This document shows, piece by piece, positions 1 to 64,000 of a stretch of 64,000 bases of DNA. This DNA is from Promethearchaeota archaeon (GTDB taxonomy: Archaea > Asgardarchaeota > Lokiarchaeia > Sigyniarchaeales > SOKP01): assembly GCA_019058365.1 (NCBI GenBank), contig JAHPZE010000001.1:372001-436000 (forward strand). Reading direction: 5' to 3'. The stretch's first letter is position 1. The number at the start of each line of letters is the position of its first letter. The notes under the pieces are model-generated. The model did not search any database. It worked only from the letters and a program-made list of their open reading frames with translations, and had not been told where the DNA came from. A program made the position numbers and the translations under genes.

Positions 1-433
1 GCGTTTCATCGCTGGTGCCGGGTGGTAGATCGCAGATCAAATAGTCTAATTCTCCCCAAATTGCTTCGCCTAAAAATTGCCTCACAGCACTCATCTTCAT
101 TGGACCTCTCCAAATAACTGGTGAGTCTGAACTTTCAATGAGAAATGCCATACTCATTGCTTTAAGATTTAATGGCCCATTTACAGGATAAAATCTTTTT
201 TTATCAGGATCAACCCTTGGTTTAAGATTTGGATCTACACCCAACATTTTTAATACATTTGGCCCTGTTATATCTACATCTAAGATTCCAACTCTCAGTC
301 CAACGCTTACTAAACTCATAGCGAGGTTTACAGCTACTGTTGTTTTGCCCACTCCACCTTTACCAGATATAACAACTATTTTATGTTTAATTTTTTCCAT
401 GTTTTTTTTTATATTTTCTTCTAATTCATCCAT
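1..433 (-). CDS. Mrp/NBP35-type P-loop ATPase (3' part cut by window edge)
   Basis: This is a scaffold/carrier ATPase of the Mrp/NBP35 family, which handles Fe-S clusters in the cytoplasm. The minus-strand frame reads K-I-V-V-I-S-G-K-G-G-V-G-K-T-T, the deviant Walker A of the family, followed by a switch region V-D-I-T-G-P-N and the D-L-P-P-G-T-S-D-E motif right at the window edge. The C-terminal third is missing because the window ends. ATG at 433 is the first good start; the frame stays open to a TTG at 526, adding a stretch with one Cys, so the N-terminus is uncertain. The gene is divergent from the NifX-like gene at 640, with a palindromic operator between them. COG1433 and Mrp genes are commonly neighbours in archaea. 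Confidence 0.9.
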   Translation of the reverse strand, partial: MDELEENIKKNMEKIKHKIVVISGKGGVGKTTVAVNLAMSLVSVGLRVGILDVDITGPNVLKMLGVDPNLKPRVDPDKKRFYPVNGPLNLKAMSMAFLIESSDSPVIWRGPMKMSAVRQFLGEAIWGELDYLICDLPPGTSDET

Positions 434-572
434 CTTTTCTTTCTTTCCTTGCTCGACTGTTTTCTTCAAATCGATATCTGGAATATCTCTTTCTTGAATA
501 TTCTTGCACCTCTTATTTGTAATCAAATTTAATGGTTAAATTTATATATTTTCAAATTTTGTTAATAATTGA

Positions 573-592
573 TAATGAATAATTATTCATTA
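573..592. promoter_or_regulatory. Perfect 20-bp palindromic operator between divergent genes
   Basis: TAATGAATAATTATTCATTA is a perfect palindrome located between the divergent Mrp-like and NifX-like genes, about 50 bases before the latter's start. The 14-bp core TGAATAATTATTCA recurs at 3664-3677 and, with small changes, at 6057-6070 and 6134-6147, all in front of NifX-like genes of the same cluster. Operator function is inferred from position and symmetry. Confidence 0.6.
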
Positions 593-639
593 AATTAAAA
601 ACTTATGAATTGAAAATTTAAAAAAAAGGTTAGAAAAAA

Positions 640-1083
640 ATGAGTATTATTGCAATTCCTTCATTGGGTAATGGAGGCTTAAATGATCAGATGAGCCCTC
701 GTTTTGGGAGATGTGCTAGTTTTACATTTGTTGAAGTTGAAAATAACGAGATTAAAGCTGTAAAAACGGTTCCAAATCCCGCAGCAAATGCTATGGGGGG
801 AGCTGGTGTGCAAGCAACTCAGATTATTGGTAATAATGGTGCTAATGCTATAATAGTAGGATTCCTAGGCCCTAATGCTTCTAGTGGACTTAATGCTTTA
901 AATATACAAATTTTTCAAGCTCCAAATCAAACAATTACAATAAAAGAAGTCTTGAATCTCTATTTAGAAGGAAAATTACAACCAATTACTACCTCAAATG
1001 TCGCATCACACTATGGAATGGGAGGTGGTGGACGGGGTATGGGCGGCGGTGGCAGAGGCATGGGAAGAGGAAATCTACCCTAG
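640..1083 (+). CDS. NifX/NifB-like dinitrogenase iron-molybdenum cofactor family protein (COG1433), Gly-rich tail
   Basis: A 147-residue protein of the NifX/NafY/MTH1175 family, small alpha/beta proteins that bind metal-sulfur clusters or precursors. The family signature is visible: an N-terminal strand then S-P-R-F-G-R-C near residues 19-25, a middle G-A-N-A-I-I-V-G, and a helix before the tail. The last 25 or so residues are Gly/Arg/Met-rich (repeated G-G-G-R-G-M), not part of the fold and of unknown role. It leads a plus-strand set with two ferredoxin-MinD ATPases starting 40 bases downstream, and a perfect palindrome lies in its promoter. The organism need not fix nitrogen: no nif structural genes are present, and this family is widespread in anaerobic archaea. 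Confidence 0.9.
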   Translation: MSIIAIPSLGNGGLNDQMSPRFGRCASFTFVEVENNEIKAVKTVPNPAANAMGGAGVQATQIIGNNGANAIIVGFLGPNASSGLNALNIQIFQAPNQTITIKEVLNLYLEGKLQPITTSNVASHYGMGGGGRGMGGGGRGMGRGNLP

Positions 1084-1122
1084 AAAAGCTAGCGATTAAT
1101 TAGAAAATAAAAGATATCTCTA

Positions 1123-2046
1123 ATGAATAGCAAGAAATCCAAAATAATATGTATTACCGGAGGAAAAGGAGGAACAGGTAAAACATTATGTGCTGTAAAT
1201 ATTGCTATAATGTTCAAAAACGAAGGAAAAAAAGTTCTTCTTATAGATGGTGATGTAGAAAATCCTAATACATATTTATTATTAAATGGAAAACTTGAAA
1301 ATAAAAAAGATGTTCCTTTTTTCAAACCTAAAATTAATGAAGATAAATGCTCCAAATGCGGATTATGTGCTAAAAATTGCTTAGCAAATGCGCTTTTACA
1401 TATTAAAGATGCTTTTCCAATTCCAATCTTGACTGTTTGTTCTGGATGTCAGTTATGTTATAAGATCTGTCCTGAAAATGCAATTGAAGCAGATTCAAAA
1501 ACAATAGGGTTTATTTATTCAACAAAAATAAATGGACTCTCACTTTTTCTAGGTGAATTAATGCCTTCAGAAGCTAGATCAGCTGCAATTGTAGAAGCAC
1601 TTCTTGAAAAATTCGAAGAGATTCTTGAAGCTGAACCTGAAAAATTTGATATTATCATTTTAGATACTGCTCCTGGTGCGCATTGTGATGTGGAACTTTT
1701 AATAGCTAATGCAGATATTGTAATTCCCATAACAGAGCCAACTAAGTTCGGTAAATTAGATTTAATTAGGATAATGGAATTGATTATGTTATTAGGCAAA
1801 GAATCTCGAGTGATAGTAAACAGATCTTCATTATTAGGATTTAGAGACCAATTTTTAAAAGAATTAGAAGAAGAAAACATAAAAATTTTAGGTGATATTC
1901 CCTTGGATTCGGATATAGTAGAATCTTACTGCCAAGGAACACCGATTATGGATAGCAACAGTGTGTTCGATAGAGAGGGTGCTGGTTATAGAGCTTTTAA
2001 TAAGATTTATGAAAATTTAAAAAAATGGTTAGGAATAATTAAATGA
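1123..2046 (+). CDS. MinD/ParA-family ATPase with inserted 2[4Fe-4S] ferredoxin domain (COG1149)
   Basis: A 307-residue soluble P-loop ATPase. The deviant Walker A G-G-K-G-G-T-G-K-T is near residues 13-21 and a D-G-D-V switch follows. A ferredoxin domain is inserted at about residues 65-110, with C-S-K-C-G-L-C-A-K-N-C and C-S-G-C-Q-L-C-Y-K-I-C-P as two [4Fe-4S] motifs. The second half of the ATPase carries I-I-L-D-T-A-P-G. These proteins are thought to couple ATP hydrolysis to Fe-S or metal-cluster handling; the precise partner is unknown. It is followed after 22 bases by a second copy of the same family, and the pair probably acts as a heterodimer with the NifX-like protein upstream. Confidence 0.9.
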   Translation: MNSKKSKIICITGGKGGTGKTLCAVNIAIMFKNEGKKVLLIDGDVENPNTYLLLNGKLENKKDVPFFKPKINEDKCSKCGLCAKNCLANALLHIKDAFPIPILTVCSGCQLCYKICPENAIEADSKTIGFIYSTKINGLSLFLGELMPSEARSAAIVEALLEKFEEILEAEPEKFDIIILDTAPGAHCDVELLIANADIVIPITEPTKFGKLDLIRIMELIMLLGKESRVIVNRSSLLGFRDQFLKELEEENIKILGDIPLDSDIVESYCQGTPIMDSNSVFDREGAGYRAFNKIYENLKKWLGIIK

Positions 2047-2068
2047 CCTATAAAAGTTGAATGAGTTT

Positions 2069-2998
2069 ATGGACAGAAAAATAGTAGGCATTGTTTCAGG
2101 GAAAGGAGGTGTAGGTAAAACATCAATAACAGCTTCATTAGCAAGTCTTGCAGAAAAAGATCTAGAAATCCAAGTAATTGTAATGGATTGTGATGTTGAT
2201 GCTCCGAATTTAGCTATTATTCTTCCTCCTGAGGATGAATCCACAATAAAAAAAGAAGATACTTTTACTACGAGGAAAGCAGAATTTATAGAAAACCAAT
2301 GTACTAATTGCAAACAATGCATTGATGACCATTTTTGCGAATTTAATGCTTTAAAATGGGATAACCAAAATTCAATTCCTATAATAGATGTTTTAAAATG
2401 TGAAGGGTGTGGAGCTTGTAAAGTTTTATGTCCAGAACATGCTTTTGAAATACATCCGGTAAAAAGTGGAGAAATAATTTCATATAATAGTAAGATGGGT
2501 GTTCCTTTAATTTATGGTAAAACTCAATTAGGGAGCACCACATCTGGAAAATTAGTATCAGATGTGAAGGAATTTTTAAGTAATTCTGAAAATTTTAACA
2601 ATAGCAACTTAATATTAATTGATGGACCCCCTGGAATTGGTTGTCCAGTAATTGCGACTATTTCAAACTTAGATTATGTTATTACAATCTCTGAACCTAC
2701 ACCTTCGGGTTTGCATGATTTATTGCGAGTAATAGAAGTTATTCAACATTTTGCAATTCCATTTGGGTTAGTCATAAATAAATCAGATTTAAAAAGCACT
2801 TTTCAAGAAGATTTTAAAAAATATATTAATGAAACAGGATATACAAAATTAGGAAAAATACCATTTGATTTATCGATCCCAGAAGCAATGTCTTTTGCCC
2901 AACCAGTTGTAGATTTTGCCCCAGATTCTAAAGCAAGTTTATCTATTAATAATATTTATAAAAATTTAAAAGAAGTTTTATGGAATAATATTCAATAA
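2069..2998 (+). CDS. MinD/ParA-family ATPase with inserted ferredoxin domain, second copy
   Basis: The tandem partner of the previous gene, about 309 residues from ATG 2069; a TTG at 2057 is an alternative start giving four more residues. It begins directly with the Walker A region S-G-K-G-G-V-G-K-T-S, then D-C-D-V-D-A-P-N. The inserted ferredoxin has C-T-N-C-K-Q-C near residue 80 and C-E-G-C-G-A-C-K-V-L-C-P-E near residue 113. I-D-G-P-P-G-I-G-C-P-V, the family's Walker B-like motif, is present, whereas the upstream copy has L-D-T-A-P-G. Genes in such pairs are usually co-transcribed and diverged from one another, as here. Confidence 0.9.
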   Translation: MDRKIVGIVSGKGGVGKTSITASLASLAEKDLEIQVIVMDCDVDAPNLAIILPPEDESTIKKEDTFTTRKAEFIENQCTNCKQCIDDHFCEFNALKWDNQNSIPIIDVLKCEGCGACKVLCPEHAFEIHPVKSGEIISYNSKMGVPLIYGKTQLGSTTSGKLVSDVKEFLSNSENFNNSNLILIDGPPGIGCPVIATISNLDYVITISEPTPSGLHDLLRVIEVIQHFAIPFGLVINKSDLKSTFQEDFKKYINETGYTKLGKIPFDLSIPEAMSFAQPVVDFAPDSKASLSINNIYKNLKEVLWNNIQ

Positions 2999-3041
2999 AA
3001 CTAAATGCCTTATATTAAACTATTTCACATAAAATAAGAAT

Positions 3042-3461
3042 TTAAATATATTCTCTAACAAAGAAATAGACATTTTTAGAATTGCATTCTACGCAATTAA
3101 CTTTTCCATCCTTTGATGCAGTGGGATCTTCCCATTCATGATTACAATCTAAACATCCATATCCTTTAAAGCTTAATTTATAATCAAAATTCCCACCATA
3201 GACTTTAATTTCTTTCCCCTCAAGCAAGGCTAAAGTATTTTTCTGATGGGCACTTTCAAGAATTCTTGAAAAAGTAGGTTGACTTATTCCCATTCTTTCA
3301 GCAGCTGCTTTCTGATTCAAGCCTAAATAATGTTTTAATCTCATAGCTTCAAATTCAGCAACAGTTATTATAATTGAATCTTTTATTTTATTAGAAACCC
3401 CAGTGAAATAGGAATTATTAGGTGGCTGATTAACCCATCGTCGATGTCTGTTTCTTCCTAT
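3042..3461 (-). CDS. DUF134 (UPF0251) predicted DNA-binding regulator; probable non-AUG start
   Basis: The helix-turn-helix core (L-N-Q-K-A-A-A-E-R-M-G-I-S-Q-P-T-F-S-R) is typical of DUF134, a family usually found beside COG1433 proteins, as here. The only in-frame ATG (3344) would remove the family's conserved N-terminal R-x-R-R-W and E-F-E-A segments. The frame remains open upstream and reads G-R-N-R-H-R-R-W, typical of the family N-terminus, but the codon where Met is expected is ATA (3459-3461), preceded by a GGTGA ribosome-binding-like sequence. The C-terminus has two CxxC pairs (C-L-D-C and C-V-E-C), a probable zinc ribbon. I infer it regulates this cluster through the palindromes. The start is either a rare AUA or a mutated ATG. 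Confidence 0.8.
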   Translation of the reverse strand: MGRNRHRRWVNQPPNNSYFTGVSNKIKDSIIITVAEFEAMRLKHYLGLNQKAAAERMGISQPTFSRILESAHQKNTLALLEGKEIKVYGGNFDYKLSFKGYGCLDCNHEWEDPTASKDGKVNCVECNSKNVYFFVREYI

Positions 3462-3662
3462 ATCGAATCACCAAAAAAATAATTTTAACTATATTTCCAA
3501 TTGATATACTATATAAAAGTATTAATTTAGATTTTTATTATTAATTATTCAAAATTATTAGAAAAATGATTATTAAGAAATTTCTTAGTTCTTTATATCT
3601 TTATACTTAATTAATATACCTCGATTTTTATGTAAAACTAAAGAAAACACATAATATATATT

Positions 3663-3678
3663 ATGAATAATTATTCAT
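3663..3678. promoter_or_regulatory. Palindromic operator upstream of second NifX-like gene
   Basis: ATGAATAATTATTCAT, a perfect 16-bp palindrome with the same core as the site at 573-592, located about 65 bases before the NifX-like gene at 3745 and on the upstream side of the divergent DUF134 gene. That position allows both autoregulation and control of the NifX gene. Confidence 0.6.
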
Positions 3679-3744
3679 TAAATTTAAATTTTATAATTTC
3701 CTATAATATAATATAAAATAAAATTAATTAATAAGTTGAAAAGA

Positions 3745-4155
3745 ATGAAAATAGCTATTAGTACAGAATCAGGAAATGTATGCGCTCACTTTGGCCGAGC
3801 GCCAGAGTTTACTTTTGTTACAATCGAAGATAATAAAATAATAAAAAAAGAAATACTTCAAAACCCAGGACATTCCGTAGGCAGTATACCTCAATTTGTA
3901 AATCAACAAGGAGCTAAATATATGATTGCGGGAGGTATGGGGCGCAGAGCTGAAGATTTTTTTAATCAATATGGAATTGAAGTAATTGTAGGAATTACTG
4001 GTAAAGTTGATGATGTTATCAAAAAGATCTTAGACGGAACTTTAAAAGGAGGAGAAAGTCTTTGCTCTCCAGGAGGGGGTAAAGGATTCGGTGTCGAAAA
4101 AATTCATACTGAAGCTGATGATAATCATGAGCACCATCATTTACATGACTTATAG
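3745..4155 (+). CDS. NifX/NifB-like (COG1433) protein with His-rich tail
   Basis: About 136 residues from ATG 3745 (a TTG at 3736 is in frame). It has the family strand M-K-I-A-I-S-T, then C-A-H-F-G-R-A-P-E-F, and the middle G-M-G-R-R-A-E-D-F-F. The C-terminus is rich in His and acidic residues (H-E-H-H-H-L-H-D), a likely metal-binding tail that differs from the Gly-rich tail of the paralogue at 640. It probably binds an iron-sulfur or other metal cluster intermediate. It is divergent from the DUF134 gene across a shared regulatory region. Confidence 0.88.
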   Translation: MKIAISTESGNVCAHFGRAPEFTFVTIEDNKIIKKEILQNPGHSVGSIPQFVNQQGAKYMIAGGMGRRAEDFFNQYGIEVIVGITGKVDDVIKKILDGTLKGGESLCSPGGGKGFGVEKIHTEADDNHEHHHLHDL

Positions 4156-4245
4156 TTTTTAAAGAGCTTAAAGTTTAATTGAAAAGGAATTTTTTAATCC
4201 AGATTCTTCTTATATTGCGATATTAACATGTTATTGAAAACTAGG

Positions 4246-4455
4246 TTAGTAATAAAGATCTTCTTTAATTTCACCATTAGGTAACATATTATCAGGATGA
4301 TTTTTTCCGCGCTCTTCCAATGCATATCTAATACAATTTTTATTTCCAATTAAACAATAATTTTCAACCCATTTGGGATCAAGTTTACCCTGATCAACAA
4401 AATATTTAATTGGGCAAACGGGATACCATTTACAGGTTTTGCTTTTGGTTTTCAA
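4246..4455 (-). CDS. Small Cys-rich protein, 69 residues
   Basis: A short cytoplasmic protein with a four-Cys pattern: C-K-W-Y-P-V-C-P near residues 8-15, then C-L-I and C-I-R-Y later. It ends in an acidic segment around D-N-M-L-P-N-G-E. Similar small proteins with the C-K-W-Y-P-V-C-P-[IM]-K start occur in anaerobic archaea and bacteria; to my memory they are often labelled as uracil-DNA glycosylase without clear reason. The Cys spacing suggests a metal or Fe-S site. No function is assigned. It belongs to a minus-strand group of redox genes. Confidence 0.65.
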   Translation of the reverse strand: MKTKSKTCKWYPVCPIKYFVDQGKLDPKWVENYCLIGNKNCIRYALEERGKNHPDNMLPNGEIKEDLYY

Positions 4456-4554
4456 TTTTAGATACAGTCTCAGATAAATTTAATTATAAATAGAACATCA
4501 GGAAATAAAATATAAAGTAAAAAATTAAATAAATCTTTTTTGTTGAGAGAAACA

Positions 4555-4992
4555 TCAACCATCATTATAATCGATAATTTCAGGTAATATTGCATTATTA
4601 GGACAATTTTTAAAGCATTTTAAGCATTTAAAACATTGTGTTAGGTTTTTTTTATAAAATTTGATCAATTCCTTGCCTGTTTTTTCATCTTTTTCAAGTT
4701 CAAAGAGGGATTGAAAACAAAAATCCTCATCTAAGCAAATTCTACACAATGTACAGCTTTCTTGATCAATGGAAAAACCTCTCAATTTTCCTTCCTTAAT
4801 CGAGATAACTTCAATGGCACCATGCTCACAAACATCCACGCATTTTAAACATCCTTGACATTTATCATAATTCACATATCGAAGTGAATTTCTAAAAAAG
4901 ATTGCTTTTTTTGGACAACTGTACATACATCGTTGACATAATACGCATAAATTTGGATTTATATATATTGGAAATAGTTTCTCTTTTTCCAT
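4555..4992 (-). CDS. Polyferredoxin-type 4Fe-4S protein
   Basis: A 145-residue soluble electron carrier. In order it shows C-V-L-C-Q-R-C-M-Y-S-C-P, C-Q-G-C-L-K-C-V-D-V-C-E, C-T-L-C-R-I-C and C-F-K-C-L-K-C-F-K-N-C-P, so four cysteine clusters able to hold up to four [4Fe-4S] centres. The third motif is less regular: the run after it (L-D-E-D-F-C-F) stretches the spacing. It has no membrane segment. It lies between the Cys-rich small protein and the OsmC protein on the same strand and could carry electrons for cluster assembly or for the redox proteins around it. Confidence 0.85.
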   Translation of the reverse strand: MEKEKLFPIYINPNLCVLCQRCMYSCPKKAIFFRNSLRYVNYDKCQGCLKCVDVCEHGAIEVISIKEGKLRGFSIDQESCTLCRICLDEDFCFQSLFELEKDEKTGKELIKFYKKNLTQCFKCLKCFKNCPNNAILPEIIDYNDG

Positions 4993-5061
4993 GATAATTT
5001 ATGCTAAATTTTATGTATTAAAGTAAGGAATTCTAAATAAAAAAAAAAAGGAGAAAAATAT

Positions 5062-5571
5062 TTATTTTCTAATCTGAACCTTTGGTGTAATTTTGGAAGC
5101 TCCACCAAAATTTGTAATTACAGGACAATGGGTAAAAACTTTATCCATTAATTCATTGATTTTCTCTTCGGACGCATCTGCTTTAATTCTAATAACGGGT
5201 TCAAGCTTATCATAGCCTGCTATTTTTGAATCGTCAATTCCAAAAAGTGCTCCTAAATTAATATGTCCCCGAGAGAAAACCTTTAATTCTTCGATGTTAA
5301 TATCCATTATTTTAGCCCAGAATTTAGTCACAGCAATGATACAAGCACCAATAGAAGATAAAATCACTAATAATGGTGATGGTCCTTTATTTGTACCATC
5401 TAATCCTCCAGGAGCATCTATTAATAATTCAAAAGGATCCCCACCTGGATTACCCATTATACATTTGACTTGCATACCATCTGATAGCATCTCGCATTCA
5501 ATGTTAAAGTTCTTTTCCCCAGCATTCCAATCTGCCTTAATGGCATTATAAGTTTCTTTAAAACTTGGCAT
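5062..5571 (-). CDS. OsmC/Ohr family protein
   Basis: A 169-residue protein with the OsmC fold. Two conserved cysteines are present: S-S-I-G-A-C-I-I-A-V near the middle helix, and F-T-H-C-P-V-I-T-N close to the C-terminus. In the family such a pair acts as a thiol peroxidase site or, in archaeal relatives, in sulfur transfer. The C-P-V motif is typical of the YhfA-like subgroup. It sits between the polyferredoxin gene and a NifX-like gene on the same strand, with about 45 bases to the latter, so the three may be one transcript. The exact substrate is not known. Confidence 0.88.
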   Translation of the reverse strand: MPSFKETYNAIKADWNAGEKNFNIECEMLSDGMQVKCIMGNPGGDPFELLIDAPGGLDGTNKGPSPLLVILSSIGACIIAVTKFWAKIMDINIEELKVFSRGHINLGALFGIDDSKIAGYDKLEPVIRIKADASEEKINELMDKVFTHCPVITNFGGASKITPKVQIRK

Positions 5572-5615
5572 ATTTATTCAACTCATTTAAGTTAAAATTT
5601 TATTTTTATTTTCAT

Positions 5616-6005
5616 TTAATGAGTGTGAGCATGATCTGAGTTATTTCCACAACTGGCGTCATTTAATGATATTAATTGATGTTCTAATAACATTCTGACA
5701 TTTTTTTCAATGCTTCCATTGATACCTTGAAATAAATTTATGTTAACTTGTTGAAAACCCATAAATGGGCGCATCCCAATACCGGTTAGAATCATATCAG
5801 TAACATTTCTTTGTTTCATATTAATAACAGGTTCCATACAACCAGAATGACCATGATTAGGTAATTCAAAAACCTTCCTGAACTTACCATCATCATAAAT
5901 TTCAATTCCAAGGAAATAATTACAATGTCCAAAATGAGGTGATATATTATCAGAGATTTCAGGACCATCAGAGGGAATTCCAATAATTCTATTCATATCT
6001 CTCAC
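5616..6005 (-). CDS. NifX/NifB-like (COG1433) protein, third copy
   Basis: A 129-residue third member of the NifX/NifB-like family in this cluster. It shows I-S-P-H-F-G-H-C, a middle block with I-L-T-G-I-G-M-R-P, and a short His-containing tail (H-A-H-T-H). The start is GTG 6005 or ATG 5996. C-G-N-N near the end is unique to this copy. The promoter region upstream carries three operator-like repeats related to those before the other two copies, so all three are likely co-regulated. Confidence 0.85.
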   Translation of the reverse strand: MRDMNRIIGIPSDGPEISDNISPHFGHCNYFLGIEIYDDGKFRKVFELPNHGHSGCMEPVINMKQRNVTDMILTGIGMRPFMGFQQVNINLFQGINGSIEKNVRMLLEHQLISLNDASCGNNSDHAHTH

Positions 6006-6056
6006 ACTTATTCTTCTTTTTTTTTTTTGAAAATATGTAAGAAGAATTATAATTTT

Positions 6057-6209
6057 TGAATAATTATTCCTATGACTTAAATTTAATGTTTTGAAATTAA
6101 TAAGAATGAAATGTGTAATAATTATTAATCTTTTGAATAAGTATTCATAAATCTTAAATTACTATACAAATATCTATTAATTAGTCCTTATATATTGAAT
6201 ATTCATTCA
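6057..6209. promoter_or_regulatory. Cluster of operator-like TGAAT...ATTCA sites
   Basis: Between the divergent NifX-like gene (start 6005) and the small gene at 6238 there are three related elements: TGAATAATTATTCC at 6057-6070, TGAATAAGTATTCA at 6134-6147, and TGAATATTCATTCA at 6196-6209. They match the perfect palindromes at 573-592 and 3663-3678. Binding by the DUF134 protein is a hypothesis. Confidence 0.5.
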
Positions 6210-6237
6210 AAAATTAAATTCAAAAGTTGTTAACAAA

Positions 6238-6429
6238 TTGAAGAGTTATAAAGAGATAATAAAAAGCGATACTTTTAAAGTAGAAGATGAATATATTGTT
6301 GATACTAAAATATTTAAAATGTGTTGGGGTTGCGAAATAAAACATAAGTCGGGTCATATGGTTTGGGACACAAGTAAAATGCGAAGAATTTTCTTTTGCG
6401 ATGATTGCTTCGCGAAGTTAAAGAAATAA
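6238..6429 (+). CDS. Small CxxC protein, unknown function
   Basis: A 63-residue basic protein starting at TTG 6238. It contains C-W-G-C near residue 29 and C-D-D-C near residue 54, two CxxC pairs separated by about 20 residues, a spacing typical of a small zinc ribbon. There is no membrane segment. It is divergent from the third NifX-like gene across the operator cluster, so it may be co-regulated. I do not recognise the family. Confidence 0.55.
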   Translation: MKSYKEIIKSDTFKVEDEYIVDTKIFKMCWGCEIKHKSGHMVWDTSKMRRIFFCDDCFAKLKK

Positions 6430-6508
6430 GCTTCATTTTCTTATTCTATATTTTTTTAAAACTTAATTAAAGGTAAAATTATGTTTTATACATTAGATAA
6501 GATATAAT

Positions 6509-7300
6509 TTATAAAACAAATATTTGTAAAATTAAATATATTCCAATTCCAAACGCATAAGCGGGTATCAAATATTTCCAAAATTTATTTGGCAGAACTC
6601 TTACTAAATAAGGAGCTATAAGAGCTGCAAAAAAACCTCCAGTAAACAATGATGGAAGAAGAACAAGATCTACCATAACACCAGCAAAACTTATCAGAAA
6701 AAATGTGAATATACCCATAATCGAGACAATAGATTCTGCAAAAGACACAATAGCAGTTGCGCTTTTTTCATAAACTCCAGAAAAAATTTGACCCATAGTT
6801 ATGACTGGACCATAACCTCCTCCTCCAATCCCTTTATTGAAACCTGCTAATGCTGAAAAACCTATTAACATTTTTGGTCGCTTTTTAGAAAATTCAATGT
6901 TGTTTAATTTTATTTTGATAAATCCTGAAATCCCCATAAAAAGGATTAAAATCGCTACATAGGTTTTTATTACGATATCAGGGAATTTTATTGCAAAATA
7001 GCCAAGACATACAGATGCGAAAATTGCTAAACATCCAAAAAATGCCATTATTAAAGCCATTTTAGTAGCATCATTTAATGGACGAAAAGAATAACGAACA
7101 TTTTTAAATTCATGATCAAAAAATGTGTCAATTGCTCCAGTAATAGCCTCTGAAATTAAAATAGTTGGAACGACTTGAAGAGGAGTATAACCCATTAAGA
7201 ATAATAACGGCGATAATGCGGTGCCAAAACCCATTCCAGCCATGGAATCCATAGATTCAAATAAAAATGCAAATAAAATTATAATTAAGATTAATTCCAT
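6509..7300 (-). CDS. TauE/SafE family sulfite/anion exporter
   Basis: A 263-residue integral membrane protein with about eight hydrophobic segments. The N-terminal G-M-G-F-G-T-A-L-S-P-L and the repeated half G-G-G-G-Y-G-P-V-I-T are the two family motifs. Members export sulfite, sulfoacetate or related organosulfur anions, and here the neighbourhood of OsmC and Fe-S handling genes supports a sulfur role. It is preceded on the same strand, 12 bases upstream, by a 51-residue membrane protein, which is probably its partner. Confidence 0.9.
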   Translation of the reverse strand: MELILIIILFAFLFESMDSMAGMGFGTALSPLLFLMGYTPLQVVPTILISEAITGAIDTFFDHEFKNVRYSFRPLNDATKMALIMAFFGCLAIFASVCLGYFAIKFPDIVIKTYVAILILFMGISGFIKIKLNNIEFSKKRPKMLIGFSALAGFNKGIGGGGYGPVITMGQIFSGVYEKSATAIVSFAESIVSIMGIFTFFLISFAGVMVDLVLLPSLFTGGFFAALIAPYLVRVLPNKFWKYLIPAYAFGIGIYLILQIFVL

Positions 7301-7312
7301 GATTACTTAACC

Positions 7313-7468
7313 TTAAAATACAAAGTAAAATAAAACCATTGTTACAAAGTAAAAAAGTAAAGCAACACTTATTTTCATAATAGAACGTTTTTCTACTCTC
7401 ATTCTTTCTATAATTGGCTTTTCATCTAATTCACGTGCTTCTTTTCCAATTTCCCAATCCATTTCCAT
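7313..7468 (-). CDS. 51-residue single-span membrane protein upstream of the TauE gene
   Basis: An ORF from ATG 7468 reads M-E-M-D-W-E-I-G-K-E-A-R-E-L-D-E-K, a charged N-terminal half, then one hydrophobic segment (I-S-V-A-L-L-F-Y-F-V-T-M-V-L-F-Y-F-V-F) and stop. It is transcribed in the same direction as the TauE/SafE gene and ends 12 bases before it. A second in-frame ATG lies two codons in. Its size and location suggest an accessory subunit of the transporter. No homologue is known to me. Confidence 0.6.
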   Translation of the reverse strand: MEMDWEIGKEARELDEKPIIERMRVEKRSIMKISVALLFYFVTMVLFYFVF

Positions 7469-7859
7469 AACTTTTTTCACACTTTTTTTAATTAATAATT
7501 ATTAGTTATCATTAAATATAATTAAATATAATGATATTTTTCTATTTAAAGATTATTTTTTCCAATACAAATGTTCTTAGTATGAATAATGTTCGGTTTT
7601 TCCCACTTTTTTCCGAACTATCTCCGAAATATTTAAATATTTTTCTTTATAAATATTAGATGGTAAAAGAAGAAAAAAATAATCTAATAAAAAAATTATA
7701 TATTGAAAATTATTCAATAAGAGAGAAAATTTGAGGTGGTATTTTTTAATAAAAAAATTTTTGCTGTAGTAAATAAATCATCATATTCGTTAAGAATGGT
7801 AGGAAACATGATAGAACTTCAAAAAAATTGGAATTTTAATTAAAAGGGATGAGGATGAA
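7469..7859. other. Intergenic regulatory region with inverted repeat
   Basis: No gene seen. It holds a GTTCGG...CCGAAC inverted repeat (7591-7618, 16-base loop), then TCTCCGAAATATTTAAATAT, an A/T-rich element that could be a TATA region, and an imperfect TTGAAAATTATTCAA at 7703-7717 related to the operators above. The small plus-strand genes begin at 7860. Confidence 0.4.
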
Positions 7860-8048
7860 ATGACAAAAGAAATACAAGATCTTTATCGAATAAATGATAG
7901 GAATATTTTCAATTCTTATCGAGTAAAACAAAAAGAAAAAATAAATAATAATTGTATTACAAAAGAAGATTTTAAAGCCTCTATGAAGCAATGGCAACGT
8001 AAAAAGAAGATAGATAATTTGATTAGAAAGTTGGAGAATAAAATGTGA
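7860..8048 (+). CDS. Small basic protein, 62 residues, unknown
   Basis: A charged, Lys/Asn-rich protein with no hydrophobic segment and no recognisable motif. It is preceded by a purine-rich GGGATGAGGATG sequence ending three bases before the ATG, a plausible ribosome-binding site, which supports translation. It is followed by another small plus-strand gene after about 80 bases. The Asn/Lys composition fits the AT-rich genome, so composition alone neither supports nor denies coding. Confidence 0.45.
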   Translation: MTKEIQDLYRINDRNIFNSYRVKQKEKINNNCITKEDFKASMKQWQRKKKIDNLIRKLENKM

Positions 8049-8130
8049 ATCATAATTACTTATTAGATTATTTTATTTAAAATTTGTAAAAAATAAATTC
8101 CAAATAAAAATAAAAGGGGTGATATGAAAA

Positions 8131-8460
8131 ATGTTAATAGCACAACCTGAAGTATTTTTTGAATTACTGCCAAAAAATAAAGTTAATTTATTAAAAGTCA
8201 TAGAAATGACTGAAAATCGAAAAATAAAAACTGAAAAAGTTTTTCAGCATTTATTAAATAGCTTTTTCCCATTTGATGCTATGTGTTGGGCTCTTGCAGA
8301 ACTTAATTTGATATTTGAGAAGGGGCATAAGAAATATTCTGAAAAGGACGTTATTAAAAAAGCTGAGGAGATTTTAGATTCATCATTGGATTATAAGACT
8401 ATCTGCTGGTTCATAGCATTATTTAAAGTTTACCTTGAGGAAATTGGAGATTATCCATAA
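8131..8460 (+). CDS. Unknown protein, 109 residues
   Basis: A soluble, probably alpha-helical protein. It contains F-P-F-D-A-M-C-W-A-L-A-E-L and D-Y-K-T-I-C-W-F-I-A-L-F, two related Cys-Trp helices about 55 residues apart, which suggests an internal repeat. AGGGGTGAT (8115-8123) is a good ribosome-binding site seven bases before ATG 8131; the nearer ATG at 8124 is in another frame that closes quickly. I do not recognise the family. Confidence 0.6.
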   Translation: MLIAQPEVFFELLPKNKVNLLKVIEMTENRKIKTEKVFQHLLNSFFPFDAMCWALAELNLIFEKGHKKYSEKDVIKKAEEILDSSLDYKTICWFIALFKVYLEEIGDYP

Positions 8461-8480
8461 TAATATAGTTTAATAGAATT

Positions 8481-8502
8481 AAAAAAAAAAAAAAATTTTT
8501 TT
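8481..8502. terminator. A15/T7 tract between convergent genes
   Basis: A run of 15 A followed by 7 T separates the plus-strand gene ending at 8460 from the minus-strand gene ending at 8507. In archaea T-tracts are sufficient for termination, so this can act in both directions. Confidence 0.5.
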
Positions 8503-8506
8503 AAAT

Positions 8507-9391
8507 TTAAAATTTCTGAGACCTAAGGAAAAATGAAAGATTTCTCTTAAGAACAGGAAGAACTCGTTCTGCATCAGGAGGAGAAAACATTTTAAGCTTT
8601 TTAGATAAGGAAGATGCTAATTTATCGTCTTTGGATCCGTCCAATAACAACCTAGTTTCTTCTTCTGTAATAGTCTCAAGCCTTTCTGTTAACCCGATTA
8701 CTTCGCGATTGCTTGGACAAGATTTTTGGCATCTCATACATCCAATTAAAGCGTTATGAGCATCAGAAGGAATCCAGTCTGGAATTATTCCTTTAATTTC
8801 ATTATACACAGAAATACATTTCCCTGCATTAATTACAAAATCATTATCAGTTGGTGCAGGTATTGCGTTTGTCGGGCAGTTATTAAAACAAATTGTGCAA
8901 TTTTCACATTGATCCATCATTTTTATTTCTGTCCAATGATCTTTTTCAAACTGAAAATCTGTAAAATAGGCAAATAAATTTATCATACTCCCCCAACCAT
9001 CAATATAACAAATATTATTCCTTCCATATTTTCCAAGCCCACTTCTAACAGCTAATAATTTCACATGTAGTTTATTAGTAAATTCAACTTTATATCCTGA
9101 TTCCTTTATTATCTCTTTTAATATTAGATTCTCGAAGTCTTCAAATGTTGTTCCATCATCATAATAATTGGGGGGTATCATGATTTCATGGTTCTTGCCA
9201 TCTAAATGAAAATTTACTAATGCTAACTTACTAAATATTGCAAGTATTACTATCGATTTAGCATTAGGAAGATTTTCTGGGATTTCAAACTTTTTACTGT
9301 CAATATAACTCCTATAAACTTCATTATCACTAAGTTTTCCCGCACGACGCAATTTATCGATATCTTCTTGAAGTTCTCCTAAATGTTCCAC
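8507..9391 (-). CDS. QueG-like 4Fe-4S reductase
   Basis: A 294-residue protein of the epoxyqueuosine reductase-like group (DUF1730 plus double ferredoxin). It has a long N-terminal domain, then C-E-N-C-T-I-C-F-N-N-C-P near residues 165-176 and C-M-R-C-Q-K-S-C-P-S-N near residues 221-231, giving two [4Fe-4S] clusters. G-L-G-K-Y-G-R-N, a conserved loop, precedes the first cluster. True QueG reduces epoxyqueuosine in tRNA; many archaeal homologues are diverged 4Fe-4S proteins of unknown substrate, and this one is shorter, lacking the HEAT-like C-terminus of bacterial QueG. It is isolated from other redox genes. Confidence 0.75.
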   Translation of the reverse strand: MEHLGELQEDIDKLRRAGKLSDNEVYRSYIDSKKFEIPENLPNAKSIVILAIFSKLALVNFHLDGKNHEIMIPPNYYDDGTTFEDFENLILKEIIKESGYKVEFTNKLHVKLLAVRSGLGKYGRNNICYIDGWGSMINLFAYFTDFQFEKDHWTEIKMMDQCENCTICFNNCPTNAIPAPTDNDFVINAGKCISVYNEIKGIIPDWIPSDAHNALIGCMRCQKSCPSNREVIGLTERLETITEEETRLLLDGSKDDKLASSLSKKLKMFSPPDAERVLPVLKRNLSFFLRSQKF

Positions 9392-9712
9392 TGAAATGGT
9401 ACGATATTTATATTCAAAATTTAAATTATTGCGGCTATACGTAAATAATTACCTTTAAAATTTAGTAATTTAATTTCAGAAATTAAAAATATTAATGTTG
9501 TAGTATAATTTTAAATTTTACTGAATTGTCTTCTTCTGTTTAAATTTCTGGTCTTGTTCTAATATTGTTAATGAAATTTAAAACCTTAATTCAATTTAAT
9601 AAATGAAAGTTTGGAAAAACAAATTTGAAAAATATTAAAATTGCATATTAATAAATGGGTTGAATTATTTCATTAGAGGTAAGACATTTAGAGAAAAAGT
9701 TTATTTGATATA
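9392..9712. other. Intergenic, no gene seen
   Basis: AT-rich stretch between two minus-strand genes, presumably holding the promoter of the QueG-like gene. No reading frame, repeat or RNA was recognised. Confidence 0.5.
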
Positions 9713-10567
9713 TTAAGTTGGAAATTTAATTTTATCTAAAGTGATTTCAAAATCTTTCTCTTTCTTTATGAGAACCCCCAAAAACGGAATTTCTTTTTTC
9801 AAATCATCCATTGTTATTCCACTTTTTAATAACACTCCAATCCAATCAAGAAGTTCAGAGGTAGAGGGCATTTTTCGAAGTTTTGTTATAGCTCTTAATG
9901 CATAAAAATGTTGTAAACATTGATCTAAGAGGTTTTGTTTTAAATTAGGGTAATGTAGTCTACAAATTTCTGCCATAAATGTTTTAGAGGGGAATTCAAT
10001 CCAGTGAAATACACATCTTCTTAGAAATGCATCAGGAAGTTCTTTTTCATTATTTGAAGTAATTACTACAATTGGTCTGGTTTTAGCTTTCACAAATTCT
10101 TTGGTCTCTTTAATGTAAAACTCCATAACATCTAATTCTTGAAGTAAGTCATTAGGAAATTCAATATCAGCTTTATCAATCTCATCTAATAAAAGAACAA
10201 CTTGTTCTTCAGAATCAAACGCATCTCCTAAAGGTCCAAGTGTTATATAATCATGTATATTATCAACATCTCGATCTTCGCAACCAAACCTACTATCATT
10301 CAGTCTCTGAACTGTATCATACATATAACATCCGTCAATAGCTTCAGTAGTACTTTTAATGTTCCATACTATTAATTTCTTATTTAAACTTTCAGCTATA
10401 GCATGTGCTAGCATTGTTTTTCCAGTTCCTGGTTCTCCTTTTACTAATAAAGGTCGTCCGAGAGCTATTGCAACGTTCACAATATTTCTAAGTTGAGGAT
10501 CAGCGAGATATTTCACATTCTGAGTTTTTACGTCTCCTTGGAATTTATTAAAACCAGTATTACTCAT
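9713..10567 (-). CDS. MoxR-family AAA ATPase
   Basis: A 284-residue AAA+ ATPase. Walker A G-E-P-G-T-G-K-T-M-L-A is near residues 41-51 and Walker B V-V-L-L-L-D-E-I-D-K-A-D near residues 122-133. A sensor I-T-S-N-N-E-K-E-L-P-D-A-F-L-R-R-C follows. MoxR ATPases normally act with a VWA-domain protein (CoxE-like) encoded next door to assemble metal centres or remodel complexes. Neither neighbour here is a VWA protein: upstream is a regulatory gap, downstream the QueG-like gene. The client is therefore unknown. Confidence 0.88.
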   Translation of the reverse strand: MSNTGFNKFQGDVKTQNVKYLADPQLRNIVNVAIALGRPLLVKGEPGTGKTMLAHAIAESLNKKLIVWNIKSTTEAIDGCYMYDTVQRLNDSRFGCEDRDVDNIHDYITLGPLGDAFDSEEQVVLLLDEIDKADIEFPNDLLQELDVMEFYIKETKEFVKAKTRPIVVITSNNEKELPDAFLRRCVFHWIEFPSKTFMAEICRLHYPNLKQNLLDQCLQHFYALRAITKLRKMPSTSELLDWIGVLLKSGITMDDLKKEIPFLGVLIKKEKDFEITLDKIKFPT

Positions 10568-10878
10568 AATTGAAAGAAATTAATTTAAAATTAAATAATT
10601 TTTGAATAATTTTTATTAGATTTAATTAGAAATATAAAAAAATGAATAGCATTAATTTAGTTAAGATTAAAGATTCTTTTCTAAATAAATCTCTTTTTGG
10701 GTTGTAAATCCTTAAAAACTTATATTCTAACGAGTTCTATTCAAAAAATCGAATATTAATTTCTCTTTTGTATAATAAAAAATAAAAATAAATTTTAAAT
10801 AATCCTCATCAAATATAATTAACCATCTATTCCTCTTAAAATGGAATTTATAAAGAAAAGATTTAGGTGAAAACTAAT
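10568..10878. other. Divergent promoter region, no gene seen
   Basis: AT-rich spacer between the MoxR gene (minus) and the channel gene (plus). An AGGTGA sequence at 10865-10870 is a ribosome-binding site for the plus-strand gene. Nothing else was recognised. Confidence 0.5.
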
Positions 10879-11271
10879 TTGTCCAAAGAAAATGAAATGT
10901 TAGAAGAGTTAAAAAAAATTAGAGAATTTCTCACTCCCCCACCGACACCTCCGCCTCCAAAAAATTTACTTCAAGAATTTAAAGATTTTATCAAAACGTA
11001 TAAAGTAATGGGGCTTGCTGTCGCATTCATCATGGCTCTTTATCTTGGTCGACTTGTCCAATCCATAGTAACTGCATTCCTCTCACCACTTCTCAATAAT
11101 CTCTTCATACTAATTGGATTTCTAAATCCAGCGGTAGCTACCGCAGACCCATCATCGTATCCCTTAAACCTCAATCCCACATTATTCATTAGTGAATTAA
11201 TCACCTTTATAATCGTAGCAATCGTTATCTTCATCTTAGTAAAGTTGACAAAACGACTTGGAATTGAATAA
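10879..11271 (+). CDS. MscL-like membrane channel protein
   Basis: About 130 residues. A short charged N-terminal helix and a Pro-rich linker (T-P-P-P-T-P-P-P-P) precede F-K-D-F-I-K-T-Y-K-V-M-G-L-A-V-A-F, which resembles the pore-lining first helix of large-conductance mechanosensitive channels. A second hydrophobic span lies near the C-terminus. The Pro-rich linker is unusual for bacterial MscL. I chose TTG 10879 because AGGTGA lies eight bases upstream; the GTG at 10867 falls inside that ribosome-binding sequence. A later ATG (10897) is also possible. Its likely role is osmotic relief. Confidence 0.7.
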   Translation: MSKENEMLEELKKIREFLTPPPTPPPPKNLLQEFKDFIKTYKVMGLAVAFIMALYLGRLVQSIVTAFLSPLLNNLFILIGFLNPAVATADPSSYPLNLNPTLFISELITFIIVAIVIFILVKLTKRLGIE

Positions 11272-11294
11272 ATAATACTTCAATTCAAAAAATT

Positions 11295-11318
11295 AAAAAA
11301 AAAAAATTTTTTTTTATT
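11295..11318. terminator. A12/T9 tract between convergent genes
   Basis: A run of about 12 A and 9 T lies between the ends of the plus-strand channel gene (11271) and the minus-strand thiolase gene (11319), resembling the tract at 8481. It is probably a bidirectional terminator. Confidence 0.5.
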
Positions 11319-12506
11319 TTAATCTCTCTGACCTAAAACAGTTACGGAACAAACAGTAAATGCTCCACCCAAATTGTGGCATAACCCAACTTTTGCATCA
11401 GGAACTTGTCTTCCTTCAGCTCTTCCTTGGAGTTGTTTTGTTATTTCTGTCAACATTCTACATCCTGTACTTCCGATAGGATGCCCAAAACTTTTCAATC
11501 CTCCAGATGGATTAATTGCTATTTCGCCATCCCAATTAAATGTACCGTTTTTTAATTCTTCAGCTGCTTTTCCCCTCTCACAGAATTTTAAATCTTGACA
11601 ATTTAATAATTCAGTTATGGTAAAGCAATCATGAACTTCAGCGCAATCAATTTCTTTTCGCGGATTTGTAATTCCTGCTTCTTTATAAGCATATTCTCCA
11701 GCTTTCTCAGTTGCAGGAAAGTGTGTAAATTCTGCGCCAGGACCTCCCTGAGGAACGTACCAAGGGAAATTAGTTTGACATGAAATAGCATTGGCTTTAA
11801 CTAAGATATAATCATCAGCATGAGCATAACTTTCAGCTAATTCGGGTGTTGTCAATATAAGAGCAGCAGAACCATCACTCATAGCACAACAATCAAAGCG
11901 ACCAAGTGGGTCTGCAATCATCGGTGCTTTCATTACTTGGTCAATTGTTATTCTACTCCTAAAATGAGCTTTTGGATGGTCCGCACCATTATCATGATTT
12001 TTTACTGCTACTCGTGCTAAATCTTCCTTTGTCCAACCATACTCATGAAAACTTCTTGTTGCAGCCATAGAAAACATCGCTGGTGCGGATGGTGTTGGAT
12101 ATAATGGGTGTCCAAACTGCTTAAAACCTGGAAGTCCACTACCTCCCTCATCCATTAGTTTCTCTACTCCACACGCAAGTGCAACATCATATGCTCCAGA
12201 AGCAATAGCAAATGATGCATTTCTAAACGCATCCATTCCGCTCGCGCAATAATTTTCAACTCGAGTAGACGGTTTTCCGTCTAATCTTAGAATATCTTCA
12301 ACCATAGCACCGGAAAGACCAGTAAAGTAATAAAATATTCCGACCCAACTAGCATCAACCTCATCTTTTTTTATTCCAGCATCTTTAATTGCTCCTTGAA
12401 AGGCTTCAAAAAGAAGATCATATTGATTTTTATCCCATAATTCTCCATATTTCGTCATATCGCAGCCAATAATAGCAACTTTATCCTTAATTCCTTTTCT
12501 TCCCAT
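11319..12506 (-). CDS. Archaeal thiolase-family acyl-CoA acetyltransferase (SCP2-like)
   Basis: A 395-residue thiolase-fold enzyme. The nucleophile Cys is visible in V-E-N-Y-C-A-S-G-M-D-A-F near residue 88, and later motifs include E-V-H-D-C-F-T and G-G-L-K-S-F-G-H-P-I-G with the catalytic His. It should condense or cleave acyl-CoA units. An excellent ribosome-binding site, AAAGGAGGT, precedes the ATG. It is transcribed after the HMG-CoA-synthase-like/DUF35 gene with 15 bases between, the arrangement known for thiolase-DUF35-HMGCS complexes in archaea and for BbsAB-type thiolases. The usual separate DUF35 protein is instead fused to the neighbour. Confidence 0.9.
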   Translation of the reverse strand: MGRKGIKDKVAIIGCDMTKYGELWDKNQYDLLFEAFQGAIKDAGIKKDEVDASWVGIFYYFTGLSGAMVEDILRLDGKPSTRVENYCASGMDAFRNASFAIASGAYDVALACGVEKLMDEGGSGLPGFKQFGHPLYPTPSAPAMFSMAATRSFHEYGWTKEDLARVAVKNHDNGADHPKAHFRSRITIDQVMKAPMIADPLGRFDCCAMSDGSAALILTTPELAESYAHADDYILVKANAISCQTNFPWYVPQGGPGAEFTHFPATEKAGEYAYKEAGITNPRKEIDCAEVHDCFTITELLNCQDLKFCERGKAAEELKNGTFNWDGEIAINPSGGLKSFGHPIGSTGCRMLTEITKQLQGRAEGRQVPDAKVGLCHNLGGAFTVCSVTVLGQRD

Positions 12507-12521
12507 TTTTAATTACCTCCT

Positions 12522-13961
12522 TTATGGTCTCCCCCTTTCGGGACGACACTTCCAATAATAATTTTTAAATTCTGCACCTTCATGTTCTTTTCTAAAGGTT
12601 AATTCAACTCTCATACCAATTTGAACATTCTCTTCAGGTTTCTCGATTTCAGTCATATTTAATAGAACCCTTCCGCCACCATCTAAATCAACTACACATC
12701 GAGGCACTGGAGTATCAAGATAATTTCCTCCAACCAAATGATCTAAGGTATATGTAAAAATCGTACCTTTTAATCCAAGCTTCACCCGCTCAAGTTGGTC
12801 ATCAGCTCGACAGATATAACAAGATCTAAGCATATCTGGATATTGAATTGCTCCACAACTTTTACATTTTACGCCATACCATTTATATACTGATGCTGTG
12901 TCACGCCATATTAAAACAGCAGAACTTTTCCTGGTATATCTATCTTTTTCAAGAATTTCCTTAAAATCAAGAAATTTATCATAATTTTTTAATGATACCA
13001 TCGATTTTTGATGTCCTAAGACTCCCATTCGAGTTTTTCCAAGATCCCTTAGAGCATCTCTATTCTGAACTTGCAGTAATATCGCATCTGCTCCATCACC
13101 AAATCCTGCCATGATTATTTTTGCATCAGGTTTAGGTCTTCTTAAAGCACCGATAAATAATATAAATGGCATTGGAGTTCCTAAATCACCAAGTTGGAAA
13201 AACACACTGTTTTGAGCAACTCCTCCCGCAAATTTCATTATTTTTGAAACTCTGCCCTGCAATCGAGGATTATTATAATAATATGCTGCAGCACCGATCT
13301 CTTCTGGTTTCAAATTATTTCTCTTTAAAATTTCTGCCATTACTTTTGTGATACTCTCAAAGTAAAATTTTGTGTCCATTTTTACTTCATAAGTTCTTAT
13401 GAATTTATCCTTACCTGCTCTTTTCCAAGGTCCAGTAACATTTGCAGAAACTGAATAGTAGTCTTCTATAGATAACGGTAGATTATCCCCTTCAGCTATG
13501 AGTAAGGCAGCTGCACCATCAGCAAACCCATACTCCCACATTGTTGATGGTTCTGGAGCTCTAGTATCCGAGGCAACTACAAGAATGCTTTTAATATCTT
13601 TATTTGCTTTAATTGTATCAACTGCTCTTGACACTGCAGTTGTCCCTGCTTTTAAAGAATCTGTAAAATCTGCTGTTATTATATCTTCCCTCATATCTAA
13701 TATTGTCGCGATTAACGAAGCAGAATCTTTTTCTGTATATACTTGAGTTGTTGATGCAAAAAACAATCCATCAACTGCTTTAGGGTCAAAACCACTCAAA
13801 GCATCTAAACCAGCTTCAACAGCCATTGTAAGACTATCTTCATCAGCCATAGCTATAGATTTTGTTCCAGGAACGATTGGGAAATCCCACGCTTTTCCAA
13901 TAAGGTCTCGTGGCAATAAATACCTTGGCAAATAAGCTCCATACGATTTTATTCCTATCAA
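12522..13961 (-). CDS. HMG-CoA-synthase-like protein fused to a DUF35 Zn-ribbon/OB-fold domain, catalytic residues replaced
   Basis: A 479-residue two-part protein. Residues 1-340 have the ketoacyl-synthase fold (N-terminus G-I-K-S-Y-G-A-Y-L-P-R, later D-G-A-A-A-L-L-I). The rest is a DUF35 domain with C-K-S-C and C-Y-I-C zinc ligands and an OB-fold. In true archaeal HMG-CoA synthase the nucleophile lies in C-K-A-G-T; here the segment reads D-S-L-K-A-G-T, so Leu takes its place. The usual H-Q-P and G-N-T regions read N-N-P and G-D-L. This half is thus probably structural or substrate-channelling for the adjacent thiolase. Start is TTG 13961 with AAAGGGGAG upstream. Confidence 0.8.
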   Translation of the reverse strand: MIGIKSYGAYLPRYLLPRDLIGKAWDFPIVPGTKSIAMADEDSLTMAVEAGLDALSGFDPKAVDGLFFASTTQVYTEKDSASLIATILDMREDIITADFTDSLKAGTTAVSRAVDTIKANKDIKSILVVASDTRAPEPSTMWEYGFADGAAALLIAEGDNLPLSIEDYYSVSANVTGPWKRAGKDKFIRTYEVKMDTKFYFESITKVMAEILKRNNLKPEEIGAAAYYYNNPRLQGRVSKIMKFAGGVAQNSVFFQLGDLGTPMPFILFIGALRRPKPDAKIIMAGFGDGADAILLQVQNRDALRDLGKTRMGVLGHQKSMVSLKNYDKFLDFKEILEKDRYTRKSSAVLIWRDTASVYKWYGVKCKSCGAIQYPDMLRSCYICRADDQLERVKLGLKGTIFTYTLDHLVGGNYLDTPVPRCVVDLDGGGRVLLNMTEIEKPEENVQIGMRVELTFRKEHEGAEFKNYYWKCRPERGRP

Positions 13962-14231
13962 TTTTTATTTTCTCCCCTTTATATTTTTTTAATACTCATT
14001 TTAAAATTATTATATATATGATTTTGAATGCATCACGATAAATATATTTCCTCAAATTTGATCGAAAAAAAGAAATGAAAAGTATGACTAATTCTCAAGA
14101 TTTTTACTTTTTTGTACCACTATTTTAACAACAAGCATTTTAAAATTATAATTTAATTCATCAAATATGTTTAAGAATTTCAAAAAAAGGGAAAAACAAA
14201 ACAAATATAAAAAAAAATTGATTTTAGAAAT

Positions 14232-17200
14232 TTACTTTTTAAATTTCTTTTTAATTAGCACTAGAGTTGTAAGAGAGACTAATCCTACTAAAATAAATGG
14301 ATTATAACCTGGGATTCCACCTGATTCAGAAGGAGATAAAATTTCAAAATAGTCGCTATAATCATAAACATTAGGATGTAATATGTCTATAATTTTTATT
14401 CGATATTGATCTGAAGCATTTAGTTCTATTGGAAGTGACCAAGAAAATAAACCATCATTAGTTTCACTTGCACTTATTTCCATTATAAATTGGTTCCCAT
14501 CATATAGCTCTAATTTCACATTCGGAATTGTTCCTATTGAAGTCCAGTTTACATCATAAGATAATCCTATTATCCACTGACTAGCGCTTTCTGGTGCAGT
14601 AACTGTAATTGAAGGAGTGAAGATTTCAAAATATTCACTTGTATCAACATTATCGAAATAATCCATATCAATCAGTTTTATTTGATATTGGGTAGAATCT
14701 GTTAATCCTTCGGGAATTACCCATAGGAAATCACCATCATTAGGGGTACTACCAATAATTTCAGATACAAATACTCCACCTCGATAGAGTTCAATTTTAA
14801 CATTCTTAATATTTGGTGTCGGATCCCATGTTATGTGATAGGAACCATAAACCTCCCATGTGGAAGCTGTATCAGGTGTGATAATATGATTTGTGTAATC
14901 ATAACTAGTCGGACTATACATCACTAAGTTTTCAAGTAATTTTGTATAATTGAAATTTGCATTCCATTCAAGAGTCTGAGTATACATTACTATATACCCA
15001 CTTCCATATTCTAATTCAAGTAACACAGGATTAGAGCTCGCAACATCAAGTAGAATCTCTTTTGCTTGAGCAGGATAGGAATGAAAATATCCATGTGCAG
15101 ACCACCCCCAATCATCGAGCCCATCATCTTCGACTAAGTAAGGATTGAGTAACACAGGATGATAGGGTATATTAATTGAAACATTGTTAAGATAGGATTG
15201 TGTCTTATTAATACCTCCAGGTAATAAATAGGAATCATCCCATACTCCACCACCCCATCCGCTATCACAAGCAGAGAATTGTAAAATTCCACCATTAAAC
15301 GCATAATCTTCAAACCAAGTAACATTTCCAGCAAGTCTATCGTAGAATGCTTGGGTTTGGTCGGAAGAAATTATCACTTTATCATAAGGTGAGAGATCTA
15401 CTGAACCAAAATCTAAAGAGTCATACATATCATATGTGATATTATATTTGACTAATATAGGTTCTGTATCATTATTATTCCATGGATATCTATCTTGAAA
15501 CATTGCAACGGGACCTAAAATTGGGATGTATTTTGAATCAAGATAGATGTATAAGTAATCATCATCCCCATTCCAGTTAATAAAATCATTGTATGATTTT
15601 TCATAGAATCCAGGATAAGTAACATTTACAGTCCACCATCCAATATATAAACCTGTTACATTATAGAACCCAGAGCTATCTGTAAAGCCTTCATTGAATA
15701 ATTCTCCATTTGACATGTTATAACATCTTACATATGCATTTTCAATAGGATTAGTTGTGACACTATCACGTACCCTCACTTCAATATAGCCACTATCGGG
15801 GGGCAAAGGATCCATTCCAAAGTAAAGATAATCGTCATCCCCATTATAATTAATAAATTCCGAGAGCACCTTATCATAGTATCCTACTTTTGATACATAA
15901 ACATCATACCATCCTACATCCAATCCTGTTATATTATAAAACCCACTGCTATCTGTAGATCCAGAAGCTACTATATCATTAGTTGCATTTCTACATGTTA
16001 CGAGAGCAGATTGAATTGGGTTTGTGGTTATACTATCTTCAACCGTTACTTCAATATAACCTGTGGGAGGTGGGATAGGAGGATCGTTCACAGTTATTTG
16101 CGTTGAAATATATGCTATATTATCACTCTCATCAAATTCATCGATATAATCATATCTGTCGATAATCCATCCGACATAATAATTCCCAGCAGGAATGCTA
16201 GATGGAAAAGTGCCAGACCATAATGAATCTCCATAACTAAAAGGAGAAATTGATGACACATAATCAACACCTATTAAATAGTCAGCTGTGGATATAACAG
16301 TATTAGTAGAAGCATAATAATAAACATAGAAGCCTCCCGTATAGGCGGTTCCTACATTTCTTACATCACTCCATACACTAAAACTGGTTTGTCCTCTGGT
16401 TACTGTTCCTGTATTATAACCTGAATAAGTTGAGCCTCTATCTTTCATATCGGGTTTATCGGTAGGTGATGTATCTGCTGCTAACCAGTCAAAAATCCTA
16501 TTGTATTTATCAGTATTAAATCTCGTACCGTAATTCGAGAGTGTACCGCCCCTACCATAGGCATGAATTGTAAGTACATAACGATTCCCCCCAGTATATT
16601 TCCAAATTGGCATTCCACTCTGTCCTCCAGCCGTATCTATCCAGTAATAATGATTATACTCTGTTGCACCATCTCCATAGTCAAAATCAAAATACATGTC
16701 CTCACCACCTGCTAAATCAGCGGGATAACCAGCACTATTTACTCCATCAGTATAAAGAGTATCAGATGAAGCCGCTGTCATCCGTCCCATCCATCCAGTA
16801 TAAGATCCAACATTTCGATCAAGAGTTAGCATAGCCCAATCATGTTCTGGCATCTGTGATGAGGTCCATCCTGAATAAGAACGCATATATGTCATATATG
16901 CATGTCCAAATGGATCCCAACTACCATCTTTGCCAGGAACTACTTCAATTTCAGTTGCCCATCCACCATGACCATGAATATAGGCACAATGACCCGCTGT
17001 TAAAACATGAAAACCATCAACAATAAAGCCGGATCCAATCCAATGAGAAGCATCAGGGGCAGTAATGTATAATTTGCAAATCGTATTCCATGGGAAAGAT
17101 TCTGTATTAGAAATATAGGTACGATCATCAGGAAGTATAACATCCTCTGGTGTAGGGTAGTTTAAAAGACCTCTATATTCCTCTACGATTGAAGGATAGT

Positions 17201-17543
17201 CATTTAGTGAATTTTCAAGGGATTCAATATTTTCTACTCCAGTTTGTAGATCATAACCAACAGTTTCAAGATTATTTACCCCCGTTTCAGTATTTTGTGC
17301 TGAAAATTCTAATGCTTGTTCAATAGGTAACCATTCAAAATCATCTCTATTTTTTATAGGTTCTATTACTTCTTCCTCGAAATCTACATTACTATTCATA
17401 ATAGATAAATCCGGAGCAGTCTTAATTTGAGGTGTTTTAGTAGGTATACCATAACTATTGCTGAAAGATACCATTGAAAAGGAGAAAGATAAGATTAGTC
17501 CTAAAATTCCGAAAAAAATTACTTTATTTTTATGTAATTTCAT
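14232..17543 (-). CDS. Secreted membrane-anchored V8-like serine protease with multidomain C-terminus
   Basis: About 1103 residues. A signal peptide (M-K-L-H-K-N-K then a hydrophobic core) leads to a trypsin-fold protease with V-L-T-A-G-H-C (His about 185), H-D-W-A-M-L (Asp about 235) and G-G-Q-S-G-M-P (Ser about 309). Then come a CARDB-like domain, two carboxypeptidase-regulatory-like (CNA-B-like) repeats ending D-D-Y-L-Y, a module of about 190 residues shared with the protein at 21897, two Kre9/KNH-type repeats ending Y-F-E-I, a C-terminal span and a Lys tail. ATG 17543 is preferred because GGAG lies seven bases upstream; ATG 17576 is in frame. It likely works outside the cell. Confidence 0.85.
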   Translation of the reverse strand: MKLHKNKVIFFGILGLILSFSFSMVSFSNSYGIPTKTPQIKTAPDLSIMNSNVDFEEEVIEPIKNRDDFEWLPIEQALEFSAQNTETGVNNLETVGYDLQTGVENIESLENSLNDYPSIVEEYRGLLNYPTPEDVILPDDRTYISNTESFPWNTICKLYITAPDASHWIGSGFIVDGFHVLTAGHCAYIHGHGGWATEIEVVPGKDGSWDPFGHAYMTYMRSYSGWTSSQMPEHDWAMLTLDRNVGSYTGWMGRMTAASSDTLYTDGVNSAGYPADLAGGEDMYFDFDYGDGATEYNHYYWIDTAGGQSGMPIWKYTGGNRYVLTIHAYGRGGTLSNYGTRFNTDKYNRIFDWLAADTSPTDKPDMKDRGSTYSGYNTGTVTRGQTSFSVWSDVRNVGTAYTGGFYVYYYASTNTVISTADYLIGVDYVSSISPFSYGDSLWSGTFPSSIPAGNYYVGWIIDRYDYIDEFDESDNIAYISTQITVNDPPIPPPTGYIEVTVEDSITTNPIQSALVTCRNATNDIVASGSTDSSGFYNITGLDVGWYDVYVSKVGYYDKVLSEFINYNGDDDYLYFGMDPLPPDSGYIEVRVRDSVTTNPIENAYVRCYNMSNGELFNEGFTDSSGFYNVTGLYIGWWTVNVTYPGFYEKSYNDFINWNGDDDYLYIYLDSKYIPILGPVAMFQDRYPWNNNDTEPILVKYNITYDMYDSLDFGSVDLSPYDKVIISSDQTQAFYDRLAGNVTWFEDYAFNGGILQFSACDSGWGGGVWDDSYLLPGGINKTQSYLNNVSINIPYHPVLLNPYLVEDDGLDDWGWSAHGYFHSYPAQAKEILLDVASSNPVLLELEYGSGYIVMYTQTLEWNANFNYTKLLENLVMYSPTSYDYTNHIITPDTASTWEVYGSYHITWDPTPNIKNVKIELYRGGVFVSEIIGSTPNDGDFLWVIPEGLTDSTQYQIKLIDMDYFDNVDTSEYFEIFTPSITVTAPESASQWIIGLSYDVNWTSIGTIPNVKLELYDGNQFIMEISASETNDGLFSWSLPIELNASDQYRIKIIDILHPNVYDYSDYFEILSPSESGGIPGYNPFILVGLVSLTTLVLIKKKFKK

Positions 17544-17816
17544 TGTTCGTCTCCAAATTTTTATTCTTTTTACCATTTTTATTTAAATTTAACGTTCAAA
17601 AATAAACGTTAAACTTAATAATACAATTCGCAAATATAAATATTTGTTAATTGCTTCCAATTTTGTACTACGAATTTTAATAGCACTTAATTTTTTGCTT
17701 GATTCTACGTTAAGAGTTTAGAAATTAAAATAAATCAAATTCATATTCTTTTATAAATTTTAAAATTTAAAGAAAAGTAATAAAGTAATTCTAAAAATAT
17801 AAAAAATTAAAGAATA

Positions 17817-18176
17817 ATGGCACTTATATTTTATGATAAAATTGGAACTCCAATGGCTTATACTGATGATAATATACATATTTTTTATTTTACTGGTGAA
17901 ACAATTGCATATATCCATGGAATATCAATATATAATTATGAAGGAAAGCACTTAGGATTTTTTAAAGATGGATGGATTAGAGATAATAATGGAAAGTGTG
18001 TCATCTTCACAAAAGGTGCCATAGATGGTCCAAAGAAAAGAACGCAAGACATTGCCCCCGTTAAAAGCCAAAAATTGAATATTCCAAATAAAAAACCTAA
18101 AGAAAATAAAAATAAGGAGTTCCTAGTTAAGCAAGAATGGTCTGAGTTAGCAGTAAAAGAGTTTTTCGATCAATAA
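17817..18176 (+). CDS. 4-fold beta flower domain protein
   Basis: A 119-residue soluble protein. The first 80 residues hold repeating short strand motifs (I-A-Y-I-H-G-I-S-I-Y-N-Y-E-G-K-H-L-G-F-F), D-G-W-I-R-D-N-N-G and F-T-K-G-A, which I recognise as the beta-flower fold; the following 40 residues are Lys-rich and probably disordered. The biochemical role of this fold is unknown. It is a single gene, divergent from the protease across 270 bases. Confidence 0.6.
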   Translation: MALIFYDKIGTPMAYTDDNIHIFYFTGETIAYIHGISIYNYEGKHLGFFKDGWIRDNNGKCVIFTKGAIDGPKKRTQDIAPVKSQKLNIPNKKPKENKNKEFLVKQEWSELAVKEFFDQ

Positions 18177-18375
18177 CCTTATTGAATAATATTTAATTTT
18201 GATCTATAATGAAAGAAATATTGTTAATATCCCAATGATCAAATAGAATAGAGAATGGAGTCTTTAGCGAGATTTTATAAAAAGAAATATAAAAAATCAG
18301 ATTTAAAAATAGTTTTTGAGCCCAAGCATTTGCGGTTTTTACAGGTTAGATTTGAGCAAATTACTCTCTAAAAAA

Positions 18376-18864
18376 TTAAAATCTTTTTTCAAGGACAGTT
18401 ATAATTGGTTGAAAACCTACTTTAGCAAAGACATTTATTAATTTATTATCTGCTTCATAAGGCAGATTAATTCTTACTGATTCACAACCCCATGATTGAA
18501 GAATTTGTATAGCCTTATCTGCTAAAAGTTTTCCTACATGTTTACCAATAAAGCCTTTTTTTGTAGCCCAATTATCTAAATATCCAATATATTGTCCTAA
18601 TGTATTTTTTACAGCTTCGATCATTCCCATACTTACAACCTCACCTGTAGGTTTGAACTCAGCAATTAAGGTTATTCTTTTAAGATTAGGTTTAAATTGT
18701 CTTAATCCGGATGATTCTCTCCATTGTTCTTCTCTTAAACCAATATCATATAATTTATGGAGTTCTTTTAATATTTCTAAAGTTGCTTGATAATCTGAAG
18801 TTCTATAATTTCTGATAATAATGTCTTCTTCACTAATTTTATCTTTTAACATTTTAGATTCCAT
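18376..18864 (-). CDS. GNAT-family N-acetyltransferase
   Basis: A 162-residue protein with GNAT features: an N-terminal I-I-I-R-N-Y-R-T-S-D-Y, the central strand (G-Q-Y-I-G-Y-L-D-N-W-A-T-K), the acetyl-CoA pyrophosphate loop G-F-I-G-K-H-V-G-K-L-L, and a final A-K-V-G-F-Q-P strand. The loop replaces the common R-G-x-G-x-G/A by K-H-V-G-K, so activity is likely but the family member is not identified. Two bases separate it from the gene transcribed before it at 18867-19916, so the two share a transcript. Confidence 0.8.
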   Translation of the reverse strand: MESKMLKDKISEEDIIIRNYRTSDYQATLEILKELHKLYDIGLREEQWRESSGLRQFKPNLKRITLIAEFKPTGEVVSMGMIEAVKNTLGQYIGYLDNWATKKGFIGKHVGKLLADKAIQILQSWGCESVRINLPYEADNKLINVFAKVGFQPIITVLEKRF

Positions 18865-18866
18865 CT

Positions 18867-19916
18867 TTAACTTGTAATTTTATTAATTAATTTTAAATCA
18901 ATTCTTTGGGATAATTTATTTTCAATATTTCCTCTTCCATCTCCCTTCTTTATGGAAAATAAATATTCATCGATATGAGGAACTATAGGTGACACAAACA
19001 AGAGTTCTTCTTGAGGAAACCAAAATTCAACCTCTTGATTCATTACTTCTTTTTCAAAATATTCTTTAACATGAGTTATAGTTATAAATAAATTCTTTAG
19101 CTCTTCATCCGAATTATTTTGAACTGTAATTTCTATTTCTTGGCTATTTTCAATAAAATTAATGCTAGCTATAGAAAATAGAGATTTTGTTCTAATATCC
19201 TCATTCTTTTGTTTTTTAGAATCAAAAAGGTCTACGTCGGCAAAATTTCCCTCTCCTCTCAAATTACTAAGGGGAGAAAACTCAAATCCTTTTAAAGAGA
19301 AATAAGATATTGCTTTTTGAGCTTTAAGAGATGGTGATTCGGATCTTTTTTCAATCACTCTGGAAAAATAATCTCTAATTTCCTTATCGATTAATTCTCT
19401 CATAAAAACTTTAATTTTATTTCCTTTAGATATACGTTCCTGAATTTTTGGTGTCTTTATCACAGCATCAGTAGCAATTCCACACTCTATGACTTCAGCT
19501 AACTGATCTTCAAACTGATCTCTTAATTTTTCTGTTAATTCTTTTATTAGCTCATCACCAAAAATTTCTAACTCTACAGGCAGAGAAACTATTATAACTA
19601 TAGTTTCTGGAGTTTCTTCTTCAAGTCCAGCTCTTCTTTTTGGTCGTTGTGATTTTGCCTTGAATTTCTTACCAAAGAATGCGTAACCCTTATATTCTAA
19701 ATCAATATGGTCGAGTTCTTCAGTTTCTAAGAACCAAACTGGATGAAAATTTATTGGTCGCATGTATCTCTTATCTTTTCTGAATCTATCATCAGGATAC
19801 ATCAATAGAGGGACTTGTCCCTTTTTTTCATCAAAATATAGGACATATACTACACATAAATCTTCATGAGGATTTTTTTCCACTGTCCCATTAAAAATAT
19901 CCGACACTCCAACCAA
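18867..19916 (-). CDS. Unknown protein, 349 residues
   Basis: A soluble protein that I do not recognise. Its N-terminus (L-C-V-V-Y-V-L-Y-F-D-E-K-K-G-Q-V-P-L-L-M-Y-P-D) has strands then a basic loop of the form F-K-A-K-S-Q-R-P-K-R-R. A helical central part rich in Glu/Lys follows, then a beta-rich C-terminal 100 residues. The first 90 residues resemble longin-like or roadblock-like openings of Asgard proteins only in a general way, and I do not assign that. It is co-transcribed with the GNAT gene. Confidence 0.6.
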   Translation of the reverse strand: MVGVSDIFNGTVEKNPHEDLCVVYVLYFDEKKGQVPLLMYPDDRFRKDKRYMRPINFHPVWFLETEELDHIDLEYKGYAFFGKKFKAKSQRPKRRAGLEEETPETIVIIVSLPVELEIFGDELIKELTEKLRDQFEDQLAEVIECGIATDAVIKTPKIQERISKGNKIKVFMRELIDKEIRDYFSRVIEKRSESPSLKAQKAISYFSLKGFEFSPLSNLRGEGNFADVDLFDSKKQKNEDIRTKSLFSIASINFIENSQEIEITVQNNSDEELKNLFITITHVKEYFEKEVMNQEVEFWFPQEELLFVSPIVPHIDEYLFSIKKGDGRGNIENKLSQRIDLKLINKITS

Positions 19917-20040
19917 ACCAAGAATTGTTCTAAAGAATATAATTATTCTTTTTTCAAGAGAAAAAAATTCATCTTATTCTAAAAATTTATCTATAAAAAA
20001 ATGTAAACTATTATTAATTTACTTTAGGGTACATTAAAAA

Positions 20041-21123
20041 ATGAAAATTATAGATGTTCAAACTTATGTATTAGCACTTGATTTTAGATTTAAAATCGGG
20101 GCAATGCCTCCAATACAAGCCAGTGGAGTTTTAATTAACATAAAGACGGATGAGGATATTGATGGGTGGGGATTAGCGCATTTTAATTTGAGTAATAATG
20201 CGCAAAAAGTGTTTATTGATGAAGCATTATCACGAATTTTAATTAATAAAGATCCTTTTATGGTCGAGGAAATTTACCATGAAATTTACCATAGTAGTAA
20301 TAGAATTACTTATGGTATACCTCATGCTACTTCTGGCATACAAGTTGCACTTTGGGACATAATAGGAAAAAAAACTAAACAACCGATTTATCGTTTACTG
20401 GGGGGAATGAAAAAAAAGGTGAGAGCTTATGCTTCAATGCCTAGAGGTTTTAAACCAAAAGCTGCTGTAGGTGCCGTTCAGTCTGCTATTGATCTTGGCG
20501 GTTTTACAGGAGTAAAGTTACGTGTAGGGGGTAGAGGTGGAGAGCCCGGAGCAATAGTGAAAGAAGTAAGAGACGCCTTTCCTAATTTACATATTATGAT
20601 TGATGCTAATTCATACTATTTAACCGTTTCCGAAGCTTTAAAATTTGCTAAAATATGTGGAAAGAATGAAATTGAATGGTTAGAAGAACCAATGCCTTCA
20701 GATAATCTTAATGGTTTAACAAAGTTAAGAAGAGAATCACCAGTAGATATTGCTGGAGGGGAAAATGATCTTGGAATATTTCGTTTTGAAGATATTTTAT
20801 CAAAAGAGTGCTATGATATCGTGCAACCAGACGTGACACGTTGTGGTGGATTTTTACAGGTTAAGAAAATTGATGCAATGGCTGAAGTAAAAGGAGTGCG
20901 CTGTATACCTCATATTTTTGGATTCGGATTATCTCTTGTTGCTAATCTTCATTTAATACTTTCCACGAGATGTGACTGGTTGGAATTTCCGTTTTACCCC
21001 GAAGAATTCCAGATTCTTGAAGAACCAATAAAGGTTGAGAAAGGTTATGTGTATGCTATAGAAAAACCAGGATTAGGTGTAGAGATCAACAAGAAATCAT
21101 TTGAAGAAAATGTAATTAAATAA
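20041..21123 (+). CDS. Enolase superfamily (mandelate racemase/muconate lactonizing type) enzyme
   Basis: A 360-residue metal-dependent enzyme. Catalytic barrel features appear in order: V-K-L-R-V-G-G (base Lys near residue 160), I-D-A-N-S (first metal ligand), E-W-L-E-E-P (second), A-G-G-E-N (third), and I-P-H-I-F-G near residue 295 for the opposite-side His. The N-terminal capping domain precedes them. Substrates are sugar acids, dipeptides or aromatics; the sequence alone cannot tell which. The K-L-R form with a separate His fits the MLE/MR-like branches. It runs 7 bases ahead of a small membrane protein gene. Confidence 0.88.
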   Translation: MKIIDVQTYVLALDFRFKIGAMPPIQASGVLINIKTDEDIDGWGLAHFNLSNNAQKVFIDEALSRILINKDPFMVEEIYHEIYHSSNRITYGIPHATSGIQVALWDIIGKKTKQPIYRLLGGMKKKVRAYASMPRGFKPKAAVGAVQSAIDLGGFTGVKLRVGGRGGEPGAIVKEVRDAFPNLHIMIDANSYYLTVSEALKFAKICGKNEIEWLEEPMPSDNLNGLTKLRRESPVDIAGGENDLGIFRFEDILSKECYDIVQPDVTRCGGFLQVKKIDAMAEVKGVRCIPHIFGFGLSLVANLHLILSTRCDWLEFPFYPEEFQILEEPIKVEKGYVYAIEKPGLGVEINKKSFEENVIK

Positions 21124-21130
21124 ATAATTC

Positions 21131-21826
21131 ATGATAAATATGGTATCTTTTGAAGAAATAAAGTCTACTTTAAATAGTGACGAGAAAATTTTTTGGAAAA
21201 AACAACACTATACAAATGAATTAAAAGAATTAAGATTCACTTTAAATATTTTAATTTTTACTGTAGGAATTTCAATTTTTAGCTTATTATTTTATTTTTT
21301 AACTTCAACAATAAAGTTTGATGTTTTGCTAAGTCTTTTCATTTCATTAACAATTTTACTCATTTCTGGTTTTCCTTTATATCTCTTTTTTAGGATTTAT
21401 AGTGAATATAAGAAAATTATAAAAAGATTAGAGTTAAAACTCATTAATTTGCGAAGGTATGAAGAATTCTTTATATTAACTAATAAGAGATGGATTCAAA
21501 AATCTTTTTATTTGGCAAAAATAGATGATTTTAATTATGAGAGTGATCTGATGGTAAAAAGAAAAGATATGGCTTTTGCAAACCTAGATAATATAGAAGT
21601 AATCTACATTTCACCCCAAAAGAAGACAGAAATATTTCAAGTGAATTTTTTTAGAGTATGGGATAAAATTTTAGAAGAATCAATTCTTCACGTTTTTTTA
21701 GAGAAGAATGATTTCCAAACATTAATGGAAACTTTTCAAGAATTATTTCATATATCAAAAGAAGAGCATGACGTTATTAAAAATGGAGATTCTGCTTTTT
21801 ATTGCAAAAAGAAAATAGAGTGTTAA
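21131..21826 (+). CDS. Membrane protein with PH-like domain, unknown
   Basis: A 231-residue protein with two adjacent membrane spans (residues about 35-60 and 65-90) after a cytoplasmic N-terminus. The C-terminal 120 residues are soluble and have the pattern F-I-L-T-N-K-R-W-I-Q-K ... D-N-I-E-V-I-Y-I, as in bacterial PH-type domains. The role is unknown. A related arrangement, membrane spans plus this kind of domain, occurs at 52880-53581 in the accessory island. Start ATG 21131 or 21140. Confidence 0.6.
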   Translation: MINMVSFEEIKSTLNSDEKIFWKKQHYTNELKELRFTLNILIFTVGISIFSLLFYFLTSTIKFDVLLSLFISLTILLISGFPLYLFFRIYSEYKKIIKRLELKLINLRRYEEFFILTNKRWIQKSFYLAKIDDFNYESDLMVKRKDMAFANLDNIEVIYISPQKKTEIFQVNFFRVWDKILEESILHVFLEKNDFQTLMETFQELFHISKEEHDVIKNGDSAFYCKKKIEC

Positions 21827-21896
21827 ACATTTAGATAATGTTATTCTAAGATATAGATTTTAATAAAATAAAAAAAAAAGGATTATATTAACTTTA

Positions 21897-24521
21897 TTAT
21901 TTAGGTTTACGTTTCTTTATAACCACTACTACTGTTACGGCAACAGCAACGCCCCCAATAATAACTATAATAATAATTATCATTATAGTATTATCTGGAG
22001 AAGTAGGTCGTCTAATTGCAAAATTATCACTGTAATCATACACTAAGGGATTAGAGGCATCACTAATTTTTATTTGATATTCAGTTGAAGTAGTAAGATT
22101 CGAAGGAATATTCCAAGTAAATTCTCCATCATTTGGTGTATTTGCTTCAATTTCTAATACAAAAGTACCATTTAAGAACAATTCAATTTTCACATCTGGA
22201 AGAGTTCCAGTTGAAGTCCAATTGAGGAAATGTTCTGTCCCTCTTATCCATGAACTTGAACTATCAGGAGATGTTATAGTAATGGTAGGATTGTAGATTT
22301 CAAAATATTCGCTATAATCATAGGTATATGGATTAGATAAGTCTGTAATTTTTATCTGATAATGAGTAGAATCAATGAGGCTTAGAGGAAATGTCCAATA
22401 AAATTCTCCATCAGTAGTCGTATTTGCAGAAATTTCCATTTCAAAAACACCACTTCTAAATAACTCGATTTTTACATTTGAAATATTTCCTGTTGTAGTC
22501 CACTCGATGTAATGGGATGATCCTGTTTGCCATGAACTAAGTGCATTGGGAATCTCAACATTTAAAGTATCAGAGAAATAATGAGCTGAAGGATCATATA
22601 GAAGAATATTTTCATATATAACTGATCCTGGGATATAAGGGCTATCAAATAAATAAGCAAATTCAAGAGTCTGCGAACTAGCTATAATATATCCATTTCC
22701 GAACTCGAATTCTATTAGAATAGGATCAGATGTACTTGTACGTTGCAATATTTCTCTGCTATTGGTTGGGTATACATCAAAATATCCATGAGCAGAAAAA
22801 TCCCAATTATCTACACTTGTATCATTAGCTGGGTGTGGATTTAATATTATTGGATGTTGAATTAAATTAATATCCACGTCGTCGAAACCTGCATCTGTCA
22901 TATCTAAACCTCCAGGCATTAAATACAATCCATTCCAATCTCCTCCGTTCCATCCTCCATCAGCTGCGTGAACTTCGAGAATACCACCGTTCTTAGCATA
23001 GCTTTCAAACCAAGATACATTTCCATCTAATCTATTATAAAAAGCTTGAGGTTGATCTGATGAGATGATGACTTTCTGATAAGGTGTAAGGTCCACTACT
23101 CCAAAATCTGATGAATCATATATAGTATAGGATATGCCATACATCTCTAAAATGATATCTGTTGAATTATAACTCCAAGGATAAGCATCTTGAAAGATTG
23201 CTACTGGCCCCGAAATCGTTCTAAACTCAAAAAAGTGTCCCTTTTGGTCTGGATTTAATACTCCAACAGAACCAGTGCTTGAAACAATCCAATCGGAAGC
23301 TCGATCAGTGTCGATATCATTTGTTCTATACGCAGTATTACTAGCTAAATGTATATAAGTATCATTGATCCATATTGCATCACTTGGATGAGGTAATGTG
23401 TGATTATATGTTTGAAACCAATCAATATTAGCACCTGTATCATCAAAAAGACCAACTGCAATTTCCCTACTAGCCCAAAAAATATTATCTCCAGTGTATA
23501 ACTCAGTATTTGTATCAGTTCCACTATACTCATATAAAACTACTACTTGATGAGAATTAAACATCCATCCATCAGGGAAAGTATAATTAAAATCAAGAAT
23601 ATTATCATCATAGAGTTCGACATACCATCCTGTCATATTTATACTAGAACCGTAATTATAGAATTCGATGTAATCGGGAGTTCCAGCATTTACTTCATTA
23701 ATAACTATAGTTTGAGGTACATCTACGAATTTTTCTCTAATCCAATTGATACTGTTTAGAATCATTTGTCGATTAGTTGTAGTATTCCAATTTAAATTAT
23801 CCCAAATGTGGACTACTCTTCCGCAATAAGGGGCGTCCAATGCAACTACAACATCATAATTACTCCCAAGATCCGCTTTAACTAAAGGAGTATAATATGG
23901 TCCCGCAGAAGATTTCATGATCGCATCTGATAAATATCGAGAATCACCAGCAGTTCCATTTACAATCTCTCCATACGTATAACCATTCATAACTGGATGC
24001 TCATCATTAACTACTTTACCTTGATCTGAGGATGCATAATTCCAATAAGTAATAATCCCATTTGTTCCGTCTGCCTCTGGTGGTATGATTCCCGCCCAAT
24101 TCAATAGACAAATACTACTATCGAAAGAAAGTATGCCACCTCCCTTAAGAACCCAATCTCTAACTGTTGCTGAAGCTGCATCACTTGGCAAATTATCGAT
24201 TAAGACTAAAACATCCACGGTTAATAATATATCCGCGAGAATATCAGCATTTGTGATAACAATTGTATCAAATCCATTAGCCACTAGTGCATTATAGATG
24301 GTTAAGTAATCATTAGTAAATCCACCATTAGCATAACTAGGAAGAACACCAGAATTTAAAACTGCAACTTTTAAATTTGTAGCAGCGGTTTTAGGTTGAG
24401 GAGTATCTTTTTCTATCTCTAAAGTTGTAAAATTTGAAGAAATATTTATAAAACTAAATCCTCCTAAAGTTAAAAAGCAAATCAAAACTAAAATTAAAAG
24501 ATTTTTATTATTTATTCTCAT
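21897..24521 (-). CDS. Secreted surface protein with GATase-like, lamin-tail and KNH domains
   Basis: An 874-residue exported protein: signal peptide, then a domain like glutamine-amidotransferase-like trimming folds (A-V-L-N-S-G-V-L ... L-V-L-I-D-N-L-P-S-D ... W-V-L-K-G-G-G-I-L-S-F-D). Next comes a lamin-tail domain (I-V-I-N-E-V-N-A-G-T-P-D-Y-I-E-F-Y-N), the same module of about 190 residues found in the protease at 14232 (G-P-V-A-I-F-Q-D-A-Y-P-W), two Kre9/KNH-like repeats, and a C-terminal hydrophobic segment with a Lys tail (K-K-R-K-P-K). It is probably a membrane-anchored cell-surface protein; lamin-tail domains often occur in extracellular nucleases and adhesins, but no nuclease is seen here. 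Confidence 0.75.
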   Translation of the reverse strand: MRINNKNLLILVLICFLTLGGFSFINISSNFTTLEIEKDTPQPKTAATNLKVAVLNSGVLPSYANGGFTNDYLTIYNALVANGFDTIVITNADILADILLTVDVLVLIDNLPSDAASATVRDWVLKGGGILSFDSSICLLNWAGIIPPEADGTNGIITYWNYASSDQGKVVNDEHPVMNGYTYGEIVNGTAGDSRYLSDAIMKSSAGPYYTPLVKADLGSNYDVVVALDAPYCGRVVHIWDNLNWNTTTNRQMILNSINWIREKFVDVPQTIVINEVNAGTPDYIEFYNYGSSINMTGWYVELYDDNILDFNYTFPDGWMFNSHQVVVLYEYSGTDTNTELYTGDNIFWASREIAVGLFDDTGANIDWFQTYNHTLPHPSDAIWINDTYIHLASNTAYRTNDIDTDRASDWIVSSTGSVGVLNPDQKGHFFEFRTISGPVAIFQDAYPWSYNSTDIILEMYGISYTIYDSSDFGVVDLTPYQKVIISSDQPQAFYNRLDGNVSWFESYAKNGGILEVHAADGGWNGGDWNGLYLMPGGLDMTDAGFDDVDINLIQHPIILNPHPANDTSVDNWDFSAHGYFDVYPTNSREILQRTSTSDPILIEFEFGNGYIIASSQTLEFAYLFDSPYIPGSVIYENILLYDPSAHYFSDTLNVEIPNALSSWQTGSSHYIEWTTTGNISNVKIELFRSGVFEMEISANTTTDGEFYWTFPLSLIDSTHYQIKITDLSNPYTYDYSEYFEIYNPTITITSPDSSSSWIRGTEHFLNWTSTGTLPDVKIELFLNGTFVLEIEANTPNDGEFTWNIPSNLTTSTEYQIKISDASNPLVYDYSDNFAIRRPTSPDNTIMIIIIIVIIGGVAVAVTVVVVIKKRKPK

Positions 24522-24594
24522 TAGTTTTCACAATTGTTTTGTTATTAGATATTCTTAAATAAAACTTGTAAGTAATAAGTTGTTTTCTACTTAT

Positions 24595-25965
24595 TTAAGA
24601 TTTTTTATATTCTAATTCTTTTCTTCTTTCTGATAAGATATCACTACAATTTTTTGATTCTTTAGGATAGTAGAAATATGAGATTATCCATAGAAGTGTT
24701 CCCCCTAACCAAATGAATAAAACTAATGAAATAGCAAATGGTAACCATGACAAATTATTCTCAATTAAAGAGGATAATAAAAGGTTACCAATGATACCAC
24801 CAATATTTACCATTAAACCATTCATTGCGTTCGCAGAACTTCTTAGTTCCGGAAGACAAACCTCCGAATAAATTGCAAATTGATTTCCCACTGAGAAAGT
24901 TGAAAACATATATCCTAAAAAACCAAAACTGATAAAAAAGATCCAAGAAAAGATAATTTGAATAGTAGTAGCTGCAAAAAAGGGAGTTAAATAGAAGATT
25001 AATGTAAAGATAACGCCAAGAATAACTCCAATGAGGGATATAATTGCTCGACCTCTAGTTTTTCCTTTACTCAAATAAATGTCTCCTAATTTACCGCCTA
25101 TAATTGTTCCTGGAAGGGCTCCCGCTCCCGCGATAAGATAAATTGTAGTAGCTGATAATTCTGCATTAACCCCACCAATTTTCGAAGTTATATAAAAAAT
25201 TCCCCATGTTCCAAGAGTAGAAGTTGCTAATCCAGAACAGAGCACATAAACCAGAATAGAACCTATTGATTTTTTCCGAAAAAGTCCTTTAATGCTGTTA
25301 AAAGTAATTTTATAATTATAATTTATCTCACCTTTAAAACTTTCAAACTCAGGTTCAGCGCGACCTCGCTCAGGCTCAATTCCTTTAAAGATGTAAGGGA
25401 ATATTGCACATATTCCCAATATAAAACCAAAAATATAAGTTATCCTCCAGCCTAATGATCCTGCCACATAACTTCCCAATAACCCTCCAGCAATAATTCC
25501 CATTCCACTACCTAATATTAGAGAAAAATTCATAACCCCAAATTTTTTTCCTCTTTCTTTTGGAGGGTAAAAATCTCCTATCATGGAAAAACCTATAGGT
25601 AGAAAAGCACCCGTCCCTATGGCGCTTATTGTAAGAAATATCAGATAATAAAAATAATCAGGAGATAAACTAGCAAGTCCATATGAAATAATCCATATAA
25701 AATTAGTTAAAATAAATATTTTTTTTTTTGAATACTTTTCAGCTATTTTATCTTCATAATAACCAAAAAATAAAATACTAATTATACCTACGATTAAAGT
25801 GGATGCTATTAAAAATCCGACTCCAAATTTTGTTGTTTTTGGAAGATAGAGTAATATATTATCAATATTTACTGGCATAATTCCAGTAAAAAAATATATC
25901 ATAAAGTAGAGGTGGAAGAAGGAACGAAAAGTTTTTTGTCTTCTTTGTTTGAAATTCTCATCCAT
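24595..25965 (-). CDS. Major facilitator superfamily transporter
   Basis: A 456-residue protein with about twelve hydrophobic segments and the loop 2-3 motif A form F-F-G-Y-Y-E-D-K. It follows the usual two-half layout with a long loop of charged residues (E-P-E-R-G-R-A-E-P-E-F-E-S) in the middle. The substrate cannot be told. Its N-terminus is short and Arg/Gln-rich, and the C-terminus is charged. It sits alone between a surface-protein gene and a regulatory gap. Confidence 0.88.
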   Translation of the reverse strand: MDENFKQRRQKTFRSFFHLYFMIYFFTGIMPVNIDNILLYLPKTTKFGVGFLIASTLIVGIISILFFGYYEDKIAEKYSKKKIFILTNFIWIISYGLASLSPDYFYYLIFLTISAIGTGAFLPIGFSMIGDFYPPKERGKKFGVMNFSLILGSGMGIIAGGLLGSYVAGSLGWRITYIFGFILGICAIFPYIFKGIEPERGRAEPEFESFKGEINYNYKITFNSIKGLFRKKSIGSILVYVLCSGLATSTLGTWGIFYITSKIGGVNAELSATTIYLIAGAGALPGTIIGGKLGDIYLSKGKTRGRAIISLIGVILGVIFTLIFYLTPFFAATTIQIIFSWIFFISFGFLGYMFSTFSVGNQFAIYSEVCLPELRSSANAMNGLMVNIGGIIGNLLLSSLIENNLSWLPFAISLVLFIWLGGTLLWIISYFYYPKESKNCSDILSERRKELEYKKS

Positions 25966-26319
25966 AAGCGAAATCTACTTCCTTATTAATAATTAATATT
26001 TTTTTTTGGATTGGGAAATAATATTATTTGAATTTTGTAGTATAATAAGTTTTATTTTCAACAAAAATGTGTAATCCGAAAGCTTTTTTTCGAATAAAGT
26101 TTATAAAAAAAAACTTTAGCTTTCTTAAGAGAAAATGACCGACGCGAGTCATGTTTTTCTACTATCTCTAACGATATGGTTACAAACTTAACAATCATAA
26201 TCTCATTCATTTTGGTGTGGATTGTGATTCTACTTTTAGATTTGGGTAGATTCAAAATTTATGTTTTTTTAATACACTTATCCTGTAAAATTTAAATCAA
26301 AAAAAAGTGAAATAATGAA
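25966..26319. other. Intergenic region, no gene seen
   Basis: It contains A/T-rich short inverted repeats around 26080-26130, including AAAGTTT...AAACTTT, of unknown role. A reading frame on the minus strand (26058-26255) lacks any family signature and I treat it as spurious. The cupin gene begins at 26320. Confidence 0.4.
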
Positions 26320-26649
26320 ATGATTAAAGGACCAATTAATAAAGAAAATGTAGAAAAAGTTAAAGCTCTTGAAGGTATTTATAGAAAGACATTAGTTTAT
26401 GATAATAATGTTATGTTATGTTTTTTTGTCTTAGAAAAAGATGCAGTAGTGCCACTTCATGAACATGAAGCTCATCAAATAGGGTATGTGTTAAAAGGAA
26501 AAATAAAGTTTATGACAGAAACAAGGGAATTCATTGCTAAAGAAGGAGATAGTTACCTTTTTGATTCTAATGAAAAGCACAGTGCGGAATTACTCGAATA
26601 TACTGAGATTATTGAGGTTTTTAACCCAACAAGAGACGATTACAAATAA
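26320..26649 (+). CDS. Single-domain cupin protein
   Basis: A 109-residue cupin. The first motif reads P-L-H-E-H-E-A-H-Q-I-G-Y-V-L-K-G-K-I and the second G-D-S-Y-L-F-D-S-N-E-K-H-S-A-E, giving three or four His/Glu metal ligands. Such small cupins bind divalent metal and act as oxygenases, isomerases or sensors; which one is not visible. It is transcribed alone on the plus strand and ends convergent with the beta-helix protein gene, separated by a T/A-rich stretch. Confidence 0.85.
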   Translation: MIKGPINKENVEKVKALEGIYRKTLVYDNNVMLCFFVLEKDAVVPLHEHEAHQIGYVLKGKIKFMTETREFIAKEGDSYLFDSNEKHSAELLEYTEIIEVFNPTRDDYK

Positions 26650-26745
26650 TAGTCTTATACTTTAATTAATATAAGCTGTTTGAAATCTTGTTAAAATAAA
26701 GCTATTTTTTATCAATATTTTAAAAAAAAAAAAAATGTTATGAAT

Positions 26746-29700
26746 TTATTCTGATTCTCCTACCCCTTCTCCTACCTTTCGTTTTCTAAGTAGTAAAACT
26801 ATAACAACAGAGACAACAGCAGCTCCGCTAACTATAGAAATAACGATAATGATTATAATGAAATTATCTCCTGTAGTTGGAGTGACTTTTTCTATATTCA
26901 CACTTTCTGATGCGAGATTTCCAGCTGTATCATTAGCATAGAACGTGATGGTAACAGAACCTAAGGACAATGCAGCCCATGCTGTTTGATCGATGGTACC
27001 ATTAGTAATGAAAGTGAAAGTGGTTAATCCACCATCAAGTGAGTACCACATTGAATCTAGATTATCATCTGAGATTTCAACTATGAAACTCGGAGCTCCA
27101 GCAAATCTATCATCTATATTTGGAGAAATAATTGCGATAATAGGTGTTTGACTATCTTTTTCTATATTAACTGAAGCTGATCCTATATTTCCGGGATAAT
27201 CTGAAGCATAGAATGTCAATATGATTATTCCATCAGGTGCGTTATCCCACGCAGATTGATCAATAGTTCCAGTAGATCCCGTAAATGTATAATTATGCAA
27301 TCCTCCATCAATCGTATACCATGTTTCATTAAGTAAATTATCTGTAATTATAACACTAAAACTTGGAGCATTGGTACCAAAAACATCTGCTGGGTGAGGA
27401 GTATTAACTACTACAGAGGGAGGCCCATCTTCAGCTATTGGTAAATAGTCTATACTTCCCGCCCCACCACCAATATAGGTATATGGAACATCTACAATTC
27501 CGTCATTAGGACTTGTATCTGGACCAGTGTGATTGTCCCAATAATTACCAATAACTGTATTGTTCCAATCATTACCTGCTCCATCGTCATATGCATGTCT
27601 TGCATTTCCTAGAAATACATTGCCATATAATAAATTATTGGCAGATCCTGTAGCAATATTGATTCCATACATAACATTATCAATTAAAATATTATCATGG
27701 ATCGTAGTATCATCTCCATTTGTTAGATATATACCATTTTGCTGATTCTCCTTTGCTAGTGTTCCTTCAATAGTATTATCATTACTGTTATCAATAATAA
27801 TTCCACTCAAAGTATTGTTAAATACAATATTTCCTGAAATGAAATTATTGTCGGCAGCTGATGTAAGAACAATACCATAATTAAGGTTTTTTAAAACAGT
27901 ATTATCTGAAATGGTATTATTATCAGAAGCGAATAAAAATATTCCCTGCCAACAATTTTCTACTGTATTTCCATCAATTAAATTGTCATGATAACCACTA
28001 CTAAATTGAATTATAATTCCTGATCCTAAGCCATCTCCATATATTTCGTTATCAATAACTTCGTTGTAGGAACCTTCAAGATATATTCCATGTCGGTTAT
28101 TAGTAAGTAAATTGCCTGAAATTAAGTTATAATCACTTAAGAATAGATAAATGCCTGCATTTCTATTATTGTCAAATTGGTTATCGATAATATTTCCATT
28201 AGTAACATTATTTAGATATACACCTGCTTCAGAACTAGAAACTATAGAGTTATTAAGTTCACATCCTCGAATTATAAAATGTGCCTCCGAATTTAATATC
28301 TTAATACAACTATCTGTAAAATTAGCATCGATATTCAACCCCTCTATTATATAAGGATCTAATTCAGTTCCAGAACCACTACACCACGCTTGATTTACTG
28401 CCCACGTCCAATTATTTAAACTACTTGGAAGATCGTCAATTACAATTGGAGCTTGCTTATTGCATATGGGTAAATAATCTATACTCCCCGCAGAACCAGT
28501 TATGAAAGTATATGGAGTATCTCCAATGCCATCTAAATCCATGTCATATCCAAGATAATCATTCCAATAATTTCCAATAATAGTATTATTCCAATTATTA
28601 TTAGCACCATTATCAATAGCATTATTTGAATTATTTACAAAATAATTACCATATAATAAATTTCCATCAGATCCTGTCGATATAGAAACACCATAAAAAT
28701 CATTTTCTCTTATTTTATTATTGTAGATATTGTTATTATCACCATTGTCTAAATATATGCCATTTTGCATGTTATCAATAAGATAGTTATTTTCAATCAT
28801 ACTATCAAAACTCCAAACTATCCGAATTCCATCCAATACGTTATTTACTACTATATTCCCCGAAGCAAATGTATAATAACTGTATTGTAGAATAATGATT
28901 CCATTTTGTAAATTATTGGAAACTTCATTCCCTAAAAGTGTTGTATTTTGAGCACCATAATTCCAAATTCCTTGCCAACAGTCTTCTATTGTATTTTCAG
29001 AAATTATGTTGTAATCAACATCCCATATTACAATTCCCGTCCCAGATCCATCTCCATATATTTCATTATCAATAACTTCGTTGTAAGAACCTTCAAGATA
29101 TATTCCATGTTGGTTATTAGTAAGTGAATTGCCTGAAATTGTGTTATGATCACTTAAGGATAGATAGATGCCTGCGTTTCTATTATTATCAAAAGTGTTA
29201 TCGATTATATTTCCATTAGTAACATTATTTAGGTAAACACCTGCTTCAGAAACAGAAACTGTCGAGTTATTAAGTGTACAACCTCGAATTATAAAATGTG
29301 CCTCTGAATTTAGTATTGCAATACAACTATCGGTAAAATTTGCGTCTATTTTTAAATCCTCTATTATATAGGGATTTAACTCAGTCCCAGAACCACTACA
29401 CCAATTCTGACTCACTGCCCAGTTCCAGTTATTTAAACTACTAGGAAGATCATTAATCTCAAGTGGACCCATAATATCCCATATAGGTAAGTAGTCGAAA
29501 TTTCCAGCGCTCCCGAATATACTATAAGGATCATCGCCTATTCCATCAAAATTCATATCGTATCCTACATAATCATCCCAATAATTCCCAATCACAGTAT
29601 TGTTCCAATCATTATTAGCACCATTATCAATAGCATTGTTGAATGCATGATTAGTTACGTAATTATCATAAACTAGATTATTATCAGAGGTAACATCTAG

Positions 29701-30291
29701 TTCTATGCCATAATCTCCACCATTTCCATTTATGATATTTCCAGTAATGACATTATTATCACTATTAGTTAACAACCATATACCATAATCGGAATAAATG
29801 GAGATATTATTATTTGAGATAATCGTATTGCTACCATCTATGTATACTATGCCGTAACCATTGTTTATTATAGTATTATCGAGAATTTCTCCATTAGTAA
29901 CATTGTTTAAATGAATACCTGCCCAGGCAGGATGTGAATTTGTAATTGTACAATTTCTAACAATAAAATGTTTTATTGAATTTAAAATTCTAAGGCATTC
30001 ACCAACCCCTGTACTATACATAAAAGTCTCATCTTCAATTCTATAAGGATCCATGGCTGTACCAGAGCCCCCTTTAAACCAAGGTTGAGTAATAGCCCAA
30101 GACCAATTATTCAAGCTACCTGGAAGATCATTAATATCAATATCATAATATATTCCAGAACTCTTTATTTCTTTGAATTCACTAATACTTTTGCTTTTTG
30201 GTGTTGAAGGAATAAAAGCGAAATTCAGCGTTATTAACAGAATTAACCCGAAAATGAATTTAATTTTCTTATTTTTTAAATTCTTATACAT
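26746..30291 (-). CDS. NosD-like right-handed beta-helix surface protein with three repeats
   Basis: A 1181-residue exported protein. After a signal peptide there are three homologous blocks, each starting D-L-P-[GS]-S-L-N-N-W-x-W-A and continuing as beta-helix coils (repeated N-x-I-x-x-N forms, I-S-G-N, D-N-x-I). Each block ends Y-L-P-I. Two Ig-like repeats follow (S-F-S-V-I-I-T-D, A-S-D-Y-P-G-N-I-G-S and S-F-I-V-E-I-S-D, A-N-D-T-A-G-N-L-A-S), then a C-terminal membrane span and an R-K-R-K-V tail. The beta-helix is of the type seen in carbohydrate-active and NosD proteins. It is probably a cell-surface glycan-binding or structural protein. Confidence 0.85.
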   Translation of the reverse strand: MYKNLKNKKIKFIFGLILLITLNFAFIPSTPKSKSISEFKEIKSSGIYYDIDINDLPGSLNNWSWAITQPWFKGGSGTAMDPYRIEDETFMYSTGVGECLRILNSIKHFIVRNCTITNSHPAWAGIHLNNVTNGEILDNTIINNGYGIVYIDGSNTIISNNNISIYSDYGIWLLTNSDNNVITGNIINGNGGDYGIELDVTSDNNLVYDNYVTNHAFNNAIDNGANNDWNNTVIGNYWDDYVGYDMNFDGIGDDPYSIFGSAGNFDYLPIWDIMGPLEINDLPSSLNNWNWAVSQNWCSGSGTELNPYIIEDLKIDANFTDSCIAILNSEAHFIIRGCTLNNSTVSVSEAGVYLNNVTNGNIIDNTFDNNRNAGIYLSLSDHNTISGNSLTNNQHGIYLEGSYNEVIDNEIYGDGSGTGIVIWDVDYNIISENTIEDCWQGIWNYGAQNTTLLGNEVSNNLQNGIIILQYSYYTFASGNIVVNNVLDGIRIVWSFDSMIENNYLIDNMQNGIYLDNGDNNNIYNNKIRENDFYGVSISTGSDGNLLYGNYFVNNSNNAIDNGANNNWNNTIIGNYWNDYLGYDMDLDGIGDTPYTFITGSAGSIDYLPICNKQAPIVIDDLPSSLNNWTWAVNQAWCSGSGTELDPYIIEGLNIDANFTDSCIKILNSEAHFIIRGCELNNSIVSSSEAGVYLNNVTNGNIIDNQFDNNRNAGIYLFLSDYNLISGNLLTNNRHGIYLEGSYNEVIDNEIYGDGLGSGIIIQFSSGYHDNLIDGNTVENCWQGIFLFASDNNTISDNTVLKNLNYGIVLTSAADNNFISGNIVFNNTLSGIIIDNSNDNTIEGTLAKENQQNGIYLTNGDDTTIHDNILIDNVMYGINIATGSANNLLYGNVFLGNARHAYDDGAGNDWNNTVIGNYWDNHTGPDTSPNDGIVDVPYTYIGGGAGSIDYLPIAEDGPPSVVVNTPHPADVFGTNAPSFSVIITDNLLNETWYTIDGGLHNYTFTGSTGTIDQSAWDNAPDGIIILTFYASDYPGNIGSASVNIEKDSQTPIIAIISPNIDDRFAGAPSFIVEISDDNLDSMWYSLDGGLTTFTFITNGTIDQTAWAALSLGSVTITFYANDTAGNLASESVNIEKVTPTTGDNFIIIIIVISIVSGAAVVSVVIVLLLRKRKVGEGVGESE

Positions 30292-30388
30292 ATAATTTTC
30301 ACCAAAAAAAAGGTGTTAAAACTCAAGATTATTTGATCTTATTTAAAGTTAATTCTCAATATGAATAAACTTGAAAATCTTAAAAGAA

Positions 30389-31672
30389 TTAGGATGTTCT
30401 TTTTAATATTTGACTAAGATCAATAAAAAGATTAAATTCTTCTTTTCCTTTATTATATTCATCCTTAGACTTACGAATTAAAGATTCTATCATTTCATCG
30501 TCTATCATTCTAATAAATGATTTATCTATTTTTGACCAGTGAGGCATTCCTTCTAAAAACACATTCCATATGGATTTATCCTTATCTTCAGATCTTAATT
30601 TAACTTCTTTTGAAAGAAGCAACCAAAATAAAATTAATTTATATGAAACACCCGATTCAATTTTTAATCCCATACGTTGAAAATTCCCAAATGCTAGAAT
30701 CATTAATAGAGCTAAAGAATATCTCATTTGAATTTTATAAGAATGGACTAAATATTGATTCTTTAAAGAATCCCAATGAAGATCTCGAAGTAAATTATTA
30801 TCAGACTTTTTTATACTATCTCTTAATTTATTATAATAAAATTCTTTGGTTAAATGTGGTTTTGTTTCAACAAATTGGAATATTCTAAGGGCACCAGCAA
30901 TCCTCCATTCCAACCATTCTAGTGAATATTCTTTCGCTTTTTTTAGGGCTAACTCTTTATTTGGCCAAATATTCAAAATAATTTTTAATTTTGAATTGAT
31001 TTCATCATAATACTTGATATAATGGTCAAAGATTTTAGTGTAGTAGTAGCCAAGAATATCAATATATGTAAAAACTTCTAATAGATCGATGAATCTATCA
31101 ATGGTATTTTCATTTTCAATTAATTTATTGAATTCTGGATCATTAATTAATGAATAAATTCCATAAAATGTAGATTCTCCAGTATATATTGTTGCAATAA
31201 GTAAGTGATAGTGAATTAGTTGTCTGATAAGTAATTTCTCGATATCTGAAAGCTCAAACGGGTCAAGCAAATCCATGCGTGATATAAGATGATAACTATG
31301 ATACGGATGTTCTTTATTATCAATATATCTGCCAATATCATGATACATTAGAAGTATTGGGATGATTAATGGATTTTGAGAGTGCTGATTCAAAACTTTT
31401 TCTTGGATTTTAGTTACAGCATCTTTTGAAAGAGTTTCATGAAAAAATTCTCCACTTTTTATCAAAAAGAATATTTTATATGATCTAAATATGTGTCTTA
31501 TAGTTCTTTGAAGTTCATCTCTGTTTTTCTCTCGAGCGTCTTGAAAAATTCTCTTTAAATTAGGAAATATTGATATTAGATCATAAAACTCATCAGAGGT
31601 ATCAATATCAGTTACAGAATCAATCCAAGAAAGTTCGATGTTGTTAAATAATATACTTAGCAAATCTATCAT
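30389..31672 (-). CDS. HD-domain-like protein, 427 residues
   Basis: The segment L-L-M-Y-H-D-I-G-R-Y-I-D-N-K-E-H-P-Y-H-S-Y-H near residues 105-127 has the H-D pair and following His residues of HD phosphohydrolases, and another H-Y-H follows. The first 100 residues and the C-terminal 250 have no motif I recognise; they are helical and Lys/Glu-rich. The protein could hydrolyse a phosphate ester or nucleotide, but the family is not assigned. It starts 7 bases after the PLP lyase gene on the same strand, so they are likely one transcript. Confidence 0.6.
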   Translation of the reverse strand: MIDLLSILFNNIELSWIDSVTDIDTSDEFYDLISIFPNLKRIFQDAREKNRDELQRTIRHIFRSYKIFFLIKSGEFFHETLSKDAVTKIQEKVLNQHSQNPLIIPILLMYHDIGRYIDNKEHPYHSYHLISRMDLLDPFELSDIEKLLIRQLIHYHLLIATIYTGESTFYGIYSLINDPEFNKLIENENTIDRFIDLLEVFTYIDILGYYYTKIFDHYIKYYDEINSKLKIILNIWPNKELALKKAKEYSLEWLEWRIAGALRIFQFVETKPHLTKEFYYNKLRDSIKKSDNNLLRDLHWDSLKNQYLVHSYKIQMRYSLALLMILAFGNFQRMGLKIESGVSYKLILFWLLLSKEVKLRSEDKDKSIWNVFLEGMPHWSKIDKSFIRMIDDEMIESLIRKSKDEYNKGKEEFNLFIDLSQILKRTS

Positions 31673-31679
31673 AACTTAT

Positions 31680-32633
31680 TCAACTTTTTTTTTCTAATAA
31701 TTGAAAAAAAGGTTCTACATCAACATTTCCACCACTTAATATTACCCCAACCTTTTCATTCTCTACTGAAACTTTTTTTGATAATATAGCTGCTAAAGGA
31801 ACTGCACCAGAAGGTTCTACGATTATCTTCATACGTTCCCAGAGAAATTTCATGGCTTCTATAATTTCGATTTCAGAAACAGTTATTACATCATCAACAT
31901 ATTTGCGAATAATATTAAAGGTTCTCTCACAAAGAGAAGTACGTAAACCATCTGCTATAGTATCTGGATAAGTACTTGGTATGATATAACCTGCTTTAAG
32001 TGATTTTAAAGCATCATCCGCTAATATAGGTTCAACTCCAATAACCTTGGTATTCGAATGTAATCCTTTAGAAGCTAAAGCAGTTCCACTTAATAAACCT
32101 CCACCCCCAAGTGGAGCAATAACAACGTCTAGCACTCCCATTTCTTTAATTAACTCATAAGCAGCAGTTCCTTGCCCATTAATTATATTTTCGTTATCAT
32201 AAGGATGGATTAGAACAGCTTTATGCTTTTTAATTAAATCTTCAGTTGTTTTAATTCTCGCTTCGAGTGTATTGTCACAAAATACGACTTGAGCACCATA
32301 ACTTTTTGTAGCATTAATTTTATTTATTGGTGCTCCCTTTGGCATAACAATTGTTGCATTAATTCCCCATAATGATGCTGCAAGAGCGACAGCTTGAGCA
32401 TGATTACCACTTGAGTGAGTGATGACTCCCATTTTCTTTTGCCTATCTGAAAGCAAACATAAAGCATTGTATGCCCCTCGAAATTTAAAAGCGCCTACTC
32501 TTTGGAAATTTTCACATTTAAAAAAAATATTTGCTTTCACAAGGAGATTTAATGTCCTTGAAGTTATAACCGGAGTCTTATTAACTACTTTAGCAATTCT
32601 ATTATAAGCTTCTTCTATTCCTTGAAATGACAT
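31680..32633 (-). CDS. PLP-dependent threonine/serine ammonia-lyase family enzyme
   Basis: A 317-residue fold type II PLP enzyme. Lys50 in G-A-F-K-F-R-G-A forms the Schiff base, S-S-G-N-H-A-Q-A binds substrate, and A-P-L-G-G-G-G-L-L-S-G is the phosphate loop. V-I-L-S-G-G-N-V-D is the C-terminal cofactor contact. No ACT regulatory domain is present, so this is the short catabolic threonine ammonia-lyase or serine racemase type. Length is right for the short class. It leads the HD-protein gene. Confidence 0.9.
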   Translation of the reverse strand: MSFQGIEEAYNRIAKVVNKTPVITSRTLNLLVKANIFFKCENFQRVGAFKFRGAYNALCLLSDRQKKMGVITHSSGNHAQAVALAASLWGINATIVMPKGAPINKINATKSYGAQVVFCDNTLEARIKTTEDLIKKHKAVLIHPYDNENIINGQGTAAYELIKEMGVLDVVIAPLGGGGLLSGTALASKGLHSNTKVIGVEPILADDALKSLKAGYIIPSTYPDTIADGLRTSLCERTFNIIRKYVDDVITVSEIEIIEAMKFLWERMKIIVEPSGAVPLAAILSKKVSVENEKVGVILSGGNVDVEPFFQLLEKKS

Positions 32634-32703
32634 TAAAAGTTAAATTATTAATTGTGTTGTTATATCTTTAAAATTATTATAGAATTAAAAACATATAGAA
32701 TAT

Positions 32704-34005
32704 TTAAAACCGAATTGGTGGTTCTTGCCGGAGATCTTTAATTTTTCCTTTAAGTAGAGGGTCGTCTGTACGTTTCATCCATTCATACAACTTTTCTTTT
32801 AATTCTGTAACAACAACTTTATAGTTAAAGTCATCAATTATATTATGTGTTTCGTTGGGATTCTTTTTAAGATCATAAAGTTCTTCATTAGGTCGAGGCT
32901 TATTAATAAGTTTTAACATATATTTACCTAAAGCATCTTGCTGTATATCCATCCCTATTTGATATAGATTTTCTGATTTCTCAAAATTAATTATGAACTT
33001 AAATTCTTCTGTTCTAATACTTCGAATAGGGTCATAAAATTCATGAAAAGATTTCTCTGAATATATCTCTTTTCTGAATATATTAGTTTCACCCTTTAAA
33101 AGAGGTGTAAAACTCCTGCCTTCAATGTTTTTTGGTATTTTAGCTCCAATTAAATCTAATAATGTTGGTAATAAATCAATATTACTAATCATTTGGGTAT
33201 ACACCTTATTCTGTTGGAGAATGTCTGAACCGGGCCAAGACAGTAATAGTAGGGTTTTTAAACCAGGATCATATAACGTGCATTTTGCTCTAGGATACGC
33301 TTCTCCATGGTCAGTTGTATAAATAAATAAAGTATTTTCCCTTAAGCCAAGGTCTTCTAATTGTTTAAGTATTTTTCCAATACAAGTATCAACTCCCTGT
33401 ATTGCTCCATAAAATTGAGATAAATCTTCTCTTACAATCTCTTTATCTGGTAAATAAGGAGGGATTATAACTCCGCTTGGATCTACAGGATCTCCCCATA
33501 CTCCAAAGGGTCGATGCACTTGAGTAACCCCAATACTTACATAGAAAGGATTTTCTTCATTTTGATGCGTTTCAAAAAACTTTTGGTAATTTTTTTTCAT
33601 TTTCTGGCAATTATATAAGGGTTCTGACCTTCGCTTACTAATTGTATCATACCCTAAAGTAAAAGCATCAAAAGCTTCATGCTGAAACCCCATTAAATGA
33701 GTTGTATATCCCTGTTCTTTTAAATACATCGGAAGAGTTTCATTTCTTTCTGGTAAAGTCCATCCTCTATCCACAAGTCCCATAAGACCATTTTGATGAG
33801 GATATAATGATGTTTGAATTCCACCTCGACTTGGACTACATTGAGGTGCAGTACAAAAATGGTTTGTAAATCGTACTCCATTTTCGGCAAGTTTATCTAA
33901 ATTAGGAGTGTAGAGGGAATTGGGAGTTTGTGGTGAACTATAACATCCAAGAAACTGCCCTTGGTCATGAGTTATAAATAATATGATGTTTGGTTTTTCT
34001 TTCAT
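32704..34005 (-). CDS. Sulfatase of the arylsulfatase/heparan N-sulfatase family
   Basis: A 433-residue alkaline-phosphatase-fold hydrolase. Metal site I-L-F-I-T-H-D-Q lies at residues 8-15. The maturation signature C-S-P-S-R (residues 56-60) is complete, so Cys56 can become formylglycine. D-H-G-E and a late Y-D-L-x-x-N-P-N-E segment, typical of the family, are visible. No signal peptide is evident, so it may act in the cytoplasm. No formylglycine-generating enzyme or anSME is seen in the window. The substrate is unknown. Confidence 0.9.
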   Translation of the reverse strand: MKEKPNIILFITHDQGQFLGCYSSPQTPNSLYTPNLDKLAENGVRFTNHFCTAPQCSPSRGGIQTSLYPHQNGLMGLVDRGWTLPERNETLPMYLKEQGYTTHLMGFQHEAFDAFTLGYDTISKRRSEPLYNCQKMKKNYQKFFETHQNEENPFYVSIGVTQVHRPFGVWGDPVDPSGVIIPPYLPDKEIVREDLSQFYGAIQGVDTCIGKILKQLEDLGLRENTLFIYTTDHGEAYPRAKCTLYDPGLKTLLLLSWPGSDILQQNKVYTQMISNIDLLPTLLDLIGAKIPKNIEGRSFTPLLKGETNIFRKEIYSEKSFHEFYDPIRSIRTEEFKFIINFEKSENLYQIGMDIQQDALGKYMLKLINKPRPNEELYDLKKNPNETHNIIDDFNYKVVVTELKEKLYEWMKRTDDPLLKGKIKDLRQEPPIRF

Positions 34006-34052
34006 AAAAATTCCACAAAATCATTAAAAAGAATAGATAAAAGTAGATAAGC

Positions 34053-35033
34053 TTAGATCTCAACTATGATTTTAACAAAATTTCTTTCTTTAGGATCTAT
34101 ATATCTCTCGAAAGTTTTCTGCGTATCCTCCAATCGAATCGCTTCAGAAATAAATTCATTAGTTTCTACCTTATTCTTAGCAAACAAATCAATTGCCTTC
34201 AAGATATCATCCCTATCATGACCTAAACTTCCTTTTAAAGTTACTTCTTTTGAATTCAACATGAACAACGGGAATGTTATACTTCCTTTATGAATTCCTT
34301 CTAATAAGATAGTACCACCTTTTTTGATAAAGTTAACTGCATTGGATATAGTTTCTTCATTTCCAACGCAATCAAAAATAAAAGTAGGAACTCCAAGTTT
34401 TTTAGTAACTTTTTTAACTTGAGCTCTGCTTGTACCAGTAGCATCTGTTGCTCCCATCGCAATTGCTTTATTTCTTAAAAATTCATTTGGTTCAACTACA
34501 ACCACATAATTAGGTTCTCTTTCAATTAATAAAGATTTCAATGTGACTAATCCCACATTACCCCCTCCAATAATGAGAATATTCTCGTTATTTTCAATTC
34601 TCGACAATTTAAAAGCACGCATTATTAACGCAAAAGTTTCAATCATAACAGCATCTTTCGTTGAAACATTTTCAGGAAGGGGAAATAGTGATATTTTAGG
34701 TACTTTAACATATTCAGCAAACCCTCCATCTTGAAACATTCCCATACCTATTAGTTGTCCTTGGCTAACATCAAGTGATACATTTACACAAAGAACTCTA
34801 TCTCCCACTTTTACTTCAGAAATATTTTCACCTATTTCTACTACTTCCCCTGTTATTTCATGTCCCATTATTAAAGGCATATTGTAGGTTTTATATCTAA
34901 AATTTGTTATATCACTTCCACATATTCCACAATAATGAACTTTAACCAATGCATCATCGGCACCGAAAGTTGGTTTAGGATAATCATCCCTATAAGTAAT
35001 TTTTTTGATGTCTTCTATAACAGCAGCTTTAAT
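34053..35033 (-). CDS. Zinc-dependent medium-chain alcohol dehydrogenase; probable non-AUG start
   Basis: About 326 residues. Motifs are C-G-I-C-G-S-D (catalytic zinc Cys), M-G-H-E-I-T-G-E (zinc His/Glu), and I-I-G-G-G-N-V-G-L (nucleotide fold). The structural-zinc lobe with four cysteines is missing. The first TTG, at 34949, would cut the first 28 residues. The frame is open upstream and reads K-A-A-V-I-E-D-I-K-K-I-T-Y, the usual N-terminus, starting at ATT 35033 after GGAGATGA. No ATG, GTG or TTG exists in that stretch, so an AUU start or a start-codon mutation is implied. It lies between a sulfatase and an enoyl-CoA hydratase gene. Confidence 0.85.
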   Translation of the reverse strand: MKAAVIEDIKKITYRDDYPKPTFGADDALVKVHYCGICGSDITNFRYKTYNMPLIMGHEITGEVVEIGENISEVKVGDRVLCVNVSLDVSQGQLIGMGMFQDGGFAEYVKVPKISLFPLPENVSTKDAVMIETFALIMRAFKLSRIENNENILIIGGGNVGLVTLKSLLIEREPNYVVVVEPNEFLRNKAIAMGATDATGTSRAQVKKVTKKLGVPTFIFDCVGNEETISNAVNFIKKGGTILLEGIHKGSITFPLFMLNSKEVTLKGSLGHDRDDILKAIDLFAKNKVETNEFISEAIRLEDTQKTFERYIDPKERNFVKIIVEI

Positions 35034-35132
35034 AGAAATTTCATCTCCTATTATTTTTACTTTTATTTCATTTATTTAATTTACATAATATACTTTATGG
35101 AATTTTAAGAAAAAAATGTAAAAAATAGGATT

Positions 35133-35885
35133 TTAGAGCCCTAATAAAGTGCTCATGCTTTTTAGGATTGCATCTATTTCAGTATCAAAAGTTTTAACTT
35201 GATCGAAGAAGATATTGTTTACTTGAAGTAATTGCTTTACTACATATTCAGGTGATTGAGTAATTTGTTTTGCCAGGTTTATTGCCTCATTCAATACTTC
35301 CCCTTTCTCAGCTAATTTATTAATAATATTCAACCGGTATGCTTCCTCAGCCGTGAGAAAAGTATCTCGGGTTCCTGTATTTAATGTAATTTCAAGAGCC
35401 TTTCCACGCCCCACAAGAGTCATATAGGGAAAGAAAAGTGGGCACGCACCGAATCTTATCTCCGGGTGACCAAAAAGAGATCCCTTTGAAGCAACTCGAA
35501 GGTGACAAATAACAGTAAGGTCGAATGCTCCTGCAAGAGCATATCCATTCACAGCAGCAATTAACAATTTAGGAAATTCAAATATTGTCTTATGAAAAAG
35601 GTGATTAGAATCGATAAATTGCTTAGAGTCTCCTTTTCCTTGTACTACTGCTTGGACTTCATCTCTATCAAATCCCGCTGAAAAAAGTTCTTCTCCTCCA
35701 TAGAATATTACAGCTTTTACTCTTTTTTCTTCTTTAATAGAATTTAAAGCGTCAATAATTTCTGCTCTCATTGCTTCACTCAAAGCATTTTTCTTTTCAA
35801 GACGATCAAACTTAATTATGGAGATTTTGCCTTTCTTCTCAACTTTAATACATTGATATTGTTTTTCCATTTTTTCTAACTCCAT
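35133..35885 (-). CDS. Enoyl-CoA hydratase/isomerase family protein
   Basis: A 250-residue crotonase-fold protein. The oxyanion region is A-V-N-G-Y-A-L-A-G-A-F-D-L and the next conserved segment reads F-G-H-P-E-I-R-F-G-A. ATG 35885 is the first start; ATG 35870 (M-E-K-Q) is preferred by the GGAG sequence ten bases upstream. The family includes hydratases, isomerases and dehalogenases; the catalytic class cannot be fixed. It may process acyl-CoA with the thiolase region or with the dehydrogenase next to it. Confidence 0.85.
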   Translation of the reverse strand: MELEKMEKQYQCIKVEKKGKISIIKFDRLEKKNALSEAMRAEIIDALNSIKEEKRVKAVIFYGGEELFSAGFDRDEVQAVVQGKGDSKQFIDSNHLFHKTIFEFPKLLIAAVNGYALAGAFDLTVICHLRVASKGSLFGHPEIRFGACPLFFPYMTLVGRGKALEITLNTGTRDTFLTAEEAYRLNIINKLAEKGEVLNEAINLAKQITQSPEYVVKQLLQVNNIFFDQVKTFDTEIDAILKSMSTLLGL

Positions 35886-35993
35886 GAAAATTTTATATAA
35901 ATTATTTAAGATTTAGATATATTACCTTAAATTTCTTTGATCAATAATAATTAGCATAACAAATATTTTAGAGATTAACTTAAAATTATAATT

Positions 35994-36236
35994 ATGAGAC
36001 CCCCTATTTGTAGAATATGCGATAAGAATCTAGTAGATAAGGATGATGGAGGTTTGATATATTTTAGAAAACGCCCTTCTGATAAAGAATGGGAAAAGAG
36101 GATGGAAGGAATTGGAGGTGTAGGACATCCACCCTATGCAGAATGGTTCTGTAAAAAGCATTATGATAGAGCAAAGGAGCTAAAACATTTACCTATCAAT
36201 GAAGCATTAAAAATTTTAAGATCTGAGGGGACCTAG
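35994..36236 (+). CDS. Small Cys/His-rich protein, 80 residues
   Basis: A plus-strand gene convergent with the MvhD gene; its last 21 bases overlap that gene's 3' end. It has C-R-I-C-D-K near residue 6 and C-K-K-H near residue 53, a pattern that may bind zinc, with H-P-P-Y-A-E-W-F before the second pair. No family name is known to me. The overlap means the two 3' ends share coding DNA on opposite strands. Confidence 0.65.
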   Translation: MRPPICRICDKNLVDKDDGGLIYFRKRPSDKEWEKRMEGIGGVGHPPYAEWFCKKHYDRAKELKHLPINEALKILRSEGT

Positions 36237-36650
36237 TTCCTTAATCTGGTGAGTAAATTCTGTAATTACCTCAGCAAACCGTTTTCCTTCAGATGCGCTA
36301 ACCCATTCTAACCGTACCCGCTTAGGATCCACTCCCAATTGTTTAATTAATATAGAATGTAACCTTTCGAATCTTTCTTGAGTGTATTCATTTCCGGTAA
36401 TATAATGACAATCACCTATATGACATCCACTTATAAGGACACCATCAGCACCATTCTTCAATGCCTTTAATACAAATGCAGGGTCTACTCTTCCAGAGCA
36501 CATTACCCTTATAATTCTAATATTTGGGGGATATTGAAACCGAGAAACTCCTGCTAGATCTGCTCCTGCATAGCTACACCAATTGCAACAAAAGACTAAA
36601 ATGTGGGGTTCAAATTCTTCTTTTTCTGCTTTTTTCTTCGACTTTGACAT
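36216..36650 (-). CDS. mvhD: MvhD/FlpD-family [2Fe-2S] electron-transfer subunit (cysteine type)
   Basis: About 144 residues; MvhD-type proteins join HdrA to hydrogenase, formate dehydrogenase or another electron donor. The N-terminus has F-C-C-N-W-C-S-Y-A-G-A-D-L-A-G-V-S-R and the middle I-S-G-C-H-I-G-D-C-H-Y, four conserved Cys that bind [2Fe-2S]. I use ATG 36650 because AGGTGAT is its ribosome-binding site; GTG 36659 lies inside that. It directly follows the HdrA gene. Its Cys positions are the reference against which the UGA codons in the VhuD gene at 61548-62009 are judged. Confidence 0.9.
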   Translation of the reverse strand: MSKSKKKAEKEEFEPHILVFCCNWCSYAGADLAGVSRFQYPPNIRIIRVMCSGRVDPAFVLKALKNGADGVLISGCHIGDCHYITGNEYTQERFERLHSILIKQLGVDPKRVRLEWVSASEGKRFAEVITEFTHQIKELGPLRS

Positions 36651-36659
36651 GATTATCAC

Positions 36660-39600
36660 CTACAAACCGTTCTTAACTTCCTCTTTTTCTAATAAATAAG
36701 AATCAATCATTGTAGAGATCTGGTCAAAATCATAATGTTTAACCATTATAGCTCCAACAGGGCAAGTAGCTGCACATGTTCCACAACCTTTGCAGACTGC
36801 AGCGTTGATATTAGATTTTCTGACTTTGATACTTACATCCTCAAATTCTTTGGTTATTTCTATAAGTTCTATTGCTTTATACGGACACACGTCTTCACAT
36901 TTCCCACATCCTATACATTTTTCTTCTGAAACCTCTGCTACCAATCCAGAAGTAGTAATTTTATCCGCACTTAAGAATCTACTTGCTCTTCCTGCAGCAC
37001 CATTAGCTTGCGAAATTGAATCCTGTATATTTTTTGGCCATTGAGCACAGCCACATAAGAAAATTCCATCTGTAGCAAAATCTAAGGGTCTCAATTTAAC
37101 ATGTGCTTCTAAAAAGAATCCATTCTTGTCTAATGGAACTTTCAACATCATTGCTAATTCTTTTAAGTTATCTGCTGGAATCATAGGTGTCGAAAGTATT
37201 ATCAAATCTGTTTCAAATTCGACGGTATCTTTTAAATTAGTATCAAATACTTTTATCTGATATTTTTCAGGACTTCCTTTTTTCTTTTGCACTTCTGGTA
37301 AATTATCTAAGTCATATCTCAAAAAAATTGCGTCTTTTCTGCGTTCACGATAATATTCTTCGAATTGTTTTTTGGCCATTTGTAAATCTCTATAAATAAC
37401 TACAAGTTCTAAATCAGGCTTCAATTCTTTTAATATTCTAACATTTTTGACGGAATTAGCACAACAAATATTGGAACAGTAAGTTATTCCCTCATTTTGT
37501 CTTGCATTTACACATAAAATTAATGTTATTCGAGTAATTTGATCTAACCAAGATTTATCTTTATTTTGTAATTTCTGCTCTAACTCCAATTGAGTCATTA
37601 CATTTTTATTTTTATCGTGGTATTCAAAAAGTCCTGATGGCTTAAATTCTTGGCCGCCAGTAGCAACTATTATCGTCCCAATTTTTAACTCATGGGTTTT
37701 GTTATTTGAATCGTTTATCACTACATCATAATTTCCGACATAACCTTTAATATTCTTAATTCCACCATTTAAGAATACCTGAATGTTACTACTTTTCTCT
37801 ATCTTTTCTTTTGTTTCATTTAATAATTCTAATGCATTTTTATGAACTGGATATAATACATTTAGAAATCTTAAGTTTCCACCTAACTCATTTTTTTTTT
37901 CTATAAGAAAAGTTTTAAATCCTTGATTAGCTATATTTAAAGCTGCAGTCATACCTGAAATACCTCCTCCAATAATTAAAGCTGTATGGGTAATATCTAT
38001 TTTATCTTCTTTCTGGGGCTTTAGTAATTTAGACTTTGCGACATGCATTCTAATTAAATCTATGGCTTTATGAGTAGCAGCATCTTTTTCTTTCATATGA
38101 ACCCATGAACATTGATCTCGAATATTAACAAGCTCAAAAAGATATTTATTTAACCCGGCTTCTTGACATGTTTCTTGAAATAAGCTTTCATGTGTTCTAG
38201 GAGTACAAGATGCCACAATAAATCTATTTAAATCATGTTCAGCAATTAATTCTTTAATCCTAATTTGAGAGTCAGATGAACATGAATATAAATTTGCTTC
38301 ACATACCACTACGTTTGGGAGGTTTTTAACATATTCTACAACTCGAGGAACATCTACATAATTTCCAATATTGATTCCACAATGACAAACCATTACCCCT
38401 ATTCTTGGTTTATCTGTAATTTTAACCACTTTTTCTGCTATATCGAATGTTTTTTCTTTCACTTGGGTAAATTTAACAGAGTTTAATAAATCAGCGATTT
38501 GTGCTGCTACTCCACTAGCGTCAGCAACCGTCTCTGGAATATCCATTGGTCCTTGACAGAATCCACATAAGAAAATCCCATTTCTAGTAGATTTTAATTT
38601 ATCAAAATACGATTTTTCTTTGAAAAAGTTGTATGTATCTAATTCAATTCCTAAAGTTTTTCCTATTTCTTTAACTCCTTTTGATGGAACTAAAGGGGAT
38701 GCCAGAACAACCAAATTAGCACGAAAATCCTTGAATTCACCAGTCTTCAAATCCTCATAATGTATAATTAAATCTTTAGTTTCGGGATCTTCTTCAATTG
38801 TACTTATTTTTGATTGAAAATATTTTACTCCATATTCTTTTTGAGCTCTTTGTGTGAATTCATAAAAATTTTTACCATATGCGCGAATATCATGCCGAAA
38901 TACATAACATTCTGAATTGTCCGAATGTTCTTGGGTAATTATTGCTTGTTTTGCTGTATAAGTGCAGCAAACACTAGAGCAAAAAGGGACATTTTCATGA
39001 AGATCTCTTGAACCTGCACATTGAATAAAAGCAATAACTTCAGGTTCTTCATCATCACTTAATCGCTTGACATGTCCACCAAATGGTCCAGATGCGCATA
39101 ATATCCTTTCATATTCAAGAGCACTAACAACATTTTCGTATCTATACCCCCATCTTGAAGTTAATTTTTCAGCAGGCATTTCAAAACCTGTTGCTACCAC
39201 TACAGCTCCAACTTTAATTTCAAATTCTTCAGGTTTCTGTTCAAAATCTATTGCCTCAGCAGGACAAGCCTTTTTACATATTTGGCATACTCCCTTCGTT
39301 AAATATAAACACATCTCGGAATCAATTAAATAAATAGGAGGTACTGCTTGTGGAAAAGGAATAAATACTGATTTTCTTTTACCAATGTTCATTTCAAAAG
39401 GATTTGGAGCCATTATTTTGGGGCATTTAGCAGCACATTCTCCACATCCCTTACATTTAGTTTCATCAATATATCGAGGTTTTTTCAGGATTTTCGCAGT
39501 AAAATTACCAGGTTCACCGTCTACTTGAAGAACTTCATGATATGTCATTAATTCAACATTAGGATTACGAAATACTTCAACCATTTTTGGAGCTAATATA

Positions 39601-39767
39601 CATAAGGAACAATCTAATGTTGGAAAAGTCTTGTCCAGTTGAGACATTCTACCTCCAATTGAAGGTGATTTCTCAACTAGGTATACTTTAAATCCTAATT
39701 CTGTGAGATCAAGAGAAATTTGTATTCCCGCTATACCTCCTCCAATTACTAACACAGAACCCTCCAT
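36660..39767 (-). CDS. hdrA: Double-length HdrA-like flavin/iron-sulfur subunit
   Basis: A 1035-residue protein, longer than the usual 650-residue HdrA. The first half has the FAD site V-I-G-G-G-I-A-G-I-Q, then D-C-S-L-C-I-L-A-P-K, C-K-G-C-G-E-C-A-A-K-C-P and other 4Fe-4S motifs. After about residue 445 a second HdrA-like unit starts with C-H-C-G-I-N-I-G and V-A-S-C-T-P-R-T-H-E, then I-I-G-G-G-I-S-G-M-T, and the C-terminal ferredoxin has C-I-G-C-G-K-C and C-K-G-C-G-T-C. HdrA is the flavin-bifurcating subunit of heterodisulfide reductases. It is preceded by HdrCB (start/stop overlap TAATG) and followed by MvhD. Confidence 0.92.
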   Translation of the reverse strand: MEGSVLVIGGGIAGIQISLDLTELGFKVYLVEKSPSIGGRMSQLDKTFPTLDCSLCILAPKMVEVFRNPNVELMTYHEVLQVDGEPGNFTAKILKKPRYIDETKCKGCGECAAKCPKIMAPNPFEMNIGKRKSVFIPFPQAVPPIYLIDSEMCLYLTKGVCQICKKACPAEAIDFEQKPEEFEIKVGAVVVATGFEMPAEKLTSRWGYRYENVVSALEYERILCASGPFGGHVKRLSDDEEPEVIAFIQCAGSRDLHENVPFCSSVCCTYTAKQAIITQEHSDNSECYVFRHDIRAYGKNFYEFTQRAQKEYGVKYFQSKISTIEEDPETKDLIIHYEDLKTGEFKDFRANLVVLASPLVPSKGVKEIGKTLGIELDTYNFFKEKSYFDKLKSTRNGIFLCGFCQGPMDIPETVADASGVAAQIADLLNSVKFTQVKEKTFDIAEKVVKITDKPRIGVMVCHCGINIGNYVDVPRVVEYVKNLPNVVVCEANLYSCSSDSQIRIKELIAEHDLNRFIVASCTPRTHESLFQETCQEAGLNKYLFELVNIRDQCSWVHMKEKDAATHKAIDLIRMHVAKSKLLKPQKEDKIDITHTALIIGGGISGMTAALNIANQGFKTFLIEKKNELGGNLRFLNVLYPVHKNALELLNETKEKIEKSSNIQVFLNGGIKNIKGYVGNYDVVINDSNNKTHELKIGTIIVATGGQEFKPSGLFEYHDKNKNVMTQLELEQKLQNKDKSWLDQITRITLILCVNARQNEGITYCSNICCANSVKNVRILKELKPDLELVVIYRDLQMAKKQFEEYYRERRKDAIFLRYDLDNLPEVQKKKGSPEKYQIKVFDTNLKDTVEFETDLIILSTPMIPADNLKELAMMLKVPLDKNGFFLEAHVKLRPLDFATDGIFLCGCAQWPKNIQDSISQANGAAGRASRFLSADKITTSGLVAEVSEEKCIGCGKCEDVCPYKAIELIEITKEFEDVSIKVRKSNINAAVCKGCGTCAATCPVGAIMVKHYDFDQISTMIDSYLLEKEEVKNGL

Positions 39768-41047
39768 TATTTTTCTTCCTCCGCCGTTGGATTAGAATCA
39801 ACGACATAAATTAAATTTACTAAGAATTCAGAAAAATCGACTATTTCTATTGAGGAAATATCTTCATAATCATTTTGCAAGCACGAAAAATGCATTTTGC
39901 ACTTAGGACAAGACGTAACCATTATTTTTCCCACGTCTTTTGCTTCTAAGAGCCTTTTATATCGCAATGCTTTTGATCGATCATTACAATTCATCCAAGA
40001 ACTTACTCCACAACACAGAGCATCTTTCTTGTTATGTGCCATTTCATTAAACTTATATCCTAATTTTTTCAATTGAGAAAAAATTTCACGTACATTTTCT
40101 ATTATCTGACTATCTTTAGGTAAAAATCGACTTAGACGACATGGATCATGATAAGTAAATGGGATAGGTTCTTCTTTTTGAGAAGGATTCTTAAACTCAA
40201 TCTTATTTGCTTTCCAATTTTCATAAATATACTCTATTAAATGTTTAACAATGAATTTTTTATTAAAATCGTCAAAAAGATTTTGATAATCTACTTTAAA
40301 TGTCCTATAACATTCAGCACAGGCAGTTATAATTGTTTTAACTCCCGTTTCTTCAATTCTTTTAATATTCTTCTTTGCTAAATTGATAAATTCTTTGAGT
40401 TTTCCTTGACCCCAATAGAGATCATGGCCACAACAGATTTCATCTTGAAGAACTACTACAGGTTCTTTTTCAATCTGGCATAATATTTTTAAAGTGCTTT
40501 CTGCTATAGAATTGGAATTTTCAAACTCAAAATTAAAAAAGGGTAAACACCCAACATAATACATAATATTTCCATGTTCTGAAATTTCACATCCCTTAGG
40601 AACCCATTCAAGAGATCTTTCTGGCTTTATATCGGAAGCACTCATTATTTCTGAGATAGTTGTATATACCCCCTTATGAGCAATATACTCATCCGGGTTT
40701 TGATTATATGATTCTCGCATTTTATATTTAGCCATTCTTACGATGTCTGCGAAATTTATTCCCTCAGGACAGTTTTGAAGACAAGCATTGCAAGTTAAAC
40801 AATCCCATAAAATTCCACTCTCAATAACTTTATCCTCAAAACCCTCTAGAATCATTTCGATTATTCTGCTCGGTTCAAAAGTTTGAACTTTACTAAGTTG
40901 ACAAACACCACTGCATCGAACACATTGATAACATCGATATAATAATTTTCTTATATCTGGTTCATAAATTTTTTCAAGATATGAATCAATATTATCCTTA
41001 GGTTCTTCTGGATCTTCCGCTTTTGAAGTCTCTGTAATATTATTCAC
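39767..41047 (-). CDS. HdrCB-like fusion: 4Fe-4S domain plus two CCG domains
   Basis: A 426-residue protein. An N-terminal HdrC part has C-Y-Q-C-V-R-C-S-G-V-C-Q and C-L-T-C-N-A-C-L-Q-N-C-P (two 4Fe-4S sites). Two HdrB-type cysteine-rich domains follow: Y-V-G-C-L-P-F with C-C-G-H-D and C-A-E-C-Y, then D-P-C-R-L-S-R-F-L with C-C-G-V-S-S-W and C-P-K-C-K. CCG domains bind the noncubane clusters that reduce disulfides. Such HdrD-like fusions substitute for separate HdrB and HdrC. It has a paralogue at 58648-59925. The start overlap with HdrA is one base. Confidence 0.92.
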   Translation of the reverse strand: MNNITETSKAEDPEEPKDNIDSYLEKIYEPDIRKLLYRCYQCVRCSGVCQLSKVQTFEPSRIIEMILEGFEDKVIESGILWDCLTCNACLQNCPEGINFADIVRMAKYKMRESYNQNPDEYIAHKGVYTTISEIMSASDIKPERSLEWVPKGCEISEHGNIMYYVGCLPFFNFEFENSNSIAESTLKILCQIEKEPVVVLQDEICCGHDLYWGQGKLKEFINLAKKNIKRIEETGVKTIITACAECYRTFKVDYQNLFDDFNKKFIVKHLIEYIYENWKANKIEFKNPSQKEEPIPFTYHDPCRLSRFLPKDSQIIENVREIFSQLKKLGYKFNEMAHNKKDALCCGVSSWMNCNDRSKALRYKRLLEAKDVGKIMVTSCPKCKMHFSCLQNDYEDISSIEIVDFSEFLVNLIYVVDSNPTAEEEK

Positions 41048-41198
41048 TTTCTCTGGTTATTTCAAATTTTAATAATTTGAACCAATAATGATTAGAAAAA
41101 AAATAGAAAGAATTTATTTTTTCTGATTAGGTTTCATAACTCTCTTGTCAAATGAGGAATTGCATTGATGATAAAGCAAGATTCTTCTTTATTTGAAT

Positions 41199-44100
41199 TT
41201 ACATAGCAAGTGTCCTAATCATTGCATTAATTTGCTCAAAATCGTAATGTTTTATTGAAATTGCCCCAACTGGACAATTAACAGCACAAGTTCCACAGCC
41301 TTTACATAATCCTGAATTAACAGTAGACTTCTTTATCGGAAGGCTCACTTCTTCAAACTTCTTCAGCACTTCTACAATTTCTATTGCGTTATATGAACAT
41401 ACTTCCTCGCATGTCCCACAACCGATACATATCTCTTTTTCTACTTCCGCAATTAATCCAGATGTGGTAATTTCTTCTGCGCTTAAAAATCTGCATGCTC
41501 TTCCTGCTGCGCCATTTGCCTGTGATATTGAGTCTTGGATGTTTTTAGGCCAATGAGCACATCCACATAAGAAAATTCCATCAGTAGCAAAATCTAATGG
41601 TCTTAATTTAACATGAGCCTCCAAAAAAAAACCATTTTTGTCTAATGGAACTTTTAGTTTCTGTGCTAATTCATCTAAGTTATCAGCTGGAACCATTGGT
41701 GTTGATAGTACTATTAAATCCGTGTTAAAATTAATATTTTCTTGTAGATTTGTGTCAAAGACTTTTATTTCAAATTTCTCTCTTCCTCCATTTATATCTC
41801 TAATGACAGGGGGATTGTCTAAATCATATCTCAAAAATATAGCATCCTTTCTTCTTTCACGATAATATCTTTCAAATTCTTTCTTTGCCATTTGAAGATC
41901 TCTATAAAGCACTATTAGCTTTAGATCCTGCTTTATTTCCTTAAGGATATTAATATTTTTTATAGCAGTTTCACAACAAATATTTGAGCAGTAAGTTATC
42001 CCTTTTTCTTGTCTTGCATTAACGCATAATAATGTTGTAATATGATTAAGTTTATCTAACCATGATTGATCTTCATCCTTTAATTTCTGTTCTAATTGTA
42101 ATTGTGTAATTACATTATGGTTCGTATAAGTATATTCAAAAAATTCATTAGGTTTTAACTCTTTTCCACCAGTGGCGACAATAATAGTGCCAATTTTTAA
42201 TTCATGAACATTGCTATCTGAATCGATAACTGAAGCATTATAGTTGCCAAGATATCCATAAATATCTTTCAATTCAGAATTTAAAAAGACTTGAATGTTC
42301 TTATTTTGTGTAACTTTTTCTATAGTTTCATTTAATAAGATTGAAGCATCCTCCTGGGTAGGATATAACATATTCAAATACTTTAAATTGCCACCTAAGT
42401 ATCTGTCTTTTTCTACGAGATAAACTTTAAATCCTTGATTAGCTATACTCAATGCGGCTGTCATTCCAGATATACCTCCACCAATTATCAATGCAGTTTG
42501 AGTAATTTTTAATTTCTCTTCTTTTTGCGATTTTAATAATCTTGATTTAGCAACTCCCATTCTTATTAAATCAATTGCTTTTTTCGTAGCAAGCTCCTTC
42601 TCTTTCATATGTACCCATGAACATTGATCACGGATATTTACCATGTCAAAAAGATACTTGTTTAGACCTGCTTCTTGACATGTCTCTTGGAATAATGATT
42701 CATGGGTTCGTGGGGTACAAGACGCGACAATAAATCGATTTAAATTATATTCACCTATTACTTCTTTAATTCGTTCTTGCGAATCAGAACTACAAGAATA
42801 AAGATTATCTTCACAAAAAACTACATTAGGCAATGTTTTTATGTGTTCTATAACTTGAGGAATCTCAATATATTTTCCAATATTAATACCACAATGACAG
42901 ATGAGGACCCCAATTCTAGGTATATCTGTTTCTTTAACTGCCTTTTCTGGTATCCCTACAATTTTTTCTTGTGTCTCAGTAAACTTAAAAGAATTAAGTA
43001 AAGTTGCTACTTGTGAAGCTACCCCACTGGAATCAGCTACCGTTTCTGGTATATCCATTGGACCTTGGCAAAAACCAGCTAAAAAAATGCCTTCTTTAGA
43101 GGATAAAGATTTACTGTAATATGATTTCTCCTGAAAAAAATTATATTCATCCAACTCGATATTTAAAACTTGAGCTAATTCTCTAGTTCCAGCCGAAGGG
43201 ACTAGGGGTGTGGCCAATACTACTAAATTTGCCTTAAAATCCTTAAATTTACCAATTTTTAGATCTTCATAATGAATTACTAAATCATTTGTTTCTGGAT
43301 CTTCTATTATTCTGCTAATTTTAGTTTGGAAATATTTTACCCCATATTCTGACTGAGCTCGCTGGGTAAACTCGTAGAAGTTTTTTCCATAAGCCCTAAC
43401 ATCATGCCTAAATACAAAACACTGTGAGTTTTCAGAATGTTCCTTAGTTATGATTGCTTCTTTAGCTGTATACATGCAACAAACTGAAGAACAATACGGA
43501 ACACCTTCACGTAAATCCCTTGAACCCGCGCATTGAATAAATGCTATTTTTTCTGGCTCTTTCGCATCGCTAGGTCTTACAATATGCCCCTGAAATGGTC
43601 CAGAAGCTGATAATATTCGCTCATATTCCAAAGCACTTACCACATTTTTATAATTATAACCCCATCTTGAGGTTAACTCTTCTCCTAACACATCATATCC
43701 AGTAGCAACAACAATAGCACCAACGTTCAATTTGATTTCTTGAGGTTTCTGTTCATAATCTATGGCTTCTGCCTTACAAACTTTCTCACAGACCCCGCAT
43801 ACTCCTTTAGTTAATTTTAAACACAATTCAGAGTCAATTAAGTATACCGGAGGTACTGCTTGAGGAAATGGAATGTAGATTGACTTTCTTTTACCAAGAT
43901 TCATATCAAAGATGTTAGGGGTTTCAATCTTTGGACATTTAGCAGCACAGTCACCACAGCCTTTACATTTAGTCTCATCAATATAACGAGGTTTCTTAAG
44001 TACTGTAACATCAAAATTACTTGCGTTTCCAGAAACTTTTTGAACTTCATGATAAGTCATTAATTCAATGTTAGGATTTCTAAATACTTCCACCATTTTA

Positions 44101-44279
44101 GGCGCAAGAATACATAAACTACAATCGTTTGTAGGAAAAGTTTTATCAAGTTGAGCCATTCTTCCTCCAATCGATGGGGTTTTTTCTACTAGGTAAACTT
44201 TAAAGCCTAATTCAGTTAAGTCTAAAGAAGTTTGGATCCCTGCTATTCCACCACCAATAACTAACACTGATCCTTCCAC
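41199..44279 (-). CDS. hdrA: Double-length HdrA-like protein, second in this array
   Basis: A 1026-residue paralogue of the gene at 36660-39767, nearly the same over its length: FAD site V-I-G-G-G-I-A-G-I-Q, D-C-S-L-C-I-L-A-P-K, C-H-C-G-I-N-I-G, V-A-S-C-T-P-R-T-H-E and C-terminal ferredoxins. It is the first gene of the left Hdr array, about 150 bases before the HdrCB gene. It lies directly beside the accessory island, whose left end starts at 44280. No MvhD accompanies it. This suggests tandem duplication of HdrA. Confidence 0.9.
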   Translation of the reverse strand: MEGSVLVIGGGIAGIQTSLDLTELGFKVYLVEKTPSIGGRMAQLDKTFPTNDCSLCILAPKMVEVFRNPNIELMTYHEVQKVSGNASNFDVTVLKKPRYIDETKCKGCGDCAAKCPKIETPNIFDMNLGKRKSIYIPFPQAVPPVYLIDSELCLKLTKGVCGVCEKVCKAEAIDYEQKPQEIKLNVGAIVVATGYDVLGEELTSRWGYNYKNVVSALEYERILSASGPFQGHIVRPSDAKEPEKIAFIQCAGSRDLREGVPYCSSVCCMYTAKEAIITKEHSENSQCFVFRHDVRAYGKNFYEFTQRAQSEYGVKYFQTKISRIIEDPETNDLVIHYEDLKIGKFKDFKANLVVLATPLVPSAGTRELAQVLNIELDEYNFFQEKSYYSKSLSSKEGIFLAGFCQGPMDIPETVADSSGVASQVATLLNSFKFTETQEKIVGIPEKAVKETDIPRIGVLICHCGINIGKYIEIPQVIEHIKTLPNVVFCEDNLYSCSSDSQERIKEVIGEYNLNRFIVASCTPRTHESLFQETCQEAGLNKYLFDMVNIRDQCSWVHMKEKELATKKAIDLIRMGVAKSRLLKSQKEEKLKITQTALIIGGGISGMTAALSIANQGFKVYLVEKDRYLGGNLKYLNMLYPTQEDASILLNETIEKVTQNKNIQVFLNSELKDIYGYLGNYNASVIDSDSNVHELKIGTIIVATGGKELKPNEFFEYTYTNHNVITQLQLEQKLKDEDQSWLDKLNHITTLLCVNARQEKGITYCSNICCETAIKNINILKEIKQDLKLIVLYRDLQMAKKEFERYYRERRKDAIFLRYDLDNPPVIRDINGGREKFEIKVFDTNLQENINFNTDLIVLSTPMVPADNLDELAQKLKVPLDKNGFFLEAHVKLRPLDFATDGIFLCGCAHWPKNIQDSISQANGAAGRACRFLSAEEITTSGLIAEVEKEICIGCGTCEEVCSYNAIEIVEVLKKFEEVSLPIKKSTVNSGLCKGCGTCAVNCPVGAISIKHYDFEQINAMIRTLAM

Positions 44280-45001
44280 TATTTAACACTTTCTTATTTT
44301 TTTGATAAAAATTTGTATTCACATCTTTTTTTCAGTTGAGTAAAAAATAAGGAAAGGTAATTATATAAATATTTTTATGAAAAATGATCGGAATTCGACA
44401 TGTTTCACTTTGCGAATGATCATTCCCAAACATTTTCTAAGTTCAATACCTCGTAATTGGTCATAATTTCTATTTTTTGTTTCCGTTTCTAGGAATTATG
44501 CTCATTTTTGCTAATCAATTATGGGAATAAGGTCCAAATTGATAACTTTTATTGTAGAATTTTAATGATAGTCAACTTTATGGATGTTTATTGACAGATT
44601 CGACTTTTTCAGCTATCGTTTTTCTATATTATGAATGTTTAGGAAAAAAAGTTAGCCTCAAAATATTATAAAATTACAAAATAATAAGAAAAATCATTAA
44701 TTTCGATAGTTGTTCAAATCTTCCAAGAACTGTCATTTTAAAAGATTCATGTAATAGAAAATAAAAGAATATATTATGTTGAGTATCTCATATAATTATA
44801 AGACAAAAATTTTAAATCTAAACTTTTCAAAATGACCAGAGATAAAACAGACATAAATTACTTTAAATTTATGACAAAACGATGATTGAAAGAATAAATT
44901 CTTTTATAGGCAAAGAATGGGGTGAAAATTTTTTAGACTTATTAAAAAATGGTGAAAAAACAAATTCATTATTGGAATTATAAAAAAATTTAGGTAATCT
45001 C
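44280..45001. other. Intergenic region, island border; tiny ORF at 44882-44983
   Basis: AT-rich DNA between the HdrA promoter and the Orc1/Cdc6-like gene. A 33-residue frame (ATG 44882, starting M-I-E-R-I-N-S-F) ends 18 bases before the ATPase gene and could be a leader peptide or decayed sequence. No other gene or RNA was recognised. Confidence 0.35.
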
Positions 45002-46258
45002 ATGATTGAAGATAATAATAAGATTTTTAAATCTATTAGTGCAGGTGAACTCTTAACATCTAATCACGTAGAAAAACTAATCTGTCGAAGTGAGGCTATT
45101 AAAAGACTTACAGCAAATTTCGGAAGTATATTGAAAGAGCCAAAAAACTTCTCTATTAATTGCCTTCTTATCGGTAAGGGAGCTATCGGAAAAACGTTAG
45201 TTGCGAAATATTTTGGGTACGAACTTATTAGAAGAAAAGCTGTTGAAATGAAAATTAGATTTATGATTGAATATTTTAATTGTATTCATTTCCGTTCAAA
45301 AGGCAATATAATCAGAGAACTCATTGCTAAATATGTACCTCTGAGTTGGAATCGAGGATATAAGCTTAACAAATCTCTATTATTTTCAAAATTAAAACAG
45401 GACAATCGGTTTATATTATTAATTCTTGATGAAGTTCATCTTTTAAAATCAGAGGATATTTTAGCGCTTCTCGATATCGGAAAAAAATATTCACAGATAG
45501 CAACAATAATGATTTGTAGAACACAGGATTGGTTGCGAGTAAAAAAGGATAAATTGCTATTTGATGAAATTATAGAGCTTCGACCATACAATTTCAATGA
45601 AGTTTTTAACATCTTGAAATATAGGAGTGAAATTGCATTCCAAAAAAATGTTATTACTGATGATGTATTGAAGACTATATCTCAGATTGTAGTAGATAAT
45701 GAAAATATGAGAAACGGGCTCGAAATTTTAAGAAAAAGTGGTTCACTATGTGTAAAGAAAAACTTGGATCAAATAACTGCTGATATTGTGAAAGAAACCA
45801 ACAAGGATATATATCCTACTTTTCGCAATGATCTAATCACCGAATTAAATTTAAAAGAACACGAGTATTTAATATTATTTGGAGTTGCAAGATCAATAGT
45901 AAATCAAGACAACCACTACACGTCAACTGATGAAGCTTTTGAGGAATATCTAAAGATATGTGAGGAATATCAAAAACTTTATGACGATAATCAGAAGGTG
46001 TACCCTGGAATAATTGGAGATTATTCTATTAAACCAATTGACAAAATGAACTTTAAAAAACATATTCACTTACTTACGCAACTGAAATTGATTGTTTCAA
46101 AGACAGTTAAAAATGAGGAACCGACAAACAGTAGACATTTAGAGATCTCTTTATTAGATATATCTGAAACCAAATTATCCGTTTTACTAAAAGAGTTTTT
46201 AGATGGAAAATATAATGTACTTGACGATTTTAACCCCGGAGAAAGAATGCCCTTTTGA
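45002..46258 (+). CDS. Divergent Orc1/Cdc6-like AAA+ ATPase
   Basis: A 418-residue ATPase. Walker A is G-K-G-A-I-G-K-T near residue 59, Walker B L-L-I-L-D-E-V-H-L-L near residue 140, followed by a sensor region and a helical lid. The C-terminal part may be a winged helix. The overall layout is that of archaeal Orc1/Cdc6 initiators, but the sequence is divergent and the Walker A spacing is atypical for chromosomal Orc1. Such divergent copies sit on plasmids or integrated elements, which fits the accessory island. It could instead be an unrelated STAND-type ATPase. Confidence 0.6.
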   Translation: MIEDNNKIFKSISAGELLTSNHVEKLICRSEAIKRLTANFGSILKEPKNFSINCLLIGKGAIGKTLVAKYFGYELIRRKAVEMKIRFMIEYFNCIHFRSKGNIIRELIAKYVPLSWNRGYKLNKSLLFSKLKQDNRFILLILDEVHLLKSEDILALLDIGKKYSQIATIMICRTQDWLRVKKDKLLFDEIIELRPYNFNEVFNILKYRSEIAFQKNVITDDVLKTISQIVVDNENMRNGLEILRKSGSLCVKKNLDQITADIVKETNKDIYPTFRNDLITELNLKEHEYLILFGVARSIVNQDNHYTSTDEAFEEYLKICEEYQKLYDDNQKVYPGIIGDYSIKPIDKMNFKKHIHLLTQLKLIVSKTVKNEEPTNSRHLEISLLDISETKLSVLLKEFLDGKYNVLDDFNPGERMPF

Positions 46259-46372
46259 GGAGCAGAACATTTGTGTCTTTTAAAATTTAAACTAATAATT
46301 TTAATAATTTTTTAGAGTAATAAGAAAAAGTGCATTAATTCTCTAATATTGAATTTTTCACATAAACTTCAT

Positions 46373-46541
46373 TGAAATCAGACTCTCAATTTACCATTTC
46401 ATATGTATCCTTAGCGATGGGTAATATAAACATATTTATAAGTTAAGAAGTAAAAAAAATATGATTTTTTAGATCATTAAAAAACGAATAGATTATGGTA
46501 TTAAATTGTTTATAACGCGGATCTAGTTTTTTAATTTGATC
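46373..46541. repeat. Degenerate MvhD 3'-flank repeat, copy 1
   Basis: It contains the block AATCAGACTCTCAATTTACC, an ATATGATTTTTTAGATCATT block and, at the end, GGATCTAGTTTTTTAATTTG, which on the minus strand reads Q-I-K-K-L-D-P, the C-terminus of MvhD. The same order and spacing occurs at 55028-55200 beside an intact MvhD gene. Confidence 0.55.
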
Positions 46542-46645
46542 TGATCTGTGATTAATTTCAAGTTCAATATGGTATCATTACTAATTAAATATGAAATACT
46601 AAAACTTAAATAATATTGTATACAAATTTACTATGGTAAACTAAT

Positions 46646-46930
46646 ATGTCAATTGTAAAAATTAAAAATAAGAAAGGTTTGGAACAACTTCAAGCCAAAT
46701 TAACTCTAAGATTAGGTCGAAAACCCACACAGCAAGAGACTCTTGATTATTGCCTTATTTTAGCGAATCAAAATTTTGAAGAAATTATTCAAATAGCAAT
46801 GAATCTTCCAATATTAAACCCTAAAAAAGCTCAAAAAATTATTGAAAAAAGAAACAGCCTTGGTGATATTCCCTATAATCCTAACTCGCATTTTACTTCG
46901 GAAAATGATGACGATATTTATAACTTATAA
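46646..46930 (+). CDS. Probable antitoxin of a PIN-domain toxin-antitoxin pair
   Basis: A 94-residue acidic-tailed protein directly before a PIN toxin gene, the usual order. The N-terminal 45 residues (L-R-L-G-R-K-P-T-Q-Q-E-T-L-D-Y-C) look like a ribbon-helix-helix or helical DNA-binding part; the C-terminus is Asn/Asp-rich and probably wraps the toxin. Its stop codon directly abuts the possible TTG start of the next gene. The antitoxin family is not identified. Confidence 0.65.
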   Translation: MSIVKIKNKKGLEQLQAKLTLRLGRKPTQQETLDYCLILANQNFEEIIQIAMNLPILNPKKAQKIIEKRNSLGDIPYNPNSHFTSENDDDIYNL

Positions 46931-47380
46931 TTGGTGTTTCATGTGGGTGTATTCCTAGATACTGGTTTTTATCTTGGACTTTGTCATCCAAAGGATAAAT
47001 ATGCAGAACTAAGCGAAAAGATATTAAAAGAATTAGCTATAGGGAATTATGGAGTTCTATATACATCCTATTTTATTATAAATGAGGTGACTACATTAGC
47101 TGCCATCAGATCTAAAAATAATCTCAAAGTGTTCAACCATCTGGAAAAACTATTGTGGGGAAGTGAAAAAATTGCAACTATTCTTCCTTTTGATTTAAAT
47201 TTTGAACTTGAAACATGGCAATTATTCAAGAAAGAAAATACGATTGACTTGAAAGAAAAAAAAACAATGAGTTATACAGATATCAGTTCTATTGTTCTCT
47301 GTAATCATCATCAAATCGAATATATTGTTAGTTTTGATTCTCATTTTGATGGGTTTCTTCAGAGAATCTTTCAAGTATAA
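46931..47380 (+). CDS. PIN-domain ribonuclease toxin (VapC-like)
   Basis: Up to 149 residues depending on start (TTG 46931, GTG 46934 or GTG 46943; no ATG fits). The PIN acidic residues are visible: V-F-L-D-T-G-F near residue 10, an I-N-E-V-T-T Glu near residue 47, S-Y-T-D-I-S-S near residue 117 and S-F-D-S-H-F near residue 137. VapC-like toxins cleave RNA and are held inactive by the preceding antitoxin. The non-ATG start is normal for coupled toxin genes. It belongs to the accessory island. Confidence 0.8.
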   Translation: MVFHVGVFLDTGFYLGLCHPKDKYAELSEKILKELAIGNYGVLYTSYFIINEVTTLAAIRSKNNLKVFNHLEKLLWGSEKIATILPFDLNFELETWQLFKKENTIDLKEKKTMSYTDISSIVLCNHHQIEYIVSFDSHFDGFLQRIFQV

Positions 47381-47657
47381 GAATGTCTTTATGTGTTTTT
47401 TCAAAGAAATTTTTATGTAAATCAGACTATGAATTTACCTTTCCTTACTAATTTTTAATATTACATAAAATGTTTCGAAAATGAAGAACTATTTTATGCT
47501 AATCATAGTAATTATTCATTTTTATAACTTCGAATGAGGTTTTTTTATTTATAGATTAAAGATTGAAGAGAAATAAAGAAAATTGTATCGAAAAAATTAA
47601 ATGCTAACATCGTTATTAATCATTAAATGAAAAGTCTTGTTTCAGAAGTTGGTTAAA

Positions 47658-48062
47658 ATGGAGGAAATCCTTCAATATTTAATGAAACACTGCTCTTTCC
47701 TATATAAGCCAAATCGATTTCGCTTTGTTGATTCTGGCTCATCAGAGAGTTTTGGAAATGCATTCTTGATTCTCGAACATGAGGATTTACGTTTGCAATT
47801 TGTCAGAGACCGCGGGCAAATATTCCTTGATTTTCAGCCAACAAAAAAACAAACCAAAAGCAATTGGTTTTCGATCGATATTATCAAGCAGATGGTAACA
47901 GGTAAGATAGAACCCTCAGCTGAAATGGATTCTGAGAAAGCAAAGTTCTTAAAAACCAATCTTGATAAAATCGAACAGCTTTTTTCTACTGCTAATATGG
48001 AAAGCACAATTAAGAAATTAAAAGAGTTAGAACGTGCACGTGCAAAGCGATTATTTCCATGA
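47658..48062 (+). CDS. Unknown protein, 134 residues
   Basis: A soluble protein with F-R-F-V-D-S-G-S-S-E-S-F-G-N-A-F, then L-Q-F-V-R-D-R-G-Q-I-F-L-D-F and W-F-S-I-D-I-I, ending in a Lys/Arg-rich helix (A-R-A-K-R-L-F-P). The R-D-R-G-Q segment is a recognisable conserved motif of a bacterial and archaeal family of unknown role; I cannot name it. I use ATG 47658; a TTG at 47637 is in frame. Its position in the accessory island suggests a defence or immunity function, which is inference. Confidence 0.6.
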   Translation: MEEILQYLMKHCSFLYKPNRFRFVDSGSSESFGNAFLILEHEDLRLQFVRDRGQIFLDFQPTKKQTKSNWFSIDIIKQMVTGKIEPSAEMDSEKAKFLKTNLDKIEQLFSTANMESTIKKLKELERARAKRLFP

Positions 48063-48106
48063 TTTTATCTGTTATATATAATAAATAAATCTGTCTGTTC
48101 CTTCAA

Positions 48107-49993
48107 TTAACACCATTCTTTATGGAAATCTGTTCCAAATATTCTTTTTAATGCCTTTAAGTAATCTTTATCTAACATTCTACAATAAGGCAACCAAGCA
48201 TCTTTTATTCTCAATAAAACACTACGGACTTCTTCATCTCTCTCCTTGATAACGAAAAAATGAGGAAATAAACTGAAAATATTGCATTCTAAGTATCTTT
48301 TAGCAATATCAGTATGATGATGATTCAAAATAAGATTACAAATGTCACTAAAGAACCCAATTTCAAGACCTTCCTTGAGTTCATCGTCATAATAAACCCC
48401 AAGGAATATCCCTTTTAAATAACGAAATATTTCTTCATAATCCAGATATTTAAAAACGAAATCAAAGAGATAATTTATTTGTCTTACTGTTTCTCCACCA
48501 AGGAAACTAGTTTTTCTCATTTGCGTCGTCCCTATTTGACGAAGTAAATGACTTCTATTTTCTATTAAATATTTTCTGATATCCTTAGGATTCTTCATAG
48601 ATTTTAATCTGGTAATAGTGATTTTCGGTTCTAAATCTGGTTTAGTAATATAGACATTTACGACAGGTTTTCCTTGTCTTAAGGTATACAAATCCCAGGA
48701 TTCCCACCTCTCATAGGGTTGTAACCAACCATGACTCCTCCTTAATTTAGGATCAAAGATCCTTAATCTTCTTGAAGTACTTGTTGTTTTCATAACACCC
48801 TCATCACCTATTCCTGTATAGTCATATTCTGTATAACCGCAGACTACGCTACCAGGTTGAGTTATGTAATTTTTATCTGAAATACCTAATGCTTTCAATA
48901 CAGGTCGTTCATTATCAATTTCTAAAACTATCTCTTCAAATGTGGGGGTTCTGTCAATTTGTCCTCTAATAATCGGCCAATTTTCCTCAATTTCATTAAC
49001 ATTATACTGAGTATCAGCAGCAAATAACCTATGAATACTTTCTTCGTTTGGTGGTATGATCCCATGACATATAAAAATCATATATAATGAAGCAGGGATG
49101 GTATAATCACTAAAACTTCCTAAACTTATAGACAAAAAAACCGCTTTCTCCTCATGAGGATGAACTACCCAATTATACTCGGCATTAAGCGATTTAGTTC
49201 TAAGAAAATTTTTAATATTCAATCCGTCCTCGATGATCTTTATAAATCTTCCATCGGAAGTCCCTTGTTTTTTAAATTCTAACCCATTAATTTTACATAT
49301 TTGTTTTAGTGATTGAACTAATTTATTATCAAGCTCCCATTTAACAATCTTATCTTGTCTATCCTTAGATTTTATCGTATTATACATAGACCAAATATTG
49401 GGATTATCTATTGGTATTCTTTCTAATGTTGAGTCATCGATTATTATTTTATCTTTTATCACTTTGGTTTTTGGGTCAATAAGAGTAATGAGTAAACCTA
49501 TATTCGGATAATCATAACAAATATGGCGGTTCATCGATTTGATCTCAGTTTCAGGATACTCTTTCTCGATGATTGATTGAATTTTTTGAGTAATATCCCA
49601 AGGAACTTTTTGTTTAATCCACCAATACTCAGTGAAAAATTCGCTATTTGAATATGAAGGAAAAATTTCTATAGTTAAAACAGATGATCCTAACACTTTA
49701 CTGGCAGCAGTTTTTATCTTCCCAATTACTTCGTCTTTTTTCTTTATAAAAAATTCGTAAAAAAGGGGTTGACCATTAACATCATAAATCGTCAAAGGAC
49801 TTTGATCATCCCATACAACTCTAAAACCTTCCCATATCTTAAGATTTATATGCATATGTATTAATAGACCTGTGATAGCATGCTCAAATGCAACCTCCTT
49901 ATCAACTAGGTGATTTTCTTCTTGTTCTGGAACTGGGACTATATTATCGAACAAATCTATTTTCTTTTTTTTCATATTTTCTTTTAAAGTCAT
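48107..49993 (-). CDS. Unknown large protein, 628 residues
   Basis: A soluble protein of mixed alpha/beta composition with no motif I recognise. Notable segments: A-F-E-H-A-I-T-G-L-L-I-H near residue 33, V-H-P-H-E-E-K-A-V-F-L-S-I, and R-S-H-G-W-L-Q-P-Y-E-R-W. No signal peptide or membrane span is seen. It is preceded 25 bases upstream by a 67-residue gene on the same strand. Size and island location fit a toxin, defence or mobile-element protein, but no such function is shown. Confidence 0.6.
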   Translation of the reverse strand: MTLKENMKKKKIDLFDNIVPVPEQEENHLVDKEVAFEHAITGLLIHMHINLKIWEGFRVVWDDQSPLTIYDVNGQPLFYEFFIKKKDEVIGKIKTAASKVLGSSVLTIEIFPSYSNSEFFTEYWWIKQKVPWDITQKIQSIIEKEYPETEIKSMNRHICYDYPNIGLLITLIDPKTKVIKDKIIIDDSTLERIPIDNPNIWSMYNTIKSKDRQDKIVKWELDNKLVQSLKQICKINGLEFKKQGTSDGRFIKIIEDGLNIKNFLRTKSLNAEYNWVVHPHEEKAVFLSISLGSFSDYTIPASLYMIFICHGIIPPNEESIHRLFAADTQYNVNEIEENWPIIRGQIDRTPTFEEIVLEIDNERPVLKALGISDKNYITQPGSVVCGYTEYDYTGIGDEGVMKTTSTSRRLRIFDPKLRRSHGWLQPYERWESWDLYTLRQGKPVVNVYITKPDLEPKITITRLKSMKNPKDIRKYLIENRSHLLRQIGTTQMRKTSFLGGETVRQINYLFDFVFKYLDYEEIFRYLKGIFLGVYYDDELKEGLEIGFFSDICNLILNHHHTDIAKRYLECNIFSLFPHFFVIKERDEEVRSVLLRIKDAWLPYCRMLDKDYLKALKRIFGTDFHKEWC

Positions 49994-50018
49994 TACAAAT
50001 AATTTTTCTTACATTAAA

Positions 50019-50222
50019 CTAGTTAAACTCCTCTCGAAGAATTGTTTGATAATCAAGATCTCTTTTCTTGAACGAAATCTTTTCTCCACCGTTATAAATG
50101 TTGTTAGTAATGGCGTTTTGAAACATGGACGTAAAGGAGATAGCTATATCCTTGTGCATAGCATCAAACTCTGGATTTCTATTCTTCTTCCTCTTTATCT
50201 TATCAGCAGAATAGGGTTCCAT
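50019..50222 (-). CDS. Small protein, 67 residues, unknown
   Basis: A short basic protein (N-terminal K-I-K-R-K-K-N-R) transcribed immediately ahead of the 628-residue gene, with a gap of 25 bases. The order suggests a small partner, for example an antitoxin-like or adaptor protein. The sequence I-A-I-S-F-T-S-M-F-Q-N-A-I-T-N holds one amphipathic helix. No family is known to me. Confidence 0.5.
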   Translation of the reverse strand: MEPYSADKIKRKKNRNPEFDAMHKDIAISFTSMFQNAITNNIYNGGEKISFKKRDLDYQTILREEFN

Positions 50223-50816
50223 TCAATTCAGCTAAATTTATATGTATTATAAGTTCAATTGTAAAATCTTGTCTTATATTTCTATAGACCTTACCAACTT
50301 ATAAAATTATCAGCACATATATTTCTTACTTTACTTTGGTATTGTATTATGATTTATTCTTTTTCTCTATTATTTAATGATATCAATTGATCTGTCGATT
50401 ATTTTATAAATAAAAATTTATTTAAGAATAGAAACTCATCCTCCACATTTCTGATCTGATCTCATAAAGGACAAAAAAGAAATCTAAATATTAATTTAGG
50501 ATCTTAATCTAATTACGTCATTTTCACTCTAACATCTTTATATTTCTCACTTTAAATTTTCTTCGAAATCAAACTCTGAATTTTTTCCTAAAAAAAAAAG
50601 TAATGGATTTCTCTAGAGTAATTATCTCTTTGAAATTTTTATCCAAATTCTTAATTTTTCATTTATATAGCTAGCTTTTTAAAAATATCTTAAAAATTTA
50701 GTATTTTTTTGATAGAAACATTTAAATTTATAAAATCTAATGTAAATCCTTATAACGTAATTATCTTGATAAAAAACTGAAATTAAATAGAATTAAAAAC
50801 TTAGGAGTGTATTACC
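50223..50816. other. Intergenic region with a promoter for the gene at 50817
   Basis: AT-rich spacer. TTTAAATTTATAAAATC at 50721-50737, about 80 bases before the start codon, is a likely TATA element. ATCAAACTCTGAATTTT near 50567 weakly resembles the first block of the island repeat. No gene was seen. Confidence 0.4.
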
Positions 50817-51383
50817 ATGGGGAAAAAAGCATTATCAATAATAGCAGTTTTAGGTTTTATTATTGGAGCATCAGGACTAGGTCTAGGAGTTTTTTCATTA
50901 ATAAATATGCAAGCAAACCAAGGATCTTCAGGAACAACTTGTGTTGTCGTCGGAATATGAGATCGGTTATATAAAAATAAGAATTATGCCCCTTATGATA
51001 CAGATCAACAATATCTCATTAGAGTAGATGGGATAGAAGTAAATAATAGTGATTATTTTTTCTTAAATCGAACCGATACTCGATTTCATTTAATTAAAAG
51101 TGGTTGGTATCGAGTTAATCTGTTACTTACACTGGTTAGTATTTCTGGAACTGCAGATGTCTATTTCAGGGCTTTTAAGGAAGGATCAACTGCAGTAGCA
51201 TTTGCTTATACATATAATGCTACCACTGATGGAAACTTTCTTACTATGGAAGGGCAATTCTATATTTACAGTGATGGTTCTAATTATTACGATTTCTATG
51301 TTTCATCAGGACTCATGACCAGTGATGTCGCGCCAAATAACGCTTTTAACCAGTTAGGGATTGAATACGTTGGAGATTATTAA
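50817..51383 (+). pseudogene. Signal-anchored beta-sandwich protein interrupted by an in-frame TGA
   Basis: From ATG 50817 (AGGAGTG upstream) a 188-codon frame carries an N-terminal membrane anchor (A-L-S-I-I-A-V-L-G-F-I-I-G-A-S-G-L) and a C1q/TNF-like beta domain. The frame is broken by TGA at 50958-50960 (residue 48) between V-V-V-G-I and D-R-L-Y-K-N. I recall related Asgard proteins having Trp here (G-I-W-D). It is therefore a TGG-to-TGA change or a sequencing error. Sec is unlikely because no Cys is expected at this site. Everything downstream stays in one clean frame, so any inactivation must be recent. Confidence 0.7.
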
Positions 51384-51459
51384 ATTTGTTGTTCTCAATA
51401 AATTGAAAGAAATTTATATCAAATCTTTATAAAATTAAATTTTTTTTTATCAGTTATTT

Positions 51460-51852
51460 TTAATGTAAATTGTCTTTATAAGGAGATTCCTCAAGAATTT
51501 TATCAAGCTCCTCCTTTTCCCATTGTGCGAATTTCGAATCGAGTTGTTCCATTAATTTTATTAGTTTGGCAAATAATTGCCTCCTATTATCTTCATTGGG
51601 CTTACGATGTTCTAATTCATAATCATTCGCCATTATGAACACAATAGATTTGAATATCCAATATAATAGTTTTTCAATATCTTTTGTCTGTCTTCGTTCA
51701 AATTCTTCTCCTCTCTCGCTAACTACATAATTATACCCATTCTTATCAATTTCAATATGGGGAGAACCAAACCCATCACTAGAAGCACGAAAGGTAAGTA
51801 AATGACTTGGAGCGTTTATCTCAACCAGGTTTGATAATTTCTTAAGAAATAT
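51460..51852 (-). pseudogene. Imm63-like immunity protein, no normal start codon
   Basis: The minus-strand frame reads L-L-T-F-R-A-S-S-D-G-F-G-S-P-H-I-E, then Y-N-Y-V-V-S-E-R-G-E-E-F-E-R-R, L-L-Y-W-I-F, A-N-D-Y-E-L-E-H-R and F-A-K-L-I-K-L, all recalling immunity protein Imm63, found beside polymorphic toxins. No ATG, GTG or TTG precedes the conserved region; the first possible start is ATA at 51852, inside the isochorismatase fragment. ATG 51642 is internal and too late. The gene may be a truncated remnant. No cognate toxin is seen nearby. Confidence 0.55.
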
Positions 51853-52105
51853 GGAAATTGAAACAGTTCTAATTTCTGGAGTTGTGACGAATTTTTGTGT
51901 TCATTCAACTACTCGAGAAGCATATGATTATGAATTTCAAACGATTATTGTGGAAAATTGTTGTGCAGCCTGGTCTGAAGATATCCATTTATCAATCCTA
52001 AAATCTTTTGGATTAATTTATGGTTGTATATTACCCTATGAAAAAGTTATAAAAAAAATCTCAAGATCAATGAAAAAAGCAAAAAAAGAATTAGTGACTC
52101 ATTAA
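51806..52105 (+). pseudogene. Isochorismatase-family hydrolase, C-terminal fragment
   Basis: About 99 residues of the C-terminal half: G-A-F-I-S-T-R-F-D-N-F-L-R-N, I-E-T-V-L-I-S-G-V-V-T-N-F-C-V-H-S-T-T-R with the nucleophile Cys, and E-N-C-C-A-A-W-S. The N-terminal half with the catalytic Asp and Lys is missing: upstream of a TGA at 51803 the DNA carries the Imm63-like gene on the other strand. The ATG at 51851 is inside the conserved core and does not mark a real gene start. This is a breakpoint of an old recombination. Confidence 0.7.
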
Positions 52106-52306
52106 ACTTATAAGTCCGGTGGCTAGCTTACTTTCAAACTGCTCCCACAATTTCCATTTGGTAAGAGTATTTAGAACGGTAAAGAGAGCTTTAAAATTAA
52201 AAAATTAAAAATTTTTTAAAAACATTATAATTTAAAATACTACTACTTAAAACTATAAGTTGAAATTTAAAATGCAAATTAGAAAAAATACTTAAGAGTT
52301 ACTATT

Positions 52307-52483
52307 ATGAAAAAAAATAAAGGTAAAAAACGATATAAAACTGATGAATGGAATGAGATGAGCAGAGATCGCGAGGAAGACGAAATAGAAGAAGAAGACA
52401 AGGACTGGAATAAAAAAGATGATGAAGATGAGGAAATGGGCGAAAAGGGAGATGAATTCCATGAATCAGATTATGACACATAA
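52307..52483 (+). CDS. Very acidic small protein, 58 residues
   Basis: ATG 52307 to TAA 52483. A basic N-terminus (K-K-N-K-G-K-K-R-Y-K) is followed by a run dominated by Asp and Glu (R-E-E-D-E-I-E-E-E-D-K-D-W) and ends H-E-S-D-Y-D-T. It is probably disordered. The skewed composition with few hydrophobic residues could be a nucleic-acid mimic or simply low-complexity. No homologue is known to me. Confidence 0.4.
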   Translation: MKKNKGKKRYKTDEWNEMSRDREEDEIEEEDKDWNKKDDEDEEMGEKGDEFHESDYDT

Positions 52484-52650
52484 TATCCTTACAATATTAC
52501 TATGGTAGTAAAAAATATATCCCACACATAAAATCTCTTATTATTCTTACTGTTTGATAGCTGGTGTGTAAACATTTCTTAATTTTAACAGCAATTTTTT
52601 GTAAAACAATCTTTACCTTTTATTTAATAGTTTTTTCATCGTTTTCAACC

Positions 52651-52850
52651 GATATATTTACCATTTTATACATACGCATAGAGATGGATGAATAATACAA
52701 ACATATATCAAAGTTAATATATAAAAGAGATGATATTTTTTAAAACAGTAAATATAAATGAATAATTATTTTAAGTTGACCTTAAAGGATCTAGTTCTTT
52801 TATTTGGTTAATGAATTCTGCAATACCTTCAGCAAATCGTTTTCCTTCAG
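52651..52850. repeat. Degenerate MvhD 3'-flank repeat, copy 2
   Basis: Its first part (ATTTACCATTTTATACATAC, GATGGATGAATAATACAAAC) matches copy 1 at 46390-46440. Its end (52771-52850) reads on the minus strand E-G-K-R-F-A-E-G-I-A-E-F-I-N-Q-I-K-E-L-D-P-L-R-S, the C-terminus of MvhD including its stop. Confidence 0.7.
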
Positions 52851-52879
52851 TTCTTATTAAGATAAAAAAATTTAATATA

Positions 52880-53581
52880 TCAATTTTTTTCAATTTCAAT
52901 TTCAATATCACTAAGTAGATAGTCAAGTTGTTTCGATTTTTTATTGATATTTAACACAGTATCAAGATATACTACATCTTCGTTTCCTAAAAGCAAGTGA
53001 ATTGAACCAGATCTTAATAGAAAAAACTCGAAAATATCAGGAATTTCTTTTTTAATACGTAGACTTTTTGTAGGATATCTCACAGCCGAAATGAATATTC
53101 CCTTTTTATGGATTACTTCATTTCTTTCCAATTTCCAATAATCAAACCTAGTTGCTATCCAAGCTATTAAGAAAATAAAAGCTAGAATGATAACCGTTGA
53201 CAAATAAAATTGATAACTCATTATAATAGTCACCTCGAATGACAATATTTGTGAGATTATTGCATTTGGATGGAAGATAAGAGTAAAAATCATTATTAAG
53301 ATAATAGCAGCTAAGAGCAATATAAAGAATTTAGTTGATGAGGTGTCGAAAGCAATAATAAATAAATTAGCGAAAAAAACTGTAATCCAAATTGCTCCAA
53401 GTATCGGTTCATCCATTCCTACAAAGTATTGTATTAGAAATAATGTTAAAGACGTAAAGAAGAGTGGATAAAAGAAAATAACTTTAGAATAACTCCTCAA
53501 AAATATTTTCTCTTCTCTTTTTATATCTTTTTCAATCTGATCTTCTGTGGGTAATTTAGATCTATCACTCATATTAACCAT
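52880..53581 (-). CDS. Membrane protein with PH-like domain, unknown
   Basis: A 233-residue protein with about four or five hydrophobic spans between residues 30 and 150, then a soluble domain with N-E-V-I-H-K-K-G-I-F ... T-K-S-L-R-I-K-K-E-I-P ... V-Y-L-D-T-V-L, as in bacterial PH-like domains. It resembles the protein at 21131 in architecture only. It is flanked by two copies of the MvhD-derived repeat. The function is unknown. Confidence 0.65.
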   Translation of the reverse strand: MVNMSDRSKLPTEDQIEKDIKREEKIFLRSYSKVIFFYPLFFTSLTLFLIQYFVGMDEPILGAIWITVFFANLFIIAFDTSSTKFFILLLAAIILIMIFTLIFHPNAIISQILSFEVTIIMSYQFYLSTVIILAFIFLIAWIATRFDYWKLERNEVIHKKGIFISAVRYPTKSLRIKKEIPDIFEFFLLRSGSIHLLLGNEDVVYLDTVLNINKKSKQLDYLLSDIEIEIEKN

Positions 53582-53734
53582 TTTTTTCTATTAATTAGAT
53601 AAAATTTATTTGTTTTGATTTAAATTTGAAAGTTAAATATGTGAAATACTCATATTGTCTTAATAAATATTATTAATTCAAATTATAAAAATTTCAAGAG
53701 TATAATGAGATCGCTATTAGAATAAGGCATTTTA

Positions 53735-53905
53735 GCATTTTTTGAGAAAATTTCAAAGCTAATAAGAAAAAGAGGTATAATTTTTTAAATCATTAAAAAA
53801 CAAACAGATTAATATGTAATATTGCGTGCAACGGACCAAGTTTTTTAATTTCATTAGTAAATTCTGTAATAACTTACGCAAATCGCTTCTCTTCAGATGC
53901 ACTTT
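53735..53905. repeat. Degenerate MvhD 3'-flank repeat, copy 3
   Basis: It carries the ATAATTTTTTAAATCATTAAA block and ends (53833-53902) with an MvhD C-terminal remnant: minus-strand A-S-E-E-K-R-F-A, then stop TAA, then V-I-T-E-F-T-N-E-I-K-K-L-G-P. The last part is nearly identical to the intact MvhD gene at 55157 but has a nonsense codon, so it is a dead duplicate. Confidence 0.75.
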
Positions 53906-54050
53906 ACAGAAGATTTATTAATTTCTCATATGTGATCATGAAAAACCACAATTTTATACCAATTGATTTTATAATATGATTTTAATTCAATTTTTATTTT
54001 TGATTAATATCAAAGGAATTTTAATGCATCATTCCCAATTTCTAACAACT

Positions 54051-54212
54051 TTATAATGACTTAGCGGTCAAGATGGGGGCACTCTTCTTGGATCTCGTTG
54101 ATGTATAATTCATACCAACTAGTTCATAAATTAAAGCAACAAGAGTTCTCGTGCCTTTTATAATAGGCTTCCCCCCAAGGATCTCTGGGTTTAATTCAAT
54201 TAGATCCGACAT
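54051..54212 (-). pseudogene. Decayed DUF433 antitoxin-like gene
   Basis: ATG 54212 starts M-S-D-L-I-E-L-N-P-E-I-L-G-G-K-P-I-I-K-G-T-R, a good match to DUF433 proteins, followed by L-V-A-L-I-Y-E-L-V-G. After about residue 37 the frame shifts: the original continuation (N-E-I-Q-E-E-C-P-H-L-D) is found in the next frame and ends at a stop. DUF433 proteins are often antitoxins next to PIN-like toxins, but the intact pair at 54320 has its own antitoxin. This is a broken copy of that class. Confidence 0.75.
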
Positions 54213-54319
54213 CTTTTAAGATATAATAAAATGATTCTGAGATAAATATATTATTAATAAATAAAAATCCAATGATATATTATAAAAGGTGAATATCTTT
54301 AAATACAAAGGGTAATTAT

Positions 54320-54580
54320 ATGGGTATGGGTGATTACATGGGAAAAGTTGAAATTGATGAACGTGGTCGTTTGACTTTACCTTCCAAAATACGAGAAAAA
54401 TTACTTATACAACCAGGTGATAAATTAACCATTAAGATTAATCCAGACAATTCAATTAATATTAAGAAAAGCCCCTCTAAAAAAGAAATATTCGATGAGC
54501 TTGTAGGATGTATAACAACTCCATTAGAAGAGAAACTAACACCAGAGTTGATTAAAAGCATATGGACCAAAAACCAATAA
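54320..54580 (+). CDS. AbrB/SpoVT-type antitoxin of a PIN pair
   Basis: An 86-residue protein with the AbrB swapped-hairpin domain: V-E-I-D-E-R-G-R-L-T-L-P-S-K-I-R-E-K-L at the start, I-Q-P-G-D-K-L-T-I. The remaining C-terminal 40 residues are acidic and helical and are where the toxin is bound. Possible starts are ATG 54320, 54326 or 54338. Its stop overlaps the toxin start by 19 bases, so translation is coupled. It likely binds its own promoter. Confidence 0.85.
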   Translation: MGMGDYMGKVEIDERGRLTLPSKIREKLLIQPGDKLTIKINPDNSINIKKSPSKKEIFDELVGCITTPLEEKLTPELIKSIWTKNQ

Positions 54581-54993
54581 TTTTTGTAGATTCAAACTAT
54601 TGGATCTATTTATTCGATAAAACAACAGATGAGCACGAATCAGTTAAAAAACATTTTAATAATCTCTATGATGAAGCAGTTTTAGCAATAAATACAGTTG
54701 TGATGATGGAAGTAATGCATTATTTAGTCAAAAGACTTGGATCTGAAATAGCTAAAGAGAAATGGGATTTGTTTTCATCAATAAATTTTATAGTTGGAAA
54801 TTTAGAATTTGAAGATTTGGATACTATTTTTTCAATATTGTGCAAGTACTCACATACGGGAATAGGAGGGAGAGATGCCACGATCCTATCATTTCTAGAA
54901 ATAAATCAAATCCAAAAGATTTGTACTCATGATAATGCATTTAAAAAAATTCCAAATCTAGAAATAATCGACCCCATTACACAAAAAAATTAA
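54562..54993 (+). CDS. PIN-domain toxin
   Basis: A 143-residue PIN-domain ribonuclease. The acidic active-site residues lie in I-F-V-D-S-N-Y-W (Asp near 10), M-M-E-V-M-H (Glu near 50), R-D-A-T-I-L (Asp near 104) and T-H-D-N-A-F (Asp near 119). It should cleave RNA in the absence of the AbrB-type antitoxin encoded just upstream. It is unlike the other PIN gene at 46931 in sequence, so the island holds two independent toxin-antitoxin systems. Confidence 0.85.
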   Translation: MDQKPIIFVDSNYWIYLFDKTTDEHESVKKHFNNLYDEAVLAINTVVMMEVMHYLVKRLGSEIAKEKWDLFSSINFIVGNLEFEDLDTIFSILCKYSHTGIGGRDATILSFLEINQIQKICTHDNAFKKIPNLEIIDPITQKN

Positions 54994-55027
54994 TGATACA
55001 ATCAAAATTTATAAAATTAGATTAATT

Positions 55028-55156
55028 TCTTTGGAAATTAGACTCTAAATTTACAAATTCTACAACTATTTTCAGAAACTTGAAGCTAAAATATTTTAAT
55101 GTTAATAAGAAAATGAAAATGAGATATGATTTTTTAATAATTGAAAAATAAATATT
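55028..55156. repeat. 3' flank of intact MvhD, reference copy of the island repeat
   Basis: It holds the blocks AAATTAGACTCTAAATTTAC and GATATGATTTTTTAATAATT followed directly by the stop end of the MvhD gene. The degenerate copies at 46373, 52651 and 53735 repeat this layout in the same orientation. Confidence 0.6.
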
Positions 55157-55588
55157 TTAAATAACTTGCAGTGGTCCTAGTTTTTTAATTTCATTAGTAA
55201 ATTCAGTGATGACTTCAGCAAATCGCTTCCCTTCAGATGCACTTACCCATTCAAGTCTAAATCTTTTTTCAAGATTGAATATTTTTAATATTTCCTTAAA
55301 ATGTTCAAATCTATCCCTAGCAAACTCATTTCCTTTTAAGTAATGACAGTCACCGATATGACATCCTGTCACAATGACTCCATCAATACCATCTTTAAAA
55401 GCCTCCAAAATAAAAGCGGGATCTACTCTACCAGAGCACATCACTCTTACTATCCGAATAGTAGCAGGGTACTGAAAACGAGATACGCCAGCTAAATCTG
55501 CCCCAGCATAACTACACCAATTACAACAAAAACATAATATATTTGGATGGAAATCTTTTTTATTTACTTTCTTTTTTGACTTAGACAT
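55157..55588 (-). CDS. mvhD: MvhD/FlpD-family [2Fe-2S] subunit, second copy (cysteine type)
   Basis: A 143-residue paralogue of the gene at 36216. It has F-C-C-N-W-C-S-Y-A-G-A-D-L-A-G-V-S-R and V-T-G-C-H-I-G-D-C-H-Y. It follows the HdrA gene by 18 bases. Its 3' end is the origin of the fragments found through the accessory island. The cysteine at C-N-W-C and that at G-C-H-I match positions where the VhuD gene at 61548 has UGA. Confidence 0.92.
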   Translation of the reverse strand: MSKSKKKVNKKDFHPNILCFCCNWCSYAGADLAGVSRFQYPATIRIVRVMCSGRVDPAFILEAFKDGIDGVIVTGCHIGDCHYLKGNEFARDRFEHFKEILKIFNLEKRFRLEWVSASEGKRFAEVITEFTNEIKKLGPLQVI

Positions 55589-55606
55589 AAGTTAATACCT
55601 CATAAT

Positions 55607-58600
55607 TTAAGTTTGGACAAGAAGTGCAGAAATCATAGCGTGAATTTGCTCAAAACCAAAATGTTTAATAACTATTGTTGAATTAGGACATTGTGCGCCA
55701 CATGTACCACATCCCTTACAAAGCGCAGGATTTATATGAGATTTTTTATTAGTCATTGTAAAATCTTCGAACGTTCTTTCTTTTTCTATTAATTCTATAG
55801 CATTAAATTGACAGACTTCTACACAGCTTCCACAGCCAATGCAATTTTCTTCTATTACAACCGCTACAAGTCCAGATGTTACAAGCTTTTCAGCACTTAA
55901 AATTTTAACTGCTTGAGCAGCAGCTCCATTGGATTGTGCAATTGATTCTCGAAGATCTTTAGGTGAATGTGCACTTCCACATAAATATATACCATCTGTA
56001 GCAAAATCAATTGGTCTCAATTTAACATGTGCTTCCAAAAAGAATTTGTCCTCATTAAGTGGCACTTTTAACATTTTTGCTAGCTCTTCATTTTCTTTTA
56101 TAGGTGCTACGAGACCAGTACTTAGTACGACTAAATCAGGATTTATTTCAAGGGCTCCTAAATCTGGATTATTGATTTTAATTTTTAATCTTTTATTTTT
56201 AATAGTTAATTCTGGAGGTTTAGATTCATCAAATCTAAGAAATATAACCTTTTTATCTCGTGCTAAGTTATAATATTTTTCTTTAAAACCATATGTTCGG
56301 ATATCACGATATAGAATTACTATTTCTAAATTAGGATTGATTTCTTTTGCTTTTAGCGCATTTTTAATAGCTTCTGAACAACAGATTCTACTACAATAAG
56401 GGTGATCTTCATTTCTAGATCCAACGCATTGAATCATAGCTATTGATTTCAATCCTTTTATTTTATCCGTAGTAAAAAGATCTTTTTCAAATTCGGTTTG
56501 GGATATAATTCTTTGATCTTTCCCGAAACCATATTCTTTTGGTTGATATTCTTTTGCCCCTGTGGCTACAATAATTATTCCATGGTCTAGATCAACACTT
56601 TTACTATTATTTCCATAACTTATGTTTGTGGAAAAATTCCCTATATATCCTGAAATTGAATTAATTTGAGCATTTTTAAATACGTGAATGAATTGATTAT
56701 TTTCAACTTTTTTAATTAGGTTTCCAAGATACTCCTGAATATCATCATTTTCAAGGGTTTGATAAATATTTTTGGCAAATCCACCTAGAGAATCTTCCTT
56801 TTCAATTAAAAAAACTTCATAACCTTGAGAAGCCAGATTTAATGCTGCTGACATTCCAGATACACCCCCTCCTATGATGAGACCCTTACTTATTACAGTA
56901 ATTTCTTGTTCCTGCAACGGGATTAATTGGCTAGCCTTTGCTATTGACATACGCAATAAATCTTTTGATTTTGCTGTAGCTTTTTCAGGTTCATGCATAT
57001 GAACCCATGAACATTGATCTCGAATATTTACCATTTCAAAAAGATATTTATTCAAACCAGCTTCCCTAATTGTTGCTTGAAATAATGGTTCATGTGTTCT
57101 TGGAGTACATGAGGCAACAATAACTCTATTAAGTTGATTTTTTTCAATTTTTTCTTTAATATTTGTTTGGGTATCTGCTGAACAAGTATACAAATTATGT
57201 TCAGCATAAACAACATTGGGCAATGTTTTAACGTATTCAACTACATTAGGAACATCAACAACTCCACCAATATTTATCCCGCAATGGCATATAAATACCC
57301 CTATTCGCGGGTGTTGACCACTTACATCTAATTCTTCGGGAAGTTCTTTCTTAGAGACTAATTTATTTCTTGCTTCTGATAGAAGAACATTTACATATCC
57401 AGCAGCAGCACTAGCTTCAATAACGGTTTCTGGAATATCTTTTGGTGTTGCGAAAGACCCACAAACATAAATTCCAGGTCTTGAAGTCTCTACTGGGTTA
57501 AAGGTTCCAGTTTTACAAAACCCATATTCATTTAACTGGATATTTAATTTCTGTGCTAATTCTTTTGCTTTTTGATTAGGTTGCATTCCAACGGAAAGGA
57601 CGACTAGATTAAAAATTTCTTTAACAATTTTTCCATTTCCTGTTTCATAATAAACCTTTAAATCTTTAGAGTCCGGAATTTCTTTAATAGAAGAAATTCT
57701 GCGTCTGATATATCTTATTCCATACTCATTCTTCGCTCGTTCAATATATTTATCAAAATCTTTACCATATGCTCTGATATCCATTGTAAAAATTGTTGGT
57801 TCTATAATATTCATGTGCTCTTTTGCTATTACTGCTTCTTTTGTTGTATACATGCAACACACAGAAGAGCAGTAATCAATTCTATGCTTTCTATCTCTTG
57901 AACCTATACAATGTAAAAAAGCAATTTTTTTGGGGATAATCCCATCAGAAGGGCGAATTATTAAACCAGAATGTGGTCCACTAGCACTGAGTATACGTTC
58001 AAATTCAATACTAGTAATCACATTTAAATGCTTACCGTAACCCAATTCCGTTAAAGGAGTAGGATCATATTCATCAAATCCAATTGCTAATACTACAGCT
58101 CCTACATTAAGGTTAATTAAACTATCTTGAAGTTCATAATTTATAGCTTTTGCTTTACATATTCCTTTACAAATACCACAACCTATACATTTTTGTTTAT
58201 TAATTGAGAAAACTAATGGAACTGCTTGAGGAAATTTCACAGAAATTGCTGCTTTGTTAGAAAGCTTTTCATTAAAAAAATCAATAGCCTCTATAGGACA
58301 TTGTTGAGCACACAAACCGCACCCTGTACATTTATTCTGATCCAAACGAAGGGTTGTTTGAGTTAAATGAACATTAAAATTTCCTGGAACACCTTCAATT
58401 TTTTCAATTGAGGAATTAATTAAAATATCTATATTTTCATGTCGACCAGTTTGTACTAATTTTGGGGCAAGAATACATATTGCACAGTCATTAGTTGGAA
58501 ATGTTTTATCCAATTGAGACATAGTTCCTCCAATACTGGTTGTAGATTCTGCTAGATATACTTTATAGCCTGAATCTGCTAAATCTATAGAAGTTTGAAT

Positions 58601-58648
58601 ACCAGCAATTCCACCACCAATAACTAGAACAGCTCCGACTTTCTCCAT
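55607..58648 (-). CDS. hdrA: Double-length HdrA-like flavin/iron-sulfur protein
   Basis: A 1013-residue relative of the other two double HdrA genes but more divergent. It keeps V-I-G-G-G-I-A-G-I-Q, F-P-T-N-D-C-A-I-C-I-L-A-P-K, C-T-G-C-G-L-C-A-Q-Q-C-P and C-I-G-C-G-I-C-K-G-I-C in the first half; and C-H-C-G-I-N-I-G, V-A-S-C-T-P-R-T-H-E, I-I-G-G-G-V-S-G-M-S and C-terminal ferredoxins in the second. Its D-C-A-I-C-I segment is the exact Cys counterpart of D-C-A-I-U-I in the selenocysteine-type HdrA. It overlaps HdrCB by one base. Confidence 0.92.
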   Translation of the reverse strand: MEKVGAVLVIGGGIAGIQTSIDLADSGYKVYLAESTTSIGGTMSQLDKTFPTNDCAICILAPKLVQTGRHENIDILINSSIEKIEGVPGNFNVHLTQTTLRLDQNKCTGCGLCAQQCPIEAIDFFNEKLSNKAAISVKFPQAVPLVFSINKQKCIGCGICKGICKAKAINYELQDSLINLNVGAVVLAIGFDEYDPTPLTELGYGKHLNVITSIEFERILSASGPHSGLIIRPSDGIIPKKIAFLHCIGSRDRKHRIDYCSSVCCMYTTKEAVIAKEHMNIIEPTIFTMDIRAYGKDFDKYIERAKNEYGIRYIRRRISSIKEIPDSKDLKVYYETGNGKIVKEIFNLVVLSVGMQPNQKAKELAQKLNIQLNEYGFCKTGTFNPVETSRPGIYVCGSFATPKDIPETVIEASAAAGYVNVLLSEARNKLVSKKELPEELDVSGQHPRIGVFICHCGINIGGVVDVPNVVEYVKTLPNVVYAEHNLYTCSADTQTNIKEKIEKNQLNRVIVASCTPRTHEPLFQATIREAGLNKYLFEMVNIRDQCSWVHMHEPEKATAKSKDLLRMSIAKASQLIPLQEQEITVISKGLIIGGGVSGMSAALNLASQGYEVFLIEKEDSLGGFAKNIYQTLENDDIQEYLGNLIKKVENNQFIHVFKNAQINSISGYIGNFSTNISYGNNSKSVDLDHGIIIVATGAKEYQPKEYGFGKDQRIISQTEFEKDLFTTDKIKGLKSIAMIQCVGSRNEDHPYCSRICCSEAIKNALKAKEINPNLEIVILYRDIRTYGFKEKYYNLARDKKVIFLRFDESKPPELTIKNKRLKIKINNPDLGALEINPDLVVLSTGLVAPIKENEELAKMLKVPLNEDKFFLEAHVKLRPIDFATDGIYLCGSAHSPKDLRESIAQSNGAAAQAVKILSAEKLVTSGLVAVVIEENCIGCGSCVEVCQFNAIELIEKERTFEDFTMTNKKSHINPALCKGCGTCGAQCPNSTIVIKHFGFEQIHAMISALLVQT

Positions 58649-59925
58649 TACTTCTCCTCAATATTATAATTAGGTTCTATTAATGTGATCATATTCACTA
58701 AAAATTCTGAAAAATCTATAATTTCTATAGAAGAGAAATCATCATAGTCTTTTTTTAGACAGTTCAAATGCATTCGACATTTTGGACAAGCTGTAATCAT
58801 TTTAGTTCCAACAGCTTTAGCTTCTAACAAACGCTTATATCGTAAAGCTTTTGATCGTTCATTACAATTCATCCAAGAATTTACTCCACAACAATAAGAA
58901 TTTTCTTTATTATGCGCCATTTCTTTAAAATCATAACCAATAGCCTTCAAATATTTGAAGATTTCTCGGACATTCTCAACTATTTTATTATCCTTAGGTA
59001 AAAATCTACTTAATCTACAAGGATCATGAAAAGTAAATTGAATTAGTTCATTAGATTCATTGGGGTTTTTAAATTGAACTTTTCCTTGCTTCCATTTATC
59101 ATAGATATATTCAATTATATGTTTAACTTCAAATTTTTCATTAAAATCTTCAAATAATTTTGGATAATCAATTTTAAATGTTCTATAACATTCAGCACAT
59201 GCTGTTACTATATGTGTAATTCCTGCTTTATCAAACAGTTTAATATTTTTTTTCGCTAATTCAATAAAGCTTTCGAATTTTGCTTGGCCCCAATATAAAT
59301 CATGACCACAGCATACCTCATCTTTCAGAATAACTACTGGATCATTTTCTAATTGACAAATAATCTTAAGTGTGCTTTCTGCTATAGATATTGAATCTTT
59401 GAATTCATAGTTAAAGAAAGGTAAACATCCTACATAATATAAAATATTTCCTCTATCTGAAATTTTACACCCTTTTGGAATCCAATCTAAAGGTCTCTCA
59501 ATTTTAAAATTATCTTGACTCATCATTTCTGACATCAAAGGATAAATACCTTTATGAGCAATAGAACGATCAGGATTTTGAATATCTTTTAACCGCATTT
59601 TATATCTAGCAATTCTGACAATGTCAGCGAAATTTATATCTTTAGGACAATGTTGTAGGCAACTATTACACATTAAACAATCCCATAACACCCTACTATT
59701 GATTATCTCATCTTCAAAACCTTCTAATATTGTTTGAATAATTCTACTAGGTGTAAATTTTTGTACTTTACTTACTTGGCATACACCCGAGCAACGGGCA
59801 CATTGATAACATTTTTTTAGTAAGTTAGATAAATCTGGCTCGAATATTTTTTTCAAATATTCATAATTGTCATCAGAATCTGGTTCTAATTTATCGGACT
59901 TTTTACTTTCAGTTATGGTAGTCAC
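58648..59925 (-). CDS. HdrCB-like fusion protein, second copy
   Basis: A 425-residue paralogue of 39767-41047 with the same domains: C-Y-Q-C-A-R-C-S-G-V-C-Q, C-L-M-C-N-S-C-L-Q-H-C-P, Y-V-G-C-L-P-F, C-C-G-H-D, D-P-C-R-L-S-R, C-C-G-V-N-S-W-M-N-C and C-P-K-C-R. It overlaps the end of the FrhB-like gene by 17 bases, which indicates translational coupling and a shared complex. The HdrB-type domains should hold noncubane [4Fe-4S] clusters that pass electrons to a disulfide or other acceptor. Confidence 0.92.
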   Translation of the reverse strand: MTTITESKKSDKLEPDSDDNYEYLKKIFEPDLSNLLKKCYQCARCSGVCQVSKVQKFTPSRIIQTILEGFEDEIINSRVLWDCLMCNSCLQHCPKDINFADIVRIARYKMRLKDIQNPDRSIAHKGIYPLMSEMMSQDNFKIERPLDWIPKGCKISDRGNILYYVGCLPFFNYEFKDSISIAESTLKIICQLENDPVVILKDEVCCGHDLYWGQAKFESFIELAKKNIKLFDKAGITHIVTACAECYRTFKIDYPKLFEDFNEKFEVKHIIEYIYDKWKQGKVQFKNPNESNELIQFTFHDPCRLSRFLPKDNKIVENVREIFKYLKAIGYDFKEMAHNKENSYCCGVNSWMNCNERSKALRYKRLLEAKAVGTKMITACPKCRMHLNCLKKDYDDFSSIEIIDFSEFLVNMITLIEPNYNIEEK

Positions 59926-61429
59926 TCCTCTCTTTTTCTTCTTTTAGTTCAATTGGTTTACAATTTTTTCTCTTAGTACCAGCAATTCTTTCTAATAAGG
60001 ATTGCCCCGGTTTAACATCCTCTAAGCTTTTTGATTCTATTAATCCTGCATTAATTGCCTCTTTATAAAGGGTTTCACCCTTTTTATTTCGTGTAATCAC
60101 TGTAGACCACCCACTAGGGGACCCTATTGATCCTACAGAAATATCAGCATAATCGGAGGTCAAGTCTTCGCAATAGTGACAATTATGGCGAGCATAGGAT
60201 TTGACTTCATTTAAGGGTACGTTTAAATCTTCACCCGAATCTAAATAAATGATAAATTTCCCACCACTTATATCCATTTTCGTAACTTTATTAAAATCTG
60301 ATTGGAACTTTTCATTGATTAAGTTAAGAACACCCTCATAAGGAAAAGATTCCATACAAAAAAGCCCTATTCGATATTTAATGTTTGTAAAAAATGGTAG
60401 TCCACTCGGAAATAAAGTACCTTTTTCTAAAGCATTCATCATACAGGGAACGCCTACAACTGCAATGTTTTCATACTTTTTTGTTTCATCTATAATACTT
60501 AAAGTCGAGGCATTAGCGTATTTAGTGCCACTTGTTTTGTAAAGATCTTTAATGTCTTCTATTATCACTGGCTCTGGTTTCCATAACTCCTTCGAATGTT
60601 GTACTGCTACAATCACATCAACTAATTTATTTTTAAGTAAGTATTCAAGCAAAGAGGTAACAATCCCACCATCTTGTCGTACTTTTTTAATATCATTCTT
60701 AGTGGTGCTCGCAGAATAGGTATTTATATAACCATTAATTTGTTCTGAGAACTTTAAGGATTTATCAAGCTTATTTATATTTTTGCCCGCTTGTTCGATT
60801 GAAAATGATCTCGGGCAAACTGAATAACATAAACCGCATTTTATGCAAATTTTATCATCTATCTCCAAAGTATCTGCTGTGGCTGTGATGGCATTCACGG
60901 GACAAATTGATGAACACCAACCACATTGACAGCATACTTCAGAATCAAACACAATAGAAACTGGTTCAAAAAAATGTTCAATAAAATCATCGGGGAGATC
61001 TTTAACTTGATAGCGATAAAAATATTCTTTTTCTTCGACTTCTTTTTCTTCTCCCTTTATTTTCTTGATAACAGTCTTAGTTTTTATATCGATAAGTTCT
61101 TCAATATATCCCTGTTCTTTAAGATAAATTACATCACGAATTACATTTTCTACAGGAAAATCTTTTACAATTTTTGCAATTTCCTCTAAAAATAATGGTT
61201 CTTTACCTTTTAATAATTCTAACACTAATTTACGCTCTGTTTCTGCATCAATCAGGGCATCTAGTATTTCATAAAATTCTTTTTCAGAATACTTTCCAGT
61301 TTTTAAAATTTCATCTTTTGCTTCGAAAAAAGCGCGAATTTGAAAATTTTCTACGGCCTTATAGGTAGCATCCATTAAATTTTTTGGAGATATTCCATTG
61401 AAATTTACGTTATTTGAAATTTGAACCAT
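59909..61429 (-). CDS. FrhB/FdhB-like F420-type subunit with N-terminal helical domain
   Basis: A 506-residue protein. The first 150 residues are helical with a winged-helix-like pattern (L-F-L-E-E-I-A-K-I-V, V-I-R-D-V-I-Y-L-K-E-Q-G-Y-I-E-E). Next is a double ferredoxin with C-C-Q-C-G-W-C-S-S-I-C-P and C-I-K-C-G-L-C-Y-S-V-C-P, then the FrhB/FdhB domain (G-V-P-C-M, N-C-H-Y-C-E-D-L-T-S-D-Y-A-D-I-S-V-G). FrhB-type proteins bind FAD and exchange electrons with F420 or ferredoxin. The N-terminal extension is not usual for FrhB. It links the selenocysteine-type HdrA/VhuD to the HdrCB array. Confidence 0.88.
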   Translation of the reverse strand: MVQISNNVNFNGISPKNLMDATYKAVENFQIRAFFEAKDEILKTGKYSEKEFYEILDALIDAETERKLVLELLKGKEPLFLEEIAKIVKDFPVENVIRDVIYLKEQGYIEELIDIKTKTVIKKIKGEEKEVEEKEYFYRYQVKDLPDDFIEHFFEPVSIVFDSEVCCQCGWCSSICPVNAITATADTLEIDDKICIKCGLCYSVCPRSFSIEQAGKNINKLDKSLKFSEQINGYINTYSASTTKNDIKKVRQDGGIVTSLLEYLLKNKLVDVIVAVQHSKELWKPEPVIIEDIKDLYKTSGTKYANASTLSIIDETKKYENIAVVGVPCMMNALEKGTLFPSGLPFFTNIKYRIGLFCMESFPYEGVLNLINEKFQSDFNKVTKMDISGGKFIIYLDSGEDLNVPLNEVKSYARHNCHYCEDLTSDYADISVGSIGSPSGWSTVITRNKKGETLYKEAINAGLIESKSLEDVKPGQSLLERIAGTKRKNCKPIELKEEKERSDYHN

Positions 61430-61490
61430 ATTTCTATCCTTTTGGTTTACAATTTATTAAAAAATTTTAAATTTTAATTGAATACTATTT

Positions 61491-61547
61491 AAAAACCCCT
61501 TCCCTTGCAAGGTGAGTTCTCTTATAACTAATATTTTTTTATAAGAG
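61491..61547 (-). promoter_or_regulatory. Candidate archaeal SECIS / 3'-UTR stem-loops after VhuD
   Basis: In the RNA after VhuD, a stem GAGAACUC pairs with GGGUUUUU (61521-61514 with 61498-61491, three G-U pairs). Inside it, CC pairs with GG, leaving a six-base UUGCAA loop and an asymmetric internal loop of one A opposite GAAG. A GAA/A internal loop under a short C/G stem is the archaeal SECIS hallmark. A second stem with perfect CUCUUAUAA/UUAUAAGAG pairing (61547-61519) overlaps its 5' edge, so the two may be alternatives. The gap to the next gene is longer than elsewhere in this operon. A T-tract also makes terminator function possible. Confidence 0.5.
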
Positions 61548-62009
61548 TCATTCTACAGGGGTAGTTATAACTTGTTTTGTTTCAATTTTTGACTCTTCTT
61601 CTACTAAGTTAAGTGGATTTGGTCCAGCTTTGCTTACTTTTTTATAAGCGTCCTCGACAGATTCGACAAATTTCCCAGCATCTCCTCCACTTACCCAATA
61701 CATGTTTATTCTCTGATTTCCGAAACCTCTTGATTCTAAGATTCTGTTTGCTAATTCTACATGTCTTTCGGCTGTGAAATTACCATTTTTAAATTGACAT
61801 TCATTGGGTCGTCAGCCTACAATCATGACACCATCAGCTCCCGAGCGAATACTGTAGAGAATATGCTTAACATCAACTCTACCAGTACATTTTACTTTGA
61901 TTATTTTTACTGCAGGTGTATACTTCAATCGAGAAACTCCCGCTAAATCAGCAGCACTATAACCTCATTTTAAACATGCAAAAATAATCATTTTATACCT
62001 ATTTTTCAT
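61548..62009 (-). CDS. vhuD: VhuD/MvhD-family subunit with two predicted selenocysteines (UGA)
   Basis: A 153-residue frame with UGA at residue 15 (61965-61967) and residue 66 (61812-61814). It reads F-A-C-L-K-U-G-Y-S-A-A-D-L-A-G-V-S-R and I-V-G-U-R-P-N-E-C-Q-F. The paralogues in this window have Cys at the same points (F-C-C-N-W-C-S-Y-A-G-A-D and S-G-C-H-I-G-D-C-H-Y), so both UGAs are best read as Sec and no frameshift is needed. VhuD with Sec is known in methanogens and reported for Lokiarchaeota. The stop is UGA at 61548-61550, followed two codons later by UAA; if the last UGA were also Sec the protein would gain three residues. A GGAGGTG site lies in the end of HdrA. Confidence 0.85.
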
Positions 62010-62015
62010 ACCTGT

Positions 62016-63959
62016 TTAAACACCTCCGAGAAGACCGTCAATTTCAGCAAATAATTGATGATCTCGATAATATCTGATATCAATTGCTTGAGTAGGACAA
62101 CATGTAGCACAAATACCGCATCCGTCACAATTTGTCTCATCAATAAATGCACCGATATCCTTCTCAATTCTAATGGCGTTTTTGGGACACTCTTTTTCGC
62201 ATCGTCCACATGAAATACAGAATTCGCTGTTCACTTCAGCAGTAATTAGTTCTATATCGATTTGTCCTGGTGCTGTTAACTCAGCTGCTTTGCTAGCCGC
62301 TGCCCTCGCTTGAGAAACGGAATAAGAAATATTTTTTGGTCCTTGAGCAAATCCAGCTATAAAAATTCCTTTTGATTTCGTTTCTTGCGGCATGAGTCCG
62401 AAATGGGATTCTGTGAGGAACCCGTATGTATTAGTATCAAGGTTTAGTACTTGTACAATCTGATTAGTACCTTTTGAAGGGAGTGCTGCTGAGGATAATA
62501 CGACTAAATCTGCATCAATTATTACGATCTTATCTGTTAGTGTTGAATAGACGCGAACCTTCACATTTTTAGTTTCAGGATCTTCAGAGATTTCCCCTAC
62601 TTTTCCGCGAATCATTTTAATTCCTACATCTTTAGCTCGTTCATAGTACTCTTCAAATCCTTTTTCGGGAGTTCTTATATCAATATAACAGATTGTAATA
62701 TTCGCATCGGGAAATTCTTCGAGCAATAACCTTCCGTTTTTTAGAGCGAGCATGCAACACACACCACTACAATAAGTTCGTTCATTTTCTCGACTTCCTA
62801 CGCATTGTATAAATACAATTTCTTTTAACTTCTTATTATCAGAAATTCGATGAACATGACCTTCAAGTGGACCATTTGGAGCAAGTATTCGTTCTAACTG
62901 AACTTGAGTTATGACATTCTCAAATTCTCCGTATCCATATTCACCAAAAGGTTCGTAGATATCCCATCCAGTTGCTATAATGATTGTACCAACTTCAATA
63001 TCAACTTCTGTAGGCACTTGACTGAAATCAATGGCATCTAATTCACAGGCATCTACACAGGAAAAACACTCAATACACGCATCCCTGTCGATATCATATA
63101 GAAACGGTACTGCTTGACCAAATGGAATATCAATTGCTTTTCGCGCTCCCAAATGTTCATCAAAATAATTGCTCACATATAAAGGACAAACCTCACTGCA
63201 TGCACCACATCCATTACAGTCGTCCGTCGTATATCGCGGTTTCCTTTCAATAGTTACTTTATAGTTCCCGACATATCCTTCTACTTTTTTTACTTCACTA
63301 TAGGTGACTAATTCAATATTCTCATTTCTATTAACTTCTAACATTTTGGGACCACAAATTCATATAGCACAATCGTCTGTAGGAAAGGTTCTGTCTAACT
63401 GAGACATTCTCCCTCCTATTGTAGTTTTTTGATCAACTAAATATACCTTGATGCCTTGATTCGCAAGATCGAGAGCCGCATTCATACCACAAATCCCAGC
63501 TCCAATAACTAATGAGGCTTTTGTAACTGGAACTGTCTTAATTGGCACTGGCTCTAATCGTTTTACTCTTTCAATTCCACTTTTCACTAAGATTTTTGCC
63601 TTCTCTGTAGCTTCTTCTTTACTATCTGTGCACCATGAACACTGTTCACGAACATTTACCATTTGAAAGTAGTATGGATTTAGGGCAGTTTTAGCTATTG
63701 TCCCCCGATAAATAACCTCATGTGTACGTGGGGTTCAAGCAGATGCTACAATTCGGTCTAGATTTTTTTCTTTAATATCTTTAATAATTTCATTTTGAGC
63801 ATTATCGGTGCATAGAAAAGCATTTTTTTTAGCAATTACGACATCATCAAAAGTCTTACTTACGTATTCTACAAGCTCATCGCAATCTACTTTAGTCCTA
63901 ATATTTACTCCTCATTGACAAGCATAGTATCCAATCCGATGATTTTCATTATTATTCAT
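62016..63959 (-). CDS. hdrA: HdrA-type flavin subunit with three predicted selenocysteines (UGA)
   Basis: A 647-residue standard-length HdrA, readable end to end only if three UGA codons are read through. Sec16 (63912-63914) lies in C-Q-U-G-V-N against C-H-C-G-I-N; Sec75 (63735-63737) in V-A-S-A-U-T-P-R-T-H-E against V-A-S-C-T-P-R-T-H-E; Sec200 (63360-63362) in D-C-A-I-U-I-C-G-P-K against D-C-A-I-C-I-L-A-P-K. All other motifs (V-I-G-A-G-I-C-G-M-N, C-N-G-C-G-A-C, C-I-E-C-F-S-C, C-I-S-C-G-R-C, C-D-G-C-G-I-C) are intact. HdrA carries FAD and 4Fe-4S clusters for electron bifurcation; Sec-HdrA is known in methanogens. The start ATG overlaps the upstream gene by 8 bases. It ends 6 bases before VhuD. 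Confidence 0.85.
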
Positions 63960-64000
63960 CTCTTTTTACACATCCACCTCTAGCTTTTACATAATTGTAT
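63952..64000 (-). CDS. Partial upstream gene, C-terminus only
   Basis: The last 15 codons of a minus-strand gene (A-R-G-G-C-V-K-R-D-E, then TAA at 63952-63954) enter from the right window edge and overlap the start of the Sec-HdrA gene by 8 bases, a sign of the same operon. Too little remains to name the product; a hydrogenase or Hdr subunit is expected from context only. Confidence 0.55.
   Translation of the reverse strand, partial: YNYVKARGGCVKRDE

What the first reader, a model, noticed from the sequence alone, without database searches (positions are those of the whole stretch)
61548..62009. VhuD with two UGA codons aligned to cysteines of MvhD paralogues
The two UGAs sit in F-A-C-L-K-U-G and V-G-U-R-P, where the two intact MvhD genes of the window have Cys. 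Both electron-transfer ligand positions would be Sec, so the [2Fe-2S] or hydrogenase-contacting region has an unusual ligand set. Together with the neighbouring Sec-HdrA this gives five Sec in two adjacent genes, arguing for a selenium-dependent Hdr/Vhu branch alongside the two cysteine-type branches.
Basis: partly seen in the sequence, partly recalled or inferred. Interest (0 to 1): 0.88.

Follow-up and report, generated by a model that had tools for sequence, protein, structure and literature searches.

The report
Two-selenocysteine electron-transfer protein in Lokiarchaea
A small iron-sulfur electron-transfer protein of a Lokiarchaeon really does carry two selenocysteines where its relatives have cysteine; this was already described for Lokiarchaea and methanogens, so the gene is genuine but not a new kind of thing.

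Summary
On the minus strand, 62009-61548 encodes an MvhD/VhuD-type (FlpD) protein with in-frame UGAs at codons 15 and 66. Both are UGA in 48 of 48 Lokiarchaeia orthologues; every other relative read has Cys or UGA there. The stretches after each UGA evolve as coding sequence (dN/dS about 0.10 and 0.16). Directly downstream lies a eukaryote-like SECIS (61562-61495) whose AUGA core contains the vhuD stop codon. The genome has SepSecS, PSTK-like and SelB-like genes, two UGA-containing selD genes and a tRNA-Sec gene.

Two-Sec VhuD, the SECIS shared by hdrA and vhuD, and the stop/SECIS overlap are all in the literature, and a solved VhuD carries non-standard residues at exactly these two positions. 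So: already known.

Which of five conserved Cys/Sec positions bind the [2Fe-2S] cluster could not be tested. A separate selenium branch is doubtful: the Sec pair shares one conserved gene run with FrhB-like, HdrCB, a Cys-only HdrA and a Cys MvhD, suggesting one F420H2-fed bifurcating complex.

By-catch: HdrA has four UGAs in most relatives (three here), and the tRNA-Sec gene carries two apparent introns.

The parts
61548..62009 (-). vhuD/mvhD-type gene (FlpD family), 153 codons plus UGA stop, two internal UGA (Sec) codons
   Evidence: 48/48 orthologues with both UGAs
61965..61967 (-). UGA codon 15 (F-A-C-L-K-U-G), Cys in Cys-type paralogues
61812..61814 (-). UGA codon 66 (V-G-U-R-P-N-E-C), Cys in Cys-type paralogues
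61495..61562 (-). eukaryote-like type I SECIS: lower stem ACCCCU/AGGGGU, core AUGA_AA, 9-bp upper stem CUCUUAUAA/UUAUAAGAG, 11-nt A-rich loop; its 5' arm is coding and its core contains the vhuD stop
61548..61550 (-). UGA stop codon of vhuD, lying inside the SECIS core
   Evidence: same in 33 of 48 orthologues
62016..63959 (-). hdrA with three UGA (Sec) codons: 16 (63914-63912), 75 (63737-63735), 200 (63362-63360)
59909..61429 (-). FrhB/FdhB-like F420-binding subunit with two ferredoxin motifs
58648..59925 (-). fused HdrC-HdrB-like (HdrD-like) protein
55607..58648 (-). Cys-only HdrA of 1013 residues with two flavoprotein domains (type II-like)
55157..55588 (-). Cys-type MvhD (FlpD) at the end of the same run

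Best explanation
This is a genuine selenoprotein gene: an MvhD/VhuD-type [2Fe-2S] electron-transfer subunit with Sec at residues 15 and 66, encoded next to a three-Sec HdrA. All five UGAs are decoded by a SelB-type elongation factor and tRNA-Sec under one eukaryote-like SECIS just behind vhuD. Translation ends at the UGA inside the SECIS core, presumably because a ribosome standing there has already unfolded the element (inferred). The protein most likely passes electrons within an HdrA-based electron-bifurcating complex fed by F420H2 through the FrhB-like neighbour, with Sec replacing Cys as cluster ligand or close neighbour of the cluster. Shown here: the UGAs, their conservation, the SECIS, the machinery and the gene order. 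Inferred: translation itself, co-transcription, cluster ligation, the electron donor and bifurcation (about 0.6 for the F420H2-fed complex; the confidence below is for the selenoprotein reading).
For: Both UGAs in 48/48 orthologues, never TGT/TGC, with dN/dS 0.096 between and 0.156 after them; Cys or UGA and nothing else at both sites in all other homologues read; SECIS with covariation beyond 500 shuffles and beyond slid pairings and a lower stem that fits its own partner best; SepSecS, selD with UGA twice, PSTK-like, SelB-like, tRNA-Sec gene; solved VhuD 9sfi_K with non-standard residues at both sites; conserved order hdrA-vhuD-frhB-hdrCB; HdrA-Sec plus VhuD-Sec match consecutive parts of the HdrA2 model.
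Against: No expression or mass data. The PSTK and SelB hits are below the NCBIfam cut-offs and the tRNA-Sec gene is interrupted twice. The SECIS stretch is not unusually stable by energy alone (z -0.96). The FrhB and bifurcation roles rest on homology.
Confidence: 0.93

Rival explanations
1. The UGAs are real stops: the gene is decayed or makes only a 14-residue peptide.
For: Standard code reads two internal stops.
Against: Both UGAs fixed in 48 orthologues and purifying selection after each; SECIS and Sec machinery present.
Confidence: 0.02
2. UGA is read as Cys, Trp or another ordinary residue through a changed code or leaky readthrough.
For: Open frame if UGA is sense.
Against: UGA ends 5 of 33 other window ORFs; internal UGAs sit only at Cys sites of redox proteins that have a SECIS; SelD and tRNA-Sec present.
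Confidence: 0.01
3. One reading: the Sec HdrA/VhuD pair is a selenium-dependent alternative to the Cys-type pairs, switched by selenium supply as with Vhu/Vhc in Methanococcus maripaludis.
For: Such switching is documented in M. maripaludis (PMC11097638); the genome has 15 FlpD genes, four with two UGAs and eleven Cys-type.
Against: Sec and Cys HdrA/MvhD lie in one same-strand run with small gaps, order kept in relatives; the Cys paralogues are only 35-38% identical and the Cys HdrA in the run has a different, two-domain architecture.
Confidence: 0.2
4. The UGA in the SECIS core is itself also recoded, adding U-L-L at the C terminus before UAA.
For: The stop is the SECIS UGA in 33/48 orthologues; here UAA follows three codons later.
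Against: In 10 of the other 15 the stop is UAA or UAG just upstream, so no extension is conserved; a ribosome at that UGA covers the SECIS (inference from general SECIS biology).
Confidence: 0.05

Closest known systems
Asgard archaeal FrhD/MvhD/VhuD selenoproteins (Huang et al. 2024, PMC11227280; first reported by Mariotti et al. 2016, not held)
   Same: Sec-VhuD next to Sec-HdrA, shared eSECIS-like element of type I, AUGA_AA variant, UGA stop overlapping the AUGA motif
   Different: Nothing essential; this is one more genome, with the codon-level conservation quantified
VhuD of methanogens (PDB 9sfi/9t1s; Methanococcus VhuD)
   Same: Two non-standard residues at exactly the two positions, E=8.5e-39 over residues 8-134; family listed with two Sec
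   Different: Methanogen SECIS is of another type (eaSECIS); there vhuD sits in an operon with the hydrogenase genes vhuGAU, here it does not
HdrA2 / type I plus type II HdrA clusters with FdhB (PMC12054007) and the Elp-Hdr complex (PMC12350162)
   Same: HdrA-Sec and VhuD-Sec match consecutive parts of the HdrA2 model; similar gene set of FrhB/FdhB, HdrBC or HdrD, two HdrA types and MvhD
   Different: Unfused, Sec-containing, no molybdopterin-type subunit seen in the run, non-methanogen host

Membership tests
FlpD / MvhD family (PF02662) | Pfam score above the curated cut-off | tested here: met
   142.1 bits against 22.3
FlpD / MvhD family (PF02662) | Conserved Cys (or Sec) at positions 12, 15, 41, 66, 71 | tested here: met
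VhuD in the strict sense (NCBIfam NF045873) | Score above the curated cut-off | tested here: not met
   153.6 bits against 215
VhuD in the strict sense (NCBIfam NF045873) | Encoded with the Vhu hydrogenase subunits | tested here: not met
   no hydrogenase gene adjacent; [NiFe] large-subunit hits lie elsewhere on the contig, without UGA
Selenoprotein genes of Asgard archaea | In-frame UGA aligned to Cys of homologues, conserved in orthologues | tested here: met
Selenoprotein genes of Asgard archaea | eSECIS-like structure near the 3' end (core GA_[G/A]A, upper stem 7-15 bp, loop 8-20 nt) | tested here: met
   9-bp stem, 11-nt loop, AUGA_AA; model
Selenoprotein genes of Asgard archaea | Sec machinery in the genome | tested here: met
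   SepSecS, SelD, PSTK-like, SelB-like, tRNA-Sec; PSTK and SelB below model cut-offs
Selenoprotein genes of Asgard archaea | Selenium present in the protein | not testable with these tools
   needs 75Se labelling or mass spectrometry
[2Fe-2S] protein with Sec ligands | Both Sec coordinate the cluster | not testable with these tools
   no coordinates available; a [2Fe-2S] cluster in MvhD is reported (PMC5861303, PMC12350162) without named ligands in the passages read

The most novel reading that the evidence does not exclude
Both Sec ligate the [2Fe-2S] cluster, giving a mixed sulfur/selenium-ligated cluster that tunes electron delivery in an F420H2-driven complex holding both a Sec-type HdrA (three to five Sec) and a two-domain Cys-type HdrA, with up to six or seven Sec decoded from one SECIS.
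Probability: 0.2. Interest if true: 0.6.

Novelty: already known. Interest (0 to 1): 0.27.

Why it matters
It confirms, with 48 orthologues, that selenium is built into core electron-transfer machinery of Lokiarchaea and is not replaced by Cys at these two sites anywhere in this orthologous group. If the Sec residues ligate the cluster, the protein would be a test case for how selenium tunes electron bifurcation. The conserved placement of Sec and Cys HdrA/MvhD pairs in one gene run makes a single mixed complex a directly testable proposal.

Tried and rejected
Pseudogene or sequencing error: rejected by 48/48 conservation and dN/dS. Changed genetic code: rejected, UGA ends other genes. The Rfam tRNA-Sec search and ARAGORN failed on the own genome; the three weak Rfam hits are Gly, Ser and Arg tRNAs; a DNA search with a congener's tRNA-Sec found the interrupted gene. 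The energy of the SECIS stretch alone is not significant (z -0.96), so the case rests on covariation. My helix-2 columns were one column off those of RNAalifold, so its 62% for helix 2 should not be used. Mariotti et al. 2016 is not held and supplementary files could not be opened, so I could not check whether this genome or its HdrA Sec count is already tabulated. No structure prediction was run, because the tool returns no coordinates and could not settle the cluster ligands.

Full report
What is there. On the minus strand, 62009-61548 reads as a 153-residue FlpD (MvhD/VhuD-type) protein with UGA at codons 15 and 66 and a UGA terminator. The two intact FlpD genes of the window, 36659-36216 and 55588-55157, have Cys at both positions. 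Six bases upstream ends a 647-codon hdrA with UGA at codons 16, 75 and 200.

Is it more than chance. All 48 Lokiarchaeia orthologues (58-93% identical) have exactly two in-frame UGAs, at the same codons, while the Cys codons 12, 41 and 71 alternate between TGT and TGC. Synonymous sites are near saturation, yet no orthologue has TGT or TGC at codons 15 or 66. Among close pairs dN/dS is 0.096 between the UGAs and 0.156 after the second, so both stretches behave as translated. More distant relatives carry Cys or UGA at each site independently: U15 with C66 in L095, L096, L099, L101 and L102; C15 with U66 in L103 and L104; both Cys in the Cys-type paralogues. No other residue was seen at these positions.

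How it is decoded. Directly behind the gene is a hairpin with core AUGA_AA, a 9-bp upper stem, an 11-nt loop beginning with a run of A, and a lower stem ACCCCU/AGGGGU. In 31 distinct sequences the scored helices show 8 pairs with changes on both sides and a covariation score of 0.299 against 0.163 in shuffles (0 of 500 reach it); sliding the partners destroys it. The lower stem fits its own partner better than partners swapped between genomes (mean 6.19 bp against 5.33, sd 0.12). This fits the type I eSECIS-like model of PMC11227280. The UGA of the core is the vhuD stop codon here and in 33 of 48 orthologues; in the rest the stop lies a few bases upstream. PMC11227280 states that UGA stops of Lokiarchaeial selenoprotein genes often overlap the AUGA motif, so this is known. 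The 6-base hdrA-vhuD gap leaves no room for a second SECIS between them, and sharing of one SECIS by hdrA and frhD is also reported there. The element would have to act on hdrA UGAs up to about 2.4 kb upstream (coordinates; inference).

Machinery. The genome has SepSecS, two neighbouring selD genes each with one UGA, a PSTK-like gene and a SelB-like gene; the last two score below the NCBIfam cut-offs. The tRNA-Sec gene lies at C34:23029-23181, just upstream of SepSecS, but is interrupted twice, which explains why Rfam and ARAGORN missed it.

What the protein most likely does. [quoted passage not shown] PMC12350162). HdrA-Sec and VhuD-Sec match residues 1-639 and 648-773 of the same fused HdrA2 model. 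The next genes are FrhB-like, fused HdrCB, a Cys-only HdrA with two flavoprotein domains, and a Cys MvhD, all on one strand with small gaps or overlaps. The order hdrA-vhuD-frhB-hdrCB is kept in the relatives as far as their contigs reach, often with a second, more distant FrhB-like gene added; two of them (L056, L061) also reach the long HdrA. No hydrogenase gene is adjacent. Similar clusters with type I plus type II HdrA and FdhB are described for methane-metabolizing archaea and thought to use F420H2 (PMC12054007). I therefore favour one F420H2-fed bifurcating complex containing both Sec and Cys subunits (inference, about 60%) over a separate selenium branch (about 20%). What the HdrB site reduces in a Lokiarchaeon is not known from this work.

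Ligands. Five positions are Cys/Sec in all homologues read. If the four cluster ligands come from these five, at least one Sec is a ligand; nothing here says both are. The closest solved relative, 9sfi_K, has non-standard residues at both sites, shown as X by the search and taken by me to be Sec, so the question can be answered from coordinates that were not available to me.

Known or new. Two Sec in VhuD is listed as experimentally verified (PMC13188914), and Sec-FrhD/VhuD is widespread in Lokiarchaeia (PMC11227280). From memory, Mariotti et al. 2016 already reported Lokiarchaeal selenoprotein families with multiple Sec; that paper is not held. Verdict: already known. Because the NCBIfam VhuD cut-off is not reached and no Vhu hydrogenase is adjacent, I file it as an FlpD/MvhD-family selenoprotein rather than as VhuD in the strict sense.

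By-products. Of 17 HdrA relatives read, 14 have four UGAs (codons 16, 50, 75, 200), L073 has a fifth at 301, L068 has three, and L058 has a disrupted frame. The window's gene has Cys at codon 50. The tRNA-Sec insertions are described under things noticed in passing.

Noticed in passing
G000:C34:23029-23181 (+), loci L139 and L185 (same genome, outside the window); relatives L151-L186: The tRNA-Sec gene carries two insertions against intact congeners, about 34 nt in the D arm and about 30 nt in the T arm, with conserved borders and a variable inner hairpin across many relatives: apparent introns. By extent of match, Lokiarchaeia genomes show none, D-arm only, D plus T arm, or anticodon-loop plus T-arm interruption. 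Only a single T-arm intron is reported for Lokiarchaeota in the papers read (PMC5330540, PMC9499178), so the D-arm and anticodon-loop ones may be new. Splice motifs were not tested.
   Followed up: partly
62016-63959 (-); L058-L074: HdrA has four in-frame UGAs (codons 16, 50, 75, 200) in 14 of 17 relatives, five in L073 and three here, where codon 50 is Cys. The review inventory lists one Sec for HdrA and at most 2-3 for any family, so a four- to five-Sec HdrA is richer than listed there.
   Followed up: partly
61512-61502 (-): A small extra hairpin (CCUUGCAAGGG) recurs on the 3' side of the SECIS between core and lower stem in most orthologues, with some varied pairs; the SECIS model read does not mention it.
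   Followed up: partly
own genome: L006 (C9:90767), L007 (C21:106924), L012 (C9:30439): Three further FlpD paralogues also have two UGAs at the same sites; L006 and L012 end in UAG directly before a SECIS-like AUGA.
   Followed up: partly
G000:C30:28235-31818 (-): Two selD genes, each with one UGA, lie about 2 kb apart on the same strand.
   Followed up: no
L095, L096, L099, L101, L102 and L103, L104: Relatives with only one of the two UGAs, either codon 15 or codon 66, the other being Cys: natural intermediates for testing what each Sec does.
   Followed up: no
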